Source: an uncultured Ruminococcus sp.
GTDB taxonomy: Bacteria; Bacillota; Clostridia; Oscillospirales; Acutalibacteraceae
Length of the DNA: 46,113 nt
Assembly: GCA_902785555.1 (NCBI GenBank)
Contig: CACZZB010000017.1
Coordinates: 1 to 46,113, forward strand
Direction of reading: 5' to 3'
Notes under the pieces: generated by a model
The model's database searches: none
What the model was told of the DNA's origin: nothing
The model's input: the letters and a program-made list of their open reading frames with translations, nothing else
Translations under genes and position numbers: made by a program
Part shown: positions 1 through 46,113 of the stretch, piece after piece
How positions within the stretch are numbered: the stretch's first letter is position 1
Layout: each line of letters begins with the position of its first letter

Positions 1-21
1 ATCACTTGGATAGTTATGCAT
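1..21 (-). CDS. Possible start of another leftward gene (partial)
   Basis: On the minus strand an ATG at 21 follows an AGAGGG ribosome-site-like sequence and opens a frame that runs off the window edge after seven codons (MHNYPSD). It would be the next gene of the leftward cargo operon. Too little is visible to name it. From what usually accompanies DUF4391 proteins and SNF2 helicases, a DNA methyltransferase or a type III restriction-like subunit would be one guess, but nothing here shows that. Confidence 0.3.
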
Positions 22-83
22 TTACGTTCCCTCTTTGCTGTTTTTTCTTCATTATATTCTTTTCGAGAGCCTTTTTCAAGATT

Positions 84-503
84 TTAAACAGGCTCTAAAG
101 TTGTATGTAAGCTAAAATTGCTTATCGATTTTGGTGGAATATTAATCGGTTCGATAATATCATACTTATACCAATGTCCGTTGCTATGACGGGTACTATC
201 ATCTAAAGGTGTGTTGAAAAATATATCTTTTTTTCCATTATTAAAAACTACTGTAATATCTCTCATTATTTTAGTTTCTGTACTTGAATTGTAAACATCA
301 AAATCAAATTTCATTATATAATCTTCTGTCTGTTCTACACTTGTACTAATGGTTTGTCCGCCTCTACCATCCATACACAAAAATTCGTTTTTATAAGATA
401 TGATGTATATTTTTAACTTTCCTTTTTTATCATATCTTCCTAAAATCCACCCCAATAATGTTCCAAGCAAAGTACCTAAAATACCAATTATTGAATTATT
501 CAT
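84..503 (-). CDS. Small membrane-anchored hypothetical protein
   Basis: I do not recognise the family. The 139-residue protein begins with a hydrophobic segment (about residues 4-22, rich in Ile, Leu and Gly, with GxxxG-like spacing). A short basic stretch follows, then a soluble domain that looks beta-rich. A single N-terminal anchor with the domain on the cytoplasmic side is likely, given the RYDKKGK stretch after the helix. An AAAGGT ribosome site precedes the ATG. It is the fourth visible gene of the leftward cargo operon, about 20 bases after the DUF4391 gene, so it may be a membrane-associated accessory of that module. Function unknown. Confidence 0.6.
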   Translation of the reverse strand: MNNSIIGILGTLLGTLLGWILGRYDKKGKLKIYIISYKNEFLCMDGRGGQTISTSVEQTEDYIMKFDFDVYNSSTETKIMRDITVVFNNGKKDIFFNTPLDDSTRHSNGHWYKYDIIEPINIPPKSISNFSLHTTLEPV

Positions 504-526
504 AATTTTTTACCTTTCTTAATCTA

Positions 527-1162
527 TCACTCGTTGTGTAAAAATTTTAACTTTTCCAATTCTCTCTTGTATTCTTTGAGCTTTGAATAAATTTCAAATT
601 TCTTTTTGGGCTGCTGCTCTTTCCATGCGGATTTTTCTGTCTTTGCAATCAGCTTTTCAAGCTTTGTTATCTGCTCCTGCAACGCAAGACGTTCATCTAT
701 GGAAAGACTGCCCACATTTTCGGCTTGTTCTTCATAAAGTGCCGTCTGCTCCACAAACGAACTCCATATTTCATCAAGCGAACTGCCGTTCAATGTCAAA
801 GAAATCTCATTTTCATTCTTCCAACTTGTATTATACAATTTATTGTGATAAAGTGCAAGACTTTCTTTTTCGCCACACACAAGCACAAACAACAACTTAT
901 GCTGATTTTGCTTTGCAATAGCCTCCAGAATTCTGCCGTCAAAATCCTCTTTTGTAAGCGTTATACAAAGCACGAGTATTTCTTGTATTTCCGACGGTGT
1001 ATCCAGATTCAAACTGCGGTTTGACAGGCTGTTTTCCATGTCGATACGTTCAACGTCTGTCACAAATTTTTCTTTCAAAACCGCCGTCAGCGTAAGATGT
1101 TTATAAAAAGCCTCTTTGGGTAAACGTCTGTGTACCCTCGTTGAAACAGGAAATTCTATCAT
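527..1162 (-). CDS. DUF4391 domain protein
   Basis: The start is taken at the internal ATG at 1162, because an AAAGGGGG ribosome site lies just upstream; a longer frame to 1204 has no such site. The product is about 211 residues. Its beginning (IEFPVSTRVHRRLPKEAFY) and its lysine/glutamate-rich C-terminal helix, probably coiled coil, fit the DUF4391 family. That family is known mainly from operons with SNF2-type helicases and type III restriction/methylation-like genes. The molecular function is not established; it may be an adaptor of a helicase complex. Here it follows the helicase gene directly. The family call is by recognition of sequence features, not a search. Confidence 0.72.
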   Translation of the reverse strand: MIEFPVSTRVHRRLPKEAFYKHLTLTAVLKEKFVTDVERIDMENSLSNRSLNLDTPSEIQEILVLCITLTKEDFDGRILEAIAKQNQHKLLFVLVCGEKESLALYHNKLYNTSWKNENEISLTLNGSSLDEIWSSFVEQTALYEEQAENVGSLSIDERLALQEQITKLEKLIAKTEKSAWKEQQPKKKFEIYSKLKEYKRELEKLKFLHNE

Positions 1163-1202
1163 AAATACTTCCCCCTTTGTAAAAAGCCAAAATGACACAA
1201 TC

Positions 1203-1234
1203 AATTATTCATTATTAATTATTCATTATTAATT
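1203..1234. repeat. 14-bp tandem duplication between helicase and DUF4391 genes
   Basis: The unit AATTATTCATTATT occurs twice head to tail (1203-1216 and 1217-1230) and a third partial copy (AATT) follows. It lies between the helicase stop and the DUF4391 start. It may simply be slippage in AT-rich DNA. Confidence 0.7.
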
Positions 1235-1236
1235 GC

Positions 1237-4200
1237 TCATATCACCACCATAAAGCATATCAATTCAAAGTCATCAAGTCCCGAAAATCCGCCCGACAGG
1301 AATGTAGTTTGTCCTCCGCCGAAAAAGCTCTCAATATCACTTTCATCTTTGGCATTGATAATTGACATAATGGCATCTTCCAAAAGATGTGATACTCTCG
1401 CCATATTTTTACCGTTGTTGGTAGCCTTGTTGAACATGGAACACAATACTTTATCATGTACAGACTTTCCACGGGCAAGCCTACGCATTATATCAAGCGT
1501 TTCCTTTGGCTGTAAATGGTTGGTGATAATTTCCCCGTCCATTCCCACATATACCATATAGAACGGGTGCAGTCTGTTCTGATTCTCAATGTTGATATGT
1601 TCATTGATATTTTTAAGAATGAAGATAACACCGGGTTTATCGCCCTTTACAACGGCATGGATTCCAAATGGTGTATGGTCTATGTCGGGATGTTCTTTCA
1701 TGTATGCAAGCAAGTCCATGCGGAATTCATTCAGTCCCAAATCCATGATAGAAACACCGTTTGTCATATCTTCGAGGTCAACGACTTCCTCCTGTAATTT
1801 CTGTAACTGAGTACGGCGGTATTCCAAATCACCCTTTTCATTGACGTTGATAAGGTCATCATCACCCGTTGAAGTCATGACGGATATTCTCATTCTCGTT
1901 TCAACTCTCTTTTTGAGATTGATATATTCATCAAGGGCAAGGTCAGGCCAGAAATTGACAAGCTGAATAACGGCGTTTTTACTGCCGATACGGTCAATTC
2001 TTCCGAAACGCTGAATAATACGCACCGGATTCCAGTGTATATCATAGTTAATGCAGTAATCGCAATCCTGCAAATTCTGTCCCTCAGAGATACAGTCCGT
2101 TGCAATAAGAATATCTATTTCATGTTTATCATTGGGATATAAAACATTTTTATCCTTTGATTCGGGAGAAAAACACGCAAGAACATGATTCATATCCGCC
2201 TTGAATTTAGGGATAGTTGTTTTGCCGTCGATCGAACCTGTAACAAGTGCTGTATTCAATCCCAATTCTTTTTTGATAATTGCACTGATATTATCGAATA
2301 AATATTCTGCTGTATCAGAAAATGCGGTAAAGATCAGTATTTTTTTATTGCCCTCATTGATAGGTGAAGAAATTTTCTCACGAATAATTTTCAAAAGCTC
2401 ATTCAGTTTATAGTCATATTTCGGTGTAATATCCTCAACCATAGAGATAAGCAAAGCCAGATTTTCTATATCTTCGTCAATGTCACGTTTCCATGAAAGA
2501 TAATCCATATCACGCAGGTCTATTTTAATTTTCTTTCCGACTGCAAAGAAATCCGTATTCTGATCGTCAAAGTCAAAATCTCCTGCAATCTCTGAAAAAT
2601 CCTGTGTTTCATCAAGAATCGAAATTCCTGTTTTGATAAAGTTTTCTATCACATTTGAAGTTTCGCTGAGAAAATCATATACACGCTGTACCGTCAGCAG
2701 AAAAGAATGTACCGAACTTTCCATTCTTTTGAGTAAATTGATACCCATCAATTTTCGGATACCCATTTCACGACCTTTCCGGAAATTCTCTGTTTCTTCT
2801 TCGTTCAGATATTTATGCAGTTTACTTGCCTGTATGTATATGATTGGTGTATAGATGGTCAGATTAAGTTTTATCAGAATTTCAAATATTTCACGATAGT
2901 TGACTGCACCCGAAAGATTTGTCAGTTTCGGACTCAATGATACAGGTTTATTTCTTTTCGGGAACGTGCCTATATCACTTATATCATAGAAATTTTGAAT
3001 ATGTTTCCTTGAACGTGCTATCGTCACACTGTCAAGCACTTCAAAAAAATCAAAATCAAGCCTTGACAAAAGTGCATTTGTTGTACGCTCGTCATCGGGA
3101 AGTTTACACCAGGCATTATAAACTCTTTGTGCCTGACGGAATATCGTGTCTATATCGGATTTTGTCTTTAATTTTTCATTTATTTCGGCAGGATTTCCCT
3201 CATAGGCAAGGGCAAGCTGATTTCTTAAATCGTTGAAACGATTATTAACAGGCGTCGCAGAAAGCATCAGCACTTTTGTTTTGACACCCGGCTTTATTAC
3301 ACGGTTCATAAGACGCATATAACGATTTTCTTTTTCTCCGCCGTGACTGTTCGTTCCGTTGCCGTTACGGAAATTATGGCTTTCATCAATGACAACAAGA
3401 CCGTAATTTCCCCAGTTGATGTGTTCAATTGGCATACCCATAATCGTTTTTCCGTTTTCTCTCGAAAGGTCTGTATGATAAAGAATGTCATAACTCAATC
3501 TGTCTGCCGATAACGGATTATTGATAAGATTGCCACGAAAATTCATCCAGTTTTCAGATAGTTTTTTCGGGCAAAGCACAAGCACACTTTTATTTCTGCA
3601 TTCATAATACTTGATAACAGCAAGAGCTGTAAACGTCTTTCCAAGTCCCACACTGTCAGCCAAAATACAGCCGTTATACTGTTCAAGTTTATTGATGATA
3701 CCCAGAGCAGCGTCTTTCTGAAAGTTGAACAGTTTATTCCATATCACACTATTTTTGAAACCTGTATTTTCATCGGGCAAAACATCTTCCGAAATATCCT
3801 CCAAAAATTCATTGAAAATATTGTACAGTGTCATAAAATAAACAAGTTCGGGAGAATTTTCCTGATATACCGCACCGATCATTTCAATAACTTCTTCCGT
3901 TACATCTTTCAGTTTTTCCGAGTCTTTCCAAATGGAATTGAATATCCTCAAAAATTCCTTACTTGCGGGATTTTCCATGCGTGTGACCATATTCGTAAGA
4001 TTATTTCCACGCTCACAGCCCAAATCAACAGTAGTAAATGTATTGATCGGCATATATGTATATGTTTCGTCATTACCATCAATCAATAAAAAGTTGTTCA
4101 TTCCCTCATGAGTAGTATTCGTTTTGAAACGCACTTTTTTTCGTATCCATTCCGCACACTCTTTTGCAACGGCTTTCTGCTTGAGTTCATTACGCAGTCT

Positions 4201-4467
4201 TATTTCAAATTCTGTACCATACAAACTCTTTTCTCTTATCAAACGAGGAATATAAAATTCCCGTTTTTCCTTTTTTGACTTTTCGCTGACAAATGTAGGT
4301 GATGTGAAAATAAATCTTAATTCTTCACATGATTCAAGTTGCTTTTTCAATTCCTGATAGGCATATATAGAAAAGCAGGCTGCCGCAACAGATATGCGGC
4401 TGCCTTTTTGTATCGTCTTGATAAGATCATCTCTGACCACTTTGGTTGTATTATTGAAAACTTCCAT
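1237..4467 (-). CDS. SNF2-family helicase with PLD-like N-terminal region
   Basis: The protein of about 1,076 residues is a superfamily 2 ATPase that should translocate on or remodel DNA. Visible motifs: motif I DSVGLGKTF (about residue 271 from this start), motif II DESH, motif III LSATPVNN and motif VI QRFGRIDRIG. The first 170 residues resemble the phospholipase-D-like region often found before this helicase type (IRFIFTSPTF-like strand), but I see no intact HxK pair, so nuclease activity there is doubtful. The start at 4467 is chosen for its GGGGAG ribosome site; the longer frame to 4494 overlaps the upstream gene by ATGA. With DUF4391 downstream and a zinc protein upstream in a mobile element, an anti-phage or restriction-like role is the best inference. 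No methyltransferase is visible in the window. Confidence 0.85.
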   Translation of the reverse strand: MEVFNNTTKVVRDDLIKTIQKGSRISVAAACFSIYAYQELKKQLESCEELRFIFTSPTFVSEKSKKEKREFYIPRLIREKSLYGTEFEIRLRNELKQKAVAKECAEWIRKKVRFKTNTTHEGMNNFLLIDGNDETYTYMPINTFTTVDLGCERGNNLTNMVTRMENPASKEFLRIFNSIWKDSEKLKDVTEEVIEMIGAVYQENSPELVYFMTLYNIFNEFLEDISEDVLPDENTGFKNSVIWNKLFNFQKDAALGIINKLEQYNGCILADSVGLGKTFTALAVIKYYECRNKSVLVLCPKKLSENWMNFRGNLINNPLSADRLSYDILYHTDLSRENGKTIMGMPIEHINWGNYGLVVIDESHNFRNGNGTNSHGGEKENRYMRLMNRVIKPGVKTKVLMLSATPVNNRFNDLRNQLALAYEGNPAEINEKLKTKSDIDTIFRQAQRVYNAWCKLPDDERTTNALLSRLDFDFFEVLDSVTIARSRKHIQNFYDISDIGTFPKRNKPVSLSPKLTNLSGAVNYREIFEILIKLNLTIYTPIIYIQASKLHKYLNEEETENFRKGREMGIRKLMGINLLKRMESSVHSFLLTVQRVYDFLSETSNVIENFIKTGISILDETQDFSEIAGDFDFDDQNTDFFAVGKKIKIDLRDMDYLSWKRDIDEDIENLALLISMVEDITPKYDYKLNELLKIIREKISSPINEGNKKILIFTAFSDTAEYLFDNISAIIKKELGLNTALVTGSIDGKTTIPKFKADMNHVLACFSPESKDKNVLYPNDKHEIDILIATDCISEGQNLQDCDYCINYDIHWNPVRIIQRFGRIDRIGSKNAVIQLVNFWPDLALDEYINLKKRVETRMRISVMTSTGDDDLINVNEKGDLEYRRTQLQKLQEEVVDLEDMTNGVSIMDLGLNEFRMDLLAYMKEHPDIDHTPFGIHAVVKGDKPGVIFILKNINEHINIENQNRLHPFYMVYVGMDGEIITNHLQPKETLDIMRRLARGKSVHDKVLCSMFNKATNNGKNMARVSHLLEDAIMSIINAKDESDIESFFGGGQTTFLSGGFSGLDDFELICFMVVI

Positions 4468-4490
4468 ATAAACATATCTCCCCGAAAAAA

Positions 4491-5441
4491 TCATTCTTCA
4501 TCATAATTCCAGTCATTTTCTTTTATCCAATCTTCAAACTCACGAATCGACAGTCGTTCTTTAAGACAGAGATCACGACGTTTTCGGGCTTTTTTTGACC
4601 ATACTTTGAACTTTGCTTTATCAAGAGTACCATAATCTACCCTTCCTCTTTGACGTTTATATGCTTTCTCATAAATATCCAATACAATTTGTCTTGTATC
4701 ATCGTCTGCCATATCATTTACATCACCTAAATGGCTGAATTTGATCTGACGGCAGGTTTCATTGCGGCTCGTATCAAGTCTTTCGCAGAACTGAACATTT
4801 TTATGGTAATAGCATGGAAAAATTTTTTCGCAGCGTTTGCATTTCTTGAAAAGGATATCTTTTTTTGACATTTCGCAAAAAAGAAAATAAACAACATCGC
4901 TCGTATGTTTAGGATAGAGAACCTGACACATTTTACCATCAATATTCTCCAACTTTGTTGTAATCGTTCTTTCCCATTCAATATCTTTCGGAATTTCTCC
5001 ATTCAGGATTTTAAAAAAGTATAGTTTGATTTTCTTATATTCTTCAAGCAGAATACGATTTATTTCGGGTTGTTGATCATCCTGTCTTTTTACAATGGGA
5101 TAATCAAACCATGTGGAATTCAAATATTCACTGTTATACCCTTCATTGAACCAACTTTCTTTCTGATCCTGAATGAACACATAAAAAGAACCATATTTCA
5201 TTATCTCTCTATGAGGATGAATAACATCTTTTATTTTTCCTTCGGTAACGTACTCCATATAATGGTATGCTGAACCAATCAAATTCCCGACAAAACTAAT
5301 AAATTCTTCATTCATATATACATAATCACAAAGTGCTCTCGGAAAAAAATCATGATACTCAGAAATAAGTTTTTCTTCGTTACTATCCCATATCTGAAAA
5401 TACTCCATATTATCTTTTATAAAAACCTTGTAAACATTCAT
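4491..5441 (-). CDS. DUF6076-like protein with C-terminal zinc-binding region
   Basis: First gene of the leftward cargo operon, about 316 residues from the ATG at 5441; a GTG at 5453 is an alternative start, and neither has a strong ribosome site. The N-terminal two thirds show no motif I know. The C-terminal part carries FKKCKRCEKIFPCYY and then C and CRQI, a C-x2-C ... C ... C arrangement followed by a basic helical tail. This matches DUF6076-type proteins of Clostridia as I remember them, which end in a similar zinc ribbon. Role unknown; nucleic-acid binding is plausible from the zinc site and the basic tail. It ends 23 bases before the preferred helicase start. Confidence 0.6.
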   Translation of the reverse strand: MNVYKVFIKDNMEYFQIWDSNEEKLISEYHDFFPRALCDYVYMNEEFISFVGNLIGSAYHYMEYVTEGKIKDVIHPHREIMKYGSFYVFIQDQKESWFNEGYNSEYLNSTWFDYPIVKRQDDQQPEINRILLEEYKKIKLYFFKILNGEIPKDIEWERTITTKLENIDGKMCQVLYPKHTSDVVYFLFCEMSKKDILFKKCKRCEKIFPCYYHKNVQFCERLDTSRNETCRQIKFSHLGDVNDMADDDTRQIVLDIYEKAYKRQRGRVDYGTLDKAKFKVWSKKARKRRDLCLKERLSIREFEDWIKENDWNYDEE

Positions 5442-5471
5442 AATCGACACCACACATTTTTATTTGATATT

Positions 5472-5500
5472 ATTATATTATAAATTATAGTAATTTGCAA
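5472..5500 (-). promoter_or_regulatory. Promoter of the leftward cargo operon with TTGCAA palindrome at -35
   Basis: On the minus strand TTGCAA (5495-5500) and TATAAT (5472-5477) are separated by exactly 17 bases. The -35 hexamer is the centre of a perfect palindrome AATTTGCAAATT (5492-5503). The same TTGCAA core is repeated in the iteron region at 6800-7070, which suggests a shared regulator. Confidence 0.6.
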
Positions 5501-5523
5501 ATTTATTTTTAAAATTACTTGAT

Positions 5524-5552
5524 TTTTTGCAATCTGTATGGTAGTATATAAT
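5524..5552 (+). promoter_or_regulatory. Probable promoter of the HTH-RepA operon
   Basis: A consensus -10 TATAAT lies at 5547-5552, with a poor -35 (TTTTTG at 5524-5529, 17 bases away). A TTGCAATC site (5527-5534) overlaps the -35/spacer region, so a protein that binds TTGCAA could repress here too. Confidence 0.45.
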
Positions 5553-5605
5553 TATGGTAAAAACTAAATTAAAAATACTATATAAAGAAAAGGAGAGATG
5601 AAACA

Positions 5606-5833
5606 ATGTTAGATCGTGAGGAACTCAAAAACTTGCCGCCTTTGCTGACCACTCAGGAACTTGCCAAAGTGCTTGGCATATCTGTACCGTTCTGCTACAC
5701 ACTTGTAAAATCAAAAGGCTTTCCGAGTTTCCGTATAGGAAAAAAATGGATTATTGCCACTGATAAGCTGATGGAATGGATAAACTTGCAGACAAGTTCA
5801 GATGAAAACAAAAATATCAGGAAGGTGCAGTAA
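5606..5833 (+). CDS. Excisionase-family helix-turn-helix protein
   Basis: A 75-residue protein with the MerR-like helix-turn-helix of the excisionase family (HTH_17 type): LLTTQELAKVLGISVPFCY, then FPSFRIGKKWII, the typical wing. An AAGGAGAG ribosome site precedes the ATG. Such proteins act as recombination directionality factors or as repressors in mobile elements. Its stop codon is followed directly by the ATG of the RepA-type ATPase gene, so the two are co-translated. It is divergent from the cargo operon and could control both directions, possibly through the TTGCAA sites. That regulatory role is inferred. Confidence 0.85.
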   Translation: MLDREELKNLPPLLTTQELAKVLGISVPFCYTLVKSKGFPSFRIGKKWIIATDKLMEWINLQTSSDENKNIRKVQ

Positions 5834-6799
5834 ATGGACAACAAACCTGAATTACGTCTGATAAACATGGCAGATGTTGAAGCGACTGATGTACAATGGC
5901 TTTGGTATCCCTATATTCCCTACGGCAAGATAACCATTATACAAGGCGATCCGGGTGAGGGAAAAACTACTCTTGTGCTGAATTTGGCAGCTATACTGTC
6001 AAGAGGAGAAAAATTGCCCGAAACCGATATCGACATTGAGCCTGTCAATATCATCTATCAGACAGCGGAAGATGGTCTTTCTGATACCGTTAAACCACGC
6101 TTAATTGCCGCCAATGCAAAATTTTCCATGATAACTGTTATTGATGAAAGCAAAAGCCGTCTGTCACTTACCGACAGCCGTTTGGAAGAAGCTATTGAAC
6201 AGACAAATGCAAAGTTGATTATTCTTGATCCTATACAGGCATATATCGGTGCAAGCGTTGACATGAACAGACCAAACGAGATACGAGATATTATGACACA
6301 CCTCAAATTCGTTGCAGAAAAATATCAATGTGCCGTTATTCTTATCGGTCATCTGAACAAGGCTACGGGCATGAAAGCGTCGTATCGTGGTTTAGGCTCT
6401 GTTGATATTCAGGCTGCTGCGAGGAGTGTTCTACTTGTCGGCAGAGTGAAAGACAGCCCAACCATAAGGGTAATGGCTCCAACAAAAAGCAGTCTTGCAC
6501 CCGAAGGTGAACCCATTGCATTTGAACTCAACAAGGAAACAGGTTTTCACTTTATCGGAAAATACGACATTTCCATTGATGATCTTCTGAATGGCACAAG
6601 CAGCGTTTCCAAATTGGAACAGGCAGAAAAACTTTTGAATGATATACTTTCTGACGGAACTCCAAAATCGCAAAAGGTGATACAACAGCAAGCGAAATAC
6701 AGAAACATATCCGACAGAACATTAAACGAAGCCAAAAGAAATTTGAATATCAAATCAATCAAAGCAAAAGACGAATGGCTCTGGCGGTTGCCAAAGTAA
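5834..6799 (+). CDS. RepA-type AAA ATPase (replicative helicase-like)
   Basis: A 321-residue RecA-fold ATPase of the AAA_25/RepA type. Walker A is GDPGEGKT (residues 38-45), Walker B is LIILDP (128-133), and a GHLNK sensor-like motif (near 173) precedes an RGLGSVDIQAAARS segment typical of hexameric RepA-like helicases. A C-terminal region of about 80 residues looks like a winged-helix or primosome-like tail. In plasmids and integrative elements such proteins unwind DNA during autonomous replication. It starts immediately after the HTH gene and is followed by a 620-base region with iteron-like repeats, which fits a replication module. Exact replication mode is unknown. Confidence 0.82.
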   Translation: MDNKPELRLINMADVEATDVQWLWYPYIPYGKITIIQGDPGEGKTTLVLNLAAILSRGEKLPETDIDIEPVNIIYQTAEDGLSDTVKPRLIAANAKFSMITVIDESKSRLSLTDSRLEEAIEQTNAKLIILDPIQAYIGASVDMNRPNEIRDIMTHLKFVAEKYQCAVILIGHLNKATGMKASYRGLGSVDIQAAARSVLLVGRVKDSPTIRVMAPTKSSLAPEGEPIAFELNKETGFHFIGKYDISIDDLLNGTSSVSKLEQAEKLLNDILSDGTPKSQKVIQQQAKYRNISDRTLNEAKRNLNIKSIKAKDEWLWRLPK

Positions 6800-6801
6800 C
6801 A

Positions 6802-7097
6802 TTGCAATATTGTATGTAATAGAAAAATCTGCAACCTTGCAAGATTGCAAAAACTCTTAGACACATATATTTTGCAATCTTGATTATAGTAATAAAACAA
6901 GAAATTATTTTTACCAAAATCATAAAAATGCTTAATTTTTTGTGAATAATACGTTTGAATTCCATACAAAAATAAGTAAAACAGCAAAATATATCATAAT
7001 ATCAGCTTAAAAAAATCAACATTGCAAGATTGCAGAGAGTAAGGAATTTTGCAACCTTGCAATGTTGCAAAATCCTCTTAGACATACAATATTGCAG
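6802..7097. repeat. Iteron-like TTGCAA repeat clusters around an AT-rich core (putative origin)
   Basis: The hexamer TTGCAA occurs at 6802, 6837, 6845, 6872, 7022, 7049, 7057 and 7065, with close variants at 6829 (CTGCAA), 7030 and 7092 (TTGCAG). Many copies are exactly 8 bases apart, giving runs of three (6829/6837/6845 and 7049/7057/7065). The two runs sit in longer imperfect repeats of about 55 bases that also share CTCTTAGACA (6854-6863 and 7075-7084). Between them lies a very AT-rich stretch (about 6885-7020). Iterons flanking an AT-rich segment next to a RepA-type gene suggest a replication origin or a regulator-binding array. I see no gene in 6800-7422. Confidence 0.7.
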
Positions 7098-7256
7098 CCT
7101 TGACTGCCAAAAGAAAATCAAAATTCCGAAATTTTCATTTCATACAATCAGAAAATATTTTCTTTTCCTTAAGGTAATTTTTTCGGACTTTATAAAAATT
7201 GAATTTATGGTGAGCACAGCGATTTTTGATTTTGGCGGAGTGGCAAAATGGAAAGG

Positions 7257-7325
7257 GGTGTGGGGAATTCACCACCAAGCTGATTTGTATATCCTTTGGA
7301 TAGCACAAATCTATGCTTGCTAATC
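7257..7325 (+). other. Candidate origin of transfer (oriT)
   Basis: Two inverted repeats lie in the leader of mobC. One is a 16-base imperfect palindrome centred on GAATTC (7260-7275). The other is ATTTGT-TATCC / GGATA-ACAAAT around a 3-base loop (7283-7310). A GCTTGC-containing stretch follows. An inverted repeat followed by a nick site directly upstream of mobC and a relaxase gene is the usual layout of oriT. The nick position cannot be fixed by eye. Confidence 0.5.
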
Positions 7326-7370
7326 CCTGATACCTCGAAGTCATATTTTTCGGAAAAACATGGTAAAGAA

Positions 7371-7388
7371 TGCCTATTTTTAGAGGCA
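7371..7388 (+). other. Small hairpin in the mobC leader
   Basis: TGCCT (7371-7375) and AGGCA (7384-7388) can pair around an 8-base loop, about 35 bases before the mobC start. There is no T-run after it, so it is not an obvious terminator; it may affect translation or be part of the transfer origin. Confidence 0.35.
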
Positions 7389-7422
7389 CTTAAAAACAAA
7401 TGAGAATGGAGAGTGAAAAAAG

Positions 7423-7824
7423 ATGAAACCTGAGAAGAAAACAGAGCAAATTTTAATAAGAGTGACACCTTCAGAAAAGAAATACATCACCGAAAATGCT
7501 GCGGCGGCACACATGAGTATATCGGCATACTTGGCAAGAGTGGCTGAGGAGAAAAAAGTTGTTGCATTGGATAATCTGCCGCAACTGATTTATCAGGTCA
7601 TGAAAATCGGTGTCAACATCAATCAGATCGCCTATATAGGCAACAGTCAGCGAATTCTTTACAAAGAACAGTTGCTTGCAGTTGTCAATCAGATGGAGGA
7701 AGTTAAGAAAATTCTTAGAAAAATCCTTGCAGCGATTTATGACGAAAAAGAGTGCAGTATCAAAACGCTTGAAAAGAAAATTGAAAAACTGATAGAAAGC
7801 GTGAGTGTGAATGGCAACGGTTAA
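7423..7824 (+). CDS. mobC: MobC relaxosome accessory protein
   Basis: A 133-residue protein. The N-terminal part (ILIRVTPSEKKYITENA ... MSISAYLAR) is a ribbon-helix-helix-like DNA-binding region, and the centre has GVNINQIA, a hallmark of the MobC family. The C-terminus is helical. MobC binds near oriT and helps the relaxase melt and nick DNA. A GGAGAG ribosome site precedes the ATG. The gene overlaps the relaxase gene by 14 bases, the usual coupled arrangement. Confidence 0.88.
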   Translation: MKPEKKTEQILIRVTPSEKKYITENAAAAHMSISAYLARVAEEKKVVALDNLPQLIYQVMKIGVNINQIAYIGNSQRILYKEQLLAVVNQMEEVKKILRKILAAIYDEKECSIKTLEKKIEKLIESVSVNGNG

Positions 7825-9655
7825 ATCGGTAAAGTCTGCAATCAAATCACGGGAATATGTTGCAAAGTCTATAAAATACATTCTGTCACCCGAAAATAAA
7901 GAGGGAAATGAAAAATGTATTCAGTCAAGTTTTTTGAATTGTTGCGGTGACTGCACAAACGATTTTGTTATGCAGTTTGAAATTACAAGATTGGCATTTG
8001 GCAAGAACGATAACATTTTGGCTCACCACTATGTTCAGAGTTTTTCTCCAAATGAAAAAATCACTCCTGACGTGGCACACCAAATCGGCAAAGAATTGGC
8101 AGAATGTGTTGCACCGGGATTTCAAGTTATCGTTGCAACTCACGTTGACCGTGACCATGTGCATAATCATATTTTGATAAATTCCGTTGGCATGAAAACG
8201 GGTATGAAGTGGCTTGGCAATTTAGCGACATTGAAAAATATGCGTGAACAGAGTGATAGGCTTTGCAGGGAATACGGCTTATCGGTCATCAATCAAAAAA
8301 CAGGTCTGCGTGGCATAGACCAGGCTACACAAAAATTAGCCGAACAGGGAAAATCATGGAAAGTGGAATTATGCAAAGCACTTGATGAAGCTGTCAAACA
8401 GTGCAGCCGAAAGAAAGAGTTTACCGAATTTATGAAACGCAAAGGATTTGAAATAACCCGTTATACTGACAGACATATCACTTTTCAAAAAATCGGTGAA
8501 ACGAAAAAGATAAGAGTGAATACCCTTGCGGAACAGTTCGGAGATTATTACACGAAAGAAAATTTGGAGCGTCTGATGGGATTTTACGGAATTCCGAAAC
8601 CTTTGGAAAATCTTCCTCTGCCAAAACCGAAAAAACCGTTTATCACGGAATTTGAAAAATATGAAAAAGCATATTTTCAGGAAAATCCGCCGTTGACAAA
8701 TCCCATTGAAGCAAAGGCATTACAGATTTTGATAAACAGTTCAACAAGTCCGTTTTTTAATTTGGTGCTGATACTTGCAAGGCTTATTCTCCGCAGAAAA
8801 CGCAGAAGTGCCTTTGACCAAAGATATGATTTTCTGCACCTTAAACTCAAAAAGCAAAAGCGTTATCAAACAAAAAAGCCCGATTCCCAAAAACTGCTGG
8901 AACGTGTTGATGACAATCCTCAGAATGTCGGAAATATCCCATACAGAAATTTGATACACGCACAAGGCGAAAATTATCGTGTAAGGCTTTCTATATCAGC
9001 TATTCCAAAATTATATGCTTATCCGTTTTTCTTTTCCTGCAGGATTTACAGTGATCATGCAATCGTGACTTTTAAGAAAAAAGACAGACCGCTTTTTGAA
9101 AAAATATTTGAAATTGAAGATGTGCAGCGTCTTGAACGGCACAATAACTATTACACGCCGTCGGAAAACTATCAGGAAATGAAAAGGAAGGCAAAACTTT
9201 TGGGAGTAGAGCCGGAATTTTTGATGATAGAAACGTCAGAGCTTGAAAAGCTGAATAACGAAAAAGACCGTTTTGTAGCAGTGACCACAAAAGAGGGAAA
9301 AATCCGTTTATCGTTTTTGCCGCAGAATAAGGATTATATTCTGCATTGTCTTTATCCCGAAAAACATCAGGCAGTTGACAATGACTTGTTTTCGGTTGTC
9401 AGAAATGCAAAAGTCAATACCATGCTGAAATCGGAAGCACTTCTTCATAACAAGAAAATGCGTTACAGAGTGCTGACAAGGACACAGGTAGAGAAACTTC
9501 AAAAAGAAACTCAGGGACAGGAAATATTTGCTGTGTTCAGCAAAAATGATGAAACTCATCAGGAAGAAAAATATAATGTTGCTTTCAAGGAAGATGATGA
9601 ACAAACAATAGATAACATTCTGGAAGATACCTATAAACCGAAATTCAGGAGATGA
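7811..9655 (+). CDS. Relaxase/mobilization nuclease (MobA/VirD2-like)
   Basis: A 614-residue protein. The relaxase domain covers about the first 250 residues. The metal-binding motif III is HVDRDHVHNHILIN (from residue 111), with the histidine triad, and the probable nicking tyrosine lies in IKYILSPEN (about residue 23). These proteins nick oriT, stay covalently on the 5' end and pilot the strand into a recipient cell. The remaining 360 residues are basic and of unknown fold, possibly used for secretion or helicase contacts. Its start lies inside mobC and has only a weak ribosome site, which suggests translational coupling. It probably belongs to the MOBP-like group; the exact class was not tested. 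Confidence 0.88.
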   Translation: MATVKSVKSAIKSREYVAKSIKYILSPENKEGNEKCIQSSFLNCCGDCTNDFVMQFEITRLAFGKNDNILAHHYVQSFSPNEKITPDVAHQIGKELAECVAPGFQVIVATHVDRDHVHNHILINSVGMKTGMKWLGNLATLKNMREQSDRLCREYGLSVINQKTGLRGIDQATQKLAEQGKSWKVELCKALDEAVKQCSRKKEFTEFMKRKGFEITRYTDRHITFQKIGETKKIRVNTLAEQFGDYYTKENLERLMGFYGIPKPLENLPLPKPKKPFITEFEKYEKAYFQENPPLTNPIEAKALQILINSSTSPFFNLVLILARLILRRKRRSAFDQRYDFLHLKLKKQKRYQTKKPDSQKLLERVDDNPQNVGNIPYRNLIHAQGENYRVRLSISAIPKLYAYPFFFSCRIYSDHAIVTFKKKDRPLFEKIFEIEDVQRLERHNNYYTPSENYQEMKRKAKLLGVEPEFLMIETSELEKLNNEKDRFVAVTTKEGKIRLSFLPQNKDYILHCLYPEKHQAVDNDLFSVVRNAKVNTMLKSEALLHNKKMRYRVLTRTQVEKLQKETQGQEIFAVFSKNDETHQEEKYNVAFKEDDEQTIDNILEDTYKPKFRR

Positions 9656-9721
9656 TTTTTTCCTATTGGTACGTTTACAGAAAATTTCTAAGGCTATAAT
9701 AAAAACAAAGGGGCTGATATA

Positions 9722-9931
9722 TTGGAAATATATAACAATGAAAAAGACAATTATATTTCGGTATGGATGACAAAGGAAGAACAGCAGCTTTTTGACCGTC
9801 AGGAATTGACAGATTTACTTCTTTCAAATGTCAAAAATAAAAAATGCAAAGTTATCTATTTTTTATCGGGCAACGGCGATCTGTACAGCAATACAGAAAT
9901 TCTGCTTACAAGAAATTTAGGGTGTGCTTAA
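9722..9931 (+). CDS. Small hypothetical protein between relaxase and recombinase
   Basis: A 69-residue frame with a TTG start preceded by AAAGGGG. The sequence is acidic at the start and has a VIYFLSGNGDLY stretch that looks like a beta strand and turn. I recall similarly placed proteins of about 70 residues between the relaxase and recombinase in related clostridial elements, but no function is known to me. The stop codon lies inside the hairpin of the terminator that follows. Confidence 0.6.
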   Translation: MEIYNNEKDNYISVWMTKEEQQLFDRQELTDLLLSNVKNKKCKVIYFLSGNGDLYSNTEILLTRNLGCA

Positions 9932-9947
9932 CAGCACATCCTTTTTT
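9919..9947 (+). terminator. Rho-independent terminator after the mobilization genes
   Basis: GGGTGTGC and GCACATCC pair around a TTAACA loop (one G-T pair) and a run of six T follows. It separates the mobilization operon from the recombinase gene. Confidence 0.85.
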
Positions 9948-9960
9948 CTATCAAATTCTC

Positions 9961-9989
9961 TTTACAAATAAAAAATTATATGTTACAAT
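9961..9989 (+). promoter_or_regulatory. Promoter of the serine recombinase gene
   Basis: TTTACA (9961-9966) and TACAAT (9984-9989) are 17 bases apart, about 50 bases before the recombinase start and just after a terminator. The recombinase thus appears to have its own transcript. Confidence 0.6.
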
Positions 9990-10042
9990 GTTGACAGAAA
10001 AATATAATATTTTTAAACAACATGGATAGAAAGGAGATTAAA

Positions 10043-12220
10043 ATGGCCGAAAATTTGAAAATAGCCGGATATTGTCGTATTTCCGTAGATGAAGAACTTG
10101 ACAAAGACAATACTTCTATCGAAAACCAAAAGGCAATTATTGCCGACTATGTAAAAAGAATGTTTCCCGATTCAGAGCTTGATTTTTATGATGACCGTGA
10201 CCGTTCGGGATATACATTTGAACAACGTGAAAATTATCAGATTTTGCGTAAAAAAATGTTTCGCAGGGAATATGATATTCTCATTGTAAAGGATTTTTCG
10301 AGATTTTCCAGACGTACAAGCCGTGGACTCGTGGAATTGGAAGACTTGCGTGATGTCGGTATGCGTATCATTTCCATTGGTGACGGCATAGATTATCCGA
10401 CTTCTGATGATTGGACAGCCATTCAGTTCAGATTTCTGATAAATGAAATGCCCGTGACCGATACTTCAAAGAAAGTCAAGGCAGTTATCAAACACCGACA
10501 GGAAGAAGGAAAATGGATATGTGCCGTACCCTACGGATATGTCATGACAAACAGTAAATTGATGAAATTCACGGTTGATGAACCGTCAGCCGAAATTGTC
10601 AGAAAAATATTTCAGCTTTATGCAGACGGCTGGGGATATAAAAAAATTGCCAACTATCTCACGGATAACCATATTCCAACTCCGAGAAAATCCGAAGAAA
10701 TGCGGAAAGAGGCTGAGGGAGAAGAATATGCCGTCCGTTCAAAGCCTGAATGGAGTATTGTAACGATAAGTGAAATTCTGACAAATGACTTTTATATCGG
10801 CACACTCAGACAAAGAAAATACCGCCGTAAAAAAATCAACGGCGGAGATATGAAATTACAGGAAACAGACCATATTGTGATTGCAAATAACCATGAACCG
10901 ATTGTTGATTTCAAGCTGTTTTCAGTCGTACAGGAACAAATGAAACTGCGTTCCAAATCGAATTATCGTGGCATAAAGAAATATGACAATGTATATACGG
11001 GACATTTATTCTGCGGTGACTGCGGAAGTCCCATGTTTGCCATGAGCCGTTCCGATTTGGAGCCTGCCTACACCTGCGGAACTTATCATAAAAGAGGTCT
11101 GAAAGGCTGTACTTCCCATCATACAAGGGTAGATATGCTTGATAAACTGCTGAAAGAGTTCGTGCAGAAAGTCAAGGATAATTCGGAAGAAATGCTTGAA
11201 CAACTGCAACAATCCATTGACAAGGAACAGAAAGAAACTTCTTCAAGCAAAAATATTGTAGAAGTGCTTTTGCAGAAAATTGAAGATACAAAGACAGAAA
11301 TAAAATTGCTTAATCGTCAGCGTGTAAATGACATTAAGAAAAGACCTGAAAGAGAAGATATGATTTCGGAAGTGTATGACGAACAGATTGACGATTTGTT
11401 ACAGCAGATAGAGGGCTTTCAGAATCAGATACAGCTTGCAACGGATAAGCATAATGCCATTGTCAGCATGAACAGAACGGCTAAAACCGTTATGGAGATA
11501 TTTGACACGATACTCAATAAAAAGTCACTCAGTAAAATTGATGTAGATTTTATCGTTGACAGGATAGACGTTTATAAAAAGCATATTGATATCAAGCTGA
11601 AATCGGATATAGATGCCCTGCTGAAAACAGGCATTCCCGCCGAATTGCAGACGGAGGAAACTACCGTAAATTTTGATTCGGACACTGAGAAATCCGAAAA
11701 TCTCACGCCATTCGCCAAAGTAAAAACAAGCAAAGGCGAAATTCTTAGTGTCAATATTATCAGTGAGGGCGACCCGCTTGAAATATATACCGATACAAAC
11801 GGTGAAGTCATATTCAAAAAATATTCCCCTATCGGTGAACTTTCAGGCTTTGCAGAACAGTATGCGGAAGTTCTCGGCAAAATCTCAAAATCGCCTATAC
11901 TCATCAGCGATAATGACCATATCATAGCTGCCGCAGGTATTTCAAAAAAAGAGATTCTTGAAAGGCGTATATCAACTATGCTCGAAGAATATATCGAAAA
12001 ACGTAAATCTTTTTACGCAAGCACAGGCGGTGAAAATGCACTTATTCCCGTTGAAGGCATTGAAAAAAGTGCTGCTGTCATGTATCCGATAATTTCAGCA
12101 GGTGATGTTACAGGTTCTGTTATTATGCTGTTCAATGATAATAAGTCCATGCCTACCGAAACAGAAAACAAGCTCATACAAACTGCAGCTGCATTTCTTG
12201 CAAAACAAACGGAAGACTGA
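10043..12220 (+). CDS. Large serine recombinase fused at its C-terminus to SpoVT
   Basis: The ATG at 10043 is chosen because AAGGAG (10031-10036) precedes it; a frame starting at 10022 would contain that site. The 725-residue product has a serine resolvase domain (YCRIS, catalytic Ser14), a recombinase domain (about 160-300), a zinc ribbon (CGDCGS near 324, then CGTYHKRGLKGC) and a coiled coil (about 370-480), as in TnpX/TndX integrases of Tn4451-type elements. Such proteins normally end near residue 570. Here the frame continues from about residue 575 (EGDPLEIYTDTNGEVIFKKY) into a good match to SpoVT from its residue 30 to its end, including the GAF domain. The fusion is best explained by integration into spoVT. 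Whether the tail changes recombinase activity is unknown. Confidence 0.92.
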   Translation: MAENLKIAGYCRISVDEELDKDNTSIENQKAIIADYVKRMFPDSELDFYDDRDRSGYTFEQRENYQILRKKMFRREYDILIVKDFSRFSRRTSRGLVELEDLRDVGMRIISIGDGIDYPTSDDWTAIQFRFLINEMPVTDTSKKVKAVIKHRQEEGKWICAVPYGYVMTNSKLMKFTVDEPSAEIVRKIFQLYADGWGYKKIANYLTDNHIPTPRKSEEMRKEAEGEEYAVRSKPEWSIVTISEILTNDFYIGTLRQRKYRRKKINGGDMKLQETDHIVIANNHEPIVDFKLFSVVQEQMKLRSKSNYRGIKKYDNVYTGHLFCGDCGSPMFAMSRSDLEPAYTCGTYHKRGLKGCTSHHTRVDMLDKLLKEFVQKVKDNSEEMLEQLQQSIDKEQKETSSSKNIVEVLLQKIEDTKTEIKLLNRQRVNDIKKRPEREDMISEVYDEQIDDLLQQIEGFQNQIQLATDKHNAIVSMNRTAKTVMEIFDTILNKKSLSKIDVDFIVDRIDVYKKHIDIKLKSDIDALLKTGIPAELQTEETTVNFDSDTEKSENLTPFAKVKTSKGEILSVNIISEGDPLEIYTDTNGEVIFKKYSPIGELSGFAEQYAEVLGKISKSPILISDNDHIIAAAGISKKEILERRISTMLEEYIEKRKSFYASTGGENALIPVEGIEKSAAVMYPIISAGDVTGSVIMLFNDNKSMPTETENKLIQTAAAFLAKQTED
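11750..11795. other. Probable right attachment site (element/spoVT junction)
   Basis: Protein similarity to SpoVT begins at the GAG codon at 11765, so the crossover lies in or just before GAGGGCGACCC. Large serine recombinases cut at a 2-base core; a GA lies within this stretch. The exact core needs the left junction or an empty site for comparison. Confidence 0.6.
11765..12220 (+). pseudogene. spoVT: 3' part of spoVT, joined in frame to the recombinase
   Basis: The last 151 codons match stage V sporulation protein T from the end of its AbrB-like DNA-binding domain through the whole C-terminal GAF domain. Landmarks are EGDPLEIY, KKYSPIGEL, GISKKEILER and the terminal TAAAFLAKQ. SpoVT is a forespore regulator that needs its N-terminal swapped-hairpin DNA-binding domain, which is missing here. 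The missing N-terminal 29 codons should lie left of the element, outside the window. The remnant is still translatable as part of the recombinase and shows no stop or frameshift, which suggests either recent insertion or retention for use after excision. Confidence 0.9.
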
Positions 12221-12238
12221 TACAATTAGAAATTAGCA

Positions 12239-12272
12239 ATTAGCAATTTATCGGCTGATTGCTGATTTTTTT
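12239..12272 (+). terminator. Terminator after the recombinase-SpoVT fusion
   Basis: ATTAGCAAT (12239-12247) pairs with ATTGCTGAT (12258-12266, one wobble pair), followed by a run of seven T. It was probably the original spoVT terminator. Confidence 0.65.
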
Positions 12273-12323
12273 GTTGAATTTGAGAGAATTGTGTGATAAA
12301 ATTCTTTCTAAGGGGTGTTATAT

Positions 12324-13030
12324 TTGAAAAAGTATCATACAAAAGAACAGATGTCGGAAGCATTTCTGACAGGAGCAATTTTATCTGTTGTCGGGGGATA
12401 TTTTGACGCTTACACTTCGCTTACACTTATATTGCAAGAGGCGGTGTATTTGCCAATGCACAAACGGGAAATATTGTTTTGCTTGGGGTAAAACTTATGG
12501 AGGGTGATTTCCTAAAAGCACTTACATATTTTATCCCAATATTTGCATTTGTATTGGGCGTATTTGTGGCAGAGTACATAAGAAAAGTTGGCAACTCAAA
12601 ACATCTTCACTGGCGACAGATAATTATTTTGATAGAAATTCTGATAGTAACAGCGGCAGCGTTCATGCCAAACGGTGAAAAGGGCTTCAAAACTTGTGAC
12701 ATGATAGTGAACATAGCGATATCTTTTGTGTGTTCATTGCAGGTGCAGAGCTTCAGAAAAATTCACGGTATAGCCTGTGCCACAACCATGTGTACGGGAA
12801 ATATGCGTAGTTTTGCCGATAATCTGGTACAGTATACGGACACTAAAAACAAACAGTTTCTCAAAAACGCAGTCAAATATTTTATGATAAACCTTTTCTT
12901 CATAGCAGGTGCAATAATAAGTGCCCCGATAACAAATATATTCGGTGAAATGTCAGTCATTTTCTGTGTAATAGGTCTTCTGACAGTTCTTATACTTATG
13001 TTCATAAAGCCTTTTGAGAATGAACAATAA
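12324..13030 (+). pseudogene. YoaK/DUF1275 family membrane protein, frameshifted
   Basis: A TTG start at 12324 with an AAGGGGT ribosome site opens a frame encoding the first part of a DUF1275 (YoaK-like) multi-pass membrane protein (SEAFLTGAILSVVGGYFDAY). An 11-base perfect tandem duplication (CGCTTACACTT, 12407-12417 and 12418-12428) then shifts the frame. Removing one copy restores DAYTYIARGGVFANAQTGN, the family signature, which continues into the open frame ending at 13030. The remaining frame from 12479 encodes most transmembrane helices but lacks the signature. The family is of unknown transport function. The gene is inactive as written, but a tandem repeat of this kind could be lost by slippage. 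Confidence 0.88.
12407..12428. repeat. 11-bp perfect tandem duplication that breaks the YoaK-like gene
   Basis: CGCTTACACTT occurs twice head to tail. Eleven bases are not a multiple of three, so the reading frame shifts exactly here. Confidence 0.92.
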
Positions 13031-13033
13031 GAC

Positions 13034-13077
13034 AAGAGGTATGCTGAAAAAACTTTCGGCATACCTCTTTTATTTTT
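13034..13077. terminator. Bidirectional terminator between the YoaK-like gene and thrS
   Basis: AAGAGGTATGC (13034-13044) and GCATACCTCTT (13059-13069) form a perfect stem. T-rich sequence follows it on the plus strand and A-rich sequence precedes it, so it can serve both convergent genes. Confidence 0.85.
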
Positions 13078-13083
13078 TATATA

Positions 13084-15030
13084 TTATTTTTTCTTCGTTG
13101 CAATTTCTTCAAGTGCCATACTGATAAATTCGTCAACAGGCATTGAACCCATATCAGCCTGTTTGCGTGAACGTACCGAAACTGTGCCGTTTTCAACCTC
13201 TTTATTGCCTATTACAAGCATATACGGGATTTTTTCAAGCTGTGCTTCACGAATCTTATAGCCTATCTTTTCACTTCTCAGGTCTGTTGTTACTCTGATA
13301 CCTGCCTGCTGGAGTTTTGCTTCAATTTCCTTTGCCTGTTCGGCGAGATTTTCACTCAACGGCAATACTCTCACCTGCTCGGGACTCAGCCACATCGGCA
13401 ATGCTCCCGCAAAGTGTTCAAGCATATACGCAAGCGTTCTTTCATAACAGCCAAGTGACGTTCTGTGAATGATATACGGCAGTTTCTTCTGACCGTCTTT
13501 GTCTACATAGTACATTCCGAACTTTTCAGCCAAAAGCATATCTATCTGAATCGTTACGATAGTATCTTCCTTGCCAAATACATTCTTGTACTGTATATCA
13601 AGCTTAGGTCCGTAAAAAGCGGCTTCATCTATGCCTACTTCATATTCAAGTCCGATATTATCGAGTATTTTCTTCATAACATTCTGAGCGTTTTCCCACT
13701 GTTCAGCCGTTCCCTCATATTTATTATTCGGGTTTGCAGGATCCCACTGTGAAAATCTGAATGTACAGTCCTCCAAAAGTCCTACCGTATCAAGACAATA
13801 TTTAGCGAGTTCAAGACAGCCTCTGAATTCTTCTTCAAGCTGGTCGGGACGAAGTATATAATGTCCCTCCGAGATAGTGAACTGTCTTACACGGATAAGT
13901 CCGTGCATTTCACCTGATGCTTCATTTCTGAAAAGAGTTGATGTTTCCGTCAGTCTCATAGGCAATTCCCTGTAAGAACGCTGTTTATTGAGATATACCT
14001 GATACTGGAAAGGACACGTCATAGGTCTGAGAGCAAAACATTCTTTCGTTTCATCATTCGGGTCACCCAAAACAAACATTCCGTCAAGATAATGATCCCA
14101 ATGTCCTGAAATTTTATATAACTCCCTCTTTGCAAAAAGCGGTGTTTTCGTCAACTGACAGCCACGAGCCTGTTCAGTATCTTCAACCCATCTCTGCAAA
14201 AGCTGTATAACTCTTGCACCCTTCGGCAAAAGTACAGGTAAGCCCTGTCCCACATAGTCAACTGTCGTGAAATATTCAAGCTCACGTCCTATTTTATTAT
14301 GGTCACGGAGCTTTGCTTCCTCAAGCATTTTGAGATGTTCTTCAAGCATTGACGCTTTTGGGAATGACACACCGTATACTCTGCAAAGCTGATTATTCTT
14401 GGAATCACCTCTCCAATACGCACCCGTACAAGCCGTCAGTTTTATTGCCTTGATATTTGCAACACTCATCAAATGCGGTCCTGCACAAAGGTCTGTAAAT
14501 TCTCCCTGCTTATAGAAGCTGATAGGCTCACCCTTGTCTGAATGTTCCTTACAAAGTTCAACTTTATAAGGCTCTCCCATTTCTTCGAGCATTTTGACAG
14601 CTTCATCGGGCTGTAAGAAAAATCTTTCTACTGCAAAACCCTCTTTAACTATCTTCTTCATCTCACCCGTAATTTTTTCCAAATCATCAGATGAAAACGG
14701 CTTTTCTACGTCAAAATCATAGTAAAATCCACTGTCGATAGCAGGACCTATCGCAAATTTAGCATTCGGGAACAGTCTTTTGACAGCCTGAGCCAATACA
14801 TGGGAAGTCGTATGCCAGAAAGTATTTTTCCCCTCTTTGCTGTCAAACGTAAGAATCTCAACCTTGCAGTCACTGTTAAGCTCTGTTCTTAAATCACAGA
14901 CTTCACCGTTTACACGAGCAACACAAGCGGATTTATACAAACCTCCGCCAAGACTTTTAGCGACTTCCGCAACTCTCACACCGTCATCAAATTCCTTGAC
15001 AACTCCGTCTTTCAATTCAACCTGAATCAT
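13084..15030 (-). CDS. thrS: Threonyl-tRNA synthetase
   Basis: Class II synthetase that charges tRNA-Thr. The 648-residue product has the TGS domain (IQVELKDGVV...), the editing domain with HTTSHVLAQA and a downstream C-and-H zinc-type site, the catalytic core (RPMTCPFQYQVY, FRNEASGEMHGLIRVRQF, HRTSLGCYERTLAYMLEHF) and the C-terminal anticodon-binding domain. Length is normal for the family. The start at 15030 is chosen because GGAGG lies eight bases upstream; the longer frame to 15045 would include that site. The gene is single, with its own promoter and a T-box leader. Confidence 0.97.
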   Translation of the reverse strand: MIQVELKDGVVKEFDDGVRVAEVAKSLGGGLYKSACVARVNGEVCDLRTELNSDCKVEILTFDSKEGKNTFWHTTSHVLAQAVKRLFPNAKFAIGPAIDSGFYYDFDVEKPFSSDDLEKITGEMKKIVKEGFAVERFFLQPDEAVKMLEEMGEPYKVELCKEHSDKGEPISFYKQGEFTDLCAGPHLMSVANIKAIKLTACTGAYWRGDSKNNQLCRVYGVSFPKASMLEEHLKMLEEAKLRDHNKIGRELEYFTTVDYVGQGLPVLLPKGARVIQLLQRWVEDTEQARGCQLTKTPLFAKRELYKISGHWDHYLDGMFVLGDPNDETKECFALRPMTCPFQYQVYLNKQRSYRELPMRLTETSTLFRNEASGEMHGLIRVRQFTISEGHYILRPDQLEEEFRGCLELAKYCLDTVGLLEDCTFRFSQWDPANPNNKYEGTAEQWENAQNVMKKILDNIGLEYEVGIDEAAFYGPKLDIQYKNVFGKEDTIVTIQIDMLLAEKFGMYYVDKDGQKKLPYIIHRTSLGCYERTLAYMLEHFAGALPMWLSPEQVRVLPLSENLAEQAKEIEAKLQQAGIRVTTDLRSEKIGYKIREAQLEKIPYMLVIGNKEVENGTVSVRSRKQADMGSMPVDEFISMALEEIATKKK

Positions 15031-15087
15031 TTTTAAAACCTCCAAAAATAAAAAATTAATAATTATTATGCACTATTTTTATGAATC

Positions 15088-15353
15088 AAAAAAGCCTCAC
15101 CCAATAATGCATAAAAGCACTACGGGGCGAGGCATTAAAGCCACACGGTTCCACCCTGATTAAACGGAAATAAATATCCGCCACTCATTAACACCCTTAA
15201 CGCAGGTTATACGGTACAATTCATCACTGCACAGCTCCAAGGCGGTACACGGAAATTCAAATATATAGGACAGCTTTCAGCCAATGACTGTCCCTCTCTG
15301 AATACATTTATATCAACTTCGTGTTCCTTTTCAACGCTGTTAATCTTATTTAC
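15088..15353 (-). ncRNA. T-box leader controlling thrS
   Basis: The minus-strand leader contains the invariant T-box sequence AGGGTGGAACCGTG (15144-15157) that pairs with the uncharged tRNA acceptor end. A terminator follows (stem GCCTCGCCCC / GGGTGAGGC, 15094-15133, then a T-run to 15088). Upstream is a long stem I region with an AGAGAG bulge and a GGCTGAAAGC apical segment. Uncharged tRNA-Thr should stabilise the antiterminator and allow thrS expression. I could not fix the specifier codon by eye; it should be a threonine codon (ACN). This explains the 370-base space between thrS and glnS. Confidence 0.92.
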
Positions 15354-15359
15354 AAATCA

Positions 15360-15388
15360 ATAATAGCACTAATCAAAATATTTGTCAA
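15360..15388 (-). promoter_or_regulatory. Promoter of the thrS T-box transcript
   Basis: TTGACA (15383-15388) and TATTAT (15360-15365) on the minus strand are separated by 17 bases, just upstream of the T-box leader and right after glnS. Confidence 0.8.
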
Positions 15389-15401
15389 CCAAAATTTTTT
15401 A

Positions 15402-17075
15402 TTATTTTTTCTTGAATCCGTCTTTGAGTGATACACTTCTGTTGAAAATGAGATTTTCGGGTGTGCTGTCTTTATCCAAACAGAAATAGCCCAATCTCAT
15501 AAACTGATAATTTGACGGTACTTTCGCACCTTCAACAAATTTTTCGGCTTTGCAATTTTTCAGTGTAACAAGGCTTGTCGGATTTATATAGTCAAGAAAA
15601 TTCTTGTCGCCTGTATCGGGTTCGGGGTCTGTAAAGAGATTATCATACAAACGTACTTCCGCATCGACATAATTTTCAGCATCTACCCAATGGATAGTTC
15701 CTCTGACTTTTCTGCCGTCGGGAGTATTGCCGCCACGGGTTTCGGGATCATATTCGGCGTAAACTTCAACGACATTGCCATTTTCGTCTTTCTTACAGCC
15801 TGTGCATTTAACGATATATGCAGACTTCAATCTGACTTCATTTCCGGGGTACAGCCTGTTATATCCCTTTACTTTCTCCTCGATAAAGTCATCTGCTTCT
15901 ATATAACATTCACGGCTGAATGTGATGGTTCTGTTTCCGTCCTCGGGGCGATTCGGATTATTTTCAACTTCAAAAGTTTCCGTTTTGCCCTCGGGATAAT
16001 TCGTAATAATGAGCTTAACGGGATTCAGAACGACCATTACACGCTGTGCCTTTTCGTTCAAATCCTCTCTCAGACAATGTTCCAAAAATGCGTAGTCAAC
16101 TACACTGTTCACTTTGGAAACGCCTATCCTGTCACAGAAATTGCGTATAGATTCGGGTGTATAACCACGTCTTCTGAGTCCGCACAGCGTGGGCATTCTT
16201 GGGTCATCCCAGCCGTTGACATACTTATCCTCGACAAGCTGACGGAGCTTTCTCTTGCTCATAACTGTATTATTTATTCCCAGACGGGCAAATTCTATCT
16301 GTCTTGGAATTGCAGGCACTGACACGTTATTTATGACCCAGTCATAAAGCGGTCTGTGGTCTTCAAATTCAAGCGTACAAAGCGAATGTGTTATTCCCTC
16401 AAGAGCATCTTCCAATGGGTGTGCAAAGTCATACATCGGATAAATGCACCATGTATCGCCTGTTCTGTGATGTTTGATACGGTTTATCCTGTATATAACA
16501 GGGTCTCGCATATTGAAATTACCGCTGTTCAGGTCAATTTTTGCACGGAGGGTCATTTTGCCGTCCTCAAATTCACCGTTCTTCATTCTCTCAAACAATT
16601 CAAGACTTTCTTCAATCGGTCTGTCACGGTAAGGACTTACGGCAGGATGTGTTAAATCTCCACGATTAGCCCTCATCTGTTCGGGTGTGAGTTCACATAC
16701 ATAAGCCAAACCCTTTTTGATAAGCTCAACGGCATATTCATACATCTGTTCAAAATACTCCGATGCAAAATAAAATCTGCCATCCCAGTGGAATCCCAGC
16801 CATGCTATATCCTCTTTGATAGCGTCAACATATTCAACATCTTCTTTTGTAGGGTTGGTATCGTCCATACGCAGATTGCAGATACCGTTAAAACGCTCTG
16901 CCATGCCGAAATCCACGCATATAGCCTTTGCATGACCTATATGCAGATAGCCGTTAGGCTCGGGCGGAAAACGTGTATGCACTTTCTTTCCCTCATATTT
17001 ACCGCCGGGTGCAATATCCTCTGTGATAAAATCATAGATAAAATTGCCGGCGGAAAGTTCCAATTCTTCTGCCAT
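15402..17075 (-). CDS. glnS: Glutaminyl-tRNA synthetase
   Basis: Class I synthetase that attaches glutamine to tRNA-Gln directly. The 557-residue length is that of bacterial GlnRS. Visible motifs: [17 protein letters not shown] (HIGH signature), [13 protein letters not shown], and MSKRKL (KMSKS-type loop). The C-terminal half is the two-barrel anticodon-binding domain. AAGGAGAG precedes the ATG. It is the last gene of a tight five-gene run led by gltX, 20 bases after the preceding gene. Having a true GlnRS means Gln-tRNA need not come from the GatCAB route here. Confidence 0.96.
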
Positions 17076-17095
17076 TTTCCATTCTCTCCTTTAAT

Positions 17096-17566
17096 TTATT
17101 CGTCATTTCCGTAAGAAATCACCAGTGTATAATTTTTATATCTTATACAGTACACATCCAAAAGCACATAAAATATATTCGTATTCGGCATACAGTAATT
17201 CGGATTGCCGACATGACAGCTTTCAATGTATTCACCGTCAAAAAGACCTTCAAAGCTCTTTTTGATATCGTCCGTATCGGATATTTTTCCGTAAAACTCC
17301 GATATATCAAGAGTATGAAAATCATATTCTTTAAAGTCATACCCGATATAGTCTTTCATCAGGTCAAGCAAATTCTGATTATTAGTCGGAAGAATATCTA
17401 TAAAGAAATAATTTCCGTGTTCAAAAAAATCCTTTGACACTGTATTGAAAAATCCACTGCAAAAAGTATTTATCTTATCGCAAAGCAAATTTTTGTCTTT
17501 TTCGGGATATTCACCGTATTTTCTTTCATTTGTCTTAATTTCGGGTAGTGTTGTATATATTTCCAT
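17096..17566 (-). CDS. Hypothetical protein
   Basis: A 156-residue soluble protein I cannot assign. It is acidic, without signal peptide or membrane helix, and has many aromatic residues in its second half (CMPNTNIFYVLLDVYCIRYK), as in small single-domain proteins of SMI1/KNR4-like or immunity type, though no family motif is clear. AAAGGAGA precedes the ATG. Its start is one base after the stop of the upstream zinc-ribbon gene and its stop is 20 bases before glnS, so it is co-transcribed with both. Confidence 0.7.
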   Translation of the reverse strand: MEIYTTLPEIKTNERKYGEYPEKDKNLLCDKINTFCSGFFNTVSKDFFEHGNYFFIDILPTNNQNLLDLMKDYIGYDFKEYDFHTLDISEFYGKISDTDDIKKSFEGLFDGEYIESCHVGNPNYCMPNTNIFYVLLDVYCIRYKNYTLVISYGNDE

Positions 17567-17567
17567 A

Positions 17568-17930
17568 CTATCTCCTTTTATTCTGCAAAAGCTGTATTTT
17601 TTGTTGTTTCATACGGTGACGCATTCCATCCTCAAATTTATGCTGAAAGTTTGATATAAAAAAGTCCTTTTTGGGATAATTTACTTTATCTTCAAGATAA
17701 AATGCACTCCATGGCTGAGGAGGACGGTGGACACAAAATGGACAATTTTTATCATTGCAGGCATTTTCAAGCCATGTATCACAGGCAAGGCAACATTCTG
17801 CATCATACCTGTCATAAAAAAACAAGCCTTTGTTACCGCACTTCGGGCAAATTTCATCATAGAAATTTCCGTATTTTTTGATTTGTTTCAATCTTGCCTT
17901 GTATTGCAAATATCTTTTATGATTTCTCAT
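17568..17930 (-). CDS. Zinc-ribbon hypothetical protein
   Basis: A 120-residue protein with at least six well-placed cysteines: CPKCGNKG (about 29-32), then CCLAC (about 47-50) and CNDKNCPFC (about 58-66). The pattern suggests two zinc sites. N- and C-terminal parts are strongly basic (a run of Lys, Arg and Gln at the end), which would suit RNA or DNA binding. The exact function is unknown. It lies between the NADAR gene (22 bases upstream) and the 156-residue gene (one base downstream) in the gltX-glnS run. Confidence 0.7.
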   Translation of the reverse strand: MRNHKRYLQYKARLKQIKKYGNFYDEICPKCGNKGLFFYDRYDAECCLACDTWLENACNDKNCPFCVHRPPQPWSAFYLEDKVNYPKKDFFISNFQHKFEDGMRHRMKQQKIQLLQNKRR

Positions 17931-17952
17931 AATCGCATCACCGTATGTAATT

Positions 17953-18486
17953 TTATTTTAAATTTTCTCTGACTTCCATCAACGCAAATCCCAATAAATT
18001 TATACCTTTCCATTTAAACGGATTTTCAATTTCGGGAGTATCTTTTGCAAGACCTATTCCCCATATCCTGTCATAGGGACTTGCCTCGACAAGAACTCTG
18101 TCACCCGTTTTAAGCAAAAAGTCAAACAGTTCGGGATTCTGTGAAAATTTAGCCATATTTCCGCTGACAACTATTTTACACTTGTTTTCGTCCCAGATTT
18201 TGCTGTCAAAATTGCGTATCTGTCTGCCAAGGCTCTTGTAAACAGCGGGATTATCGGCTGACATGATTTTTTGAAGTATCTCGTCATCTTTGAACAAAAT
18301 CGCCTTTTGAGCCATCATATATTGTTCGGCTGTGTGATATTCAACTCCGTCAACCGTAAATTTACATTCGTACCACTGACTTAAACAAGTCTCGGTAATT
18401 CCATTGAATTTCTTATGTCCCCAAAAGAACACATATTTAAATTTTTGTCCTTGTGCATATTCATTTCTGAGCTGTTCTATATTCAT
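17953..18486 (-). CDS. NADAR family protein (YbiA-like)
   Basis: The start at 18486 follows AAGGAGA; a longer frame to 18540 lacks a site and would run into the end of gltX. The 177-residue product shows NADAR features: FWGHKK near the start, VEYHTAEQYMMAQKA (with the conserved Glu and Lys), and YDRIWGIGL near the end. NADAR proteins are N-glycosidases acting on ADP-ribose-type or modified riboside substrates. YbiA is tied to riboflavin intermediates, and other members reverse guanine ADP-ribosylation by DarT-like toxins. No toxin gene is next to it, so a metabolic or RNA-repair role is equally possible. Its place right after gltX suggests co-transcription. Confidence 0.9.
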   Translation of the reverse strand: MNIEQLRNEYAQGQKFKYVFFWGHKKFNGITETCLSQWYECKFTVDGVEYHTAEQYMMAQKAILFKDDEILQKIMSADNPAVYKSLGRQIRNFDSKIWDENKCKIVVSGNMAKFSQNPELFDFLLKTGDRVLVEASPYDRIWGIGLAKDTPEIENPFKWKGINLLGFALMEVRENLK

Positions 18487-18523
18487 AGTAAAAATCTCCT
18501 TTTCAACAGCTCCATTCTCCGAT

Positions 18524-19981
18524 TCAAGACAGTTTTGCAAGACCTTTTTGAAGTCTGGTCATAGATTCCTCTTTGCCGAGAATATCGAGTATTTCAACAG
18601 CACCGCCCGGAGTTACAGACATACCGGATGCAGCTATTCTTATAGGCCACATCAATGTACCGTTCTTGACTTCAAGCTGCTGTGCAAGTCCGATAAGACA
18701 GTCATGTATAGTATCGTGATTCCACTCAGTAAGAGCATTAAGAGCATTTATACCTTCTTTGAGCATTGTCACGGAATTTTCAAGATTAGTCTTGCTCTTT
18801 TTATTCACGAACAATTCTTTGTCATAATCGGGCTGTGCTTCAAAAAATTCTATCTTTTCGGGAATCTGTGTCAATTTTGTAGTTCTCTGCTGGAGAATGG
18901 ACGCTACTTTTATCCAATCCAATTCTTTTGTTTTTATAGCCTTTTTGAAGTAAGGCATTGAAATTTCAGCAAATTTTTCAACAGGCAGGGCTTTTATATA
19001 CTCTCCGTTGAACCATTCCAGTTTATCATAGTCAAATATTGACGGTGATTTGCTTATGCCGTCAATACGGAAATTTTCAACCAATTCTTCAATAGAGAAA
19101 ATTTCCCTGTTATCTTTCGGACACCAGCCCAAAAGTGCTATATAATTTATGACAGCTTCGGGCAGGAATCCCTGTTTCACGAGGTCTTCAAAACTCGTTG
19201 CACCATGCCTTTTTGAGAGCTTTGAAACTGTTCCGTCATCATTCTTTCCCATTATCAAAGGAAGATGTACATATTCGGGGATGTCCCAGCCGAATGCCTC
19301 ATAAAGCAGATTATATTTGGGTGTTGACGAAAGATATTCGCTTCCCCTGACAACATGGGTTATATTCATAGTATGGTCATCAATGACATTCGCAAAGTTA
19401 TATGTCGGATAACCGTCTGTTTTTATAAGTATCTGGTCTTGAAGTTCGCTGTTTTCGACTGTGATAGAACCGAATACGGCATCATTGAAGGTTGTCGAAC
19501 CCTCCAAGGGCATTTTCTGACGGATAACATACGGCATACCCTCGGCAAGATTCTTTTCAACGACCTCTTTGGGCAAATTACGGCAATGACGGTCATAACC
19601 TCCGCCTATATCGTCTGAATCATTATGAAGCGAATCCAATCTTTCTTTCGTACAGAAACAGTAATATGCCTTGTCCATTTCAACTAATTTCTGTGCATAC
19701 GGCAAATATAAATCTTTTCTTTCACTCTGAACATAAGGACCGTATTCACCGCCTATATCGGGTCCTTCATCATGTATAAGTTTTGCCTGTCTGAGCGTAT
19801 TATAGATAATATCCACTGCACCCTCAACTTTACGTTCCTGGTCTGTGTCCTCGATACGAAGTACAAATGTTCCTCCGAGTGACTTTGCTATGAGATATTC
19901 ATACAAAGCTGTACGAAGATTTCCGACGTGCATGAATCCTGTCGGACTTGGTGCAAATCTTGTTCTTACCTTTTTTGACAT
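18524..19981 (-). CDS. gltX: Glutamyl-tRNA synthetase
   Basis: Class I synthetase for tRNA-Glu, 485 residues. The ATG at 19981 is chosen (AAGGGTG upstream); a TTG two codons earlier is possible. Visible: RFAPSPTGFMHVGNLRTALY (HIGH-type signature, here HVGN), RIEDTDQER, and KLSKRHGATS (KMSKS-type loop). The C-terminal part is the helical anticodon-binding domain. First gene of a five-gene run that ends with glnS. GluRS with a separate GlnRS suggests a discriminating enzyme, though that is not proven by sequence. Confidence 0.96.
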   Translation of the reverse strand: MSKKVRTRFAPSPTGFMHVGNLRTALYEYLIAKSLGGTFVLRIEDTDQERKVEGAVDIIYNTLRQAKLIHDEGPDIGGEYGPYVQSERKDLYLPYAQKLVEMDKAYYCFCTKERLDSLHNDSDDIGGGYDRHCRNLPKEVVEKNLAEGMPYVIRQKMPLEGSTTFNDAVFGSITVENSELQDQILIKTDGYPTYNFANVIDDHTMNITHVVRGSEYLSSTPKYNLLYEAFGWDIPEYVHLPLIMGKNDDGTVSKLSKRHGATSFEDLVKQGFLPEAVINYIALLGWCPKDNREIFSIEELVENFRIDGISKSPSIFDYDKLEWFNGEYIKALPVEKFAEISMPYFKKAIKTKELDWIKVASILQQRTTKLTQIPEKIEFFEAQPDYDKELFVNKKSKTNLENSVTMLKEGINALNALTEWNHDTIHDCLIGLAQQLEVKNGTLMWPIRIAASGMSVTPGGAVEILDILGKEESMTRLQKGLAKLS

Positions 19982-20028
19982 TTTCAATTCACCCTTTTAC
20001 TTATTTACGAAAAATTTTCCGCTATTAT

Positions 20029-20056
20029 ATTATAACAAATTTATGCCGATATTCAA
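20029..20056 (-). promoter_or_regulatory. Probable promoter of the gltX-glnS operon
   Basis: On the minus strand TTGAAT (20051-20056) and TATAAT (20029-20034) are 16 bases apart, about 50 bases before gltX. Confidence 0.5.
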
Positions 20057-20064
20057 CACCTGTT

Positions 20065-20727
20065 TCAAAAAATATCCCCGAAATCTCCGAAAACTTCTTT
20101 TTTGGTGTGTCCACGATAACAGTGCTTCCTGACATTATCATTCAAATCCATGAGCAGTCCGCAAAATTCCTGTAATTTTATTTTGTCCTTGTCCTTGAAT
20201 CCCAAATCAACAGCCTGACTTACGGCAGGCATGATATCATCTTCCCTATCCATCTGCAGCATAAATTCCATATCTTCTGCAATAGTATCAGCCTGTTCTT
20301 TTGAAAGATACGGCAAATTTCTCAGAAATGCCCTGACATCAATGAATTCCATGGATTTCTCATGGAAAAATTCATCTTTATATCTTAAAAATCTTTCCTT
20401 TTTCGGGATATAATAATCAGTACCCTTTTGCAGTTCGCTTATCTCCCAATACTCATCCCAGCCGTCTATGTAAAGATATTCCGCTACAAGCTCTTTTTTC
20501 ATCAAATCAGTTTCAGGGGCTTTTTTGTCAATATTCTCCTGACCTATTATATCATAGGATTTATCAGACAAATCTATATTTTCCGCAAATTCCCTGAACT
20601 CACTTTCCGTTACAGGTTCATTCTGACTGTTGTATATATCCAATAATTTCGATAATGATATGATACCGTATAAATTTACAGCCGCACGAAAATAATCTTC
20701 AAAAAGTATTTTTATTTCATCTGTCAT
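20065..20727 (-). CDS. Hypothetical protein
   Basis: A 220-residue acidic soluble protein I cannot name. It is mostly helical. It ends with YRGHTKKEVFGDF, which resembles the RGHTPxE tail of a group of clostridial proteins related to SEC-C/Rho-termination-like annotations; the resemblance is weak. GGAG lies before the ATG. It is convergent with nothing and lies upstream of gltX in the same direction, but a promoter sits between them, so it is probably a separate unit. Confidence 0.7.
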   Translation of the reverse strand: MTDEIKILFEDYFRAAVNLYGIISLSKLLDIYNSQNEPVTESEFREFAENIDLSDKSYDIIGQENIDKKAPETDLMKKELVAEYLYIDGWDEYWEISELQKGTDYYIPKKERFLRYKDEFFHEKSMEFIDVRAFLRNLPYLSKEQADTIAEDMEFMLQMDREDDIMPAVSQAVDLGFKDKDKIKLQEFCGLLMDLNDNVRKHCYRGHTKKEVFGDFGDIF

Positions 20728-20805
20728 AAAAAATCATCTCCGGATATTTTTTCTAATAAATATACCATAATTCCCGAGATTTAACAAGAGTATTCAAAAA
20801 CATTG

Positions 20806-20834
20806 TTGACAGAATTTAACAGTGATTGTATAAT
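20806..20834 (+). promoter_or_regulatory. Consensus sigma-A promoter of the SseB-like gene
   Basis: TTGACA (20806-20811), 17 bases, TATAAT (20829-20834): a perfect match. It also shows that the coding region cannot begin at 20826, because that lies inside the promoter. Confidence 0.85.
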
Positions 20835-20885
20835 AATTACAAAAGATTTTTGAAATACACCTGTTTTTTAGGAGATGATAATAAT

Positions 20886-22157
20886 ATGCCAACGGTTCAG
20901 GAGCTTATAGACGAATACGCCCGTTCCAAAAATCCCGATATTTACAAAAAAATCATCAAAGCTGTTCAAACCGAAAATAAATTGTGGGTCGCTTACTCCC
21001 CTGTTACCAAAAATAACTATATCGAATATTTCAACGGAAAACCTTCTGCATTTATATTTTCCGAAAAGGCTTTCTGTGAGGATTTCAAAGAACACCTCGC
21101 TGTACATAAAGTTGAAATTGAAACAGAACTCTGCAAGTCCGAAACAAGAATACAGTTTTTCAGCGACCTTTTCAGGTGCGGTATTGAAAATATCATTTTG
21201 GATAACGGAAAACAATTTATACAGATAAATATTTTCGATATTATTGAAAAACCCGATTTTTCATCTTTGCCGAAAAGCGAACAGCCTGTTTTTAATCAGT
21301 CTTTAATGGTCATTGCAAATCTCTTTTTTCAGACTTTCAAAGCAGGCACTTCAACCAAAAATACAAGAACCAAATTACTTCGTTCACTGTATCAGGCAAA
21401 ATATCTCATGCCCGTTATAATAGACAGGAATACTCCTCTTGACGGTCTTGAAAACAGCTTCCTGAAAGCCATCTATTCAGCAGACGGTATAGCTGTTACC
21501 GTACCTGCACTGAAACTTGAAAATGATGATACGCTGATACCATTTTTTACCGACTGGACGGAATTCAGCCGTTTTGACCGTGACAGACAATGTGCAGGAA
21601 ATATCGTCAGCTTTAAAGATATTGAATATCTTTGCAGTCAGGGTGAAAAAATAGCCGTCAATCCATTCGGCTTCAACATGGTCATAGATAACAATGCACT
21701 CAATTTAATAAAGAAAGTATCTTCCGACATAATAATAGACGAAGAATATTTTGAAGAAATTCCCGAAGAAAATTCGGAAAATGATTTTGAAGAATATCAA
21801 GAGGATATTTCCGAAGAATATTCTGATGACTATTCGGAAGATGATTTTCAAGAAGATGAAGAACCTATCACCCTCTTTGAACTGCGTTCCGTACCTAATC
21901 AGATGATACAGGCACTCATGTATTTTATGCAGAATACAGAGGGAGTACATTCAGCTTATCTCAAAGGTATAAAGCAAGGAGATTCAACAGGATATTTGGT
22001 TATAGTTGACTTTGAGGGCGATACATCTGTATTGAACGATATTGCCGAACAGGTCTGTCCTTATACACAAGGGGCTTCAATAGATATTATTCTCTTGGAT
22101 TCAGACCTCGGACAGCAAGCCGCTCAAAGTACATATCCATTTTATCAGAAAACTTAA
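20886..22157 (+). CDS. SseB-like protein with acidic linker
   Basis: The start at 20886 follows AGGAG and the consensus promoter; 423 residues. The N-terminal part has SseB-type features (LWVAYSPV..., AFIFSEKAFCEDF, then an EIEIE-like strand). A second, similar block contains VNPFGFNMVIDNN, typical of the SseB N-terminal domain. A strongly acidic, Tyr-rich linker follows (about residues 288-330, many DE and EE pairs), then a C-terminal domain like SseB_C (LRSVPNQMIQALM ... IDIILLDSDLG). SseB of E. coli affects serine sensitivity; in Gram-positives the family is uncharacterised, often near secretion genes. A small gene follows after 15 bases. Confidence 0.75.
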   Translation: MPTVQELIDEYARSKNPDIYKKIIKAVQTENKLWVAYSPVTKNNYIEYFNGKPSAFIFSEKAFCEDFKEHLAVHKVEIETELCKSETRIQFFSDLFRCGIENIILDNGKQFIQINIFDIIEKPDFSSLPKSEQPVFNQSLMVIANLFFQTFKAGTSTKNTRTKLLRSLYQAKYLMPVIIDRNTPLDGLENSFLKAIYSADGIAVTVPALKLENDDTLIPFFTDWTEFSRFDRDRQCAGNIVSFKDIEYLCSQGEKIAVNPFGFNMVIDNNALNLIKKVSSDIIIDEEYFEEIPEENSENDFEEYQEDISEEYSDDYSEDDFQEDEEPITLFELRSVPNQMIQALMYFMQNTEGVHSAYLKGIKQGDSTGYLVIVDFEGDTSVLNDIAEQVCPYTQGASIDIILLDSDLGQQAAQSTYPFYQKT

Positions 22158-22172
22158 GGAGGATTTTTATAA

Positions 22173-22628
22173 ATGATTTTTCAAGGCAAAAAAGAAATAA
22201 ACGATTGGATAATGATAGAATATCATTCAACGTGGAGTTACGGATATGACTTCATGCTTGATGCCGCACAGGTCATTATCGACACAGACTTCAAGGAAAA
22301 TACACAGCGTTTTGCTGTTGCCGAAATTGCGGGTGCAGACGACAATGAAAGATTGACAGAACTCAAAGCAGAAAATTATATTATACGAAACTGCGATACA
22401 TCAAAAAGAGAACACGGTGTCCTTACCATCTCAGGCATGAGCGATATAATGGAATGTCCCGTTCAGATAGTTTTCTTCAATCAGACGAATATCGTCAGAG
22501 TATTCTGCCCGTTCAAAAAATACTTTGAACTTCATGGTGACCATGTATTTGACAACTACATGAACAGCATTGAAATAAAAGCATACTGCATTGATGCTGT
22601 AAGAAGGGCAAAAAAAGACGAAAATTAA
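22173..22628 (+). CDS. Hypothetical protein in SseB-like operon
   Basis: A 151-residue soluble protein with a strong AAGGAGG ribosome site, 15 bases after the SseB-like gene. The sequence alternates beta-type segments with acidic loops (MIEYHSTWSYGYDFMLDAA near the start, VQIVFFNQTNIVRVF near the end). I do not recognise the family. Tight spacing and a shared promoter and terminator suggest it works with the SseB-like protein. Confidence 0.7.
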   Translation: MIFQGKKEINDWIMIEYHSTWSYGYDFMLDAAQVIIDTDFKENTQRFAVAEIAGADDNERLTELKAENYIIRNCDTSKREHGVLTISGMSDIMECPVQIVFFNQTNIVRVFCPFKKYFELHGDHVFDNYMNSIEIKAYCIDAVRRAKKDEN

Positions 22629-22635
22629 AAAAATC

Positions 22636-22670
22636 TCCCGAAACACTCAAAAAATGTTTCGGGAATTTTT
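22636..22670. terminator. Bidirectional terminator between convergent genes
   Basis: TCCCGAAACA (22636-22645) and TGTTTCGGGA (22655-22664) form a perfect stem, followed by T5 on the plus strand and preceded by an A-run. It serves the SseB-like operon and the gene ending at 22670. Confidence 0.88.
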
Positions 22671-24403
22671 CATTGTTTATAGAATTTTGTCTGATTGATA
22701 AGCTCGGTAAGCTCATTGACAGCAGGATTGTTATTGAGTGATTCCTCGCTGAAATCATCAAGCTTTGTAAGCTCAAGAAGAAGTCCGTCCAGTTTGCTGA
22801 CTATATTTTCATTTGCATCTACCAGTTTATGTACATAGTTTATATGCTCGGTATATATCCGCATACGTTCTTTTTTGGCTGATACAGACATACCTGTACT
22901 TGAATGGGATATTTTCAGATAATCCTTTGTATCAAAAATATCTATCCTTTTTATCATTGTTCTGACATTGGCATAAAACCTTGTTGCCATTTCCTCGATA
23001 ATTCTCACAAATCGGCTGTAAGTCATTTCGGTAGGCTTGAAATGCTCAGATAATATAGCATTTATTTTTTGCAGTCTTGACTGTATCTGTTCAATATGCT
23101 CTTTTGTGACTTTTATATCATGCTTGAATATCGGGTTATCCGCATTTTTATCGAGTATTTCAAGATATTTGTTTTTCATTTTTATTTCGGGAGATTCCTC
23201 AGGCTCAGTCGGTGTTTCCTGAGGCTGTTCTTTCTTGCCGAATAATCCTTTTAGAAATTCCATAAAGCCGCCTTTTTTCTCAGGCTCTGGCGGAGGAGTT
23301 TCTTCTTTCTGTTCCAATTCCGACAAGTCAGACTGAATTTCGCTTGGAGCAGTTATGCTTGCTATTTCCTTTATTTCATCCATTGATATGCTGACAACTC
23401 TTACTCCCTGCTGTTGAGAATTATTGCCCTTTGAATCCATATTTCTTCTTTTGCTCGTGAAAAATCCGTGAAATTCAAGTTTTTTGTCTGATGATGAATC
23501 AAGCGGTCTTTCAAGCCATTTTTCTGCAAAATTTTCCGTGTCAATGCTTATTTCATTCCTGTTGACGGACAAATTTTTACTGTTTACAAAATCCTCCCAC
23601 AGCCTTGAATTTATAAGTATTTTTTTTCTTTCCTGCATTTGGCTTGTATCCCATGTAAAAGACCTGCTTGCGAGGCTGAATATCTCATAGGAATATTTAT
23701 ACAGTTCATTGTACCATGATTCCCAGAAAGTCCTGTATTCGGGAAAATCCTTTGCTATATATATCAACGGTTTCTGCATTGACGGTTTCATGTAACCGTT
23801 CCATACACTTTCAAGAGGCTTTGTTTCTATATTATAATATGCACATATATTTATAAAGCTGTAAAAATCCAGCACATATTCATAGCCTGCCCCCATCCAC
23901 CGGTACAGATTCGTTCTTATATCTTCTTCCCACTTTTTATTGTATTTCTTTATAGTATCTTTCAGATTCAGCCAGCATGATAACGGAAGCTGTTTCAGTT
24001 CATACAGAACAGAACCTTCTTCACCGTCATCTTCTATGAGGTCGGTATCAATGGAATTTTTAAGTACATTCGGACTTATTGTATATTTATCTTTTATCAG
24101 ATGCCTCATTGCATTTATATCATATCCGCAGTAACGGTAATCAAAATTCTGCGGTATTATATATCCCGTTGCCCATGCTATCTCACAGACTACCTCTTTT
24201 GAAGTCTTTTTTCTCTGATATATCAGCTTTTTATAGCTTGACATCACAAGCGTGAACAGTACCCATTTATTTTTATCAATATATTCAAGTGAGCTTTCAT
24301 ATTCATTTTTATCAAGAACACGCCATATATTGAATGCCATGGCGAGCTTGAATTTATTGGAAATATTGCCTCTGTCATCAATATCCCTGCTTTTTTCCGA
24401 CAT
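22670..24403 (-). CDS. Large hypothetical protein with Pro/Glu-rich linker
   Basis: A 577-residue protein I cannot assign. The first 330 residues form a Trp- and Tyr-rich helical domain, and no membrane segment is evident. A low-complexity region follows (about 350-410) with EETPPPEPEKK, a short amphipathic GGFMEFLKGLFGKK segment and QPQETPTEPEE. A C-terminal helical domain of about 170 residues looks like coiled coil (VTKEHIEQIQSRLQKINAI ...). The pattern of two domains joined by a proline-rich linker suggests a scaffold or regulator. AAGGCGG precedes the ATG. It is divergent from spoIIE, with about 170 bases between, so a link to sporulation is possible but unproven. Confidence 0.75.
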   Translation of the reverse strand: MSEKSRDIDDRGNISNKFKLAMAFNIWRVLDKNEYESSLEYIDKNKWVLFTLVMSSYKKLIYQRKKTSKEVVCEIAWATGYIIPQNFDYRYCGYDINAMRHLIKDKYTISPNVLKNSIDTDLIEDDGEEGSVLYELKQLPLSCWLNLKDTIKKYNKKWEEDIRTNLYRWMGAGYEYVLDFYSFINICAYYNIETKPLESVWNGYMKPSMQKPLIYIAKDFPEYRTFWESWYNELYKYSYEIFSLASRSFTWDTSQMQERKKILINSRLWEDFVNSKNLSVNRNEISIDTENFAEKWLERPLDSSSDKKLEFHGFFTSKRRNMDSKGNNSQQQGVRVVSISMDEIKEIASITAPSEIQSDLSELEQKEETPPPEPEKKGGFMEFLKGLFGKKEQPQETPTEPEESPEIKMKNKYLEILDKNADNPIFKHDIKVTKEHIEQIQSRLQKINAILSEHFKPTEMTYSRFVRIIEEMATRFYANVRTMIKRIDIFDTKDYLKISHSSTGMSVSAKKERMRIYTEHINYVHKLVDANENIVSKLDGLLLELTKLDDFSEESLNNNPAVNELTELINQTKFYKQ

Positions 24404-24506
24404 ATCGGTATCACCGCCTTTTTATAAATATCTTCTGTTTATTATATCAAAAAGCATTATATATTGTCAAATTTTCATCTTCTTTTTTTATTCGGAAAAT
24501 GTGCAA

Positions 24507-24540
24507 ATCGACAAAGATATTTATATAAAAGCTGTATAAT
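24507..24540 (+). promoter_or_regulatory. spoIIE promoter with Spo0A-type box and 21-base spacing
   Basis: A -10 TATAAT lies at 24535-24540. The only -35-like element, TCGACA (24508-24513), is 21 bases away and lies within ATCGACA, one mismatch from the reverse Spo0A box TTCGACA. A weaker TTCGGAA lies at 24491-24497. In Bacillus, the Spo0A-activated spoIIE and spoIIG promoters are known for spacing of this length. Confidence 0.6.
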
Positions 24541-24577
24541 AATACAAAAAATATTATTATAAAAGGAGAGTTTGTCA

Positions 24578-26881
24578 ATGAACATAACCACTGTCAGAAG
24601 AACGGATATAAAAAGTGCGTTAAGCGGAAGTACAATAAAGATGATAGCAAATATATTATATTTTTTGTGCGGTATCCTTGCGGCAAACAGCACTGTTTTT
24701 GAAAAATACTCACCTTTCGGAATATCCCTTGCAGCATCCGTACCTTTCCCGAATATATTATTTTCCATTATCGGCTCAACTGTCGGCTATATGATACGTG
24801 GAGGATATCATTTCAGATACATTGCCGCAATGCTTGCCGTACTTGCAATAAGATGGACTCTCAAGGATATAAAAAAACTCAGCAGATATTCTTTATATAA
24901 TATACTTGTCTGCATTATACCTGCAACAGCTACAAGTGTGGCTGTTATGACCGTCAACGGATATAAAGAAGTATTCATGTACATCCTCGAAACAGTCCTT
25001 GCAGGTATGGGAACATATTTTATTTCCCGCACTATCACTATCCTCAACGGTACAAAAACTCTCGGAACTCTGCTGCCGCAGGAAATTTCCGCTCTGATAC
25101 TTACAGGCTGTATCGCTTTATCGGGAATATCATCCGTAACGATAGGCTCTCTTTCTGTCGGAAGAATGATTGCAGGATTATGTATTTTAATTGCTGCTCA
25201 TTACGGAGGTGTCGCAGGCGGCTGTATTTCGGGAATATCAACGGGGATAATCTTAGGCATATCCTCCTCCGATTACTATTTTTTGGGCACATCATACGCT
25301 TTTGGCGGACTCCTTGCAGGACTTTTTGCACCTACGGGAAGAATCTTATCCGCAGTAATGTTCATTTTCGGCAGCGGTATAGCCTCACTTCAGGCAAGCG
25401 GTCTTAATACTGTCATACAGACCCTTTATGAACTGACAATATCGGGACTGATATTTATACTTATACCGAAAAATACATTCAATTTCATAACAGCCGTATT
25501 CTCCCTGAAAAAAAGCGATAAAAATTATGAAAGTTTAAGACGTTCCGTTATCATGCGTCTTGACTTCGCTTCAAAAGCATTGTCGGGTGTATCAAATGAT
25601 GTCGATGAGGTTTCAAAAAGGCTTTCAAATGTTGTGACACCTACCCTGGAAAGCGTATATCAAAAGGCTGTTGAAAATACCTGTGTACGCTGCGGCATGA
25701 AAACTTTCTGCTGGGAACACCGCAGCGGTGTTTCACTTGAATTATTCGATTCCGTTACAAAGAAACTCAAACGAAAAGGCGAAATAGAATCAAAGGATTT
25801 CTGTGATGAACTCAAAAGAAAATGCTGTCGGACTATTGAAATGGCTTCTGCCGTCAACAAGTCATATAAAAATTATCTGCTCTCCGAGGCTGCCGCCAAA
25901 CGCATTGATGAAATAAGAACTGTCGTTGCAGGGCAATTCTGCGGCTTGGGTGATATCTTGGGTGAAATGGCTGATGAATATGAGAATTATGAATTCTTCG
26001 ACAATGACCTTGCAGAAAAAATTCTGATAAAATTCAAAGACCTCGGAATGATACCGATAGATGTGAGCTGCCGTGTGGACTATATGGGAAGAATGACCGT
26101 TGAAACAGAGATATTTGACGGTGACAGAAGTAAAATAAAACGTCCTGTTATCGTCAGCGAAATCTCCAAGATATGCGGGCGTACATTCGATACTCCAAAC
26201 ATAACGGCTGCTTTCGGAAGATGCCGCATAATACTTTGCGAAAAAGCCATATTTGACGTTGAAATAGCGTCAAGTCAGCATATCAGTGACAGCGGACAAT
26301 TATGCGGTGACAACTTCAACTATTTTTATGACGGCATGGGAAGATTTATAACCGTACTCAGTGACGGTATGGGAACGGGCGGACGTGCTGCTGTTGACGG
26401 AAGAATGGCTGTCAGCATAATGTCAAAGCTCATCAAAGCCGGCTTGGGATTCGACTGTTCCCTTAAAGTTGTGAATTCTGCCCTTATGGTCAAATCCGAG
26501 GATGAATCCCTTGCCACTCTCGACATCCTTTCAATAGACCTGTATAACGGTGAAACGGATTTTTTCAAGGCCGGTGCCGCACTTTCATTTGTCAAAAAGG
26601 GCAATAAAACCTACCGCATTGAAACGCCTTCACTGCCTGTCGGAATACTCCCGGATGTCAGATTCACAGGCACTGAAGACAATTTTACCCGTGACGATAT
26701 TATCATAATGCTTTCGGACGGTGCAACCGTCACAGGTGATGAATGGATAGAACATATCCTGAATTCCTGTGAAAACAAAAGTATGCAGGAATTAGCCGAC
26801 ATTATCAATGATGAAGCCGTTTCAAGAAGAAATGACGGGCATGATGATGATATAACAGTCATTGCCGTCAAAATAAAGTAA
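24578..26881 (+). CDS. spoIIE: Stage II sporulation protein E
   Basis: A 767-residue protein from the ATG at 24578 (AAAGGAGAG upstream). The N-terminal part (about 20-320) is a multi-span membrane region of about ten hydrophobic helices. A middle cytoplasmic region contains cysteines (CVRCGMKTFCW near 370), and the C-terminal PP2C-type phosphatase has DGMGTGGRAAVDGRMA (near 595) and LSDGATVTGDEW (near 711), with metal-binding aspartates in place. SpoIIE dephosphorylates SpoIIAA to switch on sigma-F in the forespore and helps place the polar septum. Its presence indicates a sporulation programme in this organism. It is a single gene with its own promoter. Confidence 0.96.
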   Translation: MNITTVRRTDIKSALSGSTIKMIANILYFLCGILAANSTVFEKYSPFGISLAASVPFPNILFSIIGSTVGYMIRGGYHFRYIAAMLAVLAIRWTLKDIKKLSRYSLYNILVCIIPATATSVAVMTVNGYKEVFMYILETVLAGMGTYFISRTITILNGTKTLGTLLPQEISALILTGCIALSGISSVTIGSLSVGRMIAGLCILIAAHYGGVAGGCISGISTGIILGISSSDYYFLGTSYAFGGLLAGLFAPTGRILSAVMFIFGSGIASLQASGLNTVIQTLYELTISGLIFILIPKNTFNFITAVFSLKKSDKNYESLRRSVIMRLDFASKALSGVSNDVDEVSKRLSNVVTPTLESVYQKAVENTCVRCGMKTFCWEHRSGVSLELFDSVTKKLKRKGEIESKDFCDELKRKCCRTIEMASAVNKSYKNYLLSEAAAKRIDEIRTVVAGQFCGLGDILGEMADEYENYEFFDNDLAEKILIKFKDLGMIPIDVSCRVDYMGRMTVETEIFDGDRSKIKRPVIVSEISKICGRTFDTPNITAAFGRCRIILCEKAIFDVEIASSQHISDSGQLCGDNFNYFYDGMGRFITVLSDGMGTGGRAAVDGRMAVSIMSKLIKAGLGFDCSLKVVNSALMVKSEDESLATLDILSIDLYNGETDFFKAGAALSFVKKGNKTYRIETPSLPVGILPDVRFTGTEDNFTRDDIIIMLSDGATVTGDEWIEHILNSCENKSMQELADIINDEAVSRRNDGHDDDITVIAVKIK

Positions 26882-26950
26882 AAATGCTTTGACAAACATT
26901 TCCTGTTGTATTATAATTTTTTTAAAAGAATTAAAGAGGAGATGTAAAAT

Positions 26951-29770
26951 TTGCTCAAAATACAGAATATCAAAAAGCAGTATAAAACAGGCGACCTTAT
27001 ACAAACTGCTCTCAATGATGTCAGCCTTAATTTCCGTGACAATGAATTTGTTGCAATACTTGGTCCTTCGGGTTCGGGAAAAACCACACTGCTCAATATC
27101 ATAGGCGGTCTTGACAGATATGACAGCGGTAACCTTATCATCAACGGCATTTCAACAAAAAAATACAGGGACAGGGACTGGGATTCCTACCGCAACCATA
27201 CGATAGGCTTTGTATTCCAAAGCTATAACCTTATACCTCATCAAAGTATCCTATCAAATGTCGAACTTGCCCTCACAATTTCGGGCATATCAAAGTCAGA
27301 ACGAAAAAAACGTGCAAAAGAGGCTCTTGAAAAAGTCGGCTTGGGCAACCAGCTCCATAAAAGACCCAATCAGATGTCGGGCGGTCAGATGCAGAGAGTT
27401 GCCATTGCACGAGCATTAGTCAACAATCCAAGCATACTTCTTGCCGATGAACCCACAGGTGCTCTTGATTCCGAAACAAGCATACAGGTTATGGACTTAC
27501 TAAACGAAGTCGCAAAGGACAGGCTCGTCATAATGGTAACACACAATCCCGAGCTTGCCGAAAAATACGCCAATCGTATCGTAAAACTTTCCGACGGCAA
27601 AATCATTGATGATTCCAACCCCTTTGAACCGAAAGATGACGAAAAAGAACCCGAACATAAAAATATGGGAAGGTCATCAATGTCATTCTTTACAGCACTT
27701 TCACTGAGCTTCAACAACCTCCGCACAAAAAAGGGCAGGACTTTCCTCACATCCTTTGCAGGCTCAATAGGCATTATCGGAATTGCCCTTATCCTCTCTC
27801 TTTCAAACGGTGTAAATCTCTATATCGACAGTATTCAGCGAAATACAATGTCATCTTATCCCATAAGTATAAAAGCCCAGTCTATTGACCTGAGCAGTTT
27901 CATTGAAGCCCGTCAGAAATCCCTTAATCCGGACCCCGCCACACATGACATGAACGCTGTATATTCCGATAATACACAGCTTGAAGCCGTTTCAAAAATG
28001 TCAACGAGCTTTACTAAAAACAATCTTACGGACTTCAAAAAATATCTCGACAACAAAGACAGCGAGATAAATAAATATATCGGTGAAAACGGTATAATCT
28101 ATTCCTACGACACCAAATTTACTGTATATTCCTATGACCCGAATGATAAACTTGTAAACACTGACGGCAGTACCATCAATGACAAGAAAAATCAGACGAT
28201 ATCATTTGGCGGTATGGAATTCGGTGCAACCGACGGTGCTATGGCTATGGTCGGAGGCGGTACTTCAATGCTTGAAGAAATCCTGCATGACCCCAAAACC
28301 AATGCTGTAAGCAGTGCCATTACAGATAACTATGACATTGTATACGGCTCTATGCCCAAAGCATACAACGAACTTGTTCTTGTTCTTGACGAAAACAATG
28401 AAATACCCATAACAGCCCTTTATCAGATGGGATTCCTTCCCGTAGATGAATATAAGGAAATTTCAAAGAAAATCGAAAAAGGCGAAAATGTTGAATTGGA
28501 TGACCACAAACTTGAATATCAGGATATATGCAATAAGGATTTTTATGTTATGCCTGCCTGTGACTACTATGTAAAAAACAGATTCGGATATTATGATGAT
28601 ATCTCATCAGACGAGGATAAAATAAAACAAAAACTTGAAAACGCCCTCATACTAAAGGTAACAGGTATCATAAAACTTAAAGAGGATTCCGACAATATCC
28701 TCATATCAAAACCTCTCGGATATACAAGACTTCTTACAAACTATATAATAGACTACACCAATAACAGCCGTATAGTTCAGGCTCAGCATGATGACCAAAA
28801 CAGGAACGTCATAACAGGAATGGTATTCGAGCCTAAAACCGACAGCGAAAAAATCAATGATACCAAAAAATATATTGAAAATCTCGGTATCACCGATAAA
28901 GCCAATATGTATATGAGAATGATGGCACTGGCTGCAATGTCAGGAAATATACCCGAAACTTCCACACCTGAAATGTCAATGCCCGAAACCTCCATGACAC
29001 CCGAAATGCTCGCTCAGCTTCAACAGCAGGCTCAACAACAAGCTGTACAAACTCCGCCCACTACCGAAGAAGGTATGGCAAAGGCTTTTGACCAATATAT
29101 GAAAGCTCCCTCTGATGATGTACTTATATCTATTTATGACAACTACATATCATCGGGAAGCTATGAGGATAATCTGGAAAAATTGGGCGTTATAAGCCTT
29201 GATGCTCCTTCATCTATAAGCATATATGCAGACAGCTTTGAAGACAAGGACTCTATTTCGAGATGTATCGAAGACTACAACAAAACTGTCACAGAAGAAA
29301 ATAAAATAACCTATACAGACTTTGTCGGTCTTCTGATGTCCTCGGTAACTACTATAATAAATGTTATATCCTATGTACTCATAGCCTTTGTAGCCGTTTC
29401 TCTGATAGTATCATCTATCATGATAGGCATTATAACTTATATATCCGTCCTTGAACGTACAAAGGAAATAGGTATACTCCGTGCGATAGGTGCTTCAAAG
29501 AGAAATATATCTCAGGTATTCAATGCCGAAACATTCATTATCGGACTTCTTTCGGGAATTATCGGAATAGGTACATCACTTCTTCTTCTGATACCTATAA
29601 ACGCAATAATCCACAATATCATCGGAAATGCAACGGTAAATGCTGTCCTGCCTTGGGATAGTGCTGTAATACTGATAATATTAAGTGTAATACTGACTCT
29701 CATAGGAGGACTTATACCCTCAAGGAAAGCCGCTAAAAAAGACCCTGTTGCCGCACTCCGTACCGAATAA
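26951..29770 (+). CDS. ABC transporter with fused ATPase and FtsX/MacB-type permease
   Basis: A 939-residue protein with a TTG start after AGAGGAG. Residues 1-230 are a LolD/MacB-type ATPase: Walker A GPSGSGKTT (38-46), signature MSGGQMQR (about 141-148), LLADEPTGALD. A transmembrane helix near 270-290 is followed by a large extracytoplasmic domain of about 500 residues and three helices near the end (about 800-930), the FtsX layout. The outer domain holds a low-complexity stretch near 667-705 rich in Pro, Glu, Thr and Met (ETSTPEMSMPETS), then Gln. MacB-type pumps export peptides, antibiotics or lipoproteins or act as mechanotransmitters. No substrate-specific partner is seen; spoIIE lies directly upstream. 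Single-chain fusion is common in Clostridia. Confidence 0.88.
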   Translation: MLKIQNIKKQYKTGDLIQTALNDVSLNFRDNEFVAILGPSGSGKTTLLNIIGGLDRYDSGNLIINGISTKKYRDRDWDSYRNHTIGFVFQSYNLIPHQSILSNVELALTISGISKSERKKRAKEALEKVGLGNQLHKRPNQMSGGQMQRVAIARALVNNPSILLADEPTGALDSETSIQVMDLLNEVAKDRLVIMVTHNPELAEKYANRIVKLSDGKIIDDSNPFEPKDDEKEPEHKNMGRSSMSFFTALSLSFNNLRTKKGRTFLTSFAGSIGIIGIALILSLSNGVNLYIDSIQRNTMSSYPISIKAQSIDLSSFIEARQKSLNPDPATHDMNAVYSDNTQLEAVSKMSTSFTKNNLTDFKKYLDNKDSEINKYIGENGIIYSYDTKFTVYSYDPNDKLVNTDGSTINDKKNQTISFGGMEFGATDGAMAMVGGGTSMLEEILHDPKTNAVSSAITDNYDIVYGSMPKAYNELVLVLDENNEIPITALYQMGFLPVDEYKEISKKIEKGENVELDDHKLEYQDICNKDFYVMPACDYYVKNRFGYYDDISSDEDKIKQKLENALILKVTGIIKLKEDSDNILISKPLGYTRLLTNYIIDYTNNSRIVQAQHDDQNRNVITGMVFEPKTDSEKINDTKKYIENLGITDKANMYMRMMALAAMSGNIPETSTPEMSMPETSMTPEMLAQLQQQAQQQAVQTPPTTEEGMAKAFDQYMKAPSDDVLISIYDNYISSGSYEDNLEKLGVISLDAPSSISIYADSFEDKDSISRCIEDYNKTVTEENKITYTDFVGLLMSSVTTIINVISYVLIAFVAVSLIVSSIMIGIITYISVLERTKEIGILRAIGASKRNISQVFNAETFIIGLLSGIIGIGTSLLLLIPINAIIHNIIGNATVNAVLPWDSAVILIILSVILTLIGGLIPSRKAAKKDPVAALRTE

Positions 29771-29779
29771 AAAAATTTT

Positions 29780-29810
29780 GGCTGATGTTTTTTACATCAG
29801 CCGTTTTTTT
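29780..29810. terminator. Terminator after the ABC transporter
   Basis: GGCTGATGT (29780-29788) and ACATCAGCC (29794-29802) form a stem, with T7 or more after it on the plus strand. A-rich sequence on the other side may let it serve the convergent GNAT gene. Confidence 0.88.
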
Positions 29811-30247
29811 TACTTCTTCAATTCAAGATACGGTATTTCCTCAAATCCCAGCTTTCGATAAAATTTCACAGCATTTTTATTTTCCCTTTCAGCCTCCAAT
29901 CTAAAAAGATATTCGGGATATTTCTGAAAAATATGCTCAAAAAATTTGTTTCCGATACCCTTATTTCTGTAATTTTCCTTTATGTAAATATCTTCTATCC
30001 AGATACATGGCTTGCCGAATTCCGTTGAAAAACTTTTTGCAAGCATACCATATCCCACAATTTCACCGTTACTTTCAAAAACATACCCTTCCGCAAACGG
30101 ACTATCACTAAGACAGGCTTTTACATCATTTTCATAGATTTCCTGCGAGCCGTCTGTCAGTACCGCTTCCGAATGATAGAATACATTCATCATATCAATG
30201 ACTTCTTTTTTATCTTCATCTTTCATAATTCTTATATCAATGTTCAT
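29810..30247 (-). CDS. GNAT-family N-acetyltransferase
   Basis: A 145-residue single-domain GNAT protein: IRIMKDEDKKEV at the start, YGMLAKSF and IWIEDIYIKENYRNKGIGNKF with the acetyl-CoA loop RNKGIG, and NKNAVKFYRKLGF near the end. It transfers an acetyl group from acetyl-CoA to an amine; the substrate cannot be told. GGGGAG precedes the ATG. The start overlaps the stop of the radical SAM gene by ATGA, so they are translationally coupled. Confidence 0.92.
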   Translation of the reverse strand: MNIDIRIMKDEDKKEVIDMMNVFYHSEAVLTDGSQEIYENDVKACLSDSPFAEGYVFESNGEIVGYGMLAKSFSTEFGKPCIWIEDIYIKENYRNKGIGNKFFEHIFQKYPEYLFRLEAERENKNAVKFYRKLGFEEIPYLELKK

Positions 30248-31161
30248 TTTATACTGCTCCCCTGATAAATATTTTTTGCTTTCAATTCATGATTTATCAA
30301 ATTCAGTACACGCCTTTTATCACAGCTCCATAAAGGTGATATCAGTATCTTTTTATCACCGTCACCCGTTAGTCTGTGTATAACTACATTTTCGGGCAAT
30401 ATACTTATCACATCTCCCACAAGCGATATATATTCATCTTCTTCAAGTGTCCTGAAATATCCACTTTCATACAGTTCAGCCAGCTTTGTATTTTTAAGAA
30501 CGTGCAGAAGCTGTATTTTTATTCCATCGGTAACTTTCCCGACATATTCCGTTGTTTCAAGCATTTGTTCACGACTTTCATCGGGTAAGCCCAATATTAT
30601 ATGAGTTATTACATTCACTCCTGTATTTTTCAATTTCTCGACTGCTCTGTCATAACATTCCAATTCATATCCACGGTTGATGAAATCAGCTGTTTTTTGG
30701 TGGATCGTCTGCAATCCCAACTCTACCCAAACGGGCTTTATCTTCGCCATATCTGATATAAGCCTTATCTTGTCATCTTCAAGACAGTCGGGTCTTGTTG
30801 CTATCGACAGAACGGCTATATCGTTACGCTTTATGACAGGCATAAAAAGATTTTGAAGATATTCCGTATCGGCATAAGTATTTGTGTAGGACTGAAAATA
30901 CGCTATGTATCTGTCACCATGAAATTTATCTCCGACAAGAGTTTTCGCATACTCTATCTGACTTGAAATATCAGTACATGGTGCGGCAAAATCCCCCGAA
31001 CCGCCCTCACTGCAAAATATACATCCTTCTGCCGATAATTTCCCGTCACGGTTTGGACACGTCATTCCTCCGCTCAATGACAGCTTATACAGCTTTTCAC
31101 CGAAGGTTTCTTTAAGATAGCAGTCAAGCGAATAATATCTTCTTCCGTTCCAATATTTCAT
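30244..31161 (-). CDS. Radical SAM protein, YtqA/TIGR01212 family
   Basis: A 305-residue protein. The iron-sulfur cluster motif is C-x11-C-x2-C (MTCPNRDGKLSAEGCIFCSE), typical of this family in place of the usual CxxxCxxC. IATRPDCLEDD and ELGLQTIHQKT are also family features, and the neighbourhood of Elp3-like proteins suggests RNA modification. The reaction is unknown to me. GGGGGA precedes the ATG. It is coupled to a GNAT gene, and the rubredoxin gene lies just upstream in the same direction, though a terminator stands between. Confidence 0.9.
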   Translation of the reverse strand: MKYWNGRRYYSLDCYLKETFGEKLYKLSLSGGMTCPNRDGKLSAEGCIFCSEGGSGDFAAPCTDISSQIEYAKTLVGDKFHGDRYIAYFQSYTNTYADTEYLQNLFMPVIKRNDIAVLSIATRPDCLEDDKIRLISDMAKIKPVWVELGLQTIHQKTADFINRGYELECYDRAVEKLKNTGVNVITHIILGLPDESREQMLETTEYVGKVTDGIKIQLLHVLKNTKLAELYESGYFRTLEEDEYISLVGDVISILPENVVIHRLTGDGDKKILISPLWSCDKRRVLNLINHELKAKNIYQGSSIK

Positions 31162-31175
31162 AAAAAATCCCCCGA

Positions 31176-31215
31176 AATAAAAAGAGAGGAAAACAAAAAC
31201 ATTGCTCTCCCCTCT
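31176..31215 (-). terminator. Terminator between rubredoxin and radical SAM genes
   Basis: On the minus strand AGAGGGGA and TCCTCTCT pair (one G-T pair, positions 31208-31215 and 31183-31190), followed by TTTTTATTT. The radical SAM ribosome site comes immediately after. Since no other promoter is clear, the radical SAM and GNAT genes may depend on read-through. Confidence 0.6.
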
Positions 31216-31234
31216 AAAAACATTTTTTTACAGA

Positions 31235-31393
31235 TTATTCAGCGGAAAAATTGCTCTTGTCAACACCGCACAAAGGACATACCCAATCTTCGGGAAGATC
31301 TTCAAAAGCTGTGTTCGGAGCAATGCCATTAGCATCATCACCTTCAACAGGGTCATAAACATATCCGCATACGTCACATACATACTTCTGCAC
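31235..31393 (-). CDS. Rubredoxin
   Basis: A 52-residue protein from a GTG start, with GAGGTG seven bases upstream. The frame was found by reading the gap between the radical SAM and pullulanase genes. It has the two rubredoxin knuckles, CDVCGY (Cys6, Cys9) and CPLCG (Cys39, Cys42), and the standard YVYDPVEGD and [11 protein letters not shown] segments. The four cysteines bind one iron. Rubredoxin carries electrons in anaerobes, commonly to rubrerythrin or flavodiiron proteins that remove oxygen and peroxide. It has its own consensus promoter and terminator, so it is probably a strongly expressed single gene. Confidence 0.96.
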
Positions 31394-31439
31394 TTTTCAA
31401 CACCTCACTTACTAAAAAAATATACAAAACATTTGGGTA

Positions 31440-31468
31440 ATTATATCATATATCCACAGTAATGTCAA
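31440..31468 (-). promoter_or_regulatory. Consensus promoter of the rubredoxin gene
   Basis: On the minus strand TTGACA (31463-31468), 17 bases, TATAAT (31440-31445): both hexamers and spacing are perfect. Confidence 0.85.
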
Positions 31469-31501
31469 TAATAACGAGAAAATTTTTGTACTGTTTTCAT
31501 A

Positions 31502-33457
31502 TCATTTATCAGAAACAAGTATCAATGCCGACATAGGAGGTATTTTCACTGTATTTCCTTCTATTGTTCCAAGACTTGAAAGTCCTGCTTTTTGGGAATC
31601 GGCAATTATTGTCCATTTTTCGGGCAAGGTCTTATTTTCCTGTGCAAGAAGTTCGGATTCCGTTTCGATTTCATTCGCATTTACGAGGACTGCAATATAC
31701 TTCCATTCCTTTTCGGGAGCGATAGTATTTTCAAGAGTATATGCAACTGTACCCTCCGGATTCTTGGAAAACTTGATAAGCTTTGCAGAATTGACTGTCG
31801 GGTCTCTGAACGGTGAAAAATTCTTTCTTATCTTGATAAGTCCCTTGTAATATTCTGCCAAATCGGCATATTTTTCAAGACTGCTCCAATCTATCTGATT
31901 TATTTTATCAGACGATACATAGCTGTTATCATCACCGAACTTTGTACGGGCAAATTCTTCACCTGCCTGCATGAATACTATTCCCTGTGATGTGAGCATG
32001 AGTGCCGCCGACATTTTATTCATTGCAACAAGTTTTTCATCTCTTTCATCATAAGACATATCATTTTTGACTGAAAGGACAAGTTTGTCATAAAGAGTGA
32101 AATTATCATGTGCCGACGTATAAGCGATAGCCTGTGAGGGCTGATTCGACCACTTTTCGGAAATACAGTTTGCTGTTATGCCCGATTTGAGTTCCTCGGT
32201 AAATTCACCGCTCTGTACAAATCCCTGTTCGAGTGCATTGAAAACATGACCTTTTACTGCATCCCTGAAATTATCGTTGAATGCTCCGACTCTGTTATTC
32301 AGCTTATGGATATTCTTTTTTACACAAGTATCCGTTTTTGTACCAAGCTTGCCGCCTGTCCAAGGCTCTCCGTACATAATTATCTTTTCACCGTCGGGAA
32401 TGTTTTCATCAAGAGCTTTTCTTATTCCGTTTATGGTATCGACATCATGTACTCCCATAAGGTCAAATCTGAATCCGTCGATATGATATTCCTTTACCCA
32501 ATATAATATGGAATCCGTCATGAACTTTCTGTACATAAGGTGTTCACTTGCAGTTTCATTGCCACAGCCAGAACCGTCACTGAGCGTGCCGTCCTTTTCA
32601 AGCCTGAAATAATAACCCGGAACGGTATTGTCAAACCAGCTTCCCTTTGCCGAATACATATGATTATAGACAACATCCATAATAACGCCTATTCCTGCTT
32701 TATGCAGTGCCATTATCATCTGCTTCAGCTCTTTTACCCTGACATTTCCGTCAAAAGGATCTGTCGAGTAAGACCCCTCGGGAACATTGTAATTAAGTGG
32801 GTCATAACCCCAGTTGAACTGTGGTTTTTCAAGATGAGCCTCATCTACTGTTGCATAGTCATACATAGGCAATATTTGTACATGAGTTATACCTAATTTT
32901 TTCAGATAATCAATGCACGTTGAAATTTCGCCTTTTCCGTCAAGTGTCGTACCGTTTTCGGTAAAAGCAAGATATTTTCCCCTGTGCCTGAGCGAAACTC
33001 CCGAAAGCGTACTTATCGAAAAATCCCTCACATGGATTTCCCATACAACTGCATCAGTCGGATTTTCAAGCAAAATATTACGGTCATTATCCCAATTTTC
33101 GGGATTAGTGCTTTCAAGGTCAACGACCATGCTCCTTTTTCCGTTGACACCTGCAGCTTTTGCGTATATATCCGCTGTTTCCCTTGTTGTCCCGTCAACA
33201 GTCACCAAATATGTATAATATGTATTTTTTATATCACCGTCAATTTTGATACTCCATACGCCGTTTTCACCCTTTGTCATTATTTCAAGGGATATAACTT
33301 CATCCGTATCTCCCGTTTTATAGAGTTTCAATACAACATCACTTGCCGACGGTGCCCATACTTTGAATACAGTAAAATTCTTTGAATAAACGGCTCCCAA
33401 ATCGTTGCCGAAATAAGCTTGCTCATCGAGAATATGTGAATATTTTAAATTTGACAT
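31502..33457 (-). CDS. pulA: Type I pullulanase (GH13)
   Basis: A 651-residue intracellular debranching enzyme; no signal peptide. GGAGG lies eight bases before the ATG at 33457, so the longer frame to 33487 is rejected. An N-terminal CBM48-like domain (FTVFKVWAPSASDVVLKLY) leads to the GH13 barrel. The pullulanase signature YNVPEGSYSTDP is present, with DVVYNHMY (region I), GFRFDLMGVHD (region II, nucleophile Asp), GEPW (region III, acid Glu) and TSAHDNFT (region IV). It hydrolyses alpha-1,6 branches of pullulan, glycogen or imported limit dextrins. With the GH31 enzyme at 40.8 kb it suggests intracellular breakdown of starch-derived oligosaccharides. Confidence 0.95.
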   Translation of the reverse strand: MSNLKYSHILDEQAYFGNDLGAVYSKNFTVFKVWAPSASDVVLKLYKTGDTDEVISLEIMTKGENGVWSIKIDGDIKNTYYTYLVTVDGTTRETADIYAKAAGVNGKRSMVVDLESTNPENWDNDRNILLENPTDAVVWEIHVRDFSISTLSGVSLRHRGKYLAFTENGTTLDGKGEISTCIDYLKKLGITHVQILPMYDYATVDEAHLEKPQFNWGYDPLNYNVPEGSYSTDPFDGNVRVKELKQMIMALHKAGIGVIMDVVYNHMYSAKGSWFDNTVPGYYFRLEKDGTLSDGSGCGNETASEHLMYRKFMTDSILYWVKEYHIDGFRFDLMGVHDVDTINGIRKALDENIPDGEKIIMYGEPWTGGKLGTKTDTCVKKNIHKLNNRVGAFNDNFRDAVKGHVFNALEQGFVQSGEFTEELKSGITANCISEKWSNQPSQAIAYTSAHDNFTLYDKLVLSVKNDMSYDERDEKLVAMNKMSAALMLTSQGIVFMQAGEEFARTKFGDDNSYVSSDKINQIDWSSLEKYADLAEYYKGLIKIRKNFSPFRDPTVNSAKLIKFSKNPEGTVAYTLENTIAPEKEWKYIAVLVNANEIETESELLAQENKTLPEKWTIIADSQKAGLSSLGTIEGNTVKIPPMSALILVSDK

Positions 33458-33549
33458 ATAAAAAAACCTCCACGAAATATAAATCACATTTATAATTTTA
33501 TCATATTTTGATATAAAATTACAATAGTTTTATAAAAAAATTATAAAAA

Positions 33550-33579
33550 ACGGCAATTCGCACAAATACGAACTGCCGT
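33550..33579 (-). terminator. Terminator of the AI-2E-family gene
   Basis: ACGGCAGTTCG and CGAATTGCCGT pair on the minus strand (33569-33579 with 33550-33560, one wobble), followed by a T-rich run. It separates this gene from the pullulanase gene downstream. Confidence 0.8.
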
Positions 33580-33586
33580 CTTGAAT

Positions 33587-34870
33587 TCACTTATTTTTTT
33601 TATTAAAGCCTGAGATAATATCTTTTATTTTTTTATTTTCGGGCTTGACTCTCTTAGGCTCATACGTTTCAATGCTTTTATTTACCATTGCATATTTTTC
33701 CTGAGGAATGTTCTTGTCTTTTATTTTATTATTCACGAAACGCATTAAAAGAGTATACAGAACAGATGTCACGGGACCGCATACAAGAAGTCCCACTATT
33801 CCGAAGAATCCGCTGAAAATAACTATCGCCGCTATCATTATGATAGGCGGAAGTCCGATATTTGAACCTACAACTCTCGGATATATCAGATTTCCCTCAA
33901 TCTGCTGCAAACATACCATGAAGACTATAAACCATATTGCCTGTATCGGGCTGACTGTCAGAATAAAAAGAGTTCCTATAACTGTGCCTATCGTTATTCC
34001 GAACATAGGTATCCATGAACATATCGCTATCAGCACGGCAACGAGCGACGCATACGGAAATCCAAGTATTGCCATGCCGAAACCTGTCAGGCAACCTATT
34101 ATCACACATTCCATCATCTGACCCGTTATGCTGTTATAAAATGACTTGTTTGTCATAATACCTACTTCTATAACATAGTCAACGGCTTTTGACGGAAGAA
34201 GGGCATATAATATTTTTTTTACGTTTGAGGAAATTTTTTCTTTATTTGCAAGAAAATACACTGCAAGCACTATTCCTAAAAATATATTAACGACGGTGCT
34301 TATGACAGATGACAAAACCTTCATTGTTGAACTCAGAAGATCCATTGTCGAACTGAAAAAATTTGAAATATTGCTCGTTATAAAACCGCTTATATTGGAA
34401 CCCATAGAGCCCCAGTCAACATCAAGAACATCTATGATAGGCTTTGCCCAATCATATCTGTTGCTCCAGTCCGTCAAGGTATCCTGTACCTGTTCAAATG
34501 CAACAGGGATTGAACCTGCTATTTTTTGCAGACTGTTGCTTATTTCAGGTATGATTATAATAAGAAAAACTCCAAGTATAAGTACAAATATACTTATCGA
34601 CATAGTTATTGCAAGAGGTCTTCTCAATTTCTCTTTTATGGGACTCATAGGCTCACCGTTTTTTGAACGGAACATTCTGTTTTCTATTGCATTCAGCGGG
34701 ACATTCAGGAAGAATGTAAAACAGCCTGCTATTATAAACGGTATAAATATCTGCAGAAGCCAGACCAAAAAAGAACCTATTATATCCAAATGCTGAAAGC
34801 CTATATATACAAGAATTATACATACAGCAAGAAAAAATATTTTTATTATGGTTTTTCTGTCCATATTCAT
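33587..34870 (-). CDS. AI-2E family membrane protein (UPF0118/PerM-like)
   Basis: About 427 residues from the ATG at 34870, preceded by GGAGAG; the longer frame to 34954 overlaps the promoter and is rejected. There are about eight hydrophobic helices, two at the start, then a long soluble loop (SLQKIAGSIPVAFEQVQDTLTDW), and five or six after it, ending in a basic tail. The region VVGSNIGLPPIIMIAAIVIF and GPVTSVLYTLL are typical of the family. Members were once tied to autoinducer-2 export; many act as ion or small-molecule transporters, for example Na+/H+ exchange. The substrate cannot be told. Confidence 0.9.
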   Translation of the reverse strand: MNMDRKTIIKIFFLAVCIILVYIGFQHLDIIGSFLVWLLQIFIPFIIAGCFTFFLNVPLNAIENRMFRSKNGEPMSPIKEKLRRPLAITMSISIFVLILGVFLIIIIPEISNSLQKIAGSIPVAFEQVQDTLTDWSNRYDWAKPIIDVLDVDWGSMGSNISGFITSNISNFFSSTMDLLSSTMKVLSSVISTVVNIFLGIVLAVYFLANKEKISSNVKKILYALLPSKAVDYVIEVGIMTNKSFYNSITGQMMECVIIGCLTGFGMAILGFPYASLVAVLIAICSWIPMFGITIGTVIGTLFILTVSPIQAIWFIVFMVCLQQIEGNLIYPRVVGSNIGLPPIIMIAAIVIFSGFFGIVGLLVCGPVTSVLYTLLMRFVNNKIKDKNIPQEKYAMVNKSIETYEPKRVKPENKKIKDIISGFNKKNK

Positions 34871-34903
34871 ATACTTTTCACTCTCCGATAACAATATAAG
34901 AAT

Positions 34904-34932
34904 ATTATAAAACAAACATTCTATAAATGCAA
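34904..34932 (-). promoter_or_regulatory. Promoter of the AI-2E-family gene
   Basis: TTGCAT (34927-34932), 17 bases, TATAAT (34904-34909) on the minus strand. Confidence 0.65.
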
Positions 34933-34951
34933 ATAGTTTTATATGATTTCG

Positions 34952-34995
34952 CAAAAAATAAAAAGCGATGTACCGTTTTTCAGACGATACACCGC
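34952..34995 (-). terminator. Terminator of the transglutaminase-like gene
   Basis: GCGGTGTATCG and CGGTACATCGC pair on the minus strand (34985-34995 with 34965-34975, wobble pairs included), followed by a T-rich run down to 34952. Confidence 0.82.
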
Positions 34996-35010
34996 CATAA
35001 TCAAATTTTC

Positions 35011-36741
35011 TTATCTCAACGTAAAGTATATTGTCATCTGTTCATATGAACTTATTTTCCAAGCCATATACTCACAGCTTGTACTTGATACCTTGCGTGA
35101 TGCAGTTCCTGCATCAACTCCGGCATAGAAAACATCCGTTGCACTCATATCATCCGTCTTATAAATGACAGTAAACTGTGTTTTGCCTTTTGCAAGAATA
35201 TCCGAGGCTGCTGCCTTTACTTCATCTGTAGTTTCACAATAGAACCAGTCCTCATTATTTGCAAGTTCCTGTTCAAGAACATCACCTGTTATAACTTCCA
35301 CAGGCTGATCGGCTGTACAGTTGTATCTTGTCTGACCGGGATCTGCCTGATGATTTCTGTTGAAGCTCTTATCCGGTACAAGAAAATAATCATATACAAG
35401 ATTATCAAAGTCAGTTTCTCCTGCTATAATCGGGTCATCCCATGTAACGTCGATATTATACCAGTTTCCGTCAACTTTTATCTGATTCCATGCATGATTT
35501 TCAGCACTTCCCGTACTGTTGTAGCCGACTCCCGTCACCCTTATAGCTTCAAAGCCCGCACACTGTGCCATCTGCAAAAATGCCTTTGAATAGCCGTCGC
35601 AAACAGCCTTTCTGTTTTCAAAGAGACCCTCGGCGGTATAATCTTCATCGGGAACAGTTCCGTTTCTCAGATTTTCTATATCATAATCGACATTATTGAC
35701 AAGCCAGTCATGTATTGCCTTGACCTTCTGTACCTGTGTCATAGAGTCATCTATTATCCTTGATGTTATGCCTTTGGCATCATTTTTTTCACGGACAACA
35801 TTCAAAGACAGGTATTTTTTCTCTATCTGACCGGCAGTATCCTTTGCCTTTACACAAACAGTATATTCACCGACAGCCTGAGGCTTAAATTCAACAGACG
35901 TTGATTTGCTGAAATTCTTGATGAACTTCCATGTAGTTGAGCCCTTTTCCTGTACGAAATAAGCGTAGGTATAATCTCCGCCTTTTGCTTCACCGTTTAC
36001 AACAACCGTATCGCCTATCTGTACAACTTCTTCATCAAGATAAGCATTCAATTCTATCTGACTTACCGGAACATTGAAATACTGTTTTACGACTGTTCCG
36101 TAGCTGTCCTTTGCTTTTATGCAAATACCGTAATTTCCTGTATAAGCCGGTTTCAATGATACCAAGGAAGCTGTGCTGAAATTTCTGACAGTTTTCCATG
36201 CACCGCCATCTCTGTTATAGAAATAAGCATAAGTATAATTTCCGCTTCCGCCCGTTGCCGAGGCTGTCATTGTTATCTGCTGTCCTTTCATAATGCTTTC
36301 GGGGCTTACAGCCGCCTGAATCGCAAGTGCAGGATTTACTTTTACGACAAAATATTTTTTCGTGACAGTACCGCTGCTATCTTTTACCTTGACGCATATA
36401 TCATAATCCGTAACAGTCTGAGGACAGAGTTTGACAGATTCTGTTGTACTGAAATTCTTTTTTGTGCTCCATTTATTTTCATAGCACTTCTTATAGAAAT
36501 ATGCATAGGTATACTCACCCGTGCCGCCGCTTGCAGAGCCTGTTATAGTGATATTTTTCTTAACGCCTATCGTTTCAAAATCAATAAATGAATTATTTGT
36601 AAGCACCGAAATTTCTTCTGCCGCAGCAACAGGCAATTCACCGTTTTCCACAGCCGATACATTCAAGGCTGTCATTCCGCCTGTAATAATCGTCAATGCA
36701 AGGGCTGCCGCAAAGCCTTTCTTCAAATATCCTTTAACCAT
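35011..36741 (-). CDS. Secreted protein with three tandem repeats and a transglutaminase-like domain
   Basis: 576 residues from the ATG at 36741 (AGGTG upstream). A signal peptide is clear: a basic start, AAALALTIITGGMTAL and a likely cleavage after SAVEN or earlier. Three repeats of about 90 residues follow (about 45-320). Each has YTYAYF, then NFST or NFSK, and ends with a YDICVK-like strand, which suggests Ig-like or Y_Y_Y-type folds. Next comes a transglutaminase-like domain with Cys in AVCDGYS (about 380), His in NHAWNQ (about 415) and Asp in DVTWDDP (about 430), the complete triad. A C-terminal domain of about 90 residues closes it. No sortase motif or dockerin is visible, so it is probably released or held non-covalently. 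A cell-wall peptide protease or cross-linking role is possible. Confidence 0.9.
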   Translation of the reverse strand: MVKGYLKKGFAAALALTIITGGMTALNVSAVENGELPVAAAEEISVLTNNSFIDFETIGVKKNITITGSASGGTGEYTYAYFYKKCYENKWSTKKNFSTTESVKLCPQTVTDYDICVKVKDSSGTVTKKYFVVKVNPALAIQAAVSPESIMKGQQITMTASATGGSGNYTYAYFYNRDGGAWKTVRNFSTASLVSLKPAYTGNYGICIKAKDSYGTVVKQYFNVPVSQIELNAYLDEEVVQIGDTVVVNGEAKGGDYTYAYFVQEKGSTTWKFIKNFSKSTSVEFKPQAVGEYTVCVKAKDTAGQIEKKYLSLNVVREKNDAKGITSRIIDDSMTQVQKVKAIHDWLVNNVDYDIENLRNGTVPDEDYTAEGLFENRKAVCDGYSKAFLQMAQCAGFEAIRVTGVGYNSTGSAENHAWNQIKVDGNWYNIDVTWDDPIIAGETDFDNLVYDYFLVPDKSFNRNHQADPGQTRYNCTADQPVEVITGDVLEQELANNEDWFYCETTDEVKAAASDILAKGKTQFTVIYKTDDMSATDVFYAGVDAGTASRKVSSTSCEYMAWKISSYEQMTIYFTLR

Positions 36742-36817
36742 CTTTACCACACCTTTCTTTTAGATTAATAATTAATGCCAACATAAAACTTTCCGAAACC
36801 GACACTTATATATTTTT

Positions 36818-36846
36818 ATTATATAATATTCAGCCATCAAAATCAA
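36818..36846 (-). promoter_or_regulatory. Promoter of the transglutaminase-like gene
   Basis: TTGATT (36841-36846), 17 bases, TATAAT (36818-36823) on the minus strand. Confidence 0.65.
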
Positions 36847-36905
36847 TATTATATAATTTTTTCCACCAATTGAATAATTTTTTCTATTTTTTTTAGACAA
36901 ATAAT

Positions 36906-36938
36906 ACAGACTGTTTGTAAAAGGTACAAACAGTCTGT
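36906..36938. terminator. Strong hairpin after the decarboxylase beta subunit gene
   Basis: ACAGACTGTTTGTA (36906-36919) and TACAAACAGTCTGT (36925-36938) form a perfect 14-base stem with a 5-base loop. Only a weak T-run follows, so it may be a terminator or an mRNA-stabilising hairpin at the end of the leuB operon. Confidence 0.75.
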
Positions 36939-36949
36939 AAAGGACATTA

Positions 36950-38188
36950 TTATTTCAATACGCTTATAAGAACACCCGCTGCAACAGCCGAGCCGATAAC
37001 GCCTGCTACATTCGGTCCCATAGCGTGCATAAGAAGAAAGTTTGCGGGATTTTCTTCCTGACCGACTTTCTGTGATATTCTCGCTGCCATAGGTACAGCC
37101 GATACGCCTGCCGAACCTATCAGCGGATTTACTTTTCCGTGAGTTGCCCAGCACATTATCTTGCCGAACAATACTCCGCAAGCCGTTCCGAGACAGAAGG
37201 CTATCAGACCGAGTGCTATTATTCCGAGCGTTTTCGGAGTAAGGAACAATGTTCCGCTTGCAGTTGCTCCGACTGTCACTCCGAGGAATATCGTTACTAT
37301 ATTCATCAGTTCATTCTGTGCCGTTTTCGCTATTCTTTCAACAACTCCGCTCTCTTTAAAGAGATTTCCGAGCATGAGCATACCTACAAGCGGTGCTGCA
37401 TCGGGAAGAAGTATTGCAACAAGAACTACAACGACTATCGGGAAAAGTATCTTTTCGAGTTTTGAAACGGGTCTTAACTGTTCCATTACGATAGAACGCT
37501 CTTTTTTAGTTGTAAGAAGTTTCATTATCGGGGGCTGTATTATCGGTACAAGCGCCATATAGGAGTATGCCGCAACCGCTATCGGTCCGAGCAGTTCGGG
37601 CGAAAGCTGTGAAGTTACGAATATAGCCGTAGGACCGTCCGCACCGCCTATTATTGCAATGGAACCTGCCTCTTTCGGCATAAATCCGAGTAAAATCGCT
37701 CCTATAAATGTAATAAATATACCTATCTGTGCAGCTGCACCGAGTATAAAGCTTTTCGGATTGGCTATCAGAGGACCGAAATCCGTCATTGCACCTATTC
37801 CAAGGAATATAAGGGGAGGGAATATTCCGAGATGTACTCCCTGATACAGATAATAGAACAATCCGCCGTTTTGAGTGACGTTGTAATATGTAACTCCTTC
37901 AAATACGGTAGTTGTATATGATGACGGGTCAAAGCCTGCTGCAATGACCTGCTGCTCCGTCATAAGCGTTGTTGACGGATTTCCCATGATTCCCGGGAAA
38001 ATATTCACCAGCATCATGCCGAATGCTATCGGCAATAACAACAACGGTTCATATTGTTTTTTGATAGCCAGAAACATTAATATAAACGAAATCGCTATCA
38101 TTACATAGTTTTCCCAGCTGAGAGAACAAAGTCCCGAATCCCTGAAAAGATTGACGATTATTTCCCCAAGCTGATTAAAAATATCCAT
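36950..38188 (-). CDS. Sodium ion-translocating decarboxylase, beta subunit (OadB/GcdB/MmdB-like)
   Basis: A 412-residue multi-pass membrane protein of the sodium-pump beta-subunit family. Landmarks are GIFPPLIFLGIGAMTDFGPL, the highly conserved GGADGPTAIF with its conserved Asp, NLFKESGVVERL-like, VTVGATASG and GSAGVSAVPMAARISQ. It decarboxylates the carboxybiotin carrier and couples that to Na+ export. Which acyl-CoA or oxo-acid is used depends on the alpha subunit, which is not in the window; nor is the biotin carrier. It is 52 bases after the gamma-subunit gene and ends the leuB operon. Confidence 0.93.
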   Translation of the reverse strand: MDIFNQLGEIIVNLFRDSGLCSLSWENYVMIAISFILMFLAIKKQYEPLLLLPIAFGMMLVNIFPGIMGNPSTTLMTEQQVIAAGFDPSSYTTTVFEGVTYYNVTQNGGLFYYLYQGVHLGIFPPLIFLGIGAMTDFGPLIANPKSFILGAAAQIGIFITFIGAILLGFMPKEAGSIAIIGGADGPTAIFVTSQLSPELLGPIAVAAYSYMALVPIIQPPIMKLLTTKKERSIVMEQLRPVSKLEKILFPIVVVVLVAILLPDAAPLVGMLMLGNLFKESGVVERIAKTAQNELMNIVTIFLGVTVGATASGTLFLTPKTLGIIALGLIAFCLGTACGVLFGKIMCWATHGKVNPLIGSAGVSAVPMAARISQKVGQEENPANFLLMHAMGPNVAGVIGSAVAAGVLISVLK

Positions 38189-38240
38189 TCAATTTTCTTC
38201 CTTTCAATTTAATTTCACGCAACTCATAATACATTATGAA

Positions 38241-38621
38241 TTAAAATGGTTTTGTGTTTTCGGCAATGCCTGCGTTGCCCCAAGAAGAACGTATCGAACG
38301 GGAACGCTTGATATTTTTAATTTTATGAGGTTTATTTCCGTATACAGCGTCAACTGCCGCTGCTATAACAGCTATTATTTCTTCGGGAATTTCTCCGTCA
38401 TCTTCCTCGATATCCTCTCTGACGATTGCTTTTACTGCGGATTTTTCTGTGTTTTCTTTATTTTGGGCAAGTTTCTTTTCTCTTTTATTTGATACTGCAT
38501 TTTGTGCAGACTGTATTATTTTTCCGTAAAGCGTGATTATGACTATCAGAAGTATCAGTACAACGAATACTATGACAAATCCCGCAATAAGAAGTGTCAA
38601 GGCAAGCTCTATATTTTTCAT
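38241..38621 (-). CDS. Sodium pump decarboxylase, gamma subunit-like (OadG)
   Basis: A 126-residue protein with one N-terminal membrane helix (about 6-32, very rich in Ile, Leu and Val). A charged, helical region follows, then the EEIIAVIAAAVDAVYG motif typical of the C-terminal part of OAD gamma subunits, and a basic tail. In known pumps the gamma subunit anchors the complex to the beta subunit. GGCGG precedes the ATG. It lies 25 bases after leuB and 52 before the beta-subunit gene. Confidence 0.85.
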   Translation of the reverse strand: MKNIELALTLLIAGFVIVFVVLILLIVIITLYGKIIQSAQNAVSNKREKKLAQNKENTEKSAVKAIVREDIEEDDGEIPEEIIAVIAAAVDAVYGNKPHKIKNIKRSRSIRSSWGNAGIAENTKPF

Positions 38622-38646
38622 ATCAGTTTTACCGCCTTTTTCTTTC

Positions 38647-39717
38647 TCATATCAAAGCACAAACTGCGTCACCCATCTCAGTTGTGCTTACTTTCTTTGT
38701 ACCCTCTGTGTAAATATCGGGTGTTCTTACAGTTTTAAGCACCTCTGCAACGGCATTTTCAATAGCGTCTGCTGCCTGCGGCTCATCAAGTGAATATCTC
38801 AGCATCATTGCCACTGAAAGTATAGTAGCCAGCGGATTTGCGATACCCTGTCCTGCGATATCGGGAGCTGAACCGTGTATCGGTTCATACATACCGAGCT
38901 TTGTACTGTTAAGACTTGCGGAAGCAAGCATACCTATTGAACCGCTTATCATTGACGCTTCATCAGAAAGTATATCACCGAATATATTCGAAGTAACTAT
39001 TACATCAAACTGTTTCGGATTTCTCACAAGCTGCATTGCACAGTTGTCTACATACAAATGATTGAGTTCAACTTCGGGATATTCCTTTGAAAGCTCTGTC
39101 ATAGTTGCTCTCCAGAGTCTTGAAGAATCAAGTACATTAGCCTTGTCAACGCTTGTCAGCTTCTTGTTTCTTTTCATAGCCATCTCAAAAGCTACTCTGC
39201 CGATACGTTCTATCTCATTGACATTATATTTCTCCGTATCATAAGCGGCTTTTACACCGTCTTCTTCAAACTGTCCCCTTTTGCCGAAATAGATTCCGCC
39301 TGTAAGTTCCCTGACTATCATTATATCCATTGCATCACCTATTATTTCACTCTTTAACGGTGATGCATCTTTGAGCTGTTCAAAGATGACTGCGGGACGG
39401 AGATTTGCAAAAAGTCCCAAAGCTCCTCTTATTCCGAGCAAGCCTGCCTCGGGACGATTATTTCCGGGCTGAGTGTCCCATTTCGGACCTCCTACCGCTC
39501 CCAAAAGAACCGAATCCGAAGCCTTGCACTTATCTATCGTTTCCTGCGGCAGCGGCACACCTGTTGCATCAATGGCACAGCCTCCCAAAAGTGCCTCTGT
39601 GTAGGTCACTTTGAAATCAAATTTTTCTGCTGTCTTGTCGAGGACTTTTACAGCCTCGTTCACAATTTCAGGTCCTATTCCGTCACCTTTGAGCAGTGTA
39701 ATGTTGTAATTCTTCAT
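38647..39717 (-). CDS. leuB: 3-isopropylmalate dehydrogenase
   Basis: A 356-residue enzyme of leucine biosynthesis that oxidises and decarboxylates 3-isopropylmalate with NAD+. Landmarks are [12 protein letters not shown] at the start, GAVGGPKWD, the substrate-binding [12 protein letters not shown], and the metal site [14 protein letters not shown] followed by [10 protein letters not shown] and [13 protein letters not shown]. Length is normal. AAGGAGAG precedes the ATG. The other leu genes are not in the window. Its pairing with sodium-pump subunits is unusual. Confidence 0.96.
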
Positions 39718-39778
39718 TTGAATGTACTCTCCTTTGTATTTTTAAATAAATCAGCTTTCCGCTGTTACTCCAATATAA

Positions 39779-39807
39779 ATTATAATTTCTTTTACAAAAT
39801 TAGTCAA
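39779..39807 (-). promoter_or_regulatory. Promoter of the leuB-gamma-beta operon
   Basis: TTGACT (39802-39807), 17 bases, TATAAT (39779-39784) on the minus strand, 60 bases before leuB. No T-box or long leader is present, so leucine control is not by a T-box here. Confidence 0.75.
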
Positions 39808-39818
39808 GACTATTTGAT

Positions 39819-40289
39819 TCAAATAAACGGAAATATATTCGGAGGGTACACGCTTGCAAAAAGCAGTACGGCAAAAAATAACACAAAGGATATAAATATC
39901 GGTATCCAAAACAACTCTATCCTGCATTTAGATTTATTTATCCCGTATGAAAGAAATTCCGATACGCAAAGTGAAACAAATATCACCAAAAAAGTCGTTT
40001 TCCCGAATACAGCCAAAAGTATCACGGATAAAAACGCAAATCCGTGAAGCATTATTATCTTTGAACATACAAAATGCAGAAGTGACGGTCTAAGACATGA
40101 AAGCTCTATGAATACAAACATTATGTATACAAGTGCAAAAGGCTTTGTCATTTCCCACGGACTGCCGTTTACACTTGAAACAAGAATACTCCACGCTGCC
40201 CTGCCTGACGCTTCATAAGCAATATGAACAACATATCCGCATACAAACACCATCACCGAACTTATCAGCCAAAAATATTTTTTTATCAT
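39819..40289 (-). CDS. DUF6512-like membrane protein
   Basis: A 156-residue protein with about five hydrophobic helices, including the start (FWLISSVMVFVCGYVVHIA), the middle (LSVILLAVFGKTTFLVIFVSL) and the end. WSILVSSVNGSPWEMTKPF lies between the first two; such short loops with Trp and Glu occur in DUF6512-type proteins of Clostridia as I remember them. Function unknown. The ATG at 40289 is preceded by GGGTGA. A terminator follows the upstream 85-residue gene, so this is probably a separate unit. There is only about 30 bases between its end and the leuB promoter. Confidence 0.7.
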   Translation of the reverse strand: MIKKYFWLISSVMVFVCGYVVHIAYEASGRAAWSILVSSVNGSPWEMTKPFALVYIMFVFIELSCLRPSLLHFVCSKIIMLHGFAFLSVILLAVFGKTTFLVIFVSLCVSEFLSYGINKSKCRIELFWIPIFISFVLFFAVLLFASVYPPNIFPFI

Positions 40290-40309
40290 ACTATCACCCG
40301 AATTATTGC

Positions 40310-40354
40310 CAAAAAATTATACTGTGCAGTCAATTATATGACAATGCACAGTAT
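40310..40354 (-). terminator. Terminator after the 85-residue gene
   Basis: ATACTGTGCA (minus strand, 40345-40354) and TGCACAGTAT (40319-40328) pair; AATTTTTT follows on the minus strand. Confidence 0.75.
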
Positions 40355-40366
40355 AAAAATTCATGT

Positions 40367-40624
40367 TTATATGCAGAAAAGTGCCGTTATTATTCCTCCG
40401 ATTATTGCCGAACATACAAGCATTACAGCCTGTTTCAGCTTACCCCTTTTTGTTTTCATTGCCGACGGTACATCAAATTCTTTCAGCATTTTTTTGGCTT
40501 CATCTTCAAGTATCGCTCTCTGAACCGATGCATATTCGGGTTTGACTATCAGTATCGCTCTCTCATAATATTCATTTCCCGTGTCATGCAGTTCTATCAT
40601 TGTGTGATTTATTCCCTTTATCAT
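40367..40624 (-). CDS. Small tail-anchored hypothetical protein
   Basis: An 85-residue protein. The first 60 residues are soluble and helical (YYERAILIVKPEYASVQRAILEDEAKKML), then a basic KRGKLK stretch and a C-terminal membrane helix (LVCSAIIGGIITALF). The layout is that of a tail-anchored protein. GGGGAT before the ATG is an acceptable ribosome site. It has its own downstream terminator and a TATAAT at 40684-40689 (minus strand). I do not recognise the family. Confidence 0.7.
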   Translation of the reverse strand: MIKGINHTMIELHDTGNEYYERAILIVKPEYASVQRAILEDEAKKMLKEFDVPSAMKTKRGKLKQAVMLVCSAIIGGIITALFCI

Positions 40625-40736
40625 ATCCCCAAAAACCTCGCTTTCAATTTCGTATAATATTATTCTGAGCAGTTTTTTGATATATTATACTTTATGTAAA
40701 GTTGAAAACTCGGAAATTTTGGTTGAAAACTCTGTT

Positions 40737-40764
40737 AAAACAGTTGAAAAATACACTGTTTTTT
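40737..40764. terminator. Possible terminator near the GH31 gene end
   Basis: AAAACAGT (40737-40744) and ACTGTTTT (40755-40762) pair around 10 bases, with T-rich sequence on the plus strand and TTTT on the minus strand. Orientation is unclear; it may end the GH31 transcript. Short GTTGAAAA and TTTCAACATTC repeats surround it (40700-40820); I could not give them a meaning. Confidence 0.45.
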
Positions 40765-40833
40765 TAAATCTGCACTTTCAACATTCGGCACTTTCGGTAC
40801 TTTTGTCCCAAATTTCAACATTCAGTATTTTTA

Positions 40834-42909
40834 TTATTGGAAAAGAGAAAGTTTTACTATCGTCTTTTTGCTGACAGCTCCAAGCTGTTTGTCATTTTCC
40901 GCTATCGTAAAATCAATGAAATTTTCGGGAGAATCATAATTTTTTGAATATCCGTCATCTTCATACATCGTGTACGTTATTTCCTTATCCGTGAATGCGA
41001 TTATCTCGAATTTTGATGTATCGAGCATATCCGTACATTCGACAGAACGGCACAGAGGAAGCAATTTATTTTTACGGATAAATACAGGAACTTCGCCCAA
41101 TCCGACCGAAATGAAATGTATGCCTTTGTGCATTACACAGCAGCTTCTTTTCGACGGTGAAGAAAAACGCACAAGAAGCATATCTTCGGGGAGATATACA
41201 TATCTGCCTATCGAATTCTGCTGATATACAGGTGTTATCATAATACTTTCGCCTATTATGAGCTGGTCTTCAACGGTCTTTGCAAATTCATCATCCGGAT
41301 ATTCAAAGCTCAGCGGCTTTATCATCATATCATTATTAAGACAGGCTTTCATATATTCACTGTAAAGATACGGGATAAGGCTGTATCTTATCGCAATGAT
41401 ATTTTTGAATTCTTCGGTATCACCGAAATTATAACACTCCTGATTTCTCGTTCCGAAAGCTGTATGATTACGCATAAGAGGAGTGAATATGCCAAAGGCA
41501 AGCCATCTCAAAAGCAAATCTCTCGTGCAGTTGGAACCGAATCCGCCAAGGTCTGCACCGCTGTACAAAAATCCGCACATATTGAGTGACGGCATCATCT
41601 TTATATTTAAAAGAAGATGTGACCACCACGACTGATTGTCACCTGTCCATATACCTCCGTAACGGTGCATTCCTATATAGGATGAACGTGAAAACAATAA
41701 CATTCTCTTATCGGGCTGTATATAGTCAAAAGCCTCGCCTGCCGCTCTTGTCATATTATATCCGTAAAGATTATGTACTTTATCGTGACGTACTATTTGA
41801 CCATCCATATTGTGATAGAACGATTCATAATCCTTTCTTCTGTTTGCAAGACCCGTTAACTTATCCCTGAGTTCAAAGAATTTGTTTGAATCATTCGTAT
41901 CAAAGTCAAAGTCTTTTATATATTCAACGGCTTCTTTTATCCCGTCATCCGTATAGAACATTGCCGGCTCGTTCATGTCATTCCAAAAGCCCTCTATACC
42001 GTCATCAATCAGTTTTTTATACTTGCTTCCGAACCAATTGCGGGCATTTGTATTCATAAAATCGGGAAAATGTGTTTTGCCCGGCCATACACCTGCCGTG
42101 AAATCACTTCCGTCTGCTTTCTTGCAGAAAAGCTGATAATATTTTCCTTCCTCGTATATATCATAGCCGTCCTCTATTTTCACCCCTGCATCTATTATCG
42201 GAACAAGTCTTATTCCCTGCTGACGCATTTCCTGCACGAATTCCCTGAAATTCGGGAATCTTTCCTCACTGACAGTGAAATCCTTGTAGCCGTCCATATA
42301 ATCTATATCCATATAAACAGCATCAAGAGGGATATGGTTTTCCCTGTAATTCTTCACAACCTCACGAATTTCATCTTCTGTATAATAACTCCATCTGCTC
42401 TGCTGAAAGCCGAATGACCATCTCGGAGCAATATAGCTTCTGCCTATCATCTTTCTGAACTGCTTCACGACATCATAGGCACTTGTTCCCTCAATGACAT
42501 ATATTTTCAGATTATCGTCCGACGGAGTTATTTTCAGAACATTCTTTGATGTATAGCCTATATCAAACTGTACCTGTGAGGGTGTGTCAACGAATATTCC
42601 TATATTTACTATACCGCTTATGACGATAAAATTATGTGCTCCGTATAAAGAACGTTTTTCCTCGGTATGCAAGGGGTCATCACTGCAAAAGCTCTCATAG
42701 ATATATCCTCTTTTGTTGATTCCCCTGTTAGCTTCTCCAAGACCGTATACTATATCATCATTTTCCATGAAGTATGTAAAAAACAATTTCCCGTCATCCG
42801 TCTTTATCTCATTGAGAGCCTGTATACTTTCCTTTTCGGCTTCAATATCCGTCACGACAGCATTGGTTTCTATGGGCTGTCCGTAAATATATTTTTTTAC
42901 CAAAATCAA
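40834..42909 (-). CDS. Glycoside hydrolase family 31 (alpha-glucosidase-like)
   Basis: About 691 residues, no signal peptide. The start is uncertain: AAGGA lies five bases before a TTG at 42909, while an ATG at 42915 overlaps that site and a TTG at 42903 would give LVKKYIYGQPI. The GH31 nucleophile region WNDMNEPAMFY is present, as are YMDIDYMDGYKDFTV, GGIWTGDNQSWW (probable acid/base Asp) and RNHTAFG. GH31 enzymes release glucose from alpha-glucosides or, in other branches, act on xylosides or transfer glucosyl units. Alpha-glucosidase is the best guess. It has its own promoter and leader. Confidence 0.9.
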   Translation of the reverse strand: MILVKKYIYGQPIETNAVVTDIEAEKESIQALNEIKTDDGKLFFTYFMENDDIVYGLGEANRGINKRGYIYESFCSDDPLHTEEKRSLYGAHNFIVISGIVNIGIFVDTPSQVQFDIGYTSKNVLKITPSDDNLKIYVIEGTSAYDVVKQFRKMIGRSYIAPRWSFGFQQSRWSYYTEDEIREVVKNYRENHIPLDAVYMDIDYMDGYKDFTVSEERFPNFREFVQEMRQQGIRLVPIIDAGVKIEDGYDIYEEGKYYQLFCKKADGSDFTAGVWPGKTHFPDFMNTNARNWFGSKYKKLIDDGIEGFWNDMNEPAMFYTDDGIKEAVEYIKDFDFDTNDSNKFFELRDKLTGLANRRKDYESFYHNMDGQIVRHDKVHNLYGYNMTRAAGEAFDYIQPDKRMLLFSRSSYIGMHRYGGIWTGDNQSWWSHLLLNIKMMPSLNMCGFLYSGADLGGFGSNCTRDLLLRWLAFGIFTPLMRNHTAFGTRNQECYNFGDTEEFKNIIAIRYSLIPYLYSEYMKACLNNDMMIKPLSFEYPDDEFAKTVEDQLIIGESIMITPVYQQNSIGRYVYLPEDMLLVRFSSPSKRSCCVMHKGIHFISVGLGEVPVFIRKNKLLPLCRSVECTDMLDTSKFEIIAFTDKEITYTMYEDDGYSKNYDSPENFIDFTIAENDKQLGAVSKKTIVKLSLFQ

Positions 42910-42975
42910 ACACATCCTTTATTTAAAGATAATACTATTGTATCACAAAAATATTTTTATTTCCACATAATTTTA

Positions 42976-43100
42976 CAAAAAAATACAGCCTTTAACACTT
43001 ATCAAAGTTTCCCTTCAATAACTCCGACAAAGTATTTTTGGCTGTCTTTTTTCGCAGACAATATGCGGAAAGTCCCGTTTCCATTCCATATACTGTGCAA
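42976..43100 (-). ncRNA. Possible structured leader or small RNA upstream of GH31
   Basis: The promoter at 43106-43134 should start a transcript near 43098. Its first 120 bases fold well by eye: GGAAA/TTTCC and CGCA/TGCG hairpins, then ACAGCC (43040-43045) paired with GGCTGT (42985-42990). Inside that sits a 9-base stem TTATTGAAG/CTTTGATAA around a short loop, and an A-T-T7 run follows at 42976-42983. The last stem looks like a terminator. It could be a riboswitch-type leader of GH31 or a free RNA. An alternative is a 33-codon frame on the same strand without a good start. No known class is recognised. The rest of the 42910-43363 gap holds promoters only. Confidence 0.4.
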
Positions 43101-43105
43101 TTATT

Positions 43106-43134
43106 ATATTACAATACTTGAAAAAAAATGTCAA
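43106..43134 (-). promoter_or_regulatory. Promoter upstream of the GH31 leader
   Basis: TTGACA (43129-43134), 17 bases, TAATAT (43106-43111) on the minus strand; a perfect TATAAT also overlaps at 43103-43108. Confidence 0.7.
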
Positions 43135-43211
43135 TAAATCTATTATATATAAAATATGAAAATTTTTTAATATTTTTTGTATAAATTGTATGTATCAGCT
43201 TTGTGCCTGTA

Positions 43212-43240
43212 TTGACAAACAGAAAGATAAGTTTTATAAT
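43212..43240 (+). promoter_or_regulatory. Distal promoter of the NatAB-like operon
   Basis: TTGACA (43212-43217), 17 bases, TATAAT (43235-43240): perfect consensus. Confidence 0.82.
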
Positions 43241-43259
43241 ATACTATAAGCAACAAGCG

Positions 43260-43267
43260 TTGTACAA
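43260..43267. promoter_or_regulatory. TTGTACAA palindrome between the two promoters
   Basis: A perfect 8-base palindrome (43260-43267) lies 20 bases after the distal -10 and 34 before the proximal -35. It could be an operator. Only one copy is seen. Confidence 0.35.
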
Positions 43268-43300
43268 TGTCAGTCGCATAATATTTTACTGCAATAAACA

Positions 43301-43329
43301 TTGACAAACTTGCTATATTATTATAAAAT
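43301..43329 (+). promoter_or_regulatory. Proximal promoter of the NatAB-like operon
   Basis: TTGACA (43301-43306), 17 bases, TAAAAT (43324-43329), 35 bases before the start codon of the ATPase gene. Confidence 0.7.
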
Positions 43330-43363
43330 TTTAAGCAGATAAAATTTAAAAGGAGGCATAAGT

Positions 43364-44278
43364 TTGGAACTCAAAGTAGAAAACATTTTTAAAAGTTTCG
43401 GTGAAAAGGAAGTCCTCAAAGATATTTCAATAACCGCTCACGGCGGTGCGGCTCTCGGACTGCTCGGACGAAACGGTGCAGGAAAAACTACTACTATACG
43501 AATCATTATGGGCGTATTTTTCCCTGACAAAGGCAAAGTTCTCGTTGACGGAAAGCAGATAGACAGAAACAATATCCGTATCGGCTATATGCCCGAAGAA
43601 AGAGGTCTTTATCCTAAAATAAAGATATGCGACCAGCTCGCCTATCTTGCACAGCTCAGAGGAATGTCATCAAAAGAATCCCAGAAAGCCTGTGACAAAT
43701 GGCTTGAAAGAATGTCCATGAGCGAATACAAAAACAAAAAACTCGAAACTCTCAGCAAAGGAAATCAGCAGAAAATCCAGCTTGCCGCAACTCTTATGTG
43801 CAATCCTCAGATAATAATTCTTGATGAGCCGTTTTCGGGACTTGACCCTGTGAATGCCATGCTCCTCAAAGATGTCATCAAAGAAATGATTGCAGGCGGT
43901 GCAGTAGTGCTTTTTTCAAGCCACCAGATGAATTATATCGAGGAATTCTGTGAAAGTATCGCTATCATCAATCAAGGAAAAATTGCCGTTGACGGCAGGA
44001 TATCGGATATCAAAAGAAGTTATCCCCGTGACAGGATAGCAGTCACTTCAAAAGACTTTGAAAAAATATCACCGTTTGTACTTCAGAAAATGCCTGATGA
44101 TATAACAGATGTCAAAAATGACGGTGAAAACACTGTTGTTATCAAAATGAAGTCCCCCGATTTCAAAAACCGTCTTTTTGCCGAACTTTCACAGCAGGAT
44201 TTTGACATTGACTGTTTCAAGGTCTGTGAACCGTCACTCAACGACATATTCGTTCAATATACGGAGGTAGGGGTATGA
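43364..44278 (+). CDS. ABC transporter ATP-binding protein (NatA-like)
   Basis: A 304-residue ATPase with a TTG start after AGGAGG. Walker A is GRNGAGKTT (35-43), the signature is LSKGNQQK (about 132), and the Walker B is IIILDEPFSGLDP. A C-terminal extension of about 80 residues is typical for the COG4152/NatA-type ATPases. These energise ABC-2 exporters for Na+ or small toxic compounds. It overlaps the permease gene by ATGA. Confidence 0.93.
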   Translation: MELKVENIFKSFGEKEVLKDISITAHGGAALGLLGRNGAGKTTTIRIIMGVFFPDKGKVLVDGKQIDRNNIRIGYMPEERGLYPKIKICDQLAYLAQLRGMSSKESQKACDKWLERMSMSEYKNKKLETLSKGNQQKIQLAATLMCNPQIIILDEPFSGLDPVNAMLLKDVIKEMIAGGAVVLFSSHQMNYIEEFCESIAIINQGKIAVDGRISDIKRSYPRDRIAVTSKDFEKISPFVLQKMPDDITDVKNDGENTVVIKMKSPDFKNRLFAELSQQDFDIDCFKVCEPSLNDIFVQYTEVGV

Positions 44279-45546
44279 AGCATATTTTACAAGTTCTTAA
44301 ATTTGAATATCTCAACTGCATAAAAAACAAGGCTTTTATCATCACTACGATAATATTAATGCTCCTGATACTCGGAACATCATTTGTACCCGCTATCATA
44401 ATGGATATACAGAAATCAGAGGATGACGGAGAGCCAACAGGTGATGTAAATATAATCGGGATAGTCAATAATGCCTATGATGATAATACACTTGTCGAAA
44501 AAATATTCACGAAATATTATCCCCACAGTGTCGTACAGGTATCAGAAGAAAGCGTTGATGAATTGAAAACAAAAGTCAATGATTCTCAATATACTTTCGC
44601 AGTAGTTCTCAACAGTCCTATATCCTTTACATATATAACCAAAAACAACTCTCTTATGAGTGAGGAAACAATGACAATAGCTGAGGCGGCAAAAGGTATC
44701 TACCGTGCAGTGAATTTTGAAAAATTCGGTGTTGACTATGAAAGAACAGCAACTATCCTCGATGCCCCGATAGTTTATGATACTGTCACGACAGGCACCG
44801 ACCAGACCAAAAACTATTTCTCCACTTATATACTTGTAATGATACTTTATATGGCAATAGTCATGTACGGTCAGATGGTATCTCAGAGTGTCGTTACAGA
44901 AAAAAATACACGAGCTATGGAAATGCTCATCACCTGTGCAAAACCAACACATCTTATGTTCGGTAAAGTCATCGGTTCGGGACTTGCAGGATTGACACAG
45001 CTTGTAGTTATAATCGGAACGGCTCTCGTATCCGTCAAGACAATATCCATGAAATCCCTTCCCGAAGGCTTGTCCGATATACTTACAATGCCCGTTTCAA
45101 CAGTCGTATACGCATTGATATTCTTCATAACCGCATACTTCATATATGCTTTTCTGCTCGGTTCATTGTCATCACTCGCTTCAAGAAGCGAAGACCTCAA
45201 TACCCTTACCACTCCTGTAATGATGATATTTGTAGTCGCTTTCATGATAGTTATGATGTCAATGACAAGCGATATAAACAATACTCTTATGATAGTATGC
45301 TCATATATCCCGTTCACCGCACCTATCGCAATGTTCGCAAGAATAGCTCTTTCAGATGTGGCTTTCTACGAGATAATCATTTCGATAATCATACAGCTTG
45401 TTTCGATATATCTTTTGGGAATGCTTGCCGCTGCAATTTACAGGATAGGAGTTCTTATGTACGGCAATCCTCCGAAATTCAATGAGATAATAAAACTCCT
45501 CAAAGAACAGCACAAAACCAATAAAGCTATAAAATCAAAAGAGTAA
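44275..45546 (+). CDS. ABC-2 type permease (NatB-like)
   Basis: A 423-residue permease. One helix lies near the start (AFIITTIILMLLILGTSF), followed by an extracytoplasmic domain of about 140 residues. Five helices follow, beginning with FSTYILVMILYMAIVMYGQM, then SVVTEKNTRAMEMLI, a conserved NatB-type loop after the second helix. It pairs with the ATPase gene just upstream (ATGA overlap). The system is probably a Na+ or drug exporter; the substrate is not shown by sequence. A strong terminator follows. Confidence 0.92.
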   Translation: MKHILQVLKFEYLNCIKNKAFIITTIILMLLILGTSFVPAIIMDIQKSEDDGEPTGDVNIIGIVNNAYDDNTLVEKIFTKYYPHSVVQVSEESVDELKTKVNDSQYTFAVVLNSPISFTYITKNNSLMSEETMTIAEAAKGIYRAVNFEKFGVDYERTATILDAPIVYDTVTTGTDQTKNYFSTYILVMILYMAIVMYGQMVSQSVVTEKNTRAMEMLITCAKPTHLMFGKVIGSGLAGLTQLVVIIGTALVSVKTISMKSLPEGLSDILTMPVSTVVYALIFFITAYFIYAFLLGSLSSLASRSEDLNTLTTPVMMIFVVAFMIVMMSMTSDINNTLMIVCSYIPFTAPIAMFARIALSDVAFYEIIISIIIQLVSIYLLGMLAAAIYRIGVLMYGNPPKFNEIIKLLKEQHKTNKAIKSKE

Positions 45547-45554
45547 AACATAAA

Positions 45555-45597
45555 ACCGTTCCTGTACAGAAAAATACAGGAACGGTCGTTTTATTTA
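45555..45597. terminator. Terminator after the NatAB-like operon
   Basis: ACCGTTCCTGTA (45555-45566) and TACAGGAACGGT (45575-45586) form a perfect 12-base stem; TCGTTTTATTT follows. On the minus strand it may also serve the convergent gene ending at 45595. Confidence 0.9.
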
Positions 45598-45960
45598 TGA
45601 CAATATTTTCAGCTTTATATTTATTATCAGAAGAATACCGCAAAATATCGCTATTATAAGGAATAATACAAAATCATATATCATGTGTACCATGCTTGGA
45701 AGAAGCGGATTTATAAATAATATTTCTTTGTCACCTGTTTTCGGGAGCCTTTGCAGTTTATTGTATGTTCGGGTTATGGTACGCTGTTCACCGTCAAGCT
45801 CATACTCTATCTTTGCAATATGAGTGTCCGAATTGCTTCTTTTGACGGAAATTATCGTTCCGTCAGCGTGACGGAAACCTATCATAACAATTAAAGGTAT
45901 CAGCAATACCACTGCTATAAATGTTATCAACAGAATATTCACTTTCTTATACTTGCTCAT
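45595..45960 (-). CDS. Small two-helix membrane protein (DUF3592-like)
   Basis: 121 residues from the ATG at 45960 (GGG nine bases upstream); an ATG three codons earlier overlaps that site. A first helix (ILLITFIAVVLLIPLIVMIGF) is followed by a soluble domain of about 60 residues with beta character (GTIISVKRSNSDTHIAKIEYEL ... shorter strands), and a second helix (FVLFLIIAIFCGILLIINI) ends the protein. The topology, with a small beta domain between two helices, is that of DUF3592-like proteins. Function unknown. Confidence 0.65.
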   Translation of the reverse strand: MSKYKKVNILLITFIAVVLLIPLIVMIGFRHADGTIISVKRSNSDTHIAKIEYELDGEQRTITRTYNKLQRLPKTGDKEILFINPLLPSMVHMIYDFVLFLIIAIFCGILLIINIKLKILS

Positions 45961-46113
45961 TTTATACATCCCGTTACTGAAAACTTATAAAAAGTTATAA
46001 AAACCACTTTTATGTTTCATTCCTTGTTCACCGTGTCCATTTTCGATATAAATCTACTCATGTTTGATATGACACTCCGAAGGCTTAAATTCCCCGCTAA
46101 CGTACGGGTACAT

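What the first reader, a model, noticed from the sequence alone, without database searches (positions are those of the whole stretch)
10043..12220. Serine recombinase fused in frame to the SpoVT regulator: an element that has integrated into a sporulation gene
The recombinase continues without a stop into the C-terminal 151 residues of SpoVT (EGDPLEIY..., KKYSPIGEL, TAAAFLAKQ). Seen: one open frame with both parts. Known: sporulation genes such as sigK are interrupted by recombinase elements (skin) that excise during development. Inferred: the element targets spoVT, and either it is removed before SpoVT is needed or the host has lost that step. The integrated recombinase also gains a ligand-binding-type GAF domain, which could tie its activity to the host, while the excised form would end differently.
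Basis: partly seen in the sequence, partly recalled or inferred. Interest (0 to 1): 0.93.

Follow-up and report, generated by a model that had tools for sequence, protein, structure and literature searches.

The report
Mobile elements splitting sporulation gene spoVT
In many Ruminococcus-type gut bacteria a mobile DNA element sits inside the sporulation gene spoVT, cutting it in two and joining the element's own recombinase in frame to the gene's second half; precise removal of the element is predicted to restore the gene, so finishing a spore would likely depend on the element leaving.

Summary
Window 10043-12220 is one open frame: a large serine recombinase joined at a GGCGACCC core (11768-11775) to SpoVT from codon 32 on. 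It is the only SpoVT_C above cut-off in the genome. The window is a whole contig, and the left end of its own element is not assembled. Relatives supply it: 30 of 39 genomes with such a fusion also hold a separate SpoVT N-terminal piece, and 27 of those 30 could be read to break off at residues 31-33. In the seven pairs that lie on one contig (11.6-57.3 kb, including R. bicirculans and two R. flavefaciens), joining the flanks gives a 180-181 aa SpoVT in 7 of 7. Joining the element ends lets the recombinase run in frame into a different, recurring tail. attP is an inverted repeat inside the recombinase gene. Near-identical spoVT alleles carry different recombinases (55-65% identical), so these are mobile, recurrent insertions. 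In B. subtilis and C. difficile SpoVT acts in the forespore, the cell that becomes the spore, unlike the mother-cell targets of known elements. My searches found no published spoVT element. A conserved 69-aa gene upstream (9722-9931) is my directionality-factor candidate.

The parts
10043..12220 (+). Recombinase-SpoVT fusion ORF, 725 aa (an alternative start at 10022 gives 732 aa)
10043..11770 (+). Large serine recombinase part (residues 1-576); Y10, R12, I13 and S14 of the YCRIS motif are invariant in 23 aligned fusions
   Evidence: the closest solved recombinase by sequence is the SPbeta integrase YokA 9dxh; that S14 is the catalytic serine is recalled
11748..11761 (+). GTGTCAATATTATC: element-side (P) half-site at the right end, read by the recombinase frame as SVNII
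   Evidence: Inverted repeat with the left-end arm in 16 of 17 relative pairs, reached by <=1% of shuffles
11768..11775 (+). GGCGACCC core shared by attL and attR; likely crossover dinucleotide GA at 11771-11772, in the SpoVT Asp32 codon
   Evidence: the dinucleotide is inferred from core variants
11771..12220 (+). Host part: spoVT from codon 32 to its stop (second half of the AbrB domain plus the GAF-type SpoVT_C)
   Evidence: AlphaFold model (mean pLDDT 68.7, pTM 0.41): residues 600-724 mostly pLDDT 70-88, residues 534-595 below 50
9961..9989 (+). sigma-A-like promoter TTTACA-17-TACAAT of the recombinase gene; same hexamers and spacing in L045, L046, L047 and L087
   Evidence: consensus match only, 23 of 38 loci have a best site with at least 10 of 12 matches
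9722..9931 (+). Small conserved ORF (69 aa, TTG start) just upstream of the recombinase; candidate recombination directionality factor (untested)
   Evidence: Homologue upstream of the recombinase in 33 of 42 loci by tblastn, and in L045; alignment; no Pfam match above cut-off, no convincing PHROG, no PDB fold match at E<=0.001
7811..9655 (+). MobA/VirD2-type relaxase (PF03432): element cargo
7423..7824 (+). NikA/MobC-type mobilization protein
5834..6799 (+). AAA_25 ATPase, element cargo
527..5453 (-). DUF4391, SNF2-type helicase (best PADLOC model C3a139 HKD+Snf2) and DUF6076 proteins: probable defence-type cargo

Best explanation
By its match to seven complete relatives, the window's ORF is the right end of a mobile element whose large serine recombinase gene has no stop before the crossover core and reads straight into spoVT at codon 32; in those relatives the first 31-32 codons of spoVT lie at the element's other end, and precise excision would likely restore the gene when the cell needs it. 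Shown by sequence: two ends, one shared core, an inverted-repeat attP lying inside the recombinase gene, an in-frame rejoined SpoVT of 180-181 aa in 7 of 7 pairs, and a recombinase frame that swaps its C-terminus with state (SpoVT/GAF when integrated, a recurring tail of about 25 residues when circular). Inferred: the recombinase catalyses both reactions. Inferred: the sigma-A-like promoter makes it available in growing cells, so integration is the default. Inferred: a directionality factor, likely the 69-aa ORF at 9722-9931, turns on excision. Because SpoVT acts in the forespore in better-studied hosts, excision would have to happen in the cell line that becomes the spore, and the element would have to reintegrate after germination or be lost. 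The confidence below is for the element anatomy and its reversibility; timing of excision to sporulation I put at about even odds.
For: Single ORF and its domains. Only SpoVT_C above cut-off in the genome. N-terminal SpoVT piece in 30 of 39 genomes with an open fusion frame, among 50 genomes searched with full SpoVT; 27 of the 30 read to break at residues 31-33 and continue in frame into an element tail. Proteins of this N-piece-plus-tail kind head a database search (best 120 of 7998 listed). All seven same-contig pairs, G082 20,180 bp, G074 18,216, G060 24,381, G075 54,281, G077 57,250, G084 24,983 and G081 11,588: SpoVT rejoined in frame in 7 of 7, recombinase in frame into the tail in 7 of 7. 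Inverted-repeat attP in 16 of 17 pairs. Tail codons beyond the attP arm have median dN/dS 0.49 (152 pairs) against 1.36 and 1.47 in the other frames. Recombinase dN/dS median 0.046 over 25 pairs. Mobility: 24 of 6786 protein pairs have SpoVT-C >=97% identical but recombinases only 55-65% identical; recombinase pS is below SpoVT-C pS in all 20 nearest recombinase pairs of 496. Hosts carry sporulation genes: spoIVA in 65 of 68 handles (five handles are duplicates, so 60 of 63 distinct genomes) and a full-length sigG-like match in 26 of 28. SpoVT depends on forespore sigma factors and is needed for heat-resistant spores in C. difficile (PMC3789822, passages).
Against: No excised circle or attP junction was found: none of the 13 listed proteins carried the predicted circular tail, although assemblies would rarely hold one. 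The left end of the window's own element is missing from the assembly. Nine of 39 fusion genomes gave no N-piece, and in three of the 30 (G063, G066, G099) the piece could not be read cleanly. Three fusion loci (L074, L078, L086) are frameshifted near the junction, and L045/G060 has lost the attP half-site at its right end, so some copies may be stuck. Two fusion genomes (G091, G102) gave no spoIVA match, two (G084, G097) no sigG match, and none of the 26 sigG matches reached the curated cut-off. The equal constraint on split and intact N-terminal codons (median dN/dS 0.026 each) may date from before insertion. Further down the table the pS order sometimes reverses (G081/G082, G061/G064). No expression or read data were available.
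Confidence: 0.85

Rival explanations
1. Ordinary mobilizable element: it uses the conserved spoVT codons only as a landing site, excises rarely for transfer, and simply costs the host its spores while integrated. The anatomy is the same, but no developmental control exists.
For: Patchy distribution. Horizontal movement and varied cargo, with relaxase and Mob genes in the window. Some copies look stuck. The recombinase promoter looks sigma-A-like, with no sporulation-specific signal seen.
Against: Most genomes with the split gene keep spoIVA and a sigG-like gene, although recent insertions would too. The split N-terminal codons are as constrained as intact ones, with the same caveat.
Confidence: 0.45
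2. Domesticated fusion: the recombinase-SpoVT protein is itself a useful regulator and the split is permanent.
For: One recombinase cluster holds 63 of the 117 full-length listed fusion proteins. L045/G060 has lost its attP half-site yet keeps the frame open.
Against: The first half of the AbrB domain is missing, and the rest of it lies mostly in a stretch of pLDDT <50. The fusion is patchy, different recombinases are joined to near-identical alleles, and attachment-site arms are kept in 16 of 17 pairs.
Confidence: 0.07
3. Assembly or annotation artefact joining two unrelated genes.
For: The window is a whole contig of a draft of 164 contigs.
Against: The same junction occurs in 120 of 120 listed database proteins, in R. 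bicirculans 80/3 chromosome II (record titled complete sequence) and in isolate genomes of R. flavefaciens.
Confidence: 0.005

Closest known systems
skin (sigK), SPbeta (spsM), vfbin (spoVFB), gin (gerE), yin (yabG): sporulation-gene intervening elements
   Same: A serine-recombinase element splits a sporulation gene at a short core flanked by inverted repeats, and excision rejoins the gene; gin, too, carries no phage genes (PMC5595907 and PMC10747680 passages; PMC4191935 passages).
   Different: The target is spoVT, a forespore regulator elsewhere, whereas excision of the earlier elements is stated to be confined to the mother cell so that the spore keeps the element (PMC4191935 passages). 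Here the recombinase gene itself crosses the attachment site and fuses to the host gene, and elements of different size and gene content use one site. spoVT occurs 0 times in the gin and yin texts.
Integration-dependent immunity of mycobacteriophage BPs
   Same: attP lies inside an element gene, so integration changes that protein's C-terminus and makes a state switch (PMC4557955 passages).
   Different: There the gene is the repressor and integration truncates it, removing a degradation tag. Here the gene is the recombinase and integration adds a host GAF domain.
TnpX/TndX-type large serine recombinases of mobilizable elements and the SPbeta integrase SprA/YokA
   Same: Resolvase, Recombinase and zinc-ribbon domains; sequence matches to YokA and to a TnpX N-domain structure; likely GA crossover, as recalled for TnpX.
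   Different: Integrates into spoVT in nearly all copies seen, and its reading frame continues into the target gene.

Membership tests
Sporulation-gene intervening element | Element splits a sporulation gene into 5' and 3' parts at one site | tested here: met
   N-piece plus fusion in 30 of 39 fusion genomes; same contig and strand in seven. In the window's own genome only the right half is seen.
Sporulation-gene intervening element | Element-encoded site-specific recombinase beside an attachment site with a shared core | tested here: met
Sporulation-gene intervening element | Precise excision recreates an intact reading frame | tested here: met
   In silico only: 7 of 7 pairs give 180-181 aa SpoVT
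Sporulation-gene intervening element | Excision occurs during sporulation in the mother cell | not testable with these tools
   Needs cultures; the forespore role of SpoVT elsewhere argues against the mother-cell part
Sporulation-gene intervening element | Recombination directionality factor encoded in the element | tested here: inconclusive
   Conserved small ORF in 33 of 42 loci plus L045; no family or fold match; activity untested
Integrative mobilizable element | Relaxase and mobilization genes with integrase and attachment sites | tested here: inconclusive
   Window has relaxase, Mob protein and recombinase; by tblastn with the window's proteins only 1 of 7 complete relatives (G084) has a related relaxase, and unrelated relaxases were not sought
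Prophage | Structural or packaging phage genes | not tested
   No dedicated scan; none among the window element proteins scanned with Pfam and NCBIfam
Integration-dependent switch (BPs type) | attP inside a gene whose product changes C-terminus on integration | tested here: met
   In silico, 7 of 7
Integration-dependent switch (BPs type) | The two protein forms differ in activity or stability | not testable with these tools
   Needs protein assays

The most novel reading that the evidence does not exclude
spoVT elements are a germ-line switch: they excise in the forespore itself, survive as a circle (or are lost) in the spore, and reintegrate at germination, so each spore passes through an element-free spoVT. 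The recombinase reads its own state through its C-terminus: only the integrated enzyme carries the host's ligand-binding GAF domain, which holds it inactive or tunes excision to a sporulation signal, while the circle's enzyme ends in a short tail that favours integration.
Probability: 0.3. Interest if true: 0.92.

Novelty: new variant of a known kind. Interest (0 to 1): 0.8.

Why it matters
The sporulation-gene elements described so far escape loss by excising in the mother cell, which dies. An element in a forespore gene breaks that rule, so either it leaves and re-enters the inherited genome or its hosts cannot finish spores while they carry it. Both outcomes matter for how gut Ruminococcus spread between hosts, and both can be tested by PCR in a cultured type strain. 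The attachment site inside the recombinase gene also gives a clean natural test of whether swapping a recombinase's C-terminus sets its direction, which is of interest for serine-integrase tools.

Tried and rejected
Second intact spoVT or SpoVT N-piece in the window's genome: not found. The AbrB hit at C4:68201 is a separate 80-aa AbrB protein with two CxxC pairs, not a spoVT fragment. Left end of the window's element via L094 upstream DNA and via the G101 left end: only short matches (such as C86:4-204 and C61:1-179), not enough to place it.

Circular form in databases: none among 13 listed. Fold match for the 69-aa protein: none at E<=0.001. Its Pfam, PHROG and PDB sequence matches were weak and unconvincing.

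Purifying selection on the split N-terminus as proof of function after insertion: not accepted, because searches show that the elements moved between hosts. SpoVT-C dN/dS: only 6 fused pairs and 1 intact pair passed the divergence filter, so it is not informative. Tail codons 1-7, inside the attP arm, show no protein constraint (median 0.92); the case for a coding tail rests on codons 8-23 alone.

A permanent, conserved fusion gene: rejected as the general rule by patchiness. In the cut listing four matches have frames over 700 aa, the window's own included; unlisted rows were not seen.

Literature: the listings of searches showed no spoVT-intervening element; 'spoVT' with 'serine recombinase' gave 0 papers. 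Papers were seen as search listings with abstract starts, except PMC5595907, PMC10747680, PMC3789822, PMC5814915, PMC4557955 and PMC4191935, of which I saw matched passages. A subscription or preprint report could exist outside this library. vfbin is known to me here only from passages in PMC10747680 and PMC5595907.

Full report
WHAT IS THERE. Window 10043-12220 (+) is a single 725-codon frame. Residues 1-576 are a large serine recombinase and residues 577-725 are SpoVT from Asp32 to its end. In an alignment of 23 fusions (the window and 22 of the 120 listed database proteins) Y10, R12, I13 and S14 of the YCRIS motif are invariant. The genome (2.83 Mb, 164 contigs, 98.99% complete) holds no other SpoVT_C above cut-off. 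The window is contig C17 in full, so the left end of the element lies outside it.

NOT AN ACCIDENT, AND NOT ONE CONSERVED GENE. A database search limited to long proteins gave 1919 matches to the SpoVT part; in all 120 listed the join reads GDPLEI(Y/F). A scan of species genomes gave 52 loci, 30 of them with Ruminococcus in the record title. Yet the fusion is patchy. Among 60 genomes (the window's and 59 relatives) most SpoVT_C matches sit in frames of 176-252 codons, and only G000, G018 and G006 have frames over 700. A cut listing of 297 family genomes shows four, the window's own included.

THE OTHER END. I searched 50 genomes behind 50 of those 52 loci with full SpoVT. 39 have a long open fusion frame; 30 of these also hold a separate SpoVT N-terminal piece, and 9 do not (G067, G068, G078, G088, G090, G094, G096, G104, G105). 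Three more have a frameshifted fusion (G089, G093, G100), two have spoVT cut at contig ends (G101, G109), one has only a partial fusion at a contig end (G079), and five have intact spoVT (G087, G095, G106, G107, G108). Of the 30 N-pieces, 27 read as SpoVT to residue 31-33 and then an element-encoded tail in frame; those of G063, G066 and G099 could not be read cleanly. A database search with one such piece is headed by many proteins of about 59 aa with the same tail.

REJOINING. In all seven pairs that share a contig and strand, cutting at the core and joining the flanks gives SpoVT of 180 aa (six) or 181 aa (one). Joining the element ends lets the recombinase run in frame into a tail such as LTQEHNFIMAIKDIAERLHI. 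The two element ends form an inverted repeat around the core, GTGTCAATGTTATC / GATAACATTGACAC in consensus, in 16 of 17 pairs; in L045/L128 the right arm is gone. Tail codons 8-23, beyond the attP arm, have median dN/dS 0.49 against 1.36 and 1.47 in the other two frames, while codons 1-7 show 0.92. That fits a real protein end beyond the DNA site. So attP lies within the recombinase gene, and the enzyme's C-terminus depends on whether the element is in or out.

MOBILE. Two database proteins with identical SpoVT-C carry recombinases only 55% identical (P0025, P0026); 24 of 6786 protein pairs have SpoVT-C >=97% and recombinases below 75% identical. Proteins sharing the SpoVT motif TATDGEVIFKKYSPV fall into eight recombinase clusters (SpoVT-C 73-100% identical between representatives). 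In the 20 nearest recombinase pairs of 496, synonymous difference is lower in the recombinase than in the adjoining SpoVT part; further down this sometimes reverses, and codon bias could contribute. Of eight window proteins searched by tblastn, only the recombinase has a match in all seven complete elements, and the relaxase and Mob protein match in one. A small ORF just upstream of the recombinase recurs in 33 of 42 loci, plus L045. It is predicted to fold (mean pLDDT 85.8) but matches no solved fold at E<=0.001.

HOSTS AND SPORULATION. spoIVA is present in 65 of 68 handles tested; five handles are duplicates, leaving 60 of 63 distinct genomes. Two fusion genomes, G091 and G102, gave no match. 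Full-length sigG-like matches occur in 26 of 28 genomes (not in G084 and G097), all below the curated cut-off. In C. [quoted passage not shown] R. bromii, a relative, makes spores (PMC5814915 passages); I saw no statement there on sporulation of R. bicirculans or R. flavefaciens.

HOW IT LIKELY WORKS. Shown by sequence: the split, the core, the attP geometry, and in-frame products in both states. Inferred: integration is the default from a sigma-A-like promoter (TTTACA-17-TACAAT at 9961-9989), a small element protein reverses it, and SpoVT is then rebuilt. Whether this is timed to sporulation is open, and the plain mobilizable-element reading is nearly as likely. The model of the fusion has modest overall confidence (pLDDT 68.7, pTM 0.41); it shows the GAF part as a better-scored domain behind a stretch of pLDDT below 50 (residues 534-595). 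The domain could act on the recombinase, but nothing here tests that. Contigs of G109 and G093 end exactly at the core, which suggests two states in the sample; that could be strain mixture as well as excision.

AGAINST WHAT IS KNOWN. The kind, a serine-recombinase element in a sporulation gene, is known: skin, SPbeta/spsM, vfbin, gin, yin. I did not find the spoVT target, the recombinase-host fusion or the spread in Ruminococcus in the papers I could search. The nearest precedent I found for an attachment site that rewrites a protein end is integration-dependent immunity in mycobacteriophage BPs.

Noticed in passing
window 12315-13030 (+): The DUF1275 (YoaK-like) gene next to spoVT seems to be read in two overlapping frames, 12315-12491 and 12479-13030, suggesting a frameshift or sequencing error.
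   Followed up: no
window 527-5453 (-): DUF4391, SNF2-type helicase (PADLOC C3a139 HKD+Snf2, E 5.5e-124) and DUF6076 in a row: candidate anti-phage cargo of the element.
   Followed up: partly
L072 (R. flavefaciens NALB_7963_3) and L080: Close recombinases not joined to SpoVT, in genomes with intact spoVT; the sequence after the core is unrelated to spoVT, so secondary sites seem possible.
   Followed up: partly
L092:1416-3419: A truncated recombinase remnant and repeat-rich DNA lie just upstream of an intact spoVT, like a scar of an old element.
   Followed up: partly
L045 / G060:C20: The right-end attP arm is missing while the fusion frame stays open; this copy may be unable to excise.
   Followed up: partly
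L153 (G109:C101) and L154 (G093:C65): Contigs end exactly at the GGCGACC core after the SpoVT N-piece, as if the assembly graph branched there.
   Followed up: partly
G000:C4:68201-68440: 80-aa protein with an AbrB domain and a C-terminal segment with two CxxC pairs; short AbrB matches of 81-102 codon frames occur in several relatives.
   Followed up: no
upstream of spoVT in L024, L098, L127, L128, L129, L138, L140: A recurring (T/G)G(A/C/T)ATA ... AAATA-rich motif precedes spoVT in both intact and split loci, possibly a forespore promoter (consensus recalled, not tested).
   Followed up: no
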